Source: a virus
IMG/VR virus record: IMGVR_UViG_3300032246_000169
Span: 1 to 40,360 of that record
Direction: 5' to 3' (one strand)
DNA length: 40,360 nt
The notes under the pieces are model-generated. The model was not told the DNA's origin and did not search any database. It saw nothing but the letters and a program-made list of their open reading frames with translations. Position 1 is the first letter of the stretch; every line of letters begins with the position of its first letter. The translations under genes were made by a program, and so were the position numbers. This document shows, one piece after another, positions 1 to 40,360 of this stretch.

Positions 1-71
1 ACGCAATAATGTTAGCAATTGCTGGGTCTACGTCAGCAAGGCTGAATAGTTCCAAAGCACGTGTAACAAGG
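1..71. repeat. Left copy of 71-bp terminal overlap (circular genome join)
   Basis: These 71 bases are identical to 40290-40360. The copy lies inside the major capsid gene. Joining the ends makes one uninterrupted reading frame of 318 codons, so the repeat is best explained as the overlap left when a circular or circularly permuted molecule was assembled, giving a unique length of 40,289 bp. A true short terminal repeat placed inside the capsid gene would be biologically odd. Confidence 0.93.
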
Positions 72-376
72 ACTGAGTTACCATACTCTGCAAGAGTAAT
101 GGTTACAGATGTTGGTGTAGACAATGCTACTGCATCTGGGTCAGCAGTTTCTGTTAATGTAGAAGTTGCTGCTGCTAGGTCTTGGTAGCGTTGTAGGACT
201 ACTGTTGAACCTGGAATTGCTTGCTTTGCTGGGCGCTTGTCTGCGACTGAACGAATAAGTGGTTCAGAACGGAGAGCGAACTCTAGAAGACGGTCATATG
301 CCTTCTGGACTAGACCAGCAGAGCCTGCGGTTCCTCCAAGAGAGGACGAACCTGTTGTTGTATAGGCGTTTGCCAT
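1..376 (-). CDS. Major capsid protein, N-terminal part (N4-gp56 family)
   Basis: This is the amino-terminal 125 codons of the capsid shell subunit; the rest is at 39712-40360 across the circular join, and the joined protein is 317 residues. The start is ATG at 376, preceded by a strong GGAGGTG ribosome site 6-7 bases upstream. The opening residues (MANAYTTTGSSSLGGTAGS) and the stretches LRSEPLIRSVADKRPAKQ and LTETADPDAVAL are typical of the N4-gp56-type capsid family with the HK97 fold, which is widespread in actinophages. The scaffold gene lies directly upstream in transcription, the standard head-module order. The gene is interrupted only by the end of the contig; it is not a biological truncation. 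Confidence 0.9.
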   Translation of the reverse strand, partial: MANAYTTTGSSSLGGTAGSAGLVQKAYDRLLEFALRSEPLIRSVADKRPAKQAIPGSTVVLQRYQDLAAATSTLTETADPDAVALSTPTSVTITLAEYGNSVLVTRALELFSLADVDPAIANIIA

Positions 377-411
377 TTTGTCACCTCCAAGGTGATTAAG
401 TTAAACTATGA

Positions 412-891
412 TTAGTTTTGTGAACGGAGGATGTCTAATAGTGCGTCCATAGAATCCGCACCATCAATTCTCATATTTAAATCATCCATTCGGTCAGGAC
501 TAAAAGCATTTGTAGTAACGGCATCTTGCTGACGCAAGGCTGCACGATCATTTTCATTTGCTTTAGGCTCTGGGGCATCTAACTTAATTCCAAACAATTC
601 AGCATTATCGTCGAGCCAGTGATTAACTGATTCTTCGCTAACATCATCAATGTCTTTAAGAATTAAACGTGCTGCCTTAGAGTTTACGCCCTTCTTTTCT
701 AGGACTTCTTTGACTGTCCGCTCACGCTGCACTTTTGACAATCCATCAAGTTGCTCAGTGAGTTCCTTAATACGTTTCTCGTCTGCACGTTTAGCCTTCC
801 GCAACTTTTTAAGTAAGTCACTTCCGTCTAGTTGTGTTTCCAAGTCGGTATCTTGGTCGTCTTCGTCTTCATCCCAGTAGTTGTTGCTCAT
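412..891 (-). CDS. Capsid scaffold/assembly protein
   Basis: This 159-residue, strongly charged protein has an acidic amino terminus (WDEDEDDQDTD), a Lys/Arg/Glu-rich coiled-coil-like segment at about residues 25-60 and a short carboxy-terminal helix. That composition, its size and its place immediately before the major capsid gene fit a scaffolding protein that shapes the procapsid and is then lost. I chose ATG 891; a TTG at 924 would add 11 residues, but the ATG has an AGGGTGGG stretch upstream. The roughly 120-bp spacer behind it (892-1012) contains a GC-rich inverted repeat around 975-1000 and may separate head-shell genes from internal-protein genes. The function rests on context and composition, not on a motif. 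Confidence 0.72.
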   Translation of the reverse strand: MSNNYWDEDEDDQDTDLETQLDGSDLLKKLRKAKRADEKRIKELTEQLDGLSKVQRERTVKEVLEKKGVNSKAARLILKDIDDVSEESVNHWLDDNAELFGIKLDAPEPKANENDRAALRQQDAVTTNAFSPDRMDDLNMRIDGADSMDALLDILRSQN

Positions 892-1012
892 AGCAACCCA
901 CCCTTCTATTCGTTTTAGTCGCAAGCCTCAAAGTCATTTGGGGAAATGGTTTGGCTCTTGCTATCGGTCTAATACACCGCGTGGGGCCGATGGGTCCACG
1001 TCGGGAATCTAT

Positions 1013-2296
1013 TTAAAACGCGCCAGATTTTCCTTGACGGTTTAGGTATTGAGTAGAGAATGCTCCCTTAGAAGTTCCTGAAGAACCTTGGTAGTTTGCT
1101 TGTTCTCTAGAAACTAAATCTTCTAATTTGCGTTTCTCTGAAGCAAGTCCAAGTATGTTGGCTTTCTCTGCTTCAACTTGTCCATACTGAGCCAATTGAC
1201 CACCATATATGGAACTGAGTTTTTCAGCAACTGGAAGTTGTCCAGCAATTTTTTCATAGTCAGTCTTTGTCTGCGGCAAACCCTGGTTAGTATTTCTTAT
1301 AGCGTCAGCACCTATTGTTCCAGTGGTTAAATTACTATAACGATTAGACTGTATAGTTTCAGCAGCCATTGAAGCATTAAGTCCTTGAGTAAGGGCTGCG
1401 CCACCAATTTCTGCTGCTTGAACTTTGCGTTCCATTACAGCCACTTGATTTTTAGGGTCAAGCATTGTTGCCACTAAATCTGCAGTATTGAGTTGTGGAT
1501 AGAATTTACGCCAAGCATCAAGTGTTCCTGGATCAGAGTTGAGAACTCTGTCATAAGCCATTGATACACGCTGTCCTGCTTCAACAACATTTACACCATT
1601 GCCAATTAAAGTGGAATACATTCCTGCATTATCAAAAGTAGGTAGGGAATAATTTTTAAATACTTGAGAATAACCACGCTCCATCTCAAGATATGTTTTT
1701 TCATCCACAGCACCAAGACCATTTTTAATTCTTGTTTGATTACCAGAAAAACGTTGAGTATAATCTGCATTATATCGTCCATCATAACGCAGTAAATCCA
1801 ATGCCTCAGCACTTGAAATTCCAGGGTAATCTTTACGAATTTTTGCCCAAGTAGATGCAAAGTTTTGAATATTATAAACTTTCATCATTTCCATCATTGC
1901 ATTAAATAATGCATCTTCTTTTGAAATGCTTTCAGGGGAACCCATTGGAACCACTTGAGATTGAGGAGTTGTTGAACCCATAGGGTCAATGATTCCATTA
2001 TTTAACGCAAGTCCAGGAACTGTTGTTGAACCGTAAGATTCTGCTGCAACTGGATTGTATCCCATTGGGACACCATTGCTTGTAAAGGTAGGAAAATAAA
2101 GAGTTGGGGAGGAGTAACCTGCAGGAGCGCCACCAATAGTTACTGTGGGAATAGGTGTTGCTGGTGATTGTGCTCCAGTTACTGTCTTTCCAACAACAGC
2201 ATTAGTCTGCTTTGCTTGTTCTTGAGTTATTTTCAACTGTGTGTCAAATGCTTTCTGAGCGTCTGCTACAGCAGCAAGTTGTGCTTTAGTTGCCAT
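1013..2296 (-). CDS. Putative internal virion protein, 427 aa
   Basis: I do not recognise a defined domain. The protein is Ala/Gln-rich at both ends, with a probable coiled coil near residues 5-35, a Pro/Gly/Ser/Thr-rich linker at about 40-125, and a helical body. It follows the 413- and 1586-residue proteins in one leftward operon, between portal and scaffold. That is where podovirus-like phages encode internal core or ejection proteins. Its ATG (2296) directly abuts the stop of the upstream gene, suggesting coupled translation. Assignment as a virion-internal protein is inference from position and size. Confidence 0.55.
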   Translation of the reverse strand: MATKAQLAAVADAQKAFDTQLKITQEQAKQTNAVVGKTVTGAQSPATPIPTVTIGGAPAGYSSPTLYFPTFTSNGVPMGYNPVAAESYGSTTVPGLALNNGIIDPMGSTTPQSQVVPMGSPESISKEDALFNAMMEMMKVYNIQNFASTWAKIRKDYPGISSAEALDLLRYDGRYNADYTQRFSGNQTRIKNGLGAVDEKTYLEMERGYSQVFKNYSLPTFDNAGMYSTLIGNGVNVVEAGQRVSMAYDRVLNSDPGTLDAWRKFYPQLNTADLVATMLDPKNQVAVMERKVQAAEIGGAALTQGLNASMAAETIQSNRYSNLTTGTIGADAIRNTNQGLPQTKTDYEKIAGQLPVAEKLSSIYGGQLAQYGQVEAEKANILGLASEKRKLEDLVSREQANYQGSSGTSKGAFSTQYLNRQGKSGAF

Positions 2297-3538
2297 TTAC
2301 ACAGGTCCTATTCCAAAAGTATCCATCATTGTTTTAAAATCGCTAAGTTGTTGAGCCCTGTATCCTGGGGCTTTTTCAATTCCATCAGAATTCCAAATTA
2401 CTTTTTGAACATCATCTTGACTTAATATGTTTGTTCCACTAGCAATTTTTGAAAGGAAAGATTGAGGGACTTGATTTGCTTTAACTCCAAATACACTGGC
2501 ATAAGATGTTATTGGGGCAGATAATAAATCAGAAACTGTTTGTCCATTTTTAATACCCTCTGCAATAGCAGGATAGTATTGGGTTGCTTTCATTTGAATA
2601 TTTTGCATAATATTTTGTTTTGCCTGAGTGCTTCTTGAGGCAGCAATGGCATCTTTGTAAATCTTTTTATCATCTAATGGAAGGTAGTTATCGGTATAAG
2701 CATTTCTAATTTGAGTTACACTAATACCAAAGGCTCCGCCAGTAATGGGTTTAGCATTAGGGTCTGTCTTATCTAAAGCATTAGTAACTAAAGTATTTGC
2801 TTTTTTAGCAACATATTTTTGGAATATACTTTCAGCCAATGTAGGGTCAAGTTTATTGGCCCCACCTGCTGCTTGCTGTGCTTTAAGTATCTCTGTAGAG
2901 TAAGCCTTAGCAGTTTTGCTATCTACTCGCTCATCAAACAAATCTAAAAATTTATTATTTATATCAAGTTCTAATGATGCAGGACTAGATAAAGTTATTG
3001 CTTTAGCAGCAGTTGGTTTGCCAAAATACTGTTGCGCTAATCCAGGATCTGTAATGAATTGTTGAATACTTCCACTATAATCATTTCCAGACTGGTCTGC
3101 GTGAGCCATTAATTTACCAAGAGCAGTAAAGTCTTCTGGTCTAAATGTTACAGCAGTTCCTTGGCTAGCAATATAATTTGCAGCATTTGCAGATGCTAGA
3201 ATATCGTTCTTTGAATATAATCCTTTTATACTTGCCATACGAAGTAGCAAGTTTGCTCTGCCTTGGTTATCTAATGTTTCATATGCCTGGTATGGTGATA
3301 CCTCAGTATATTGAGGCATAGCGTAAATAGGCTTTTTATTAACATCAACACCTACTTGGACTTTGCTACCCAGTGGCAAACCACTTATGCTTTTGCCTTT
3401 AACATTTTGAGTAAAAGTTACATTGCTCGCTTGTTCAGAAGGTCCTAATGCCCCACCCTTATTAAGGGTTGGTGCAGTATTTGGGGTTGGAGTTGGTTTT
3501 GCACCAGGAACTTTCGGTGGAATCACTGCTGGGGACAT
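2297..3538 (-). CDS. Putative internal virion protein, 413 aa
   Basis: There is no clear domain. A proline-rich amino terminus (residues 1-35) leads into a mostly helical Ala/Lys/Gln-rich body. The ATG at 3538 overlaps the stop of the 1586-residue gene as TAATG, with GGAGGGG just upstream, so the two are translationally coupled and probably made in fixed proportion. Position between portal and scaffold, next to two other large unassigned proteins, supports a role inside the capsid or in DNA ejection. Function is inferred from context only. Confidence 0.55.
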   Translation of the reverse strand: MSPAVIPPKVPGAKPTPTPNTAPTLNKGGALGPSEQASNVTFTQNVKGKSISGLPLGSKVQVGVDVNKKPIYAMPQYTEVSPYQAYETLDNQGRANLLLRMASIKGLYSKNDILASANAANYIASQGTAVTFRPEDFTALGKLMAHADQSGNDYSGSIQQFITDPGLAQQYFGKPTAAKAITLSSPASLELDINNKFLDLFDERVDSKTAKAYSTEILKAQQAAGGANKLDPTLAESIFQKYVAKKANTLVTNALDKTDPNAKPITGGAFGISVTQIRNAYTDNYLPLDDKKIYKDAIAASRSTQAKQNIMQNIQMKATQYYPAIAEGIKNGQTVSDLLSAPITSYASVFGVKANQVPQSFLSKIASGTNILSQDDVQKVIWNSDGIEKAPGYRAQQLSDFKTMMDTFGIGPV

Positions 3539-6500
3539 TACCCCTCCAATTCTGATTTAAAGTATGTATAGAATAACTTTTGGAAATCTGGATTACGTTG
3601 TAGAATCTTTGCCGCCTCTTGAGCCAATTGAGTTCTTTGTGGTTCTGATGAGGCGTTGCTGAGTGTCTTCATTCCACTTGCTTCAATAGCCTTATCACGC
3701 AAGTATAAGTAATCGCGCATTCCAGTTAAAGCATCTGAATCCGCCAAACTTTCGTCTGCTACGGCAGCCTTTAATTGATTAATAATTCTAGTGCGCTTGC
3801 CAGTATCTAGATTGAAAGTAAGATCTAATTGCTCAAATGATTTTGACAAAGATTGGCTTGCGGCCTTGAAATCAGAACTACTCCAATTTTCGGCAGTAGA
3901 ACGTGTTCTTAGTCTATCCAAAGCAGCATAGTATCTAATCTGAGTAGCCTTTTGCATTATCTCTTTTGGAGTTAACTTAGTAAAAGAACCACGTTGCTGT
4001 TGATATCTATATAAAGCCTGAGATAGTTCTCCGTTAGGATAGAACATTCCATAAACATCTGGATATTTATTTAATACACTTGGATCATTCTTAATTAAGT
4101 TATATGTAGGAAGATTAGTTGGTTCTTGATTTGTGGTAGTATTGATAATAGCAAATATCTGTTCTGGTCCATAGGTATCTAGGAAGTCAGCATATGCTCT
4201 GTTTCTATTAGAACCTGAGTTGGCTTCAAGATTCTTAAAATCAGCCCATAGAGATGTTGCTAATACCGTGTTTCCATCTTTGCTCTTTGCCAATGCTTCA
4301 GGACGAAGAGAGAATGGGATAGGCATAAACGCGCCAAATACACCACGCCACATTGTAAAGTATTTAGCAAGGTTATATGAATCTTTAGTTAGACGTTTCT
4401 GGTCCATTGGGTCATCTAGATTATACTCACCGCTATTAGCAAGATATGTCATAGATGGAGCAAACGCACCAGCAAATGCTGGTTCTACTCCTGCAGCAGA
4501 TGAAAGAATTCGACTCCAGTTAGAACTGAGCAATGCAGAGTTTAATACTCCGCTGTTTTTAATATCTGGTGTTCCATATGGAAATAGGACTCTATATGCT
4601 TCTTCTTCAATTCCAGCAGGAAGAAATTTCATAGGATTTTTATCCATTGAATCAAGAAGTGCTGCAGAGATGCTTACGCCAGGACCAAATCCTGGAAGAA
4701 CGCTACCGCCACCAAGAGCAAAGTTAAATGATTGCGGGGTCGCAGACAAAGCAAAAGGTCCGCTTACTCGTGGATGACCAGACATTCCTTGAAATAAATT
4801 AAGTGCTGCGCCAGCAAGTGGCATAAAGAACTTGCGTTCACCTGTTGTGGGGTCCTTAAAAAAGAATCCTTGGTTAGCATCATAATAGTCTTTAGCATCT
4901 GTTAGTTCATACAGTGCTGATGAATCAGCAGATGATAACCAATCAAGAGCCTTTGTAGCCTTGTAAACTTGAAGAGGATTTTCCATTGCTAATCCACTCC
5001 AGGCGTGAATGGTATCCCACCAGGCTTGAGCAAATGGTGCAACTAAACGTAATTGATGAAACAGCAAACGACGCTTACCAGCATTATAGAACAAATCAGC
5101 AACTTTCTTATTTGCTACATTTGCAGCATACTGATGTGCTTCATCTAAAGTAATGTTTCCATCACCCTTAACTATTTCAAGACGTTTCCACGCTGGGTGA
5201 GTTCTGCCAATATTGTTACCAGTAATAGGGTTACGAAGTGGTCCTAATGACTTAGGTGCTTCTTCTCTTAACTTTAAAATGGCTTTTTCATCAAGAGCGC
5301 CAAGAATGTTATGAATAGCATCCCAATATGACTGACGCCATTCAGGTCCCATAGTGGTTAGTTTTTCCATTTTAACTGCATAATCAAAGAACTTATTAGT
5401 TACATCTGAAAATACATTTCCCTTACCACCAACACGTTGAAACTTTTGAGTTGGGACTGTCATCTTTACATTATCCCAATTACCAGTTCCATCAAATGCT
5501 TCTTTAACTTGCTTTGTAAATTCTGCTTGAGCGTCATTTAATGACTTACGACCCTTAGATATTTGAGATGAATTTTTAATAGAGTTTTCTGCTGCTTTTT
5601 TAGCACCAGGAATTTCAAGAAGTTGGTTTCCTACCTTTATTTTTCCAGCAGAAAGAAGTTTCTTTATAGTGCTTGATGACTTACCACCAGCACCAGCAAG
5701 TTCTTCAATACGGGCTAGAACAGATACTTCTTGTCCTCCAGCATTTTTTCCCTTAAATAAGAATTTCATTAGACCATCTTTTGTAGTCAATGCTTCTTTT
5801 GTAAGTTCATCTTTGCTGTGTAAATAATAATCTAAAGTCTTGCGACCTCCCTTATTAAGGAAGTAGTCAACTGTTCTCATCTCTTGTCCGGGTTTTGTTG
5901 CAAGAACTTGTTGAACAAACTCTGAGTTATGAAGAATGCGAAGTTGGTTTGAGAATCCATCCCACCATAGAGGATGTCCAAAGACTTCTTTTTGATATCC
6001 AAGGTTTCTTAAAATTTTATTTATCTCACCATCGCCACCTGCGCCAACGAGTGAGTTACCCATAAAGTCTACATATGGATCTAAAAGTGCCATTGCTTGC
6101 TCTTCAGATTTTAATTCATCTGCTTGAGAAGCCATCTTAAATCCATTGCCGTGAACGTCATTGCGTACTTTATCAAATTGATTTAGTATTGAACGCCATT
6201 TAGGTCCGCCATCTTGTCCTAAGAACATTGCTATAGCAGATATAGGGTGATTAAAGAATGATGAGTGACCAGATGCAAACACACGAATCTGCTCTTCTGC
6301 AATGTTACGAGTAATATATGCAGGACGAAGCATTACGGATTTCTTCCATAGGCTAGTTCCAAAAGTTGTTGCCTCATCAAGTTTAACTCCAATATCTCCA
6401 AATTTCTTTGCAGATAGGATAAACTTTGATATTTCTTCACCAGAAGGAATATATACAAATGAGTTTAGAAGTTCTGAATCTAGGTGAGAACTATGAATAG

Positions 6501-8298
6501 TGACTGATTTTCCTTTACTGATCATAAAGGTTATTTCAGTTCCCTTAGCGTGTTGCTCAGCCCAATAAGCAGCAGTGTCTTTACGCTCAGTTTCAAATGT
6601 TCTAGTAAGTTTTTTAAATTTATCTAGTTGTTCTCCAGTAAATTTGCTTGCATTCTTAGCATATATTGCATCAAATAGTTTTGCTGATGCTGTATAGCCA
6701 GATGTTGTAGCATCTGTTGAAAGTGCAATATCATCAAGTAAAGTTTTGATTGTAGCATTGTCTAGTTTAAGAGAACGAGCAACACCATTCACAACTTCAA
6801 CAAGTTTATCTTTGTCGGTAATGTGAACTAAAGTTCCGCCTTTATCTGGGACATAGGCGTGGTATTTGTTTGATATACCTAATAATAATTTATGAATTGG
6901 TTCTCTTGAGCGAGAACTAGCCTGCCAACCATTTACGACCTGGGTTGCTCTAGGTGATACACCTTTTACGATTCCAGATAATGCTCTAGTTGTAGTTGAT
7001 CCAGTTTCGAGAGCACGTTGCATAACTTTGCCATCAGCAATGAAAGGAGCAATTGCTGAAAGTGCTTCTTCTCTTGTAGTTGCCTTTGCTAGCAAAACCG
7101 CTTCTTCAACTGTAAGTCTACCCTTTGCAAGGCGTTGAATCTTCTGCCAATCATCAATATTTACAATAGTATCAATGATATGGGTTCCTTGAGAACCACT
7201 TAAGAAAGATGCAATACCATCATAATCAATATTAATCTTATTGTATTGATCTTTAACTTTAGCCAAGGTCTGATAATTCTTTAGATAAGCAGCAGTCTTT
7301 TGTTCTTTAGTAACAGCACTAGCACCGTGAACTTGCTTAAGTGAAGATTCTACAGCCTGAGTTGCTTCATCAAGTTGTGATTTTAAAAGAGATGCTTCTT
7401 TAGCAGCCTTTGCTGCTTTAAGTCCAGTTGAGCCTTCAGATGCTAATTGTGCTAGTTTGGCTGCTTGCTTTAATTTTCCAACAGCAATAGTTGGGTCAGT
7501 TACAACACTAAGACCAATATCGCCAAGGGCTGTAATAACTCTAGCAGCAGCACTTTCTGGATGACCAACTGTAAGCAAATATGCCGCTGGATCAAATACG
7601 CTGTAAGGACGGTAATAGATTTTGCCACCAACTTCAAAAGCAACTTTGGCTTCTTTCATCTGTGCTGTGCGAGCAGCAAATCCAGCACCAGTTTCTTCAG
7701 AGGGGAAGAATCCAGCACCTAAATCTATTTTTCCCTCTTGAATTTGTTGTTTGACTATTTGATATAATGTTGTTTGTCCACGAAAGTTTTTTGCAGACTC
7801 ATTATAAAAAGAACCAAGTTGTTTATTTTCTGGAGTATTGCCTTCTTGCAAATCTTTATATGCTTGACGCATAGGTGTGCTTACAACTTCTAGTCCAGTT
7901 TGCCCAACAACTGATAAACCTCTTACAAGTCCCTTTATACCAGACCATACCATACCAACTGGAGTATTGTTAAACTTTTCAGTAGAAAGACGATTGCTTT
8001 CTTTTTTAATATCCAACTGACGTTGTGTTTGAGTCTGTTTATCAATCTGTATAAGAGTATCAACTAAAGCATTATTTGGCATAGCGCCAGCCTTAGCAAG
8101 ACCAGTTATAACTCCAGCAGATGCTGTAGGATTAGTCTTTAAAAGAGAGCGAAGATTTTCGCCTTGAGGTCCCGTTACTAACTGAGCAGCCTTAAGCGTA
8201 TCAGAATAGTCGGCTTGATTTTGGGTTAGTTGTCTTTCTTCTACCCCAATAAGTGTAGGTAAACCGTTGGCATCTTTGCCAACTTTAGGTAAACTCAT
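3538..8298 (-). CDS. Giant internal virion/ejection protein, 1586 aa
   Basis: This is the longest gene in the window at 12% of the genome. The protein is largely helical, with Lys/Ala/Glu-rich stretches (about residues 270-420), a central region with many aromatic residues, and a Trp/Phe-rich segment near residues 1080-1120 (HQLRLVAPFAQAWWDTIHAW). I see no lysozyme, transglycosylase or protease motif I can defend. Its size and its place in the head module resemble the very large ejected core proteins of podoviruses. A siphovirus tape measure is less likely because it lies before the capsid gene and no tail-tube genes flank it. The ATG overlaps the upstream stop as ATGA, indicating coupling. 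Confidence 0.6.
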   Translation of the reverse strand: MSLPKVGKDANGLPTLIGVEERQLTQNQADYSDTLKAAQLVTGPQGENLRSLLKTNPTASAGVITGLAKAGAMPNNALVDTLIQIDKQTQTQRQLDIKKESNRLSTEKFNNTPVGMVWSGIKGLVRGLSVVGQTGLEVVSTPMRQAYKDLQEGNTPENKQLGSFYNESAKNFRGQTTLYQIVKQQIQEGKIDLGAGFFPSEETGAGFAARTAQMKEAKVAFEVGGKIYYRPYSVFDPAAYLLTVGHPESAAARVITALGDIGLSVVTDPTIAVGKLKQAAKLAQLASEGSTGLKAAKAAKEASLLKSQLDEATQAVESSLKQVHGASAVTKEQKTAAYLKNYQTLAKVKDQYNKINIDYDGIASFLSGSQGTHIIDTIVNIDDWQKIQRLAKGRLTVEEAVLLAKATTREEALSAIAPFIADGKVMQRALETGSTTTRALSGIVKGVSPRATQVVNGWQASSRSREPIHKLLLGISNKYHAYVPDKGGTLVHITDKDKLVEVVNGVARSLKLDNATIKTLLDDIALSTDATTSGYTASAKLFDAIYAKNASKFTGEQLDKFKKLTRTFETERKDTAAYWAEQHAKGTEITFMISKGKSVTIHSSHLDSELLNSFVYIPSGEEISKFILSAKKFGDIGVKLDEATTFGTSLWKKSVMLRPAYITRNIAEEQIRVFASGHSSFFNHPISAIAMFLGQDGGPKWRSILNQFDKVRNDVHGNGFKMASQADELKSEEQAMALLDPYVDFMGNSLVGAGGDGEINKILRNLGYQKEVFGHPLWWDGFSNQLRILHNSEFVQQVLATKPGQEMRTVDYFLNKGGRKTLDYYLHSKDELTKEALTTKDGLMKFLFKGKNAGGQEVSVLARIEELAGAGGKSSSTIKKLLSAGKIKVGNQLLEIPGAKKAAENSIKNSSQISKGRKSLNDAQAEFTKQVKEAFDGTGNWDNVKMTVPTQKFQRVGGKGNVFSDVTNKFFDYAVKMEKLTTMGPEWRQSYWDAIHNILGALDEKAILKLREEAPKSLGPLRNPITGNNIGRTHPAWKRLEIVKGDGNITLDEAHQYAANVANKKVADLFYNAGKRRLLFHQLRLVAPFAQAWWDTIHAWSGLAMENPLQVYKATKALDWLSSADSSALYELTDAKDYYDANQGFFFKDPTTGERKFFMPLAGAALNLFQGMSGHPRVSGPFALSATPQSFNFALGGGSVLPGFGPGVSISAALLDSMDKNPMKFLPAGIEEEAYRVLFPYGTPDIKNSGVLNSALLSSNWSRILSSAAGVEPAFAGAFAPSMTYLANSGEYNLDDPMDQKRLTKDSYNLAKYFTMWRGVFGAFMPIPFSLRPEALAKSKDGNTVLATSLWADFKNLEANSGSNRNRAYADFLDTYGPEQIFAIINTTTNQEPTNLPTYNLIKNDPSVLNKYPDVYGMFYPNGELSQALYRYQQQRGSFTKLTPKEIMQKATQIRYYAALDRLRTRSTAENWSSSDFKAASQSLSKSFEQLDLTFNLDTGKRTRIINQLKAAVADESLADSDALTGMRDYLYLRDKAIEASGMKTLSNASSEPQRTQLAQEAAKILQRNPDFQKLFYTYFKSELEG

Positions 8299-8753
8299 AC
8301 ACGACCTTGTTTAGACAAGTTTTCAAACATAAAAGCAATATCTCTATTTTGTGGATCCATCATATACATAGCCTGAACTGCTTGAATTGCTTGTTCTGGT
8401 TGGGGTGTGGACATAGCAGGAGTTGGCACTGCATCTGGACCTATTGGTGAACCGTGAGCAAGACCATCTGTTGGGTCTCCCTCTGTATGTAAATCCGATA
8501 TTCCTTTTAATGGTGGAAGTTGTGAGTTAGTTTGTGTTGAACCCATAGCACCTATAGTAGGGTCTCCTGCTAATGGTGCTGATTTTGCAGTATTAAAAGT
8601 TGATACTCCTTGGCCCTGAGGCAATCCAGGAACATACATTGCTTTTTGAGTATCTGTAGCCATTTGACCATTACTTCCATTTTGAGAAACATTCATTGGG
8701 TTATATTGAGGACCACCGTGTGCGCCGCCACTCTTGCCTTTGACTCCAGCCAC
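8295..8753 (-). CDS. Small Pro/Gly/Gln-rich head-module protein, 152 aa
   Basis: The start is GTG at 8753, chosen because a near-perfect AGGAGG lies 4-5 bases upstream. The protein is low-complexity (Gly, Pro, Gln, Ser, Thr) for its first 115 residues and ends in a short helix (PEQAIQAVQAMYMMDPQNRD). No domain is recognised. It sits between the Ntn hydrolase and the giant internal protein and overlaps the latter by four bases. It could be a small virion or assembly protein, possibly a substrate of the neighbouring hydrolase; that is speculation from order alone. Confidence 0.6.
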   Translation of the reverse strand: MAGVKGKSGGAHGGPQYNPMNVSQNGSNGQMATDTQKAMYVPGLPQGQGVSTFNTAKSAPLAGDPTIGAMGSTQTNSQLPPLKGISDLHTEGDPTDGLAHGSPIGPDAVPTPAMSTPQPEQAIQAVQAMYMMDPQNRDIAFMFENLSKQGRV

Positions 8754-8761
8754 GATTCCTC

Positions 8762-9304
8762 CTACTTAATATGTCTAGGTTGTATTTTAGATAGATAAGG
8801 TCCTGCTGTAAATGCTGTAAGTTTGCTTGCAATTTCCATTGCTTGATAAGCATCAGCACCAGCGTGCAATGCACCAAGTGCATACGCTGCTCCAGAACCT
8901 GCCGCATAGACTCCGTGTTCAGTTTTAGATACTGAACATTCCTGGTCTATATCAAATATTTCTCCGCCTATTGCAATAATAAACTGAAACCTAAGTTCTT
9001 TATTATCTTCATCAAAATTATATCCATTGTTGGATAAACATTTGCGAAGCGAAGGCATAGCCTTTGCAATCATAAAGTGGTATAAATCTTTTTTATCTAA
9101 CTTGCTTGGAACTGGTGGTTCCCATATATGCTGTGCTACATCACAAGGAAGAACTTCTCCTGAACCAGCAATTAGATATGGACCACGATCTGCAATCTTT
9201 TGAACGTTAGGGTGTGAATATACAAACCCACTACTATCAGTAGTTTGACTATCGGCAACAATGATTGCAGCGTCTTTATGCTCTATACCGATAATTGTTG
9301 TCAT
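8762..9304 (-). CDS. Proteasome/HslV-like Ntn hydrolase, candidate prohead protease
   Basis: This 180-residue protein has the signature of the proteasome beta/HslV family of amino-terminal-nucleophile peptidases. It begins MTTIIGI, so removal of Met exposes a Thr nucleophile. An Asp follows at mature position 17 (VADSQTT) and a Lys at 35 (NVQKIAD), matching the Thr1/Asp17/Lys33 triad with a two-residue insertion. A glycine turn (LIAGSG) and the late motif GSGAAYALGALHAGADA also match. There is no propeptide. The gene lies between the portal and the small and giant internal proteins, in the slot where many phages carry their maturation protease, and no S14, S49 or herpes-type protease is seen elsewhere. 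Family assignment is strong; a role in capsid maturation is inference. Confidence 0.82.
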   Translation of the reverse strand: MTTIIGIEHKDAAIIVADSQTTDSSGFVYSHPNVQKIADRGPYLIAGSGEVLPCDVAQHIWEPPVPSKLDKKDLYHFMIAKAMPSLRKCLSNNGYNFDEDNKELRFQFIIAIGGEIFDIDQECSVSKTEHGVYAAGSGAAYALGALHAGADAYQAMEIASKLTAFTAGPYLSKIQPRHIK

Positions 9305-9318
9305 TGTCCCCTACTTAA

Positions 9319-11121
9319 TTATTTGTTCCTGTTTACTGTTCTTGCACTGGAATTTGTTTGACCACTACTTGACATAGTTGAAAGCAAACTTTGAATTGTT
9401 GGCGGTTGTGCTTGCTCTTGAGGTGGTAAATTTTGTGGTGCGCCTTGCTGTGCTGCTTGTGGAGATGTAGAGCCTCCTACTGGAGCACCTGAGGGAGCAG
9501 GGGACGTTTGCTCAACCATAGGATTAGCCCCAGCAGGAGGAACCTGTGGCGCGAATATGTCCCCGATAGAATCTTCTACAGATTTGCCACCTTGACGCGC
9601 CTTGATAACCTCAGCAATTTTACGAATGATATCACTTGGGTCTCCCCCTTGTGAAGCCATTTGCGGTATTGCTTGGGTGTATGACTGAAGTGAAGCAATA
9701 AGCGCATTGCGCATATCTTCAACTTCAATTTTTTCTTGTTCTTGAGTTACATTCACATTGAATGGCAACTCACGCATAGCCATATCCTTAGATATTAACT
9801 TACCACCAAGTGCTTGTAGCATAAAAATAAGTCCCTGTGCTGGATTAAGACCAGCCAACATACCATAACGAACATCGGCGGAGTAATCTCCATTGATATC
9901 TCTGCTTGGAGTATATGTAATTACATATGGAGAACCAGCATCTACACCGCGAATTGTCTTCTCAAAATTAAAGTAGGTTTCATCTACTTCAAAACATAGA
10001 GCGATGACATCGCGTAATGCTGCAGCAAAGATGGCTTGAGATGATTTAACTTGAGTATCAAATGCTCCCATAAGAGCCTGCACACCTTGCCCAGTAATAA
10101 CAGATGCGTTGATATTTCCAGTTCGTCCTTCTGGGTAACGTGATCCAACGCGGAGTTCTTGATTAAGTAAATTCTGTTCAGTAAATGCGCCTTGTGGTAG
10201 ATTCAAATCTACGCGGCGGACACCAGCAGGGTTTGCTGTGCGAATAACTGCGTCTCCACCAAGTTGTAATTCTTGAACATCTTGTGGCAAAACGATTGGT
10301 GCTTGAACTGATTTCTCAGCCGCTTCCATAGCAAGCATAGCAAAACGATTGCGAAGTAATTGAATACCAAGAACATCATCAAACTGTCCACGCATTTCAG
10401 CATCAATAGAAGGTCGTTTAGCAATAACTACCATCATTTTGCCTAGAGGGTTCTTGGCTTGAGATAAAACTAAGTTATGGCGTGATGGAACATAGACTAC
10501 TGATTGTTCTTTATCATAATAACGAATAATATCAATTTGAGTGTTTAAATCTTGTTTATAACCATCTGGCCCTAATAGTTGTCCGCTATATTCAGGGAAT
10601 TGTGCTACAAGTTCGCCAAGTGTCATAATGTAACGCTTAGCGTATGCTACGCAACGACCATAGCGATCAAACTCTGGGTATGCTTGGCGTGGATTTTCAA
10701 TACGGATACGAGGAAGACCTGATTCCTCATCAATCTCAATAATGAATGGTAAAAATCCATATGTGATGTAGTAATCTGCACCAGTATACATATGAACTGA
10801 AAGATCAGAATGAACAAAGTAATTAGCAGCAATGCGTGTGCGTTTATCGGCAAACCTGCGAGCCTTATCATTGACTGCATTTGCTGCAGAACAATTGATT
10901 GTTGGCAATGGGGCCATAACTTCAGATAAATCTCGGGCAACTACATCAATAAAGTTGGCTACTACGTTAGCATCTACACCATCTGGAAAGAAATCTGGAT
11001 ATACATCAGCAATTTTACCTTGGCGGACAGCAAGAACATCGCCTGCTTTAGCGTCTCTTTCACTTGAGCGGTAGCGCAGGGAATCAACCCGTGCTGCTAC
11101 TTGCTGAATTGTTAATGCCAT
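9319..11121 (-). CDS. Portal protein
   Basis: This 600-residue protein would form the dodecameric DNA channel at the capsid vertex. It follows the terminase by 7 bases and shows features usual in portals: an acidic wing region with EIDEESGLPRIRIENP at about residues 128-143, an extended helical core with LLRNRFAMLAMEAAEKSVQ, and the stretch REL-RVGSRYPEGRTG followed by a long stem helix. It ends in a Pro/Gln/Ser-rich low-complexity tail from about residue 525. Length and gene order (terminase, portal, protease-like gene, internal proteins, scaffold, capsid) support the call. The start is ATG 11121. Confidence 0.85.
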   Translation of the reverse strand: MALTIQQVAARVDSLRYRSSERDAKAGDVLAVRQGKIADVYPDFFPDGVDANVVANFIDVVARDLSEVMAPLPTINCSAANAVNDKARRFADKRTRIAANYFVHSDLSVHMYTGADYYITYGFLPFIIEIDEESGLPRIRIENPRQAYPEFDRYGRCVAYAKRYIMTLGELVAQFPEYSGQLLGPDGYKQDLNTQIDIIRYYDKEQSVVYVPSRHNLVLSQAKNPLGKMMVVIAKRPSIDAEMRGQFDDVLGIQLLRNRFAMLAMEAAEKSVQAPIVLPQDVQELQLGGDAVIRTANPAGVRRVDLNLPQGAFTEQNLLNQELRVGSRYPEGRTGNINASVITGQGVQALMGAFDTQVKSSQAIFAAALRDVIALCFEVDETYFNFEKTIRGVDAGSPYVITYTPSRDINGDYSADVRYGMLAGLNPAQGLIFMLQALGGKLISKDMAMRELPFNVNVTQEQEKIEVEDMRNALIASLQSYTQAIPQMASQGGDPSDIIRKIAEVIKARQGGKSVEDSIGDIFAPQVPPAGANPMVEQTSPAPSGAPVGGSTSPQAAQQGAPQNLPPQEQAQPPTIQSLLSTMSSSGQTNSSARTVNRNK

Positions 11122-11128
11122 TGTTTTC

Positions 11129-12985
11129 CTATCCGTAGGTTTCTACCCATTGCTCTGCAAAGGCTTCATCTAGTTGTATAGAGCCCCGTTGTGCTTTCTG
11201 TGCACGGGTGGCCCACCTATTATTTTGGTATTGGCTTATTTTTGAATTCTGTTGCATAAGTTCTCTTATGCGGATGATAGCAAACCACAGGGCCATAACT
11301 GTATCTGTTGGGTTTCTAGTATCTGGCTTCCAAGTGATAAGTTGCTGGACTAAGGTCTTGAGACCCTCAGAACCTTCATTGCTTGGAAGTTCGATTATAT
11401 TGTTATCTTGAAAACGACCATCTCTGATTGTCCCAAATAACGAAGCCATCGAGGCTACACCAAAAGATGTATCCCATTTATTCTTGCCTGTGAAGTGTGA
11501 TTCAAGGCGTGTGCCATACTGGGCTAACCAGTTACGCAGATCCTCATCTAAGGCGTAAGCCTTCTGATGGGCGTTAATTTCAATACGTAGTTCTTGTGGG
11601 CGATACTTATCAACCCATTCTTCAATCAATGCTCTAATCTTCATAGGATTAGGCTCTGTCATATTGACAGCATCTAAAACATATATCTTGCTATCAGCAC
11701 GGTTATACGATAAGATTACCGCACCCGTGTTTCCAGTCATTGCTGGGTCGAGACCCATAACTGTGTATGCAGACTCAACGTGCTTTGGATGTCCTGGGAC
11801 CCCAGGTTTGAGAGGCCCTCTTTTTCGCATACCATTAACGGAACCTGCGATAGCGGCTGGGGCAAAGATTGAATCTTCTTGAACGTCTTCCTGTTGGTAG
11901 ACCATAGCCCAGACCGACGGAGCAACTTCAGACCTTCTCGTAAAGAGCGAGGGTCCATCCCACTTGGTGTATAATCCGTTTTCATCTGGCTGATCTATGT
12001 CTCCCTCAGGCCTGTCAGTCTTGGGCCATAGGGCTTTCCAGTTTTCAGGCTTCTCATCAAATTCTAATACTGCTGGTTGGCTGAAATAGGTAAAGGGGCT
12101 TTTGCCGCCTGTCCATTGTGAGCCATCTCTAATCATCTTGTAGAGGTCAATAGGTGCGACACGGGTTCCTACAATAAGCAGTTTTCCGTGCCGCCCTAGG
12201 CGCGTGATAACTTCCTTTTGAAGCCATTCAATTTGCTTCTCCCACTCGTGGGCATTTGAGTTCATCACAACGTCATCTAGGATTATCAAATCGGCACGTG
12301 CGCCGTAGATTTGAGAACCAAACCCGAGAGCCTGAACCGTTGGGTCCTTCTCTCCAGAGTCGCGTCCCGTGCCTAGATAAATCATATCTGCTGACCATTG
12401 GGTTGCATCTTGTTTATAACCACCAGAAGGGCCAAAGGCCACTTGCAGTTTAGTGTATGCTGGGTGGCTTAACCTTGTCTTGATTGCTCCAAGGAACTTA
12501 CGAGCCATACCTTGAGTCTTAGAAACAATGATGACTCGAGCATTGGGGTTAGTAACAATTTTGTAGGTTACATAGTTAGTTGTAACAACCGTTGACTTGG
12601 CGTGTTCTGGGGGAACATTGATAAGGATGCGGTTTAAGGCTCCTTGTTCAAAGGTCATAGCAGGATGGATCCACCGAGGCTCACGACCTTCAATGAGGTC
12701 TAGCCAGTCAAGGTGATGATCAAAAAGTTTAGTGTCCAGGAACTGTTCACAGAAGTCGGGGTAGGAGATGTCCTTTAACTCGGCTAGGTCCTGTTGGATT
12801 CCTTTGCCTGCAAGGCGGGCTTTTTCTGCCTTCTCCTTGAAGTCGGGGTCTTGGAAGGACCACTGACGATAGGATGACTCTGTTCGGCCTACATTCTCCA
12901 TAGCCAGTTTAATGGATGAGCCCTGCTCAAGGAGGGCGAGAACCTTCTTTTGGGAGTCCTCTTTGGATAGGTTCTTGCTTGCCAA
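11129..12985 (-). CDS. terL: Terminase large subunit with N-terminal HTH segment
   Basis: This is the ATP-driven DNA packaging motor and genome-cutting nuclease, 618 residues. Walker A-type PPEHAKST is at residues 125-132, Walker B LIILDDVV at 233-240 and the RuvC-like nuclease Asp in MGLDPAMTG near residue 413. Residues 10-60 look like a helix-turn-helix (LLEQGSSIKLAMENVGRTES), a segment usually found in the small subunit. No separate small terminase gene is visible, so DNA recognition may be built in. The start codon is TTG at 12985, supported by AGGGG six to seven bases upstream. It is the first gene of the late leftward operon; an A/T-only tract lies about 55 bp upstream. Confidence 0.92.
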   Translation of the reverse strand: MASKNLSKEDSQKKVLALLEQGSSIKLAMENVGRTESSYRQWSFQDPDFKEKAEKARLAGKGIQQDLAELKDISYPDFCEQFLDTKLFDHHLDWLDLIEGREPRWIHPAMTFEQGALNRILINVPPEHAKSTVVTTNYVTYKIVTNPNARVIIVSKTQGMARKFLGAIKTRLSHPAYTKLQVAFGPSGGYKQDATQWSADMIYLGTGRDSGEKDPTVQALGFGSQIYGARADLIILDDVVMNSNAHEWEKQIEWLQKEVITRLGRHGKLLIVGTRVAPIDLYKMIRDGSQWTGGKSPFTYFSQPAVLEFDEKPENWKALWPKTDRPEGDIDQPDENGLYTKWDGPSLFTRRSEVAPSVWAMVYQQEDVQEDSIFAPAAIAGSVNGMRKRGPLKPGVPGHPKHVESAYTVMGLDPAMTGNTGAVILSYNRADSKIYVLDAVNMTEPNPMKIRALIEEWVDKYRPQELRIEINAHQKAYALDEDLRNWLAQYGTRLESHFTGKNKWDTSFGVASMASLFGTIRDGRFQDNNIIELPSNEGSEGLKTLVQQLITWKPDTRNPTDTVMALWFAIIRIRELMQQNSKISQYQNNRWATRAQKAQRGSIQLDEAFAEQWVETYG

Positions 12986-13039
12986 TGTGTGCCCCTAATA
13001 ACGAATATAACGGTTCTAGTTAACGGGCATAGATATCCC

Positions 13040-13076
13040 ATTATATATATTATTATATATAATTATATATTATATA
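13040..13076. promoter_or_regulatory. 37-bp A/T-only tract upstream of terminase
   Basis: All 37 bases are A or T, with several TATAAT-like hexamers on the minus strand, the direction of the terminase operon that starts at 12985. It could provide the -10 element of the late promoter or an easily melted DNA segment. A similar tract lies at 25359-25399. The exact promoter cannot be placed by eye because many overlapping matches exist. Confidence 0.5.
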
Positions 13077-13326
13077 GGAGACTGTGTAGCCTTAGCGGAG
13101 CAGGCTCCGTATATGTATTTCTATACATATAAGATAACCTGTTCAAAACTGAAAACCGAACGGTTTTCTATGATATATTTTAGAAATAGGGTAAATAAGG
13201 GCTTTTATTATACATAAGGGGGGCTATATGTCTATATAACAGAAAGTTTTTGGGTGAGACATAAATACATCTCGGGGGCCCCATTTAATAACCCTACCGT
13301 CAAATGATTATGACGAGAGAGATATC

Positions 13327-13373
13327 TGGAGAATGATTACCAATCACCTATTGGAGAATCATTACCTATTGGA
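13327..13373. repeat. Interleaved direct and inverted repeats
   Basis: TGGAGAATGATTACC at 13327-13341 recurs as TGGAGAATCATTACC at 13352-13366 with one mismatch. CCTATTGGA occurs at 13347-13355 and 13365-13373. AATGATT and AATCATT within them also form an inverted pair. The 18-25-bp spacing resembles iteron-like or repressor-binding arrays. Function is not known. Confidence 0.7.
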
Positions 13374-13375
13374 AG

Positions 13376-13391
13376 TCGGGCTATCGCCCGA
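13376..13391. other. GC-rich hairpin TCGGGC-TATC-GCCCGA
   Basis: A perfect 6-bp stem with a 4-base loop lies directly after the direct repeats and is followed by AT-rich DNA (TGATTATTTAATG). There is no immediate T-run, so it is not a convincing terminator. It may be part of an origin or a leader structure. Confidence 0.5.
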
Positions 13392-13471
13392 TGATTATTT
13401 AATGTTTTTAATAATTCTAAAGATTATTCGGTTAGCGACTATCCCCCTAGAAGTAATTGAATCCCGCTATG

Positions 13472-13499
13472 AATTCGACCCGTGAAATTCGACCCGTGA
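13472..13499. repeat. Tandem 14-bp repeat, two copies
   Basis: AATTCGACCCGTGA occurs twice head to tail with no mismatch (13472-13485 and 13486-13499). It lies in the non-coding region ahead of the rightward block. It may be a protein-binding site or simple slippage; nothing else in the sequence decides. Confidence 0.75.
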
Positions 13500-13713
13500 A
13501 ATATGGAGAAATATGCCAGGAGAATCCCCGAGCCCGAGCCTGGTCTGCCTAAAATCTCGTGATCCTTTTCAAATTGGGCTAGTGGATCACTGGAATTCCC
13601 AAATCCTGCCCAAATCACGCTCAAAAAAAATACGGGAAATAAGGTGGATACTCTCGTATTAGGTCTAGTTTTCTGGCATACTGAAGGCAGTGAATCGGAG
13701 TCGGTTCGCTAGG

Positions 13714-13730
13714 TGTATGAATTTCATACA
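13714..13730. promoter_or_regulatory. Palindromic site 1, TGTATGAATTTCATACA
   Basis: This is a perfect palindrome around one central base, extended by a G/C pair to 19 bp (13713-13731). It ends 22 bases before the ATG of the first rightward gene (13753) and just before its AAAGGAG ribosome site. It is one of nine copies with core GTATGAAWTTCATAC. The dyad symmetry fits a dimeric DNA-binding protein. Confidence 0.85.
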
Positions 13731-13752
13731 CTTCCCAATTAAAGGAGTAAGA

Positions 13753-14415
13753 ATGACAACTGCAACTAAAAAAGTAATACCAGCAAAACAAGCAAAAATT
13801 AAAGTGGCAAAAATTGAAAGTGCGCCAGCAGTAATTGAGGCAGACCAAGATATATGCGACTTATATGCTGGACTTATCAACCAGCAAGGCGAGATGGAAT
13901 TTATTTTGGAAATGTCATCCCGACTCGCCACTGGTTCCACCAGTGTTCGCATAATTCAAGCGTCAATAGAATTGGCGTCATCTATGGGAAACGCTCCAAC
14001 AATTAAGAAGGGGCACGCTCAATATATCGCAACCGCAAGTAAGATAATCGAAACGCAACAAGGCGCAGATACTTGGCCAGTGGCGAAATTGTTAAAACTT
14101 GCGACCCGATTACAACGCCATGCAGGGGTCGAGAATATCGAAACCGCGCTGGAAGTTACTGAATCGGTTGATGAACTAGATGAATTAGTGCCAGTAATCA
14201 ACACCAACAAGCGCGGCACTAAGGGTCCTAAGCAGGGCGAATCAGTGCCAGTGGCAAAATTGCGCAGTGTTGATGAAGTTCTGGCAGTAACTTTTGCAGG
14301 GCTCCAATCACTAACCAAGAATCCCCGCGACCTAAAAGCAACCGACCTAAAAACCCTGAAAGCAGTGAGCGAATTGTTAAAAGTTATCGCGGACAATTCA
14401 ACACCTAAGAAGTAA
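13753..14415 (+). CDS. Unknown protein, 220 aa, first gene of rightward block
   Basis: I do not recognise this gene. The start is ATG 13753 with AAAGGAG six bases upstream; an in-frame upstream ATG at 13717 lies inside the palindromic site and has no ribosome site. The protein has a Lys/Ala-rich basic amino terminus (residues 1-25), an acidic patch (EADQDICDLY), a helical middle, an acidic segment (VTESVDELDELVPV) and a basic carboxy terminus. A strong terminator follows 15 bases after the stop, so it forms its own transcription unit under palindromic site 1. Being first in the block and autonomously terminated, it is a candidate regulator or DNA-binding protein. That is inference. Confidence 0.75.
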   Translation: MTTATKKVIPAKQAKIKVAKIESAPAVIEADQDICDLYAGLINQQGEMEFILEMSSRLATGSTSVRIIQASIELASSMGNAPTIKKGHAQYIATASKIIETQQGADTWPVAKLLKLATRLQRHAGVENIETALEVTESVDELDELVPVINTNKRGTKGPKQGESVPVAKLRSVDEVLAVTFAGLQSLTKNPRDLKATDLKTLKAVSELLKVIADNSTPKK

Positions 14416-14430
14416 AGAATCAAAAGATAG

Positions 14431-14462
14431 CCTCGACCCTCACGGGTCGGGGTTATTTTTTT
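14431..14462 (+). terminator. Rho-independent terminator
   Basis: CCTCGACCC and GGGTCGGGG form a 9-bp stem (one G-U pair) around a TCAC loop, followed by TTATTTTTTT. It lies directly behind the 220-residue gene on the plus strand. Confidence 0.93.
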
Positions 14463-14500
14463 GCCCTAAAATTCTGACGATGATCCCCGCAACCCTGCCC

Positions 14501-14517
14501 CGTATGAAATTCATACG
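14501..14517. promoter_or_regulatory. Palindromic site 2, CGTATGAAATTCATACG
   Basis: This 17-bp perfect palindrome with a C/G outer pair lies 39 bp behind the terminator and 258 bp before the next clear gene. An ATG inside it opens a 32-codon frame (14504-14602) with no ribosome site, which I do not call. It is the one intergenic copy without an obvious downstream start. Confidence 0.8.
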
Positions 14518-14534
14518 CGCCGAGGTCGCGAAAG

Positions 14535-14598
14535 TTTGTGTTGGAACTCCTTTACTACGCGATTGGGCTGGCAGAAAATTTGTGTTGGTTTGTGTTGG
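14535..14598. repeat. TTTGTGTTGG repeats in 359-bp gene-free stretch
   Basis: TTTGTGTTGGA is at 14535-14545, and two tandem TTTGTGTTGG copies are at 14579-14588 and 14589-14598. ACTCCTTYACTACG follows both the first and the last copy at different distances, so a longer unit has been duplicated with small changes. A fourth TTTGTGTTGGA is at 19510-19520, directly behind the terminator that closes the rightward block. The remainder of 14416-14774 holds a terminator, palindromic sites 2 and 3 and a promoter candidate. No gene is seen. Confidence 0.7.
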
Positions 14599-14669
14599 AT
14601 AGGGCACTCCTTCACTACGAAATTGCGATTTGGAGTCTTAAAATAATACGGCTAAAAGGCTGACTTGGC

Positions 14670-14698
14670 TTGCATTAGATATGGCACTAGGCTATTAT
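14670..14698 (+). promoter_or_regulatory. Candidate sigma-70 promoter
   Basis: TTGCAT (14670-14675) and TATTAT (14693-14698) are separated by 17 bases, the ideal spacing. A start of transcription near 14705 would put palindromic site 3 about 30 bases downstream, where a bound protein could block elongation or initiation. Each box has one or two departures from consensus. Confidence 0.5.
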
Positions 14699-14735
14699 TG
14701 GGTTATCGGTTGAGCACTGCTCATATCCGACAAGG

Positions 14736-14752
14736 TGTATGAAATTCATACA
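14736..14752. promoter_or_regulatory. Palindromic site 3, TGTATGAAATTCATACA
   Basis: This perfect palindrome extends to 19 bp with an outer G/C pair. It ends 22 bases before ATG 14775, the same spacing as site 1, with GAAAGG as ribosome site in between. It lies just downstream of a promoter candidate. Confidence 0.85.
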
Positions 14753-14774
14753 CTTACAAGCGAAAGGTTAAGTT

Positions 14775-14939
14775 ATGACTAACGCACAACTTCTCGCCCG
14801 ACTAGAAGCAATTAACCAAGAATATAAAGAAGCAACCCACTTGGAAATTCTTGCCAATATCGAGGCAGACAGCAAGCGCAAAGAAGCCATCCGTAAGGCT
14901 GGCGTAGAAGCAATCGAGAGAGCGAGGACATTCGCGTGA
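14775..14939 (+). CDS. Small helical protein, 54 aa
   Basis: The gene is short but well supported: ATG 14775 has GAAAGG eight bases upstream, and its stop overlaps the next start as GTGA. The protein (MTNAQLLARLEAINQEY...) is Ala/Glu/Lys-rich and probably a single long helix or coiled coil. No family is recognised. It is the first of three tightly coupled small genes under palindromic site 3. Confidence 0.7.
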   Translation: MTNAQLLARLEAINQEYKEATHLEILANIEADSKRKEAIRKAGVEAIERARTFA

Positions 14940-15082
14940 ACCACTTAGACCGATTAAATAAAGTGTTGTATCAGCAAGCGAAAGGCTTACTTACTGAGGA
15001 TGAGATGTGGCAAGAAGTTTTAGAAATTGCCCATAACTTCCTTATCGGCGATTATCAAGTGAACGAAGGGATAGCACGATGA
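14936..15082 (+). CDS. Small unknown protein, 48 aa
   Basis: It starts at GTG 14936, overlapping the upstream stop (GTGA), and ends overlapping the next start (ATGA). The sequence begins VNHLDRLNKVLYQQAKGLLT and continues with an acidic/aromatic helix. It is unrecognised. The paired overlaps indicate translational coupling within a three-gene cluster and are the main evidence that the gene is real. Confidence 0.6.
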   Translation: MNHLDRLNKVLYQQAKGLLTEDEMWQEVLEIAHNFLIGDYQVNEGIAR

Positions 15083-15249
15083 ACACTGATGATGAACTAA
15101 TGGCTATTGCTCACGATATATTCACTGATGAAGAAATCCTAGCGATTCTCGATGAAGAAGATTATTTAGGCGTAGATATATCCTTAGACGACCTATATGA
15201 TGAATTAGATGAAGAGGACAGCGACGAGGACTCAGATTGGGCTGAGTAG
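15079..15249 (+). CDS. Extremely acidic small protein, 56 aa
   Basis: The protein starts at ATG 15079, overlapping the previous stop. About 25 of its 56 residues are Asp or Glu and there is no Lys or Arg, so the net charge is roughly -25. The carboxy end is almost purely acidic (DELDEEDSDEDSDWAE). Such proteins in phages sometimes mimic DNA and inhibit restriction enzymes, nucleases or nucleoid proteins (known examples are Ocr and Arn). I cannot tell which, if any, applies. It is the third gene of the small cluster. Confidence 0.65.
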   Translation: MNTDDELMAIAHDIFTDEEILAILDEEDYLGVDISLDDLYDELDEEDSDEDSDWAE

Positions 15250-15260
15250 TTCCGCTGGTA

Positions 15261-15306
15261 GCCTACGCTGGTGCGTGGTTCGCAGGTTCGATTCCTGTGG
15301 TGGGCA
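15261..15306 (+). other. tRNA-like T-arm and acceptor segment (degenerate tRNA or attachment-site remnant)
   Basis: GCAGG-TTCGATT-CCTGT (15282-15298) is a textbook T-arm with the conserved TTCGA loop. It is followed by GGTGGGC and an A in the discriminator position. GCCTAC at 15261-15266 can pair with GTGGGC to give an acceptor-like stem. The space between is too short for D and anticodon arms, and no 7-base anticodon loop can be drawn, so this is not a working tRNA. It could be a decayed tRNA, or a tRNA 3' end of the kind used as phage attachment sites, although no integrase was found. Confidence 0.45.
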
Positions 15307-15309
15307 CTG

Positions 15310-15326
15310 TGTATGAAATTCATACA
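15310..15326. promoter_or_regulatory. Palindromic site 4, TGTATGAAATTCATACA
   Basis: This perfect palindrome extends by an outer G/C pair and by TG/CA-rich flanks. It ends 23 bases before ATG 15350, again with the ribosome site (AAGGAG) in between. It starts four bases after the tRNA-like segment. Confidence 0.85.
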
Positions 15327-15349
15327 CTGTTTGATAGTAAGGAGATAAA

Positions 15350-15418
15350 ATGAATCTACTTATACTGCTACTAATTACTGGCTCTTTCGTAGCGTTGATA
15401 ATCGGTGGCAAGATATGA
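15350..15418 (+). CDS. Possible 22-aa membrane peptide
   Basis: The frame from ATG 15350 has an excellent AAGGAG site and overlaps the next gene by four bases (ATGA). The product, MNLLILLLITGSFVALIIGG plus two residues, is almost entirely hydrophobic and would form one membrane segment. Very small holin-like or regulatory peptides look like this. The coupling and spacing behind palindromic site 4 support a real gene, but its size leaves doubt; it may also act as a leader peptide. Confidence 0.55.
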   Translation: MNLLILLLITGSFVALIIGGKI

Positions 15419-15585
15419 CGATGATCGAGTTAAGTGATAGGCAGGTGGTAGTATTACGCCAAGCCTTGCGCCTTCAAGAAGAGGCGCATAATCGCAACGG
15501 ATTTCGCACGCTGGAATCTGAAGCCTCTGAACTACGCTCTTATATTGCTGACTTGGTAATTGACAATGCTAGGGCGGTAGTGTAA
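15415..15585 (+). CDS. Small unknown protein, 56 aa
   Basis: It starts at ATG 15415 inside the previous stop (a second ATG at 15421 is possible). The product begins MTMIELSDRQVVVLRQALRL and is predicted to be helical, with mixed charge. No family is recognised. It is translationally coupled to the 22-residue membrane peptide. A promoter lies across its 3' end (15560-15588). Confidence 0.6.
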   Translation: MTMIELSDRQVVVLRQALRLQEEAHNRNGFRTLESEASELRSYIADLVIDNARAVV

Positions 15586-15588
15586 TAT
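15560..15588 (+). promoter_or_regulatory. Strong sigma-70 promoter candidate ahead of the amidoligase
   Basis: TTGACA (15560-15565) and TAATAT (15583-15588) are separated by exactly 17 bases. Transcription would start near 15595, about 20 bases before palindromic site 5. The promoter overlaps the end of the preceding gene, as is common in compact phage genomes. It would drive the amidoligase, the glutamine amidotransferase and downstream genes. Confidence 0.65.
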
Positions 15589-15614
15589 GGTTCCTGTAAT
15601 CAAGCACCAACAAC

Positions 15615-15631
15615 TGTATGAAATTCATACA
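15615..15631. promoter_or_regulatory. Palindromic site 5, TGTATGAAATTCATACA
   Basis: The symmetry extends to 21 bp here (15613-15633, ACTG... to ...CAGT), the longest of the nine. It ends 22 bases before the amidoligase ATG at 15654, with GAAGGG between, and lies at about +20 relative to the promoter candidate at 15560-15588. Confidence 0.87.
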
Positions 15632-15653
15632 GTATCTAGTGAAGGGATACAAT

Positions 15654-16859
15654 ATGGAAAATGAAGAAGTTCTTGTATGCGTATCTTGCAACAAGGATGT
15701 AAGTGATGAACACGAAGCAACTACCAGCGATGACATAGTTTGCCACGAATGTGTGCGAGTCTGTGAGCGTTGCGACTATATCGGCACTGTCGATGATGAC
15801 TTCAGAGTTGTAGACAGCAACCAAATGTGGTGTGAACCTTGCGCTGATAATTACTCCAACTGGTGTGATAACTGCGAGATATACCATACCTCGGATGTCT
15901 ACTATGCTGAAGATAGAAGTGGAACTTACTGTGAAGGTTGCTGGATGGATTACCTCACATATTGCGAAGGTTGCAGTAATTATTACTATGACCCTTGCAG
16001 TTGTATGGATGACGAGGATGAACGATTTATCCACGATTACTCATACACTCCCGACCTGAAGTTTCACACTGTAAAAGAAAATCCCACTGTCCCTGCTGAT
16101 TTCTTATACTTAGGTATGGAGATCGAATTAGAAGCACCGCGTAATGACTACGGCATTAGAACTGATGCTGCCGAATATGCCTCCAACCTAGAGGACTACG
16201 GACTTGCATACCTCAAATCTGACGGCTCACTTGAATGTGGGTTCGAGGTGGTAACTCATCCAATGACCCACGATTACTTCAAGAATCACGCCCCTAAGTT
16301 TTGGGAAGTGATAGGTGGGCTGCGCGATGAATTTCGTATGCGGGCTTGGTCTGCTGGAACTGCTGGCATACACATCCACCTATCTAGGGCTGGTTTCAAT
16401 AATGGTGCTCATATCCACCGATTCTTGCAACTTGTCTATGCTAATGAGGAATTTTATTCTCGTATGGCTGGTCGTAATTCAGGTCGCTGGGCTAAGTTCG
16501 ATGATGTTCTGCAATGGGATTCTGATAAGGATCGATCTGTCAAATCATTCAAGCGTAAGTTAGCGCGATATGGTAATAACCATTCTGACCGCTACTCTGC
16601 TGTGAATACTCTCAATCGCAATACCCTAGAGATGAGAATCTTTAGGAGCACACTCAATCCTGACACTATCAAGTCTGCGTTAGATTTAGCACACGCCAGT
16701 GTTGAATACACACGCACTCTCACAGTAGGTCAGATAGTAAATGGTGCGCTAGAGCGTATGAATTTCATACAGTTCATTCACGATAACAAGGACACCTACG
16801 CGCACTTAATATCCCGTATGGACAGATTGTTCATCGGTGCTCATTCAGATACAGAATAG
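15654..16859 (+). CDS. Amidoligase (COOH-NH2 ligase family) with N-terminal Cys-rich zinc domain
   Basis: This is a predicted ATP-dependent ligase forming amide bonds. Residues 150-360 carry the amidoligase pattern: GMEIELE (154-160), KSDGSLE with EVVTHP (188-203), a His pair in AGIHIHLS (237-244) and LNRNTLEMRIFR (320-331). Residues 1-120 form a separate module with seven CxxC pairs (9/12, 30/33, 37/40, 60/63, 71/74, 93/96, 104/107) plus CSC at 115-117, resembling tandem treble-clef or LIM-like zinc fingers. I chose ATG 15654 (GAAGGG upstream); an upstream in-frame ATG lies in palindromic site 5. A class II glutamine amidotransferase follows after 10 bases, so ammonia from glutamine is the likely amine or part of the pathway. 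The substrate is unknown; a peptide or cell-wall component is possible. Palindromic site 6 lies inside the gene. Confidence 0.82.
   Translation: MENEEVLVCVSCNKDVSDEHEATTSDDIVCHECVRVCERCDYIGTVDDDFRVVDSNQMWCEPCADNYSNWCDNCEIYHTSDVYYAEDRSGTYCEGCWMDYLTYCEGCSNYYYDPCSCMDDEDERFIHDYSYTPDLKFHTVKENPTVPADFLYLGMEIELEAPRNDYGIRTDAAEYASNLEDYGLAYLKSDGSLECGFEVVTHPMTHDYFKNHAPKFWEVIGGLRDEFRMRAWSAGTAGIHIHLSRAGFNNGAHIHRFLQLVYANEEFYSRMAGRNSGRWAKFDDVLQWDSDKDRSVKSFKRKLARYGNNHSDRYSAVNTLNRNTLEMRIFRSTLNPDTIKSALDLAHASVEYTRTLTVGQIVNGALERMNFIQFIHDNKDTYAHLISRMDRLFIGAHSDTE
16756..16770. promoter_or_regulatory. Palindromic site 6, GTATGAATTTCATAC, inside the amidoligase gene
   Basis: This 15-bp perfect core lies within coding sequence, where it spells part of RMNFIQ near residues 368-373. 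It is about 100 bp before the amidotransferase start. It is the only copy fully inside a confident gene, so the DNA signal may have been kept at the cost of codon choice, or it may regulate the downstream gene. Confidence 0.8.
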
Positions 16860-16869
16860 GAGATATACT

Positions 16870-17724
16870 ATGTGTTTACTCGCAGTATGTGAACCAGGCT
16901 CTACGCCCAAGCGCAAGGACTTGGAATGTGCCTCTTGTAATAACCCGCACGGATTTGGATATGCAGTAATCGCCAATGGTGAGATTATCACTGGTCGCGG
17001 TATGTCTGCTAAGAAAGTTATATCTGAATTCCTAGCAATTCGTAAGAAGTATCCGCAATCCTACGCTATGTTTCACGCTAGGTTTGCTACGCACGGCGTT
17101 AAGAATGAAGAGAACTGCCACCCATTCGCGGTGGGAGGGTCGACACAAACCTATCTCGCGCATAATGGGATACTCGATGTGGAAATTCACGCAACGGATA
17201 GACGCAGTGATACGCGTGTATTCGCCGAGGATGTCCTACCTGCTATGGGTGGCGTGTCTTCCCTAGATAATGACAATGTGTGGCGTATTCTTAGCAAGTG
17301 GGCTATGGGTAGCAAGATAGCGGTGCTAACTCTCGATCAAAATGCTAAGGCTAACTGTTACATTATCAACGAGGCTTCAGGCCACTGGGATACTGCTGGT
17401 ATATGGTGGAGTAATACGACCTACAAGGAAGATAGTTGGTCTAAGTATTATAGTCTGCCAAGTGCCGACCCTTCAGTATCCATATTAGATACCGAAACGG
17501 AATGTCCAGGGTGCGGAGCCTTCCTCTTAGAGGATGGTAATCCGTATTACTGTGAGTTCTGTATGGTATGCTATGATTGCTTCGGCACTTATCAAGATGA
17601 CTGCCTATGCTATCTACCCGAAAGAGATGAACACGCTTATGCTTTGAGGTCTGCTAGTGGTCAGAACGATACTTGGTTTGACTTTGATAATAAGCACACC
17701 GAATACCACAACTACTACAAGTAA
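16870..17724 (+). CDS. Class II glutamine amidotransferase with C-terminal zinc module
   Basis: This 284-residue Ntn hydrolase releases ammonia from glutamine. I chose ATG 16870 because class II enzymes need Cys as residue 2 (MCLLAV); an in-frame ATG at 16837 would bury it. Family landmarks are HGFGY (27-31), FHARFATHG (68-76, with the conserved Arg), NCHPF (82-86), LAHNGI (96-101) and SDTRVFAE (113-120). The carboxy terminus adds Cys pairs at 212/215, 228/231, 234/237 and 245/247, a zinc-ribbon-like module not needed for catalysis. The neighbouring amidoligase also has a Cys-rich module, so the two may form a complex that channels ammonia. The start lies 10 bases behind the amidoligase stop with AGGAG upstream. 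Confidence 0.87.
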   Translation: MCLLAVCEPGSTPKRKDLECASCNNPHGFGYAVIANGEIITGRGMSAKKVISEFLAIRKKYPQSYAMFHARFATHGVKNEENCHPFAVGGSTQTYLAHNGILDVEIHATDRRSDTRVFAEDVLPAMGGVSSLDNDNVWRILSKWAMGSKIAVLTLDQNAKANCYIINEASGHWDTAGIWWSNTTYKEDSWSKYYSLPSADPSVSILDTETECPGCGAFLLEDGNPYYCEFCMVCYDCFGTYQDDCLCYLPERDEHAYALRSASGQNDTWFDFDNKHTEYHNYYK

Positions 17725-17733
17725 GGAGCAAGG

Positions 17734-17750
17734 TGTATGAATTTCATACA
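17734..17750. promoter_or_regulatory. Palindromic site 7, TGTATGAATTTCATACA, containing a start codon
   Basis: This is a perfect palindrome in the short gap behind the amidotransferase. AAGGAG lies upstream and the ATG at 17737 inside the site is the best start for the next gene. Protein binding here could affect transcription, and the site also sets the first four residues of the protein. Confidence 0.85.
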
Positions 17751-18012
17751 GCAAGATGAAGTAAAGATAAAAGATATCACAAGCAAGTATGATGTTGACC
17801 TGCGCATTGTAGAGTATACTGGCTGGGTTAAAATCATTAACTTCGTTGATAAAGAAAAGCGACACTATAAAGGTCGATTAAGGTGGAGTATGTATGATGG
17901 CTATGTTATGGAATGGGACGGGGTTCCACCTGTTGACCTATTAGATTTGGCTACACGTCCCGAGTTCGAGTATATAATCGATTGTATTACGGAAGGAGAT
18001 ACAAGTGAGTGA
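17737..18012 (+). CDS. Unknown protein, 91 aa
   Basis: It starts at ATG 17737 within palindromic site 7; AAGGAG eight bases upstream supports this start. The amino terminus MNFIQQ is therefore dictated by the palindrome. The rest has a beta-rich look (VDLRIVEYTGWVKIINFVD) and an acidic carboxy terminus. No family is recognised. The stop overlaps the next GTG-started small gene. Confidence 0.7.
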   Translation: MNFIQQDEVKIKDITSKYDVDLRIVEYTGWVKIINFVDKEKRHYKGRLRWSMYDGYVMEWDGVPPVDLLDLATRPEFEYIIDCITEGDTSE

Positions 18013-18118
18013 TGAAGAAGAGTGTCCTATGTGCGATGGAGTTCACGAGGATGGCGAATGTGGGTTTGATTACCCTGATCCCGACATTCTATACGATGAG
18101 ATGAACTCTGCCTATTGA
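18005..18118 (+). CDS. Tiny Cys-rich acidic protein, 37 aa
   Basis: It starts at GTG 18005 with GGAGAT upstream and overlaps the previous stop by eight bases. The product has CPMCDG, a His and a further Cys (residues 7-19) followed by an acidic tail, compatible with one small zinc site. The function is unknown. Support comes from ribosome site, spacing and composition. Confidence 0.5.
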   Translation: MSDEEECPMCDGVHEDGECGFDYPDPDILYDEMNSAY

Positions 18119-18191
18119 GATTCATTAAACTATCGGTGGGTCTGTTCTGCCTAGGTATACTAGGTGGGGCTAGCCCACCATCTATGTTAAT

Positions 18192-18197
18192 TATAAT
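18192..18197 (+). promoter_or_regulatory. Possible -10 box upstream of whiB
   Basis: A perfect TATAAT lies 31 bases before the whiB start in AT-rich DNA. No good -35 box is found at the right distance. A GGTGGG/CCCACC hairpin (18163-18179) lies just upstream and could end the preceding transcript. Confidence 0.4.
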
Positions 18198-18227
18198 ACT
18201 ACTAATATATTTATGGGGGGTGTTAAT

Positions 18228-18557
18228 ATGATAGAAGGTGCTTGTAGAGGACACGATAATCCTGACCTATGGTTTCCTGAGATAGGTCGTGGGACTTTCG
18301 GTATGAAAGAAAAGTTACAGCAGTTGGCAAAAGAATGTAACGTTGCTATGGCTATATGTAAATCTTGCCCTGTAAAAACTGAATGCCTTGAAGAAGGTAT
18401 GAAGTTTGAGAATAGAAGTTATGGTATATGGGGTGGGCTTATGGCTGGTGAACGATTGATCGAAGCAGGTGAGCAACCTGATTCTCATCATAGGTCAACC
18501 CCCCAAGGGGATGCCCTTAATATGTTATACAAGTTGCAACCTTATCTAAGGAGGTAG
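18228..18557 (+). CDS. whiB: WhiB-family iron-sulphur regulator
   Basis: This is a 109-residue actinobacterial-type transcription factor. Four Cys ligands at residues 6, 44, 47 and 53 (C-x37-C-x2-C-x5-C) would hold a [4Fe-4S] cluster, and the family turn GIWGG is at 66-70. WhiB proteins bind region 4 of the principal sigma factor and adjust promoter choice; phage copies are known to alter host gene expression and superinfection. The start ATG 18228 is preceded by GGGGGGTG; an upstream ATG at 18213 would place that site inside the gene. Its stop is followed by the transglycosylase, whose ribosome site lies in the last whiB codons. This gene is the best host indicator in the window. Confidence 0.92.
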   Translation: MIEGACRGHDNPDLWFPEIGRGTFGMKEKLQQLAKECNVAMAICKSCPVKTECLEEGMKFENRSYGIWGGLMAGERLIEAGEQPDSHHRSTPQGDALNMLYKLQPYLRR

Positions 18558-18558
18558 T

Positions 18559-18573
18559 GTATGAAATTCATAC
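18559..18573. promoter_or_regulatory. Palindromic site 8, GTATGAAATTCATAC, containing a start codon
   Basis: The 15-bp core is perfect, and flanking T/G breaks the outer symmetry. AAGGAGG seven bases before the internal ATG (18561) makes that ATG the transglycosylase start. The site lies two bases behind the whiB stop. Confidence 0.83.
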
Positions 18574-18950
18574 GCCCTGTAATGCTTATGCTAGTAATTC
18601 TATTCATCATCGTAGGAGTTAACAAGGTTGGTGAATCTAGGATTGAAAAAACAAGAGTATGGACAGTTGAAGATAGCAAGGCTTATGCTCGAGATAAGAT
18701 ACAAGTGTATGCAGATGAACAATGGGCCTGTCTAAATAAACTATGGGGAGCGGAATCACACTGGAGAAAGGACGCATACAATGAAGTAAAAGTAATGGGC
18801 AAGAATGCTGGTGGCATACCACAGATACTAGATATGTCGCCTAAACTTAAGCCAACCTATCAGATAGATAGAGGGCTGGCCTATATAGAATACAGATATC
18901 TCACGCCTTGTCGGGCTTGGGCACACCACGTAAGGAAGGGGTGGTATTAA
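18561..18950 (+). CDS. Membrane-anchored lytic transglycosylase-like protein
   Basis: This 129-residue protein has one membrane segment (about residues 7-20) followed by a lysozyme-like domain. QWACLNKLWGAESHW (54-68) holds the catalytic Glu65, GGIPQI (84-89) matches the family Gln motif, and GLAYIEYRYLTPCRAWAHH (105-123) is the characteristic end. Cys57 and Cys117 could form a disulphide. This compact form is common in actinobacterial secreted transglycosylases. It would cut peptidoglycan glycan strands from the outer face of the membrane. It lies away from the CHAP endolysin, in the rightward block with whiB and the amidoligase pair, suggesting controlled wall remodelling or an auxiliary lysis role rather than main lysis. 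Confidence 0.82.
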   Translation: MKFIRPVMLMLVILFIIVGVNKVGESRIEKTRVWTVEDSKAYARDKIQVYADEQWACLNKLWGAESHWRKDAYNEVKVMGKNAGGIPQILDMSPKLKPTYQIDRGLAYIEYRYLTPCRAWAHHVRKGWY

Positions 18951-19187
18951 ATGAAGAATGTATTTAGGGTCGGTGGTATTGAAGCCGACAAATTAAAACT
19001 TACCGCTATGGATTTACGCGGTGAGTCAATCAAGGTATGTATATGCGGTTCAGAAGTATGGAACCTACAAGTTAAATGGGATGATGATGACACCATAGGA
19101 ATGTATTTTATGAATATGTGGTGTCCATTATGTGATAGCGTAGCAACAGCACCAACAGTAGAATATGATGATAATGCTGACATATGA
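18951..19187 (+). CDS. Zinc-ribbon-like small protein, 78 aa
   Basis: It starts at ATG 18951 directly behind the previous stop, with AAGGGGTGG upstream. CICG (residues 30-33) and CPLC (58-61) form a probable four-Cys zinc ribbon around a beta-rich core (EVWNLQVKW). It overlaps the next small zinc-ribbon gene. Its role is unknown; such proteins often bind nucleic acid or RNA polymerase. Confidence 0.65.
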   Translation: MKNVFRVGGIEADKLKLTAMDLRGESIKVCICGSEVWNLQVKWDDDDTIGMYFMNMWCPLCDSVATAPTVEYDDNADI

Positions 19188-19350
19188 ATATAAATGCCCT
19201 AAATGTGGCAACTCAGAAGAGCACCAACGCGATATGGATGATAGAGACCAACTACCTACTTGTCAGGCCTGTGATGTGCTGATGAATAGAGTATGGCAAG
19301 CAACACCTACACACTTCAAAGGTGGTGGGTTTTATTCAACTGGAGGATAA
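19174..19350 (+). CDS. FmdB-type zinc ribbon protein
   Basis: The opening MLTYEYKCPKCGNSEEHQRD, with a later CQAC, matches the FmdB/CxxC zinc-ribbon family, whose members start near M-x-TYEYxC. I therefore favour ATG 19174 over 19165 or 19168. The end (FKGGGFYSTGG) is also typical of this family. Proposed regulatory roles for the family are not proven. The start lies inside the upstream gene, and the stop overlaps the next ATG as TAATG. Confidence 0.75.
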   Translation: MLTYEYKCPKCGNSEEHQRDMDDRDQLPTCQACDVLMNRVWQATPTHFKGGGFYSTGG

Positions 19351-19454
19351 TGGAAGAGTCAATTGAAGATCAAGAACTGCGATCAAAACTAATGGCTGAA
19401 ATAAATGAATCGCTAGATATAATCAGTAAGAACTTGGAAGAACTAAAAGAATAA
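19350..19454 (+). CDS. Tiny helical acidic protein, 34 aa
   Basis: It starts at ATG 19350 overlapping the FmdB-like stop, with GGAGG four bases upstream. The product (MEESIEDQELRSKLMAEINE...) is a single predicted helix rich in Glu and Leu. The function is unknown. It is the last gene of the rightward block; palindromic site 9 and a strong terminator follow at once. Confidence 0.55.
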   Translation: MEESIEDQELRSKLMAEINESLDIISKNLEELKE

Positions 19455-19455
19455 G

Positions 19456-19472
19456 TGTATGAAATTCATACA
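19456..19472. promoter_or_regulatory. Palindromic site 9, TGTATGAAATTCATACA, beside the block terminator
   Basis: This perfect palindrome lies between the last rightward stop (19454) and the terminator (19474). No gene follows it in the rightward direction, so it cannot serve as a start-associated site here. It may mark the edge of the controlled region or act on read-through. Confidence 0.85.
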
Positions 19473-19473
19473 G

Positions 19474-19507
19474 GGGCTGGCCAGCATATTGCTGGCTGGC
19501 CTTTTTT
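19474..19507 (+). terminator. Strong Rho-independent terminator closing the rightward block
   Basis: GGGCTGGCCAGC pairs with GCTGGCTGGCC around ATATT, giving about 11 base pairs with two G-U, followed by TTTTTT. It lies between convergent gene blocks. The T-run is only on the plus strand, so it acts on the rightward transcript. Confidence 0.95.
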
Positions 19508-19522
19508 GGTTTGTGTTGGATT

Positions 19523-20212
19523 TTATTCTAGTTCGATGATAGTAACTTCATCAGTTACTTCTTCTTGGTTAATTGTATCTTCATCTCGGTAAGGCTTGTA
19601 TCCACCTATATGATTAAGCAACCTACGAATGGCTCGGTTACAACGCATTCTAGCGGCATCTTCACTAGGTATATCCAACTCCTTGGCTATCTCAGCAAAA
19701 GGCATAGCCTCAGCATATTTGAGAAATAGGATACGTCTATCTTCTTTGTTTAACTTCCAGTAACCATAATCAATTTCGATCATAATGACTGTAATATTAC
19801 CTCCTTCAGCAGGCGCAGAAGGGCGTGATGGGCCACCCAAATTGAGTTGATGAGTTACACCAATCTCTCCGCGCAATACTGAAGGCAAAATTGCTTCAAC
19901 TAATTCAACATCATAATAGTAGTTATCTGATACCTCATAACCTATTGACTTAGCCTTCCATCTTTGACAGTAATCTAAGGCTTGGTTGCGAAGTGAGCGA
20001 TATATAAGGTTTTTAGCATCCTTCATACCGATTGCTTCCCAAGTATCTAACTTATTAGGATGTTCAGCAAACCATTGGTATAAGGATTGCTTGATATCAT
20101 CAAGTTCCACCATATCATACTTCTTATGATATTCGGAGGCTACGCCAACGACTACATAATCCCAAGGTTCTATGCGATTCCAGTCAATCATTTCCTTTAC
20201 TACCACTTCCAA
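19523..20212 (-). CDS. Sigma-factor-like transcription regulator
   Basis: The 229-residue protein has a sigma region 4-type helix-turn-helix near residues 153-205 (LNKEDRRILFLKYAEAMPFA, then EIAKELDIPSEDAARMRCNR). The amino-terminal half (DDIKQSLYQWFAEHP...SLRNQALDYCQRWK) resembles a sigma region 2 core. It probably steers host RNA polymerase, perhaps to the late operon. I use TTG 20212 because AAGGA lies five bases before it; ATG 20191 is the alternative but its ribosome site is too close. It is the last gene of the DNA-metabolism operon and overlaps the metallophosphoesterase end. Confidence 0.75.
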   Translation of the reverse strand: MEVVVKEMIDWNRIEPWDYVVVGVASEYHKKYDMVELDDIKQSLYQWFAEHPNKLDTWEAIGMKDAKNLIYRSLRNQALDYCQRWKAKSIGYEVSDNYYYDVELVEAILPSVLRGEIGVTHQLNLGGPSRPSAPAEGGNITVIMIEIDYGYWKLNKEDRRILFLKYAEAMPFAEIAKELDIPSEDAARMRCNRAIRRLLNHIGGYKPYRDEDTINQEEVTDEVTIIELE

Positions 20213-20940
20213 GTCTTTCCTTCTACTGTAAATGAATTATTTACAATAGGAACTAACTGTGGAACAACTGTTTTACCATCTACGTGCAAGATACCAAAGC
20301 CTTGTTGCCAAGTGAATAGTCCTGCTTTGATATATTTTGCGTTGCGATAATCCATCAAGTTACCTAATTCCATACCCCATATTGTTCTAGGTTTACCACC
20401 ACGATAAGACTGAGTATGATGGGTTAGTCCCATTCGATGTGTATGTCCACACGCTACTGACATACCTGAACGCTTCGCTAAGCCTAGTGCAGTAGCACCT
20501 GCTGTTGGTTGAACGTTGCCTTCATCACCGTGCATTAGAAGCCAACCTGGAGCCAATTCATATGGATCTGTATGGTATTTAATCTCAAGTTCATCAAGAC
20601 CTAAGAAGTTTTCTAATTGCAATTCAGGCAACCCAAGTAATCCTGGGGCTCTCATTGCAACTGTGTTAAATAATCTATCGGTGTGGTTACTGCGAACCAT
20701 ATGTTCAATAGTTAAATCATATAGAACTTGGCGAGTCATATCTCTATCACGACCAATGGAACGTTCATATTCTAATTCAGTTCCTTTGCTCCATTTTGAG
20801 ATTGTCTGCATATCCATTTCATCTCCACAAGATGCTACGGTGTCAGGTTGATATGATTTAATAAACCTTGCTACAGCCTTTGTGGCTTCGACATCGTGGT
20901 AAGGAACTTGAAGGTCTGAAATGATTACAATCTTTTTCAT
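20200..20940 (-). CDS. Calcineurin-like metallophosphoesterase
   Basis: This 246-residue protein has the two-metal phosphoesterase motifs in order: SDLQVPYHD (8-16, the D-x-H type), SCGDEMD, a modified RSNHTDR where GNHE/D is usual, MHGDEG, and CGHTHRMG. The substrate cannot be told; phage relatives act on nucleotides, RNA ends or phosphoproteins. The ATG follows the HNH-like gene by direct overlap. The altered N-H motif is conservative and the enzyme is probably active. Confidence 0.85.
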   Translation of the reverse strand: MKKIVIISDLQVPYHDVEATKAVARFIKSYQPDTVASCGDEMDMQTISKWSKGTELEYERSIGRDRDMTRQVLYDLTIEHMVRSNHTDRLFNTVAMRAPGLLGLPELQLENFLGLDELEIKYHTDPYELAPGWLLMHGDEGNVQPTAGATALGLAKRSGMSVACGHTHRMGLTHHTQSYRGGKPRTIWGMELGNLMDYRNAKYIKAGLFTWQQGFGILHVDGKTVVPQLVPIVNNSFTVEGKTWKW

Positions 20941-21215
20941 TACTTTGCTCGTCTCTTGTTCTCTTTGGCGACGTTTTTCTTATGACTCATCGCTTGTAAG
21001 TTTCCAATACCATCGCGCCCTGCGCGTCCACCATTATCTTTATGGTCTACGTCAGTAGACTTAGATAACTTCTTGCCAGTAGCCTTCTTGAAATCAAGAC
21101 GAGCCTTGTTGGTAGATGTAGTTTCAGTAGTGCCATCTTTCTTTTTCTTTTTGATGACATAGATTGGGCGACCACCGTTAGCCTTGCTTCCTTTATAAGG
21201 TCCAAAGATTTTCAT
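20940..21215 (-). CDS. HNH-like nuclease, 91 aa
   Basis: The protein is small and very basic (Lys-rich). The carboxy half has a plausible HNH core: DVDHKDNGG (His near 58), GNLQAMSHKKN and a closing KEN. A Gly/Lys-rich amino half may bind DNA. Small HNH proteins in phages nick DNA during packaging or replication, or act as homing enzymes. It is embedded in an overlapping operon, which favours a housekeeping role over homing. Confidence is moderate because the motif is short. Confidence 0.6.
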   Translation of the reverse strand: MKIFGPYKGSKANGGRPIYVIKKKKKDGTTETTSTNKARLDFKKATGKKLSKSTDVDHKDNGGRAGRDGIGNLQAMSHKKNVAKENKRRAK

Positions 21216-21667
21216 TACTTATCCCATTTTCCTCTCAAGACTAGCAACCCGATGATTGCGTAGTTAGCCATATCCTTAAATGAATCTTCCAAACTTTCGT
21301 GCTCTGGATTTTTATTTTCATCCACTAAGTTATTTATGCGAGCCAACTTATCGTGCATTCTTACTCGAAGGCCGTTAAGTGCACCCCCAGGTGCGTTTGA
21401 GATGTTGCTTGGGCCGTAGTCATTATGCTTAGACAGGAGTAAATCTTCTAATTCTGTATAGAGAAGACTAACATCAGATACAAATTTGCTTTCGGCACTT
21501 TTCTTTCTTGCCTCGGCATACTTTTCATCCTCTACTGGAACTATAGGCTTTGGCTTAATAATGGCACGTCTATTGTTATCTTTAGGCGAGGCTTCGATAC
21601 TTGATTCGTGATATTGTATTCTGTAACCGTGAATCCTTGGTTCATCAGGTGTTCTATAATCTGCCAT
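21215..21667 (-). CDS. DUF1599/Nmad1-like protein (nucleotide-modification-associated domain)
   Basis: Residues 80-150 carry the pattern SKHNDYGPSNISN, GLRVRMHDKLARINNL, ESLEDSFKDMANYAIIGLLV, which matches the all-helical DUF1599 domain related to MazG-like NTP pyrophosphohydrolases. The family is associated with phage nucleotide metabolism. The first 75 residues are basic and Pro-rich without a recognised fold. The ATG at 21667 lies six bases behind the previous gene. A specific substrate cannot be assigned. Confidence 0.7.
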   Translation of the reverse strand: MADYRTPDEPRIHGYRIQYHESSIEASPKDNNRRAIIKPKPIVPVEDEKYAEARKKSAESKFVSDVSLLYTELEDLLLSKHNDYGPSNISNAPGGALNGLRVRMHDKLARINNLVDENKNPEHESLEDSFKDMANYAIIGLLVLRGKWDK

Positions 21668-21673
21668 ATTTCC

Positions 21674-22021
21674 TCATTCTCCATTCTTTGTTTCATCTAT
21701 TAATTGCTTCAGTTCCTCATCGATGTTAGCCATATTTTGATCTACTAATATATCTTGAATAATACCCTTCATTGCCCCTGGATTGTTTTCGGCTGCATAT
21801 AATGTAGCGTATGTAGTTTGACATATATCCTCTACTTCTTTTTTATTATCTGCCACATTATAAATACAACGTAGCAACGAGCCAATCATAAGTGAATAAC
21901 CATTTGGTAATATTAACTTAGGGTCAAACTCTGATTCACTTTCTTCTAATAAATGATCCGTCGCTTCAAAGATATTATCAAACTCTTCGTGGCATATAGG
22001 ACAGGGTGGAATCTTATTCAT
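21674..22021 (-). CDS. Unknown protein with N-terminal zinc-finger motif, 115 aa
   Basis: CPICHEEF with a later His (residues 7-23) looks like a C2H2-type zinc finger, followed by an acidic helical body (ADNKKEVEDICQ, EELKQLIDET). I do not recognise a family with certainty. The ATG at 22021 overlaps the end of the toprim gene by eight bases, placing it in the primase operon, so a DNA- or primase-related role is possible. Confidence 0.65.
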   Translation of the reverse strand: MNKIPPCPICHEEFDNIFEATDHLLEESESEFDPKLILPNGYSLMIGSLLRCIYNVADNKKEVEDICQTTYATLYAAENNPGAMKGIIQDILVDQNMANIDEELKQLIDETKNGE

Positions 22022-22637
22022 TCAGTCCTGCTCTCTCTCGAATATAGTCTGCTCCGTATTTGACGTAGCAACTGTTGACATCTTCTCCGTCTGGCATAGC
22101 AACGATAGTAACTGGTAATTCTCTTGCCAAAGAGGTCGCAAACTCTTTTCCGGGTTGATCTCCATCGGAGAAGACGAATATTCGTTCAAAATCTGCGAGA
22201 ATTCTATTATAATGTTTCTTCCAACTATTAGCACCAGGAACCCCAATGCAAGGTATTCCAATGCAATGACTAAGAGTAATTGTATCCAACTCACCTTCGC
22301 ATACACCAATCCAATCGCCTGCTCGTTCAGTATCAGTTACATTATACATCTTAGTTTCCATACCAGTCATTCCCATATACTTAGGTTCAACTGCTGGATT
22401 CAAACTTCTAAATCTTAAATCAACTACACCAGTCTTAGTAATGTAGGGTATTGATAGTCTGCCTTGAAATGCTTCGTGTCCTACTTCAGGCTCCGAGACT
22501 ACGCCTAATCGTGCCACCCGAGCCACTTCCCTTGTTATACCCCGACTTGCTAGGTAGTCTTCGGCCAGATGAATATTTGCCGCGTATTTCATTGTGGCTT
22601 TGGCCAGTAATTCCCTCTGCGAAAGATTTTGCTTCAC
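22014..22637 (-). CDS. DNA primase catalytic (TOPRIM) part
   Basis: This 207-residue protein carries the TOPRIM core of DnaG-type primases: GVCEGELDTITL (111-122, catalytic Glu114) and VFSDGDQPGK (155-164, Asp158/Asp160). The amino part (AEDYLASRGITREVARVARL) matches the region joining zinc finger and TOPRIM in phage primases. The start is GTG 22637 with AAGGGTGG upstream. It begins 152 bases inside the zinc-finger gene in another frame, so primase is made as two chains, or fused only if a +1 frameshift occurs. It makes RNA primers for replication. Confidence 0.85.
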   Translation of the reverse strand: MKQNLSQRELLAKATMKYAANIHLAEDYLASRGITREVARVARLGVVSEPEVGHEAFQGRLSIPYITKTGVVDLRFRSLNPAVEPKYMGMTGMETKMYNVTDTERAGDWIGVCEGELDTITLSHCIGIPCIGVPGANSWKKHYNRILADFERIFVFSDGDQPGKEFATSLARELPVTIVAMPDGEDVNSCYVKYGADYIRERAGLNE

Positions 22638-22860
22638 GTATATCCACCCTTTCTTGTTTTGCTATTAGTTGCAAACTGTTGCCTTGCATACCACACGCAA
22701 AACAATTAAATATATTTTCTCTTGTATTAAAACTAGCACTAGCGTGAGAGTCATTATGGAACGGGCATTTGATATTAACCTGCCCTGTTGTTCTACGAAC
22801 TACTGCGCCATAGTGCTCTAGCACCATTACAATATCAGGTAAATCATTATCAGAATACAT
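22486..22860 (-). CDS. DNA primase zinc-finger (CHC2) part
   Basis: This 124-residue protein has the CHC2 zinc ligands KCPFH (Cys32, His35) and FNCFACG (Cys53, Cys56), the template-reading finger of DnaG-type primases. A basic Ser/Gly-rich tail (about residues 98-124) overlaps the start of the TOPRIM gene. The ATG overlaps the end of the resolvase-like gene. The finger and catalytic parts probably work together as separate chains. Confidence 0.85.
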   Translation of the reverse strand: MYSDNDLPDIVMVLEHYGAVVRRTTGQVNIKCPFHNDSHASASFNTRENIFNCFACGMQGNSLQLIAKQERVDIREAKSFAEGITGQSHNEIRGKYSSGRRLPSKSGYNKGSGSGGTIRRSLGA

Positions 22861-23212
22861 CGCCTAACCTCAATACTAGATACGCATCATCAATGGACTT
22901 GCCTCTTGCCTTGATTACCACTGCTGGTAGGACTGCCTTGCGATCAATCTGTCTTGCTTCCGAATAATGCGTCGCTTCCGTTTGAGCCTCTTTGGTCCAA
23001 CCGCTGAGGTCAATAGCGTTGCCCGCCCCTGGGGCCTTGCACTCGATAACTCCAATGTTTCCGAGAAAATCCGCCCGAACTGCAACATCTCCCTCATCTT
23101 TAGAACCAGCGCGAGCAAGACGCTCTGCGTCATAGCCCCTACTACGAAACCAATCACGAATGTCTGTTTCAAATGTTGCTCCCCTTGCTTTATGTGACTT
23201 TCTAGTTGTCAT
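22850..23212 (-). CDS. Holliday-junction-resolvase-like PD-(D/E)XK nuclease
   Basis: This 120-residue protein has the Hjc-like arrangement: RGATFETDIRDW with Glu15, then RAGSKDEGDV with Asp42, then VIECKAPG with Glu57 and Lys59. The family cuts branched DNA, and phages use it to resolve replication and recombination intermediates before packaging. The ATG overlaps the ATPase stop as TAATG, so the two are coupled. Activity on Holliday junctions specifically is inferred from family likeness. Confidence 0.8.
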   Translation of the reverse strand: MTTRKSHKARGATFETDIRDWFRSRGYDAERLARAGSKDEGDVAVRADFLGNIGVIECKAPGAGNAIDLSGWTKEAQTEATHYSEARQIDRKAVLPAVVIKARGKSIDDAYLVLRLGDVF

Positions 23213-23994
23213 TATGAATTCTCTGGAATATCTTCTATATACATATACTCAGGATTGAACGCTAACCAAGTCATCAGCGTTCCACCTGCGTCTGCTCTGC
23301 CGTATCGGTTTTTAACTGACGCAACACCCATTGAAGTGCCAACCGTTCCGAGTGTGCAGATAAGAGCAGGGAGTTGAGAAACTTTACCCTGGATAGCGGA
23401 CCTAGGCTGGCAGGGAGTGCCTGCAATAGCCTCAGAAGTGTGGTGTAATACAACAATCGCAGCGTTAGTGGCACGGGCAAGATATTTTAACTCCTTCATA
23501 ATGGCTCGCATTGACGCGAACTCTTCGCCACCATCAGTGGCTACATCCATAAGGTTATCAAGAATAATCATTGATGGGGCACAGCCCCAAACTTCTTCAA
23601 ATGCTAATACTTCTTCTGAAATATCTTCTAGTGTAGGTGATGATTCAAACGACCACACTATGTGGCTACCCTTTTGCAAGACAGCCTTAGTCCAACCAAT
23701 GTCAGTATTAAGTTTTTGCTCTACATCGCTCTGGCTCTTACCAGATATCATAGAAGCCAAGCGCATAGCCATTGTATGGGCGTTTGTGTCGGCTGATATA
23801 TAAAGCGTTGGAACATTGGTCTTAAGTGCTAACGCAAGGGCAAGCGTTGACTTGCCTGCCCCTGGTGCACCTGCAAACATTGAAACTTCTGATCGACGGA
23901 TAATAATCTTATTCGCTTCAAATGCTTTAAAGCAACTAGGTAGGGGCTCGCCCCCGATTGATGCTCGGCCTACTGACCTTACTAACGTTCTCAT
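23212..23994 (-). CDS. RecA/DnaB-fold ATPase, probable replicative helicase or loader
   Basis: This 260-residue single-domain ATPase has Walker A GAPGAGKST (42-50), Walker B MIILDNL (142-148), and VLHHTSE (183-189) as the sensor motif of RepA/DnaB-like helicases. It lacks the amino-terminal DnaB domain. It probably forms a ring that unwinds DNA alongside the split primase encoded just downstream. The ATG at 23994 has AGGTAGGGGG upstream. Confidence 0.8.
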   Translation of the reverse strand: MRTLVRSVGRASIGGEPLPSCFKAFEANKIIIRRSEVSMFAGAPGAGKSTLALALALKTNVPTLYISADTNAHTMAMRLASMISGKSQSDVEQKLNTDIGWTKAVLQKGSHIVWSFESSPTLEDISEEVLAFEEVWGCAPSMIILDNLMDVATDGGEEFASMRAIMKELKYLARATNAAIVVLHHTSEAIAGTPCQPRSAIQGKVSQLPALICTLGTVGTSMGVASVKNRYGRADAGGTLMTWLAFNPEYMYIEDIPENS

Positions 23995-24037
23995 TGCTAC
24001 CCCCTACCTAATATTTAAAACGGAAAAAACTCTTGCT

Positions 24038-24421
24038 TTAGTTCACTGGACGACACTGGTCCACGCCCTGCGGTAGCGGACAGACCCACATCGCGTATGG
24101 CTTGCCCGTCTTGGCTGATACTCCCGCCCTGTATTTGCGAGCCCCGTGTTGACACGTTGGGGCTGAGGTATTTGGTGCTTCCCCCGCCTGGGTCGGAGCC
24201 GAGTATTGCGGTTGCTCTATGCTTGTAGTGATACTCGGCGTTGATAAAGGGATAGCATTATACGCTCCCAATACCAACTTTTGAACTGATGCAATTTGAG
24301 TTGCATAGTCGCCAACTCCTTCAAGTAATACACTGAGTTCATCAGATGTATTGGCACGGACATTTATCATATCCCCTGATGGTGTCTTGTAGGACACCTG
24401 CAGTTTCCATTCTTCGCTCAT
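24038..24421 (-). CDS. Zinc-binding protein of replication operon, 127 aa
   Basis: Residues 1-60 form a soluble alpha/beta region, about 65-88 are a Ser/Thr/Pro/Gln linker, and the carboxy terminus is a zinc-finger-like CQHGARKYRAG with a later WVCPLPQ and Cys. Such carboxy-terminal fingers are frequent in actinophage replication or recombination genes. Its place beside the Cas4-like nuclease and the ATPase suggests single-strand-DNA handling; I cannot assign a family. The ATG overlaps the nuclease stop as ATGA. Confidence 0.65.
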   Translation of the reverse strand: MSEEWKLQVSYKTPSGDMINVRANTSDELSVLLEGVGDYATQIASVQKLVLGAYNAIPLSTPSITTSIEQPQYSAPTQAGEAPNTSAPTCQHGARKYRAGVSAKTGKPYAMWVCPLPQGVDQCRPVN

Positions 24422-25035
24422 TTATCTTCCTTCTTTGTCGAGAACTGACAGAACTGTGTGAGTCCACACCGATACTGGCAGTTATTAGTGTTTGGTAGAA
24501 AAATCTGAGCCTTACGGGCTCTATCGAAAGTATCAACTAGATACTCCATCTTGTCTCTACTGTATTGACGTAGGTCAATCATAGATGCTGTGCCTGAGTC
24601 ACGGGACATATAGTAGTTACCCCAGTTAACTTCAATGCCAAACTGTTGTTCTAAGCCCATCTTATAGAAGCCTAGTTGTAGACTACTAGTTGGTAGTTGC
24701 TGTGATGTCTTCAGATCAACCACTACAAGTTGCCCATTGACTTCAAATACTCGGTCAATAATCATCTTGATAGTAACACCATTAACAACAGGCATTAGTG
24801 CAAGTTCAATTGCAGGAATCCCTTGTGGGGTTGTCCATATCTTCCACTCAGGGTTGGCTTTACGCCAGTTGATATAGTTCTGAACCCAAGTTGGACCAGT
24901 GCTCTGCCAAAAGTTTACATCTTCCTTATTAGGGTTAGCCTTAGTGGCACGGCCACCGACTCTAGCATTGGTTAGGTCTGTATCACCCTTGCACTCAACC
25001 CAAGCCTGTTCCCATAATTGCTGCACTTGGCTCAT
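24418..25035 (-). CDS. Cas4/RecB-type nuclease, catalytic part (split gene)
   Basis: The 205-residue chain has PD-(D/E)XK motifs II-III (IID with Asp94, VVDLKTS with Asp107 and Lys109), the RecB-type QLGFY motif (120-124), and three Cys at 186, 190 and 196 typical of the iron-sulphur cluster in Cas4/AddB nucleases. The fourth Cys and motif I His are on the separate upstream chain (25032-25241). Together they make the usual length of a phage Cas4-family exonuclease. The start ATG 25035 overlaps the first chain's stop as ATGA. Confidence 0.8.
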   Translation of the reverse strand: MSQVQQLWEQAWVECKGDTDLTNARVGGRATKANPNKEDVNFWQSTGPTWVQNYINWRKANPEWKIWTTPQGIPAIELALMPVVNGVTIKMIIDRVFEVNGQLVVVDLKTSQQLPTSSLQLGFYKMGLEQQFGIEVNWGNYYMSRDSGTASMIDLRQYSRDKMEYLVDTFDRARKAQIFLPNTNNCQYRCGLTQFCQFSTKKEDK

Positions 25036-25241
25036 AGGTTTTCCTTGTCATAGTTCTCACAGGCAAGGTGAAAAGCAGAACCACCGACTGACCAAACCGA
25101 TGGTTCCTCTTGCTTCTGGAGTAACCTGCCCAAATAGTATTGGTAGCCACAGTCAATAAACGTAGTAATAGCCGAGTAAGATATATGCTCGGGTAGTGTA
25201 TATTCTTCAAGTTGGATTGTCATTGGTGTATTGTGACACAT
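25032..25241 (-). CDS. Cas4/RecB-type nuclease, N-terminal part (split gene)
   Basis: The 69-residue chain holds SYSAITTFIDCGYQYYL with Cys31, the first iron-sulphur ligand, and VGGSAFHLACE with His58, nuclease motif I. It stops exactly where the catalytic chain begins. A -1 frameshift near the overlap would fuse them, so this is either a true two-chain enzyme, a programmed frameshift, or a single-base change. ATG 25241 lacks a ribosome site; ATG 25223 is an alternative. A possible minus-strand -10 TATACT at 25263-25258 would give a nearly leaderless message. Confidence 0.7.
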   Translation of the reverse strand: MCHNTPMTIQLEEYTLPEHISYSAITTFIDCGYQYYLGRLLQKQEEPSVWSVGGSAFHLACENYDKENL

Positions 25242-25281
25242 AGGGACGAATTGGGGAAGTATATTGGGATTGCCTATAAAC

Positions 25282-25311
25282 TTGACAGTTCCCAGTTGGT
25301 ATGAGTATAAT
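25282..25311 (+). promoter_or_regulatory. Perfect-consensus sigma-70 promoter
   Basis: TTGACA (25282-25287) and TATAAT (25306-25311) are both exact, with 18 bases between. This is the strongest promoter visible in the window. It would read rightward into the lone 54-residue gene at 25414 through a leader of about 95 bases, and is likely active from the first moment of infection. Confidence 0.85.
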
Positions 25312-25337
25312 TAATCTATAAGATATTATATGATATA

Positions 25338-25359
25338 ACGAACGCTTTAAGGCGTTCGT
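25338..25359 (+). other. Leader hairpin ACGAACGC-TTTAAG-GCGTTCGT
   Basis: A perfect 8-bp stem with a 6-base loop lies about 20 bases into the leader made from the promoter at 25282-25311. An A/T-only tract follows, so weak termination, RNA stabilisation or a processing signal are all possible. It has no clean U-run. Confidence 0.6.
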
Positions 25360-25399
25360 ATATAATATATTATATTATAATATATATATAATAATATAT
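25359..25399. promoter_or_regulatory. 41-bp A/T-only tract
   Basis: Every base from 25359 to 25399 is A or T. The tract lies between the leader hairpin and the ribosome site of the 54-residue gene. It resembles the tract at 13040-13076. It could be an unwinding element or simply an unstructured leader that keeps the ribosome site open. Confidence 0.55.
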
Positions 25400-25413
25400 C
25401 TCTAAGGAGTATT

Positions 25414-25578
25414 ATGTCAAATTTATTTCTGCAAGTCTTCTATGGAACCTTAGCATCAGGTGTAGCAATCCGTGTTGCTGAGGCACTAATCCAAGAATAT
25501 CGCCAACGGCAAGAAGATAAACGCCTAGCCTATATCTTAGATGTCTTAGAATCTGCTGAAGAATATGAAGAAGATTAA
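25414..25578 (+). CDS. Lone 54-aa protein under strong promoter
   Basis: ATG 25414 has AAGGAG at ideal spacing. The product starts MSNLFLQVFYGTLASGVAIR, an amphipathic or weakly hydrophobic helix, continues with a basic segment (EYRQRQEDKRLAY) and ends acidic (ESAEEYEED). It is the only rightward gene in this part of the genome, with its own consensus promoter, leader hairpin and terminator. That insulated arrangement suggests an early host-takeover or regulatory protein; no family is recognised. Confidence 0.75.
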   Translation: MSNLFLQVFYGTLASGVAIRVAEALIQEYRQRQEDKRLAYILDVLESAEEYEED

Positions 25579-25583
25579 CCTTT

Positions 25584-25646
25584 AGAAACGACAAAAAACC
25601 CCCTCGCCCTAGTATAATCACTACGGTAAGGGGGTTTCGTCGTTCT
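25584..25646. terminator. Convergent terminator hairpin
   Basis: An outer arm AACGAC/GTCGTT and an inner arm AAACCCCCT/AGGGGGTTT form a long imperfect stem between the rightward 54-residue gene (ends 25578) and the leftward lysis genes (end 25673). It can fold on either strand, so it probably ends both transcripts. U-runs are short. Confidence 0.75.
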
Positions 25647-25672
25647 AAGGGGCGTTTAAAGCCGTTTAAAGG

Positions 25673-25867
25673 CTATTCTTTTGCTACTAGCCCAAAGTCT
25701 TTAGCAGACCTATCTAGTGCTTTAAGCACAGGAGCGGCAATTGCAGCAAGAGCAGCCATTCCCAATGCCTTTGGATCTGAATTGCCAGTTAGATATACGG
25801 CTAGGGCTGCTGCAAAAGCAGCACGTAGGTATGATAGGGCTATTGATTTAACTTTGTCTTTGTTCAT
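25673..25867 (-). CDS. Holin candidate A, 64 aa
   Basis: The start is ATG 25867, which overlaps the endolysin stop as TAATG and has GGAG six to seven bases upstream; an ATG at 25879 lacks this. The protein has a basic amino end (MNKDKVKS), two Ala-rich hydrophobic stretches (LRAAFAAALAVYL and ALGMAALAAIAAPVL) and a charged tail, a two-segment holin-like pattern. The position directly behind the endolysin supports a lysis role. No family is recognised by motif. Confidence 0.6.
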   Translation of the reverse strand: MNKDKVKSIALSYLRAAFAAALAVYLTGNSDPKALGMAALAAIAAPVLKALDRSAKDFGLVAKE

Positions 25868-26352
25868 TATTTGCTCCATTTCGGTCTACCCCAACCCACG
25901 ATAAACGGGGTTAGATGTTTTTTATTATTTACTTTATATGCACGAATGCGCTGTGCCACTTCTCCACCATTGGCTTGAGAACCAGCAGGTTTCTTTTCTG
26001 GGCTAGTATTACCTTCGATAGTAGTAACTGTTCCATCGCCATTATCTTTCAGGATAATACCGACGTGGTCTACTTTCTCGCCACCTGGGAAATCAAAGAA
26101 TACTATGTCGCCAGGTTGAGGTTTATCTGTCGCTGCATTAAACCAAGTGCCTAGTCCCATAAATCCAGACTTGCCAGCAGGGGTATATACACAACTAGGA
26201 ATTTTGATCTTGGCTTTTGTAGCACACCAGTTAACAAAGTAACCACACCAAGGTTGTCCATTGTTGTTATTGTATTTAACCTTATTGCCTTCTGCTTCGG
26301 CTACGCCAATTTCAGCCTTGGCTATATCTAAAAATACTTCTACTTGAGTCAC
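25867..26352 (-). CDS. CHAP-domain endolysin
   Basis: This 161-residue cysteine amidase/peptidase cleaves peptidoglycan. QPWCGYFVNWC holds the nucleophile Cys36, VDHVGII the His96, and TIEGNTS the third polar residue near 113; GDIVFFDF is the usual core strand. There is no separate wall-binding domain, so it is a minimal enzyme. It starts with GTG 26352 overlapping the upstream gene stop as GTGA. It is flanked by two small membrane proteins, forming the lysis cassette at the end of the late operon. Confidence 0.88.
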   Translation of the reverse strand: MTQVEVFLDIAKAEIGVAEAEGNKVKYNNNNGQPWCGYFVNWCATKAKIKIPSCVYTPAGKSGFMGLGTWFNAATDKPQPGDIVFFDFPGGEKVDHVGIILKDNGDGTVTTIEGNTSPEKKPAGSQANGGEVAQRIRAYKVNNKKHLTPFIVGWGRPKWSK

Positions 26353-26546
26353 TTGCGTTCCAATAACATATCTATGACTTCATCAACTCGACGTTCTAAT
26401 CGGTTAACCTGGTCTTTAAGACTACCGCCACCATTAGGTTTAAGTTCATAAAGATAGTGTTTAACCATCCATCGTATTGATCCAGCAAACGCTGTAACAA
26501 TTGCAATGATGGCTACGATTAGTGATGCCCAGTTGGCGATTGTCAT
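26349..26546 (-). CDS. Holin candidate B, 65 aa, one membrane segment plus coiled coil
   Basis: An amino-terminal membrane helix (about residues 5-28, ANWASLIVAIIAIVTAFAG) is followed by a basic turn, a Gly-rich linker and a coiled coil (LKDQVNRLERRVDEVIDMLL). Small proteins of this design sit beside endolysins in many actinophages and are taken as holins or holin partners. The start is ATG 26546. It overlaps the endolysin by four bases. Confidence 0.65.
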   Translation of the reverse strand: MTIANWASLIVAIIAIVTAFAGSIRWMVKHYLYELKPNGGGSLKDQVNRLERRVDEVIDMLLERK

Positions 26547-26559
26547 TTTATTCCTTTGA

Positions 26560-28527
26560 CTAAATGGTTCTGATGGTTGCTACAAGGATTCCACCGAATC
26601 CAGAGAAGCGTTTGTCTGATGGTGTTCTGTTTGTAAATTGGAGTTGCTCGATGATTCCAAGGAATGATTCTCCTGTGCGGAAATCTTCAACGCGAATAGT
26701 ATCTCCAAAATTTTCAATTATTTCAAGTTGTATTAACTTGTCGTATGCTGCGCCTTCGTGACCAACTTGATTACCAAAAGAGTCTTTTTCTCTATCATAG
26801 CAAACCAGTGGGTATGTTATCAATCTCTGTCGTGATATTGCTGGCAGCGCCTTAAGTTGATATCCAGAAAATACAGCGCCTTTTGTAGTGTCGGTTGAAG
26901 AACGAAAAATGTTAAACTTAAATGATAAATATTCTTGAGCACCTACTGGATAAGGTATTGAAATTTCTGGAGTAAAATCACCCTCAGAAAAAGTTCCAAT
27001 TGTATATTCAGTATTAGAACCATCAATAGATTTTATAATTAACCCACCATTGGCATTATCAACACGAGCCTTTAAGTTTTTAAATACTTTATTTTCTAAA
27101 GTTCCATATCTAATTTTTCCAGTGGTTACATAGCCAGAAGATACTAAAGTTGAAGCATCTTCTACATATATTGAACCATTAGCCGACGAGGCATATGCAG
27201 TGCAAAATACTATGCGATCACCTATAGTTGGATCTGACTCTCCAAGAAAAGCACATCCTGTTGTTACGTGTCCAGTTACACCAGCATAGTAAACATCATT
27301 AGCATAGGCAAAGCGTAATGGTTCTAGTTCGTTGCCTAAGTCAATTCGAATAAGTCCAGGCTCTCCGTTAACAGAAGTAGAACACCATACAAAACGGTCA
27401 CGTGAAGCAAAGTCATAACAAGGTTGGCTAGTCTCCACAATAAGTGGGCCATAACTGATAGAGCCATCTTGGTCTGATACTGTAGCAGCACGGACTCCCT
27501 TATTGGTTCCTATCATCATATAACCAAGGTAGTAATAAATCTTGTGGACTATTTCACCTACAGGAAGTTCTGCAGCAGTAACTGCTGATGTCAATGTAGG
27601 CATTGCACCTGATGTAGAGAGTGTAAACTTTTGAATAGTTGATTGAATACCATTGTATCCAGCAATGTAGATAGCAGGACCTGATGCTGTAATAGATGTA
27701 TATACGTGAGTTGTTGCTGGTTGAGTATAGACAGGGGATGGAAGAACAGTTGCTGATGTAGAGAATTCATATACTTTATTATCAGCACATAAAATAATTC
27801 TATCTTTAACATATTCCATAACAGCATTTGATATTGTTCCAGCATCATCAAACATTTTAGTATCAGCATCAGCAGATGTCAGTGTTAATGCTTTTTTATA
27901 AATAGTTTTTTTAGTTGTTTTATTGGTGATCCAATAAGCCGTTACACCATCATCACAGATTCCATATACAGGTGTATCAACGCCACTGTTATAATCAATA
28001 AAATGAGTTTCAACGCCAGAACTATTAATCTTATCTACATCGTATCCATCGTGCAATAATACGCCAGTATTACCACTCCATTTGATAGAACGCAAGTGTT
28101 GTTGAACATTGCCATTTGAGGCAATGGCTGCTGTAGTTATATGCCCAGGAGTTACATTCTTGAGTAAACTTACTTTACCCTTTTCCCAAATGTTTACACC
28201 TTTGCTATCGGCAAAACGGTAACTTACTGTTTCGCCAACAACTGGGTCATAGAATTTAATTCCATTACCATTGTGGAAAGATGATTGAGCGCGAACCCAC
28301 CAGCCAGTAATTGACTGTTCTCCAGGTTCATTTGACTGGTCAATTTGTTGTTTACGATATTGTGCGGTCTGTCTTCCATATGGAAACTCATCGCCTGTGT
28401 TAAGAAAGAATGGCATATCATTGATAGCAATATCATATGACTCAGCATTAGAAGAGTAACTTATAGCACCTACTGGATTAGATAATACGTAGGGTATTGC
28501 CTCGGTAATGTCATCGCCATATGCCAT
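26560..28527 (-). CDS. Large tail protein, 655 aa, possibly nozzle-like
   Basis: The protein is beta-rich with repeated stretches of the type AIYIAGYNGIQSTIQKFTL and RDRFVWCSTSVNGEPGLIRI spaced by about 40-60 residues, suggesting a beta-propeller. In T7-like podoviruses the tail nozzle protein contains a propeller, so a tail-tip or nozzle role is plausible, but I see no decisive motif. AAGGAG precedes the ATG. It is the last large structural gene before lysis. Confidence 0.6.
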   Translation of the reverse strand: MAYGDDITEAIPYVLSNPVGAISYSSNAESYDIAINDMPFFLNTGDEFPYGRQTAQYRKQQIDQSNEPGEQSITGWWVRAQSSFHNGNGIKFYDPVVGETVSYRFADSKGVNIWEKGKVSLLKNVTPGHITTAAIASNGNVQQHLRSIKWSGNTGVLLHDGYDVDKINSSGVETHFIDYNSGVDTPVYGICDDGVTAYWITNKTTKKTIYKKALTLTSADADTKMFDDAGTISNAVMEYVKDRIILCADNKVYEFSTSATVLPSPVYTQPATTHVYTSITASGPAIYIAGYNGIQSTIQKFTLSTSGAMPTLTSAVTAAELPVGEIVHKIYYYLGYMMIGTNKGVRAATVSDQDGSISYGPLIVETSQPCYDFASRDRFVWCSTSVNGEPGLIRIDLGNELEPLRFAYANDVYYAGVTGHVTTGCAFLGESDPTIGDRIVFCTAYASSANGSIYVEDASTLVSSGYVTTGKIRYGTLENKVFKNLKARVDNANGGLIIKSIDGSNTEYTIGTFSEGDFTPEISIPYPVGAQEYLSFKFNIFRSSTDTTKGAVFSGYQLKALPAISRQRLITYPLVCYDREKDSFGNQVGHEGAAYDKLIQLEIIENFGDTIRVEDFRTGESFLGIIEQLQFTNRTPSDKRFSGFGGILVATIRTI

Positions 28528-28554
28528 TTGATCTCCTTAAAATTGTTTTATTAA

Positions 28555-28779
28555 TTACTTACTTAGCGCAGCAATTTCCTCTGCTGTTAAACCTAATGCT
28601 GCTAACTTTGCGTTGGCTGATTCTTTGGCTGCAGCAACTGCTGCTGCCTCTGCCTCTGCTACTGCGCGGTCTGCCTCAGCCTGAGCCTGTGCTGCCTCTT
28701 GCGCCGCAATTTCTTCTGCGGTTAGGTCGCGTTCTGTAACCTCGCCAGTTGTGCAGTTTACTTCTATTGCCTTTGTCAT
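28555..28779 (-). CDS. Ala/Glu-rich small protein, 74 aa
   Basis: After a short strand (IEVNCTTGEVTERDL) the protein becomes a long Ala/Glu helix (AQAQAEADRAVAEAEAAAVA) and ends LGLTAEEIAALSK. This N-strand plus helix plus TAEEI ending is often seen in small phage tail-associated or fibre-assembly proteins. The function is not established. It lies between fibre-type genes. Confidence 0.6.
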   Translation of the reverse strand: MTKAIEVNCTTGEVTERDLTAEEIAAQEAAQAQAEADRAVAEAEAAAVAAAKESANAKLAALGLTAEEIAALSK

Positions 28780-28789
28780 TGTTTTCTCC

Positions 28790-29311
28790 TTATGAGTTCT
28801 TGATGCCGTATAGATAGAATGATGAGCCTGTTATCAAATTACCTGAATATGGAGTTAAAGTTATTGATGTAATTGCTGCCGTGTTTCTCCATAAAGAAGC
28901 GGCTAATCCACCACGAGCATCTGATGCATTATTTTCTGTTGTCCAAGCAGTGCTAAATGGTTTATATTGAGCCATTGTATAGTTTGGAATATAAACTTCG
29001 TTTGATGAAAATGTATTAGAAGTATAACTTGTTCCTTCAGACCAAAAAGAAATATTAAAGTATGTTTGGTTTGATACATTTGAAGCAGCAGCAGTTGTTC
29101 CGCTTTGAAAACGCACATAATTTGCGCTGTAATTAGTGGCAGAATCGCTATTAAAAGTTGTATATAAATTTATATCTGTATCTGCTATATCCCCACGCGC
29201 ATTAATTTTTAACACCAAATCTGTATAAGTTGCAGGGATTGACGAGAAGGTAACACTTGCGGCAGATGATGCAAGAGTCTGGGCTTCAATCAGCGTATAT
29301 GTATTAGCCAT
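28790..29311 (-). CDS. Fibre-associated protein, paralogue 1 of 3, 173 aa
   Basis: It shares with its two upstream neighbours an amino-terminal motif of the type QTLASSAASVTFSSIPATYT, a central variable beta region, a WRNTAAITSITL segment and a YLYGIKNS end. This looks like a single beta-sandwich domain, perhaps a receptor-binding or fibre-tip decoration. The ATG overlaps the preceding stop as TAATG. Family function is inferred from position among fibre genes. Confidence 0.65.
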   Translation of the reverse strand: MANTYTLIEAQTLASSAASVTFSSIPATYTDLVLKINARGDIADTDINLYTTFNSDSATNYSANYVRFQSGTTAAASNVSNQTYFNISFWSEGTSYTSNTFSSNEVYIPNYTMAQYKPFSTAWTTENNASDARGGLAASLWRNTAAITSITLTPYSGNLITGSSFYLYGIKNS

Positions 29312-29805
29312 TATGCCGCCTTTATTCCGTAGAGTGTGGCGGTTGTGCCAGTTTTGAAATTATTTGCTGATGGAAATATGGAAATAGAAGTAATTGCGGC
29401 AGTTGAGCGCCATTGTCCTACACCCATTCTTGTATATCCTGCCCCATTGGTATTACCACTCCAAGTAGTCAATTGTGTTTTATATGTTGAACCAGCATAG
29501 GAAAATACTTCACCTGAATTAAAAAATGGAATTGTTGTGCTTGGATTTCCTTCGCTTGTTCTTATTGCATCAGCCGAAATGTCGCTTACAACACCAGCAG
29601 TTGAGACTGACCCATATAGTCCAGTCCAAGAATAGTTTGCTGCAGTATCGCCATTAAATCTGCTAGTAATATCACTAATGCTTGAGACAGTTCCAGTCAA
29701 TACCCATTTCAAATCAGTATAAGTCGCAGGTATAGAACTAAAGGTTATTGAAGCGGCAGCAGATGCAAGAGTCTGTGTTGCTATCGGTTCGTAAGTTGCA
29801 GCCAT
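29311..29805 (-). CDS. Fibre-associated protein, paralogue 2 of 3, 164 aa
   Basis: It is closely similar in layout to the downstream gene: IATQTLASAAASITFSSIPA, WRSTAAITSISIFP and ATLYGIKAA at equivalent positions, with a diverged middle. Tandem duplication is the likely origin. Conserved ends with a variable middle is the pattern expected when surface-exposed loops change to meet new receptors. Confidence 0.65.
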   Translation of the reverse strand: MAATYEPIATQTLASAAASITFSSIPATYTDLKWVLTGTVSSISDITSRFNGDTAANYSWTGLYGSVSTAGVVSDISADAIRTSEGNPSTTIPFFNSGEVFSYAGSTYKTQLTTWSGNTNGAGYTRMGVGQWRSTAAITSISIFPSANNFKTGTTATLYGIKAA

Positions 29806-29808
29806 TGT

Positions 29809-30384
29809 CTATGCTCCTTTGATTCCGTATAGGGCGAAGGTTGAACCAGTAACAAAGTTAGGTCCAATATTTGGCGTAATTTTTATAGAAGTAATTGCAG
29901 CAGTAGACATCCATAACCCTGAATCAATACCAATCCATTTGTTACCTGAAGCGGGAGAATTTTGGTCAAAACCTTCAAATGAGCGTATAGTTTTATATTT
30001 TGAAGTATTTGAATAATCAATAAAATCTAAAACTCCAACGCCAAACATACTTGCGTTTGTGTTGCCAGGAAATCCACCTAGTGCAATTGCATTTGCAGTA
30101 GTTTCAGCATAGACATTTGCGCTATCACCATTCAATGAATGGCTTCTATAATTAGTTGTAGTTGTATCTCCATTTATTTCTATTTTTGCAGAATCATTTA
30201 CCAAAGCACGACTTGTTTTTGCTAAATATCTAATTTGTAAAGATTTATAAGTGCCTACTATGCTATTGAAAGTAATGTTTGAGGCTGCAGTAGACAAAGT
30301 TATTGTTTGAATAGATTCAAAAGCGGCAGTGGAAATTTTACTTCCGCTTATTGAACTAGCCATTATTCCTAGAATTGGTGTCAT
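29809..30384 (-). CDS. Fibre-associated protein, paralogue 3 of 3, 191 aa
   Basis: This is the most diverged of the three, keeping FESIQTITLSTAASNITFNS, WMSTAAITSIKITP and FALYGIKGA. The start is taken as ATG 30384, overlapping the upstream stop as TAATG; ATG 30363, with AGGA upstream, would give an amino terminus more like its paralogues. A TTG at 30411 is less likely. Confidence 0.62.
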   Translation of the reverse strand: MTPILGIMASSISGSKISTAAFESIQTITLSTAASNITFNSIVGTYKSLQIRYLAKTSRALVNDSAKIEINGDTTTTNYRSHSLNGDSANVYAETTANAIALGGFPGNTNASMFGVGVLDFIDYSNTSKYKTIRSFEGFDQNSPASGNKWIGIDSGLWMSTAAITSIKITPNIGPNFVTGSTFALYGIKGA

Positions 30385-31280
30385 TATGCTAGGTCGCCAA
30401 CTACTAACCAAGAATTTGCTGCCAATTTGATTGCACTTGCAGCCGAGTTAGCCACTCTGAGTTTAGGAGTAGCACTTGTAGCGCCCGTTGAAATCACAGT
30501 TGTTGTTCCTGGAGTTGTTGCGCCGATAGTTGGTTGACCTGCTCCTGTAATCCATACAAAGTTGACCACAGTCCCAACCGCAAAGTTAAAAGTAGCATCT
30601 GTTGGAATATTGAACTGCTGTGTTGCAGCATTATTCATTGAGAATAGATAACCCTCATCACCACTTGCCAGCGTATAGGCAGCAGTTTTAGCAGAATAAC
30701 CAATTGTAGTCTTTGGTATTGTAATAATTGGTGAGGTCAAAGTTTTATTAGTAAGGGTCTGGGTTCCAGTAAGAGTAACATCACCTGCTGCACCAGCAGC
30801 CCATTTAATACCAGTAGCAGTAGTGCTATCTGCTGTAAGAACATAGTCATTAGTTCCTACTGAAATCTTAGATACAGTGCCACTGGCAGTTGCTACCAGA
30901 ACATCACCTTTAGCGGTTGCAGTTGATTGTGGAACTGCTGCATTAGCAGTTGTAACACCAGAAGTATAAAAGTTAAGATCATCAGAGGTCATAACGTGTT
31001 TTACTGAAGCACCACCATTATGCGTAATAGCAGATGAACCAGCGCGACCTCTTACAATAGTAAGGGAATCTGATGCAACTGCTGTAACAAAAACAATTTC
31101 TTCATTTGCAGTATCTGGGTCAATAGCAACTGTAAACTGGTCAACATTGCCAGCAGTCAACGAAATACCGCCCATAAGAGATGAGGCGGTTCCGGCAGTC
31201 ACTGTCATAGTTGTTGCACTACTTGACAATCCAGTAGCAAGGGTTGTTTCAATGCTTGTGCTTGAATATTTACGTGTCAT
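30384..31280 (-). CDS. Tail fibre-like protein, 298 aa
   Basis: The amino half has a beta pattern seen in phage baseplate/fibre proteins (IDPDTANEEIVFVTAVASDS, LTIVRGRAGSSAITHNGGAS). The middle has GDVTLTGTQTLTNKTLTSP, a short motif frequent in fibre shafts, and the end is a compact beta domain (PKLRVANSAASAIKLAANSW). It probably extends from the tail and contacts the host. The ATG is at 31280. Confidence 0.7.
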   Translation of the reverse strand: MTRKYSSTSIETTLATGLSSSATTMTVTAGTASSLMGGISLTAGNVDQFTVAIDPDTANEEIVFVTAVASDSLTIVRGRAGSSAITHNGGASVKHVMTSDDLNFYTSGVTTANAAVPQSTATAKGDVLVATASGTVSKISVGTNDYVLTADSTTATGIKWAAGAAGDVTLTGTQTLTNKTLTSPIITIPKTTIGYSAKTAAYTLASGDEGYLFSMNNAATQQFNIPTDATFNFAVGTVVNFVWITGAGQPTIGATTPGTTTVISTGATSATPKLRVANSAASAIKLAANSWLVVGDLA

Positions 31281-31289
31281 TTATTTTCC

Positions 31290-32192
31290 TTAACGTGTGT
31301 AATGGATTTTAGTAGGGTATCTTCCATAAAGTTTTGCACTTTCTTCTTGAAGCCTCTGGTTATATAAGGCAAAAAGATATTTCGAAGCACTAACACCAGC
31401 AGTTGATGGTAGTTTTGAATCCGCACTATCTGACTCAGCAGAAGTCAAATTAATACGACCAGCGTCAAGGTAAGACAGAAGTTTATATGATGCGCCAAGG
31501 ATAATAACATCCCTACAAGTTTCTGGTAGTCCAGATACATCTGCAAAGTTTTCAGTGTTTGAATCTAATCCATTTGGTTGTGCTGTATACCATACTTGGA
31601 CTGTTCGTCCAGGAGTAATTGCGTCATAGATTGTTACAGTAGAGTTAGAATTGAATGCTGTGGCATTAGCCATCTTGTCCATTCTCCAACGCTTAACTGG
31701 CAACCATTCTTTAGTAGGTCCTACAGTTTCCCAAGTTACAGCCAATACATCTTCAGCATCATCTGGTAGGGCGTAGGTAGATACTACTGCATTGAATGTA
31801 AATGTTGCAGATTGAATAGACCATAACTTTGGAAAGACAGAGTTGATTGTATCGTTGATGGCTTGTTTAATAATTATTTTAGGGAAAGTTGGGGATAGTG
31901 TTACCTGTGCATACTGAGAGTGTGGGGCTGGTGAGGTATTAGAATACCCACGACCAAAACCTGGTATAACGTTTAGTGTGCTAGAGGTTTTATCAAATGA
32001 GTCAATCCAGATAAGTTCGTCATCAATCTCAATAATACCTTTTGCAAGGTTAGACGATGATCCAATCTGAACAGAAGTTCCAGTAGTTGTTAAACCAGAA
32101 CTATTGGCAAGATAAGTAATGCGGTCTTGACGCATAGTGTATCCAGCCAGATTGGCTCTGACCTCATCAACCATATCTTTTAGCGTTGCCAT
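31290..32192 (-). CDS. Tail or head-tail connector protein, 300 aa
   Basis: The start ATG 32192 has AAGGAG upstream and overlaps the preceding small gene's stop; an in-frame codon at 32255 would add 21 basic, unlikely residues. The amino part is helical (LKDMVDEVRANLAGYTMRQD), then follow a beta segment (EIDDELIWIDSFDKTS) and a helical end with a Tyr/Arg-rich tail. Adaptor or gatekeeper proteins in podovirus-like actinophages have this style, but I cannot fix the role. Confidence 0.6.
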   Translation of the reverse strand: MATLKDMVDEVRANLAGYTMRQDRITYLANSSGLTTTGTSVQIGSSSNLAKGIIEIDDELIWIDSFDKTSSTLNVIPGFGRGYSNTSPAPHSQYAQVTLSPTFPKIIIKQAINDTINSVFPKLWSIQSATFTFNAVVSTYALPDDAEDVLAVTWETVGPTKEWLPVKRWRMDKMANATAFNSNSTVTIYDAITPGRTVQVWYTAQPNGLDSNTENFADVSGLPETCRDVIILGASYKLLSYLDAGRINLTSAESDSADSKLPSTAGVSASKYLFALYNQRLQEESAKLYGRYPTKIHYTR

Positions 32193-32344
32193 TATTCTCC
32201 TTCTAGGATTGTTTCTTGGGTAAGGACATAATCGCCTTGCCCACAAACATTGCATTTTGTCATTACTTGCTGATCTTCAGGGTTGCGGATTTCAATATAG
32301 AAATGGTTGCAACAATCTGAACTGTATTCGTATTTAATAGCCAT
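32192..32344 (-). CDS. Small zinc-binding protein, 50 aa
   Basis: ATG 32344 follows GGAG in the upstream spacer. The product has DCCNHFY (residues 10-16) and KCNVCGQGDY (31-40), together a plausible Cys/His zinc site. Its last codons hold the ribosome site of the next gene, and the stop overlaps that ATG as TAATG. The role is unknown; its place among fibre genes is unusual for a zinc protein. Confidence 0.65.
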   Translation of the reverse strand: MAIKYEYSSDCCNHFYIEIRNPEDQQVMTKCNVCGQGDYVLTQETILEGE

Positions 32345-32353
32345 AGTTTCTCC

Positions 32354-33172
32354 TTAGTAGTAAAGTCTAACTTCGCCGCGACCACCAGCGCCGCCAGTTC
32401 CTAGTGTAGAAGCACCGCCACCACCGCCACCACCATCTCCACCAGCGCCGCCATTGTTTGCAGAAGCATTTGCACCAGCACCAGAAATTCCAGCACCTCC
32501 ACCGCCACCACCAAAAGTTATTCCTGTTCCAGATGAGCCAGTTCCACCAGCAAAGAAATCGCCAGTTCCGCCAGCACCGCCTGTGCCTGTTCCTGTTGTT
32601 CCTACTGCTCCACCACCACCAGTAATTAGTCCTCTTCCACCAGCAGTTGCAGTTTGTGTTCCTGTTGCTGTATTTGAACCATTACCACCACCTGATGAAA
32701 CGCCAGCACTTTGAGCGCCTGCTGCATAACCAACATTTTGAAAAGTAGCAGAAGGAGCACCTGTATAAGAAATAGTTGATGTAGTGCTATTGCCTGGAGT
32801 TGTTACTCCACCACCAGCACCACCATTTTGTGCGGTTGTGCTGCCTGAACCTCCACCAGCAATTACCATTCCGTAAATACTTTGACCACCATTAGCACCA
32901 TTTGTGGCAGTTCCACCAGCACCACCTGCACCTACTGTTACTGATGTTGAAACATAAGTCCAACCAGCAGAGTATCCACCTGCTCCACCACCACCGTTAC
33001 CACCAGTTGTCTGTGTGCCACCGCCTCCGCCACCGCCAATAACAACTGCATAAACTCTTTGAATACCAGTTGGAATTACAACAGATGTTGATGAAGCAGT
33101 TAAAGTTTGTTGCAGTTTGAGTCCGTAAGGAGTGTCAGTAAATGAAGGATTGCTGTAAATAGATACGCTCAT
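32354..33172 (-). CDS. Glycine-rich fibre/adhesin protein, paralogue A, 272 aa
   Basis: It has a 50-residue beta-type amino domain (YGLKLQQTLTASSTSVVIPT, RVYAVVIGGGGGGG), then about 200 residues dominated by Gly with Ala, Ser and Thr, ending GRGEVRLYY. Long Gly runs of this kind form polyglycine-II helix bundles in the gp38 receptor-binding adhesins of some T4-like phages; likeness here is in composition. It would sit at a fibre tip and bind the host. It is one of three tandem relatives. Confidence 0.72.
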   Translation of the reverse strand: MSVSIYSNPSFTDTPYGLKLQQTLTASSTSVVIPTGIQRVYAVVIGGGGGGGTQTTGGNGGGGAGGYSAGWTYVSTSVTVGAGGAGGTATNGANGGQSIYGMVIAGGGSGSTTAQNGGAGGGVTTPGNSTTSTISYTGAPSATFQNVGYAAGAQSAGVSSGGGNGSNTATGTQTATAGGRGLITGGGGAVGTTGTGTGGAGGTGDFFAGGTGSSGTGITFGGGGGGAGISGAGANASANNGGAGGDGGGGGGGASTLGTGGAGGRGEVRLYY

Positions 33173-33184
33173 AGTTGTTCCATT

Positions 33185-34081
33185 CTAGTAGAAAAGATAA
33201 AGAATTCCTGCGCCGCCTGCACCATTAGTGCTACCTGACGCACCACCGCCACCACCAAGACCACCTGCGCCACCTGTGCCACCTACGGCAGATGAACCAT
33301 TTCCTGCAATTCCAGCACCACCGCCGCCACCAGTAGTTGCAGATGTGCTAGTTGCTCCAGACCCACCAGTTGTTATTACACCTGTAAGAATGTTTATACC
33401 ATTACCACCATTGCCACCAATTCTAGTGCCAGTTGTTGAGGTTGCAGCCCCTCCACCACCACCTACTAAGCCTGAACCGCCATTTCCGCCAGTATTTGTT
33501 TGAGAACCTGAAAGTCCTGCATACCCACCGCTTCCGCCAGATATTCCATTTCCGCCATTTCCTCCAACAGTTACATTTCCTGATACTCCACCACCACCAC
33601 CTGCGCCATTACCGCCACTAGAACCACTAGCCGATGAACTGGCGCTTCCTCCTGGAATTCCCCAATAATTAGTTGAGCCAGCAGAACCAGCGCCAGCAGT
33701 TCCGCCAGCACCACCACCAAGTATTGGTGTTGTTAGATTTCCACCACCACCACCTGCAATTACATTTCCATATCGCGTATAACCACCAGACCCACTTGTT
33801 GCAGCACCAACTACACAAGTAGAAACTGCAAGGCTCCAGCCCCACGCAACACCGCCACCACCGCCACCATATGACCCATTTCCACCAGCACCAACTGCGA
33901 TAGCATAAACAAAAGTTATGCCAGCAGGAATAGTTACCGAAGTATCTCCCGCATTCTTTGTCTGTTGAAGTTGAAGTCCATACGGCAAAACAAAATGAGT
34001 ATTAGTCCAAGGCGTTACAGTAGAACTCTGCATACCAGTTGATACTGGATTACCTGCTTGTCCTTTGCGGTTTATTGTCAT
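33185..34081 (-). CDS. Glycine-rich fibre/adhesin protein, paralogue B, 298 aa
   Basis: It shares LPYGLQLQQTKNAGDTSVTI and the VYAIAVGA turn with paralogue C, then alternates Gly runs with short polar loops (NYWGIPGGSASS, GINILTGVITTGG) and ends GGAGILYLFY. The loops differ between paralogues while the Gly frame stays, as expected for a receptor-binding scaffold. It starts at ATG 34081. Confidence 0.74.
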   Translation of the reverse strand: MTINRKGQAGNPVSTGMQSSTVTPWTNTHFVLPYGLQLQQTKNAGDTSVTIPAGITFVYAIAVGAGGNGSYGGGGGGVAWGWSLAVSTCVVGAATSGSGGYTRYGNVIAGGGGGNLTTPILGGGAGGTAGAGSAGSTNYWGIPGGSASSSASGSSGGNGAGGGGGVSGNVTVGGNGGNGISGGSGGYAGLSGSQTNTGGNGGSGLVGGGGGAATSTTGTRIGGNGGNGINILTGVITTGGSGATSTSATTGGGGGAGIAGNGSSAVGGTGGAGGLGGGGGASGSTNGAGGAGILYLFY

Positions 34082-34090
34082 AGTTTGCTC

Positions 34091-34996
34091 CTAATAAAAA
34101 AGGTAAAGAATCCCTGCGCCGCCTACTGCGCCAATTCCACCACCGCCGCCACCGCCACCACCCAAACCACCAGAACCACCAGTGCTACCTGCTGCAGCAG
34201 TTCCATTACCTACAACTCCACCACCACCACCGCTAGCGCCAGTAAGACCTGAACCAACAGTTCCACCAGCACCGCCTGTTGTTATTGCGCCAGTCAAAAT
34301 GTTTATTCCAGTTCCGCCTGCACCACCAACATTTGATGTTGTAGAACTTATCGCTCTACCACCACCACCGCCAACTAAACCATTACCACCTACACCACCA
34401 GTATTTGTTGCTGAACCAGCACCTTGTGAAACACTACCCCCACCACCTGAAATACCATCTCCACCAGCGCCACCAACAACTCCATTTGTTGAAGTGCTTG
34501 CACCACCACCAGCACCTGAACCTGACTGACCTTTACCGCCACTAGCGCCAGCAGTCCCACCAGGAATACCCCAGTAGTTAGTGGAACCATTAGCAGTCGC
34601 GCCACCTGCGCCGCCAAGAGTTCCAGCACCAGCAGAAGTTCCACCACCGCCAGCAATAATATTTCCATAGCGTGTATATCCGCCCGAACCACTAATAGCA
34701 CCGCCAGCGCCAACAATGCAAGAGGAAGTTGCTATTGTCCAACCCCAGGAAATCCCACCACCGCCGCCGCCTGAACCACCAGTTAAACCACCGCCGCCAC
34801 CGCCTACTGCAATGGCATAAACAAAAGTTATACCAGTAGGAATAGTTACTGATGTGGTTCCTGTATTTATAGTCTGTTGTAAGCGCAAGCCGTAAGGCAG
34901 TATCCAATGTGTATTAGCCCTAGGTGTTTCATTATCACCTCGTATTTGGTTTCTTACTGGACCAGCAACTTGTCCTCTGCGAGAAGGATTAGCCAT
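34091..34996 (-). CDS. Glycine-rich fibre/adhesin protein, paralogue C, 301 aa
   Basis: It is nearest to paralogue B, with the same opening (LPYGLRLQQTINTGTTSVTI), the same NYWGIPGGTAG and GINILTGAITTGG segments and the same GGAGILYLFY ending. The likely origin is recent tandem duplication. The ATG overlaps the upstream stop at 34996. Confidence 0.74.
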   Translation of the reverse strand: MANPSRRGQVAGPVRNQIRGDNETPRANTHWILPYGLRLQQTINTGTTSVTIPTGITFVYAIAVGGGGGGLTGGSGGGGGGISWGWTIATSSCIVGAGGAISGSGGYTRYGNIIAGGGGTSAGAGTLGGAGGATANGSTNYWGIPGGTAGASGGKGQSGSGAGGGASTSTNGVVGGAGGDGISGGGGSVSQGAGSATNTGGVGGNGLVGGGGGRAISSTTSNVGGAGGTGINILTGAITTGGAGGTVGSGLTGASGGGGGVVGNGTAAAGSTGGSGGLGGGGGGGGGIGAVGGAGILYLFY

Positions 34997-35358
34997 TAGG
35001 AAATCCTATTTACATAACCTGAAATCGTAACTACTGAGGCAGTTGCGGCAAATGCGCGAGTTGTTGTCGCGTTTGTGCCATCGCCTGTTAGCGGAAGTCC
35101 AGCAACAATAAGAACATCACCTGATTGTGGTGAAAGAGTAATTGGCTTAGCATTTTGAACTGCGCCTGTTCCACCAAATTGAACTGTTAGCAATACTGGA
35201 GAAGTTGAAGTGTTGTTGGCGTATAACCAAACCTCGTCAATGATTGATGATGAAGTTCCTGTGGCGTGGATAGTTGTGCCAGTTGAAGCAGTCTGAACAA
35301 CTGTAATTGGTTGCCCTTGTGATGACGCTGAAAGTAATACCTTTGTATAAGTTGCCAT
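34996..35358 (-). CDS. Small beta-rich structural protein, 120 aa
   Basis: The protein (MATYTKVLLSASSQGQPITV...) is a predicted all-beta domain with many Thr and Ser. KVLLS near the start and DEVWLYANNTSTSPVLLTVQ in the middle resemble small tail-decoration or fibre-base domains in other phages. It is located between collagen-like and Gly-rich fibre genes. I do not assign a family. Confidence 0.62.
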   Translation of the reverse strand: MATYTKVLLSASSQGQPITVVQTASTGTTIHATGTSSSIIDEVWLYANNTSTSPVLLTVQFGGTGAVQNAKPITLSPQSGDVLIVAGLPLTGDGTNATTTRAFAATASVVTISGYVNRIS

Positions 35359-35366
35359 TTATATTC

Positions 35367-36409
<1,043 letters not shown>

Positions 36410-36413
<4 letters not shown>

Positions 36414-36751
36414 TGAGTCACCGAAGGTGTTACTACAAATTTCCCTTCAAGCAAACGTGTAACTACAGTTCCTGAATTAAGAACTAAGTCATAGACATAC
36501 TTGGCAGGAGTAAAAGCACCTGTGGTAGCGGCATCAATAGTTACTGCTACAGTCCCCAGAGCACCACCTAAAACAATTTTACCATTAGCATTAGTAGCAA
36601 CAACAGTAGTTGTATTCGCCCCAATGAATGGTCGCACTGTCATAGTAGCGGTATAGCCAGTAAGGTTCCAAGGAGTATCAGAAGTCTTAATTGTAAAGTT
36701 AAATGTAAAGGTAGCGCCTTCTTCACAGACTAAGTTATGTTTAGCACTCAT
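36410..36751 (-). CDS. Ig-like small tail protein, 113 aa
   Basis: This all-beta protein ([53 protein letters not shown]) has the style of small baseplate/fibre-anchoring domains found in many phages just before fibre genes. It is coupled both ways by short overlaps. The call rests on general resemblance and position. Confidence 0.6.
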
Positions 36752-37020
36752 TACATATTCACCCTTCTAAGAGCCTCGACTGGTCCAAGTCCTACAGTTC
36801 CAGCAATAGCATTGCAAGCACCTTGCAGGTCTTGCCATTGACTAATAGGCAATCCAGCGTAGATATTACAAGCACCAGTAGCAGAAAGACCAGTTGTGCC
36901 AGCAAGTTTATTTGCCGCACCCTCGTCATCTAGAAACTTGTCCATTGTTGGGTATGTCCCACCATTGGCAAGACGATTTAGTTCTGCAACTAACGTTGTG
37001 CCTGCTCTACCTGTTGCCAT
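36751..37020 (-). CDS. Unknown protein, 89 aa
   Basis: This helical small protein has LNRLANGGTYPTMDKFLDDE near the start and two internally similar stretches, AANKLAGTTGLSATGACNIY and ACNAIAGTVGLGPVEALRR, which may reflect an internal duplication of about 30 residues. No family is recognised. It lies between the glycosyltransferase and fibre genes. Confidence 0.6.
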   Translation of the reverse strand: MATGRAGTTLVAELNRLANGGTYPTMDKFLDDEGAANKLAGTTGLSATGACNIYAGLPISQWQDLQGACNAIAGTVGLGPVEALRRVNM

Positions 37021-37026
37021 TGGTTA

Positions 37027-37746
37027 CTACTTTCTGTGATGTTTTGGTAATATAATATTTGATTTTTTCTCTGCACCAGCAAAGAATGCGGCGTAGTAAT
37101 GCTCATCAAAAGAGAAACGTTTCATATGAGGAACGGTTGCTCCTGTATGGCAATACAATGGAACTTCGACTTGGTCGCATAGGGCGAAGAAGAATATATC
37201 TTCACCTATGAATTTAGTTCCTCTGCCCATTTCCATAAACATTTGTCCATCTGGTGCTACTTCCATTACCTTGTCAACTACGCTTCTATGCATCAGGATA
37301 AATCCAAAACCTGCTGCTTCTGCTTTGATTAGTTGATTCTTAGGTAAGGGGTGAACTCTGGATAAACCAAAAGTTCCATCACCTTTATTGGTAAAGTTAA
37401 AGACTGTTGGCATTGGAACCATTAAAGGTTCTTCTGGGTTATCTGTCGTGAAGTAAACTCCACTAACTAATGGGCGTTCTGTTGCATCTTTGTTATCCCA
37501 CAGAAGTTTGAACTTCTCTGGACTAATGACCACATCTGAATCTACCCAAAGCAACCAGTCAGACTTATTGCTTTTATGCCAGAATTCAATTACATTTTGT
37601 CTTTGTCTTGCAATCTGATTGCCACCACTGCGAATTGTTGAAGCAAAAGTTATACCAGACTTTACCAATACATCAGTAATGCCTTGCATAAATTTACCAT
37701 CTACCATACCATTATCGCACCAAGCGATTGATACTGTCTCTTGCAT
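37027..37746 (-). CDS. GT-A type glycosyltransferase
   Basis: This 239-residue enzyme transfers a sugar from a nucleotide sugar. WLLWVDSDVVI (64-74) holds the metal-binding Asp-x-Asp (69/71), GGNQIARQRQNVIEFW (41-56) matches the nucleotide-binding side, and GEDIFFFALCD (181-191) with a later His gives the acceptor/catalytic end. It is embedded among structural genes, so its acceptor may be a virion protein such as the Thr/Ser-rich fibres, though modification of host surface sugars is also possible. ATG 37746. Confidence 0.78.
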   Translation of the reverse strand: MQETVSIAWCDNGMVDGKFMQGITDVLVKSGITFASTIRSGGNQIARQRQNVIEFWHKSNKSDWLLWVDSDVVISPEKFKLLWDNKDATERPLVSGVYFTTDNPEEPLMVPMPTVFNFTNKGDGTFGLSRVHPLPKNQLIKAEAAGFGFILMHRSVVDKVMEVAPDGQMFMEMGRGTKFIGEDIFFFALCDQVEVPLYCHTGATVPHMKRFSFDEHYYAAFFAGAEKKSNIILPKHHRK

Positions 37747-37760
37747 TGTCCCCTGCTTTC

Positions 37761-37913
37761 TTATTTTCTTTTTGCTGCTGCGTTATCTATAAGATTTGGA
37801 TAAGGTCTTCCTGCTGCTTTGGCAGAGGCTTTAGCCTTTGTCTTCTGCGCTGGAGTTAATGGAGTAGATTTCTTGTTAGGGTTCTTCTTATCCCAAAATG
37901 CTTTCTTCTTCAT
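37761..37913 (-). CDS. Lys-rich tiny protein, 50 aa
   Basis: It is very basic (MKKKAFWDKKNPNKKSTPLT) and otherwise Ala/Lys. ATG 37913 overlaps the previous stop as ATGA, and the gene fills the space before the glycosyltransferase. No family is recognised. It belongs to a run of six short, mostly basic, coupled genes that could be DNA-associated or virion-internal. Confidence 0.6.
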   Translation of the reverse strand: MKKKAFWDKKNPNKKSTPLTPAQKTKAKASAKAAGRPYPNLIDNAAAKRK

Positions 37914-38200
37914 TTTTTACCTTTGTTTCTTTTAGATATTGCCGCTGCCTTCTTCTTGGCATCAGCCTTTGAACTAGCACCCCAAGCATTTAAAGACAAT
38001 AGCAACCGTGTAGGTTCACCATTAGGCTTACGCTCAGGTCCAGGAGCCCCACCCATACGGGCTAAGAAGGAGGCCCTGCGTGGGTTATCGCCACTCTTAA
38101 CTGGTGGTCTTAATGTTCCACCTTTATAAGATGCTCTACCCTTTGCATTCAAGCCTCCCTTAGGATTCTTGCCTTCTTTACGTGTCCACGCTGCTGTCAT
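37910..38200 (-). CDS. Basic conserved-looking phage protein, 96 aa
   Basis: Its sequence begins MTAAWTRKEGKNPKGGLNAK and contains NPRRASFLARMGGAPGPE and NGEPTRLLLSLNAWGASS. I recall similar small basic proteins from aquatic phages, but I cannot name the family with certainty. The strong basic charge and its place near the capsid gene suggest contact with packaged DNA or the capsid inner face. This is inference. Confidence 0.65.
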   Translation of the reverse strand: MTAAWTRKEGKNPKGGLNAKGRASYKGGTLRPPVKSGDNPRRASFLARMGGAPGPERKPNGEPTRLLLSLNAWGASSKADAKKKAAAISKRNKGKK

Positions 38201-38209
38201 AGTTGTCCC

Positions 38210-38341
38210 TTATTTTGCTCTAGTATCTCTTGCTGGTCTATTAACTACAGGACCAGTTTTTACTTTAGGTTGTTTTGATACAATGCCCATCTTTGTAAGA
38301 TTGACCTTGACAGCCTTACCTTTAGGCTTGTTGACCTTCAC
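38210..38341 (-). CDS. Lys-rich tiny protein, 43 aa
   Basis: It starts at GTG 38341, overlapping the previous stop by one base (TAGTG). The product VKVNKPKGKAVKVNLTKMGI... is strongly basic with Val/Lys alternation. No ribosome site is strong, so coupling to the upstream gene is the main support. The function is unknown. Confidence 0.5.
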   Translation of the reverse strand: MKVNKPKGKAVKVNLTKMGIVSKQPKVKTGPVVNRPARDTRAK

Positions 38342-38622
38342 TACATACCACGTGGATTCATAGCGCCGCGAGGTGCTGTTTTCTTAGGGGCCTCTGGTCC
38401 AGGTGAATTCTTTGGTGTGTAAACAGCATTTTGAAAACGTGTATCACCATATAGGCGACGGACACCTTCTGCAAAAGCCTTTGCTGATGAGTCATCTTTA
38501 GATGAAGCAACTGCACCTTTAACACTTTTAAGTGCGGCAGTCATACCCATTTTCTTAATGTCGTCAATCGTCTTTTGTGATACCTTTGTCTTAAGATCCC
38601 ACTTGCTCTTATCTATAGCCAT
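38341..38622 (-). CDS. Unknown protein, 93 aa
   Basis: It has a helical amino half (KTKVSQKTIDDIKKMGMTAA, AFAEGVRRLYGDTRFQNAVY) and a basic Pro-rich tail (PGPEAPKKTAPRGAMNPRGM). The ATG overlaps the upstream stop as TAATG. No family is recognised. The segment FAEGVRRLYG looks like a stable helix that could pack in a virion complex. Confidence 0.62.
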   Translation of the reverse strand: MAIDKSKWDLKTKVSQKTIDDIKKMGMTAALKSVKGAVASSKDDSSAKAFAEGVRRLYGDTRFQNAVYTPKNSPGPEAPKKTAPRGAMNPRGM

Positions 38623-38897
38623 TATTTCTTGCCTTTCTTAGTAGTTTTAATTTGATTTCCTGTTTTATCATCATAACGGCGACCTTGTGTAAGAGCACCA
38701 ATCATTTGACCAAATTGTGAATCTTGGTTTTGGCGAGAAACATTTGCTTGACCTTGGTAAAACTCTCGACCTTTGCCGCCTTGAGCCATATCATTTGGTG
38801 GATACGTGCTACCTTTGTAAGAATTTTCTGAAGTTTTATTCATAGCCTTTTTTAAATCTTTGGCTTCCTTCATCAAATTTTCTAGATAACTTGCCAT
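38622..38897 (-). CDS. Unknown protein, 91 aa
   Basis: A short amphipathic helix at the start (MASYLENLMKEAKDLKKAMN) is followed by a polar, Gln/Gly/Lys-rich probably disordered region ending KTTKKGKK. It abuts the Met/Lys-rich gene upstream. No family is recognised. Confidence 0.6.
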   Translation of the reverse strand: MASYLENLMKEAKDLKKAMNKTSENSYKGSTYPPNDMAQGGKGREFYQGQANVSRQNQDSQFGQMIGALTQGRRYDDKTGNQIKTTKKGKK

Positions 38898-39053
38898 TTA
38901 CTTCTTCTTACCCATCTTCTTTACCATTGCCTTTGGAGCAGATTTTTTCATCATTTTCATTCCAGCCTTAAGTTCTGCTTTCTTGACCTTTGCTGGTTCT
39001 TTCTTTTCTTGCATATTGTAAGCCTTCATTTGCATCGATGACATCTTAGCCAT
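38898..39053 (-). CDS. Met/Lys-rich tiny protein, 51 aa
   Basis: The product is about 22% Met and 33% Lys (for example MAKMSSMQMKAYNMQEKKEP and a KKMGKKK end). ATG 39053 overlaps the upstream stop as TAATG. The composition is extreme, but the coupling and the same basic bias in neighbouring genes support a real gene. A nucleic-acid- or capsid-binding role is possible. Confidence 0.55.
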   Translation of the reverse strand: MAKMSSMQMKAYNMQEKKEPAKVKKAELKAGMKMMKKSAPKAMVKKMGKKK

Positions 39054-39361
39054 TATATTTGTCCAATCTCTTTAAGAACTGCTGCGGATTTTTTATTTAT
39101 ATCTTTTGCCTTAGGCATAGTCTCTGAGTTATAGGCTTTACCTAAAGTCTCTGAGGCTTTGTATGCTTCCTGGATGTGCCGCATACTGGTCCCTGCTGGT
39201 TGCATTCCTTGTGACCTAGCATCTCTGTAGGCTTGAAGTTCTGCATTCCATTTTTTGTCTGGTATATCTCTTGTTGCATCTCCTGCATTCATCTGCAATG
39301 TCCCAGCCTTACAGCCAAAACAAGTCTCGTCATAGACTGGGTGATACTCCCAATGCTTCAT
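39053..39361 (-). CDS. CxxC-containing phage protein, 102 aa
   Basis: The start MKHWEYHPVYDETCFGCKAG, with its CFGC pair, is a pattern I associate with a conserved actinophage family of unknown function. A helical, charged remainder follows (KKWNAELQAYRDARSQGMQP). The single Cys pair may bind zinc as a dimer. The gene lies two genes downstream of the major capsid gene in the same operon. Confidence 0.65.
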   Translation of the reverse strand: MKHWEYHPVYDETCFGCKAGTLQMNAGDATRDIPDKKWNAELQAYRDARSQGMQPAGTSMRHIQEAYKASETLGKAYNSETMPKAKDINKKSAAVLKEIGQI

Positions 39362-39379
39362 ATTAGCCCCCTAATGCCC

Positions 39380-39649
39380 TTATTGGGCTGTAAAGTTACT
39401 TTCTGTGATACCTACGCCACCTGCTATGAGTTCTGCCTTTGTAGCCTCATTTACGGTGTGATTATAGCCACCTCTATATACTTTGGTATAGGTTGCTAAG
39501 TCTTGGTCTACAGGATATCTAACCTGTGAGTAGGTTGATCCACTCTTGACTATGGTTATTCCTTTGTTCATTTTTCTAAAATAGAACAAACGATGTTTAC
39601 CAATTGGACCCTCAGATGCTGTGGGTGTAACGAATGTGTAATTTGCCAT
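39380..39649 (-). CDS. Small beta-rich protein next to capsid gene, 89 aa
   Basis: I chose ATG 39649 because AAGGAG lies just upstream; an in-frame codon at 39670 has none. The protein (MANYTFVTPTASEGPIGKHR...) is beta-rich with Tyr and Gly. Small beta proteins directly after the major capsid gene are often capsid decoration or head-completion proteins. That is a reasonable guess only. Confidence 0.62.
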   Translation of the reverse strand: MANYTFVTPTASEGPIGKHRLFYFRKMNKGITIVKSGSTYSQVRYPVDQDLATYTKVYRGGYNHTVNEATKAELIAGGVGITESNFTAQ

Positions 39650-39676
39650 TGTTCTCCTTAGTGAACTCAATGTAAA

Positions 39677-39696
39677 CCAGGGGCCGAAACCCCTGG
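39677..39696 (-). terminator. Hairpin behind the major capsid gene
   Basis: CCAGGGG and CCCCTGG form a perfect 7-bp stem with a 6-base loop, 16 bp behind the capsid stop on the minus strand, followed by TTTACATT. The U-run is weak. It may act as a partial terminator or protect the capsid message, giving a step-down in expression of later genes. Confidence 0.65.
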
Positions 39697-39711
39697 CCTA
39701 CCTTCAATCAA

Positions 39712-40360
39712 CTAAGCGATTGATGAACCTGATTCGATTCGGTATAGTGCTTCTTCACGGTAGCGAGCAAATCCTAGAACGCCATACCAACCCATTGGGC
39801 GGTGACGCATCAACTTGTCAACTACTGGTCCGATAACTACGTGTGGCTCTTCAGCAACTGCCTCAGCAAGTGCTTGTTGTCCAGCAACGATTGTGCGATA
39901 CACCTTTGCAGATGAAGCACCGTCTGTTGCAGTGTAAAGACGTGGTGATTCAACAAAGAATGCACCTTCGTAGTTACCAATTTCTCCTGCCCAAATGCGG
40001 TCTTGTGCTTGACCGTATTGGTTAGGAAGCAACCAACCTGCGGAGCCTGTTTCGGCGCGTAGGTCGTGTGAAACTTCTGGGTGAACTCCAGCCCAGTAGA
40101 GTGAGCCCTTGCGAGCAATAGACTTACCAGAACGTAACTTTGCAACAGCCTTGCGGATGTTAGCAGAAGATAGTGTTGCAGCAGCAGTAACTGTTGCTGT
40201 TGAAGTCGCTGTTGCACCTGAGTAGATTACGTTTGTTCCAGCGCGTAATGTTTCCATCGCAACTTGGTCAATTGAATCTGCAAGGTTGAACGCAATAATG
40301 TTAGCAATTGCTGGGTCTACGTCAGCAAGGCTGAATAGTTCCAAAGCACGTGTAACAAGG
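39712..40360 (-). CDS. Major capsid protein, C-terminal part (N4-gp56 family)
   Basis: This continues from 1-376 across the circular join. The stretch LFSLADVDPAIANIIAFNLA and then GTNVIYSGATATST and the domain WAGVHPEVSHDLRAETGSAG, with the end GWYGVLGFARYREEALYRIE, are typical of the N4-gp56-type capsid family. The frame is intact through the 71-bp overlap. It lies in the highest-demand position of the late operon, with a hairpin directly behind it. Confidence 0.92.
   Translation of the reverse strand, partial: LVTRALELFSLADVDPAIANIIAFNLADSIDQVAMETLRAGTNVIYSGATATSTATVTAAATLSSANIRKAVAKLRSGKSIARKGSLYWAGVHPEVSHDLRAETGSAGWLLPNQYGQAQDRIWAGEIGNYEGAFFVESPRLYTATDGASSAKVYRTIVAGQQALAEAVAEEPHVVIGPVVDKLMRHRPMGWYGVLGFARYREEALYRIESGSSIA
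40290..40360. repeat. Right copy of 71-bp terminal overlap
   Basis: It is identical to 1-71. See the left copy for the reasons to treat it as the join of a circular assembly rather than as a biological repeat. Confidence 0.93.

Follow-up and report, generated by a model that had tools for sequence, protein, structure and literature searches.

Phage pairs of amidoligase and amidotransferase

The pairing of an amidoligase with a glutamine amidotransferase in phages is already known from Marvin, LUZ24-like and OM43 phages. phiEco32, LUZ24-like phages and related podoviruses carry a 'peptidoglycan modification cassette' of amidoligase, GATase, ATP-grasp and gamma-glutamyl cyclotransferase genes, whose role at the wall is itself a proposal. 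Modification of the wall has been put forward for related phage cassettes (PMC5498523, PMC10580990). As far as we checked the literature, it holds no experimental test of these wall proposals, no assayed enzyme of the family and no experimentally established substrate.

Here we analyzed a stretch of viral DNA of 40,360 nucleotides (IMG/VR record IMGVR_UViG_3300032246_000169; hereafter the window). An initial annotation made from the sequence alone had placed adjacent genes for an amidoligase and a class II amidotransferase at 15654-17724, each with a Cys-rich zinc module. Both open reading frames are present on the + strand and contain every motif named for them. The principal features are the following:

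15654..16859, + strand: putative ATP-dependent amide ligase of the Amidoligase_2 family (glutamine-synthetase fold), 401 aa (Pfam, motifs, alignment, fold)
15678..16004, + strand: LIM-like Cys-rich module of the ligase, residues 9-117 (alignment, weak LIM profile matches, model)
16870..17724, + strand: predicted class II (N-terminal Cys2) glutamine amidotransferase/glutaminase, 284 aa (motifs, alignment, fold)
17503..17610, + strand: Cys-rich module ending the amidotransferase, residues 212-247 (alignment, module comparison, model)

With the peptidoglycan modification cassette the window has the amidoligase and the amidotransferase in common; it differs by its Cys modules, and neither an ATP-grasp nor a gamma-glutamyl cyclotransferase partner was found among the window proteins scanned. 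The OM43 phages MEP401 and MEP402 encode an adjacent amidoligase (PF12224) and GATase (PF13522) of the same families and in the same order as in the window, but the amidotransferase of MEP402 lacks a Cys module and its ligase has only two CxxC pairs. In the Marvin-group mycobacteriophages, gp105 and gp106 ('glutamine amidotransferase domain proteins') are likewise adjacent and in the same order (ligase 31% and amidotransferase 36% identical to those of the window), and they also carry Cys modules, in front of the ligase and behind the amidotransferase. The Marvin ligase differs in its shorter module and long C-terminal extension, and the genome around the Marvin pair is organized differently.

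The ligase

The ligase starts at the ATG at 15654. A longer start at 15618 was discarded because it sits within a palindrome and relatives begin at 15654. The Amidoligase_2 enzyme forms the second part of the protein, behind the Cys module, and contains the motifs GMEIELE, HIH and LEMRIFR. Its match to Pfam Amidoligase_2 (PF12224; E=2.6e-7, 31.2 bits) lies above the curated cut-off of 22, and the same profile was matched at E<=0.01 by 82/82 relative ligases. These relatives were drawn from viral contigs and yielded aligned, non-redundant sets of 82 ligases and 66 amidotransferases. Residues invariant among the ligases include G154, E156, E158, D190, E198, H240, H242, R245, N318, E326 and R328; we take E156, E158, E198, H240, E326 and R328 to bind metal or the ATP phosphates by established glutamine-synthetase chemistry. 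The conserved ExE, E, HxH and ExR pattern of metal/ATP residues is present in the ligase as in the 82 aligned sequences. Loss of catalytic residues in close homologues, named beforehand as evidence against the pair, was thus not observed: they are invariant in all 82 ligases and all 66 amidotransferases.

Structures were predicted for each protein singly. The ligase model (mean pLDDT 90) matched GmaS (gamma-glutamylmethylamide synthetase) in the PDB with a Foldseek E of 4e-5, followed by YbdK and glutamine synthetase; these E values are modest and the TM-scores low (0.28-0.39 among the top matches). Other phage amidoligases were strong structural matches, down to E 3e-35. As modelled, the ligase has a glutamine-synthetase fold.

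The model also matched the fold of PafA and Dop, the actinobacterial Pup ligase and depupylase. This match, together with the fact that LIM-like modules commonly bind proteins, would suit a pair that modifies a host or phage protein by amidating, or ligating onto, carboxylates of its side chains or C-terminus, the LIM-like module recognizing the protein. We think such a role unlikely: PafA and Dop matched less well than did YbdK, GmaS and glutamine synthetase, and apart from a 56-aa open reading frame upstream we identified no candidate protein partner that is conserved together with the pair.

The amidotransferase

The amidotransferase starts at the ATG at 16870, and the AGGAG ribosome-binding site preceding it overlaps the ligase stop. 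A longer start was discarded since relatives begin at Met-Cys, a start (M1 C2) that is invariant in 66/66 aligned sequences. The motifs Cys2, NCHPF and LAHNG are all present. Among the residues invariant in the 66 sequences are C2, R71, N99, G100 and D114, which presumably correspond to those by which GlmS binds glutamine; their glutamine-binding and oxyanion roles are mapped from general knowledge. The protein falls under the Pfam cut-offs for GATase_6 (E=5e-5, 23.8 against 27) and GATase_4 (E=4e-4, 19.8 against 23), and because of these scores it is not filed under either family; fold and residues nevertheless agree with class II. At E<=0.01, 64/66 relatives match GATase_6 and 66/66 match GATase_4, with a best E of 5.8e-7.

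In the structure model (pLDDT 78), residues 191-208 and the tail beyond 250 are poorly predicted. The model matched the GlmS glutaminase domain (PDB 1xff) with E=2.4e-8 over 206 aligned columns (TM 0.47/0.55), and PurF and EgtC were further matches. The modelled amidotransferase has an Ntn glutaminase fold, which it shares with GlmS together with the glutamine-binding residues; in GlmS the glutaminase is fused to an isomerase, whereas here it is a separate protein paired with a ligase of glutamine-synthetase fold.

EgtC hydrolyses gamma-glutamyl amides rather than feeding a synthetase. Its appearance among the fold matches, and the Cys2 start that it has in common with the window protein, raise the alternative that the amidotransferase is an EgtC-like amidohydrolase trimming a gamma-glutamyl (or other amino-acid) amide made by the ligase, the pair making or salvaging a small molecule. 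Cassettes in two other phages lend this some support: in a Stenotrophomonas cassette, genes for a gamma-glutamyl cyclotransferase and a D-Ala-D-Ala-ligase-like protein lie close to those for the amidoligase and the amidotransferase, and a Rhizobium cassette has an ATP-grasp gene close to its own pair. Against it, GlmS is a better fold match than EgtC, sequence-profile searches agree with the fold in matching GlmS and PurF, and the window proteins scanned include, as noted above, neither cyclotransferase nor ATP-grasp. We therefore regard this alternative as rather improbable.

Measured against one relative (L007), dN/dS was ~0.13, about an eighth, for the ligase and likewise for the amidotransferase, and by this sequence measure both evolve under purifying selection. 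A scan of genome contigs for a cellular origin gave only distant amidotransferase fragments (Ruminococcus, Treponema and others).

The Cys-rich modules

The ligase module comprises seven CxxC pairs and one CxC (C9xxC12, C30xxC33, C37xxC40, C60xxC63, C71xxC74, C93xxC96, C104xxC107 and C115xC117), the amidotransferase module three CxxC and one CxC (C212xxC215, C228xxC231, C234xxC237 and C245xC247). The seven CxxC and the four Cys pairs described in the initial annotation are therefore real, and since they are conserved across 82 ligases and 66 amidotransferases they are not a chance pattern: at 14 positions of the ligase module the Cys is invariant or conserved to 90% or more, and 8/8 cysteines of the amidotransferase module are invariant. 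The ligase module is modelled mostly at pLDDT >90. Its spacing, CxxC-x17-CxxC-x3-CxxC-x19-CxxC, is close to that of LIM; profile matches to LIM structures in the PDB were weak (E 0.2-0.8), and one BFVD structure match of the ligase is annotated 'LIM domain containing protein'. Judged from their sequences, the modules probably bind zinc in a structural role, and they probably hold a partner or substrate.

Cys-rich zinc modules can also bind nucleic acid, in which case the pair might amidate an acid linked to nucleic acid, for example an aminoacyl-tRNA or modified base. We consider this highly improbable, as no base-modification enzyme was recognized among the window proteins scanned and neither protein resembled tRNA amidotransferases in profile or fold searches.

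The likeness between the amidotransferase module and the final portion of the ligase module goes beyond cysteine spacing. Their hhalign score was 27.6 (probability 70%), whereas 150 Cys-fixed shuffles averaged 13.6 and reached at most 23.9, and the two modules are likely related in sequence. The amidotransferase module was detected only in the lineage of the window, in the Marvin group and, partly, on the fragment L097. Except on L097, which has no ligase, it was found only where the paired ligase carries a module too. The ligase module, by contrast, also occurs in the distant ligases of L003 and L005, whose amidotransferase has none, and partially in L002. Co-occurrence of both modules in other phages, proposed as a check in the initial annotation, is thus seen in the Marvin group and not in L003 and L005. 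Likewise, the proposal that matching modules imply pairing is borne out by their likeness and by the restriction of the amidotransferase module to phages with a module-bearing ligase; it is weakened by distant phages in which the ligase module accompanies a module-free amidotransferase, which show that docking to its counterpart does not by itself account for this module. Perhaps the two enzymes dock through their Cys modules. We know of no other amidotransferase that docks through zinc modules of this kind.

Linkage of the two genes

Both genes were present in 160 of 165 tallied loci, the window's own included; the 160 loci represent 113 distinct sequences, since some contigs were retrieved by both queries. 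In 158/160 loci the amidotransferase lies directly downstream of the ligase, with a gap of -32 to +78; in L095 the gap is 514. Four of the 5/165 loci without both genes are cut at a contig end, and the fifth is L097, a 7.9-kb record with a divergent amidotransferase and no ligase. L096 (181-1008 and 1061-2203) has a Marvin-like pair in reversed gene order with adjacency kept, and its ligase Cys module is expanded.

Because these loci had been retrieved with the two proteins themselves, a second test was anchored on a gene unrelated to them, that of the sigma factor (19523-20212). Of the 68 anchored loci with enough room, 36 had both genes, 32 had neither and 0 had a single one. Independent occurrence of the two genes across related phages, the other observation named as speaking against the pair, was accordingly not seen, yet on the sigma-factor tree the both-present and both-absent states form two clades one change apart. 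The pair was therefore gained or lost jointly once, and the 36/32/0 distribution does not represent many independent events. The distances of the two proteins are correlated (r=0.91, or 0.87 when the Marvin group is excluded; the highest permuted value was 0.27); we dismissed this co-divergence as proof of contact, since linked genes share their history.

Distant phages support the association independently: both genes stand side by side, or within one cassette, in the Marvin group, OM43 phages, a Manatee Spring podovirus, gut phage fragments, and phages of Stenotrophomonas and Rhizobium. The Clostridioides phage AR1086-1 has a ligase without a recognizable amidotransferase beside it, and in Bifidobacterium phages the partner is equivocal. 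On balance, the comparison of sequences supports ligase and amidotransferase as a functional unit.

Operon and neighbouring genes

The pair lies in a rightward operon whose features, with the convergent sigma factor, are:

13690-14415, + strand: first gene of the operon, matching no known family (noted for its distribution with palindrome arrays)
15415..15585, + strand: small conserved open reading frame, 56 aa, directly upstream of the ligase (44/53 non-redundant loci)
15615..15631, no strand: palindrome TGTATGAAATTCATACA shortly upstream of the ligase ATG, by its sequence a probable operator for the operon
16755..16771, no strand: palindrome from the array search, lying in the ligase gene's 3' end and ~100 bases ahead of the amidotransferase
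18213-18557: WhiB-like regulator in the same operon as the pair, kept in cultured Planktophila phages
18561-18950, + strand: transglycosylase-like protein whose N-terminus is hydrophobic, a conserved gene following the pair (49/53 loci)
19523-20212: sigma factor, convergent, kept in cultured Planktophila phages

The 17-base palindrome occurs in nine copies within 13714-19472 (at 13714, 14501, 14736, 15310, 15615, 16755, 17734, 18558 and 19456), counted with up to two mismatches; 0.24 chance matches are expected in the whole window. The copies are confined to the operon holding the pair; most are located where a gene begins, and some overlap its start codon. In related phages the corresponding positions also carry arrays, with a lineage-specific palindrome (for example TGTCCGATAATCGGACA in L019, TGTATTAAATTAATACA in L122 and TGTCGGGTTAGCCCGACA in L083).

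The family of the 13690-14415 gene was found in 27/27 array-bearing loci with enough upstream sequence. In the sigma-anchored set it was present in 8/9 loci counted as array-bearing (one of them, L282, has just two strict copies) and in 0/36 array-less loci. Its presence with arrays and absence from those 36 loci make its product the best candidate, on sequence grounds, for a palindrome-binding protein; as counter-evidence, 10 loci of the other set have the family without a strict array, and clades confound the comparison.

The 56-aa open reading frame was considered as a RiPP-like precursor and rejected, the look of a core peptide being absent by eye. A PADLOC search for membership of a defence system gave nothing of note. 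A family of ~141 aa (KDSNWDLDLRAG...GESKVADLL...VEVKTDRRW; for example L013 8199-8642, + strand) is strongly conserved in 44/53 related loci, with no member recognized in the window; by eye it looks nuclease-like.

Host and cultured relatives

The terminase of the window shares 80% identity with that of LanE43-AprE7 and F5, two phages in culture whose host is 'Ca. Planktophila' (order Nanopelagicales; PMC10202952). By this comparison the window would derive from a freshwater actinobacterial phage with a host in the order Nanopelagicales. The genomes of LanE43-AprE7 and F5 retain the WhiB, transglycosylase-like, zinc-ribbon and sigma genes, while both enzymes and the genes upstream of them are absent; the pair is thus dispensable in relatives.

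Proposed function

We propose, with a probability of about one half, that the pair is a two-subunit, glutamine-dependent, ATP-driven amide synthetase. Removal of Met would expose Cys2 of the Ntn-fold amidotransferase, which would split glutamine and release ammonia. The ammonia would pass to the ligase, which would use ATP to activate a carboxyl as acyl phosphate and join the ammonia to it, giving an amide. Counted against this proposal are EgtC among the structural matches of the amidotransferase, the lone ligase of AR1086-1 and the lone amidotransferase of L097, the Planktophila phages without both genes, and an all-or-none pattern that amounts to one change.

For the substrate, our leading guess, a tentative one, is a cytoplasmic precursor of the cell wall; the transglycosylase-like neighbour in 49/53 loci and the published proposals for phage amidoligase cassettes favour it. 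Through the modified precursor, the wall of an infected cell would come to differ from those of its neighbours. A more specific scenario, decidedly unlikely as a whole, has the two enzymes joined by homologous LIM-like zinc modules, that of the amidotransferase derived from the ligase lineage; the resulting glutamine-dependent amide synthetase would act during infection to remodel the wall in one of the most abundant groups of freshwater bacteria. As far as the literature was checked, four features are apparently undescribed, though not with certainty: that both partners carry Cys modules, that these modules resemble each other, that their distributions are nested, and that the pair is present or absent lineage-wide.

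Amidoligase-amidotransferase pairs are recurrent in phages, and similar Cys modules on both partners offer a testable docking hypothesis. The all-or-none pair and the cultured pair-less relatives on cultivable 'Ca. Planktophila' provide a natural with/without comparison in which its product may be sought.
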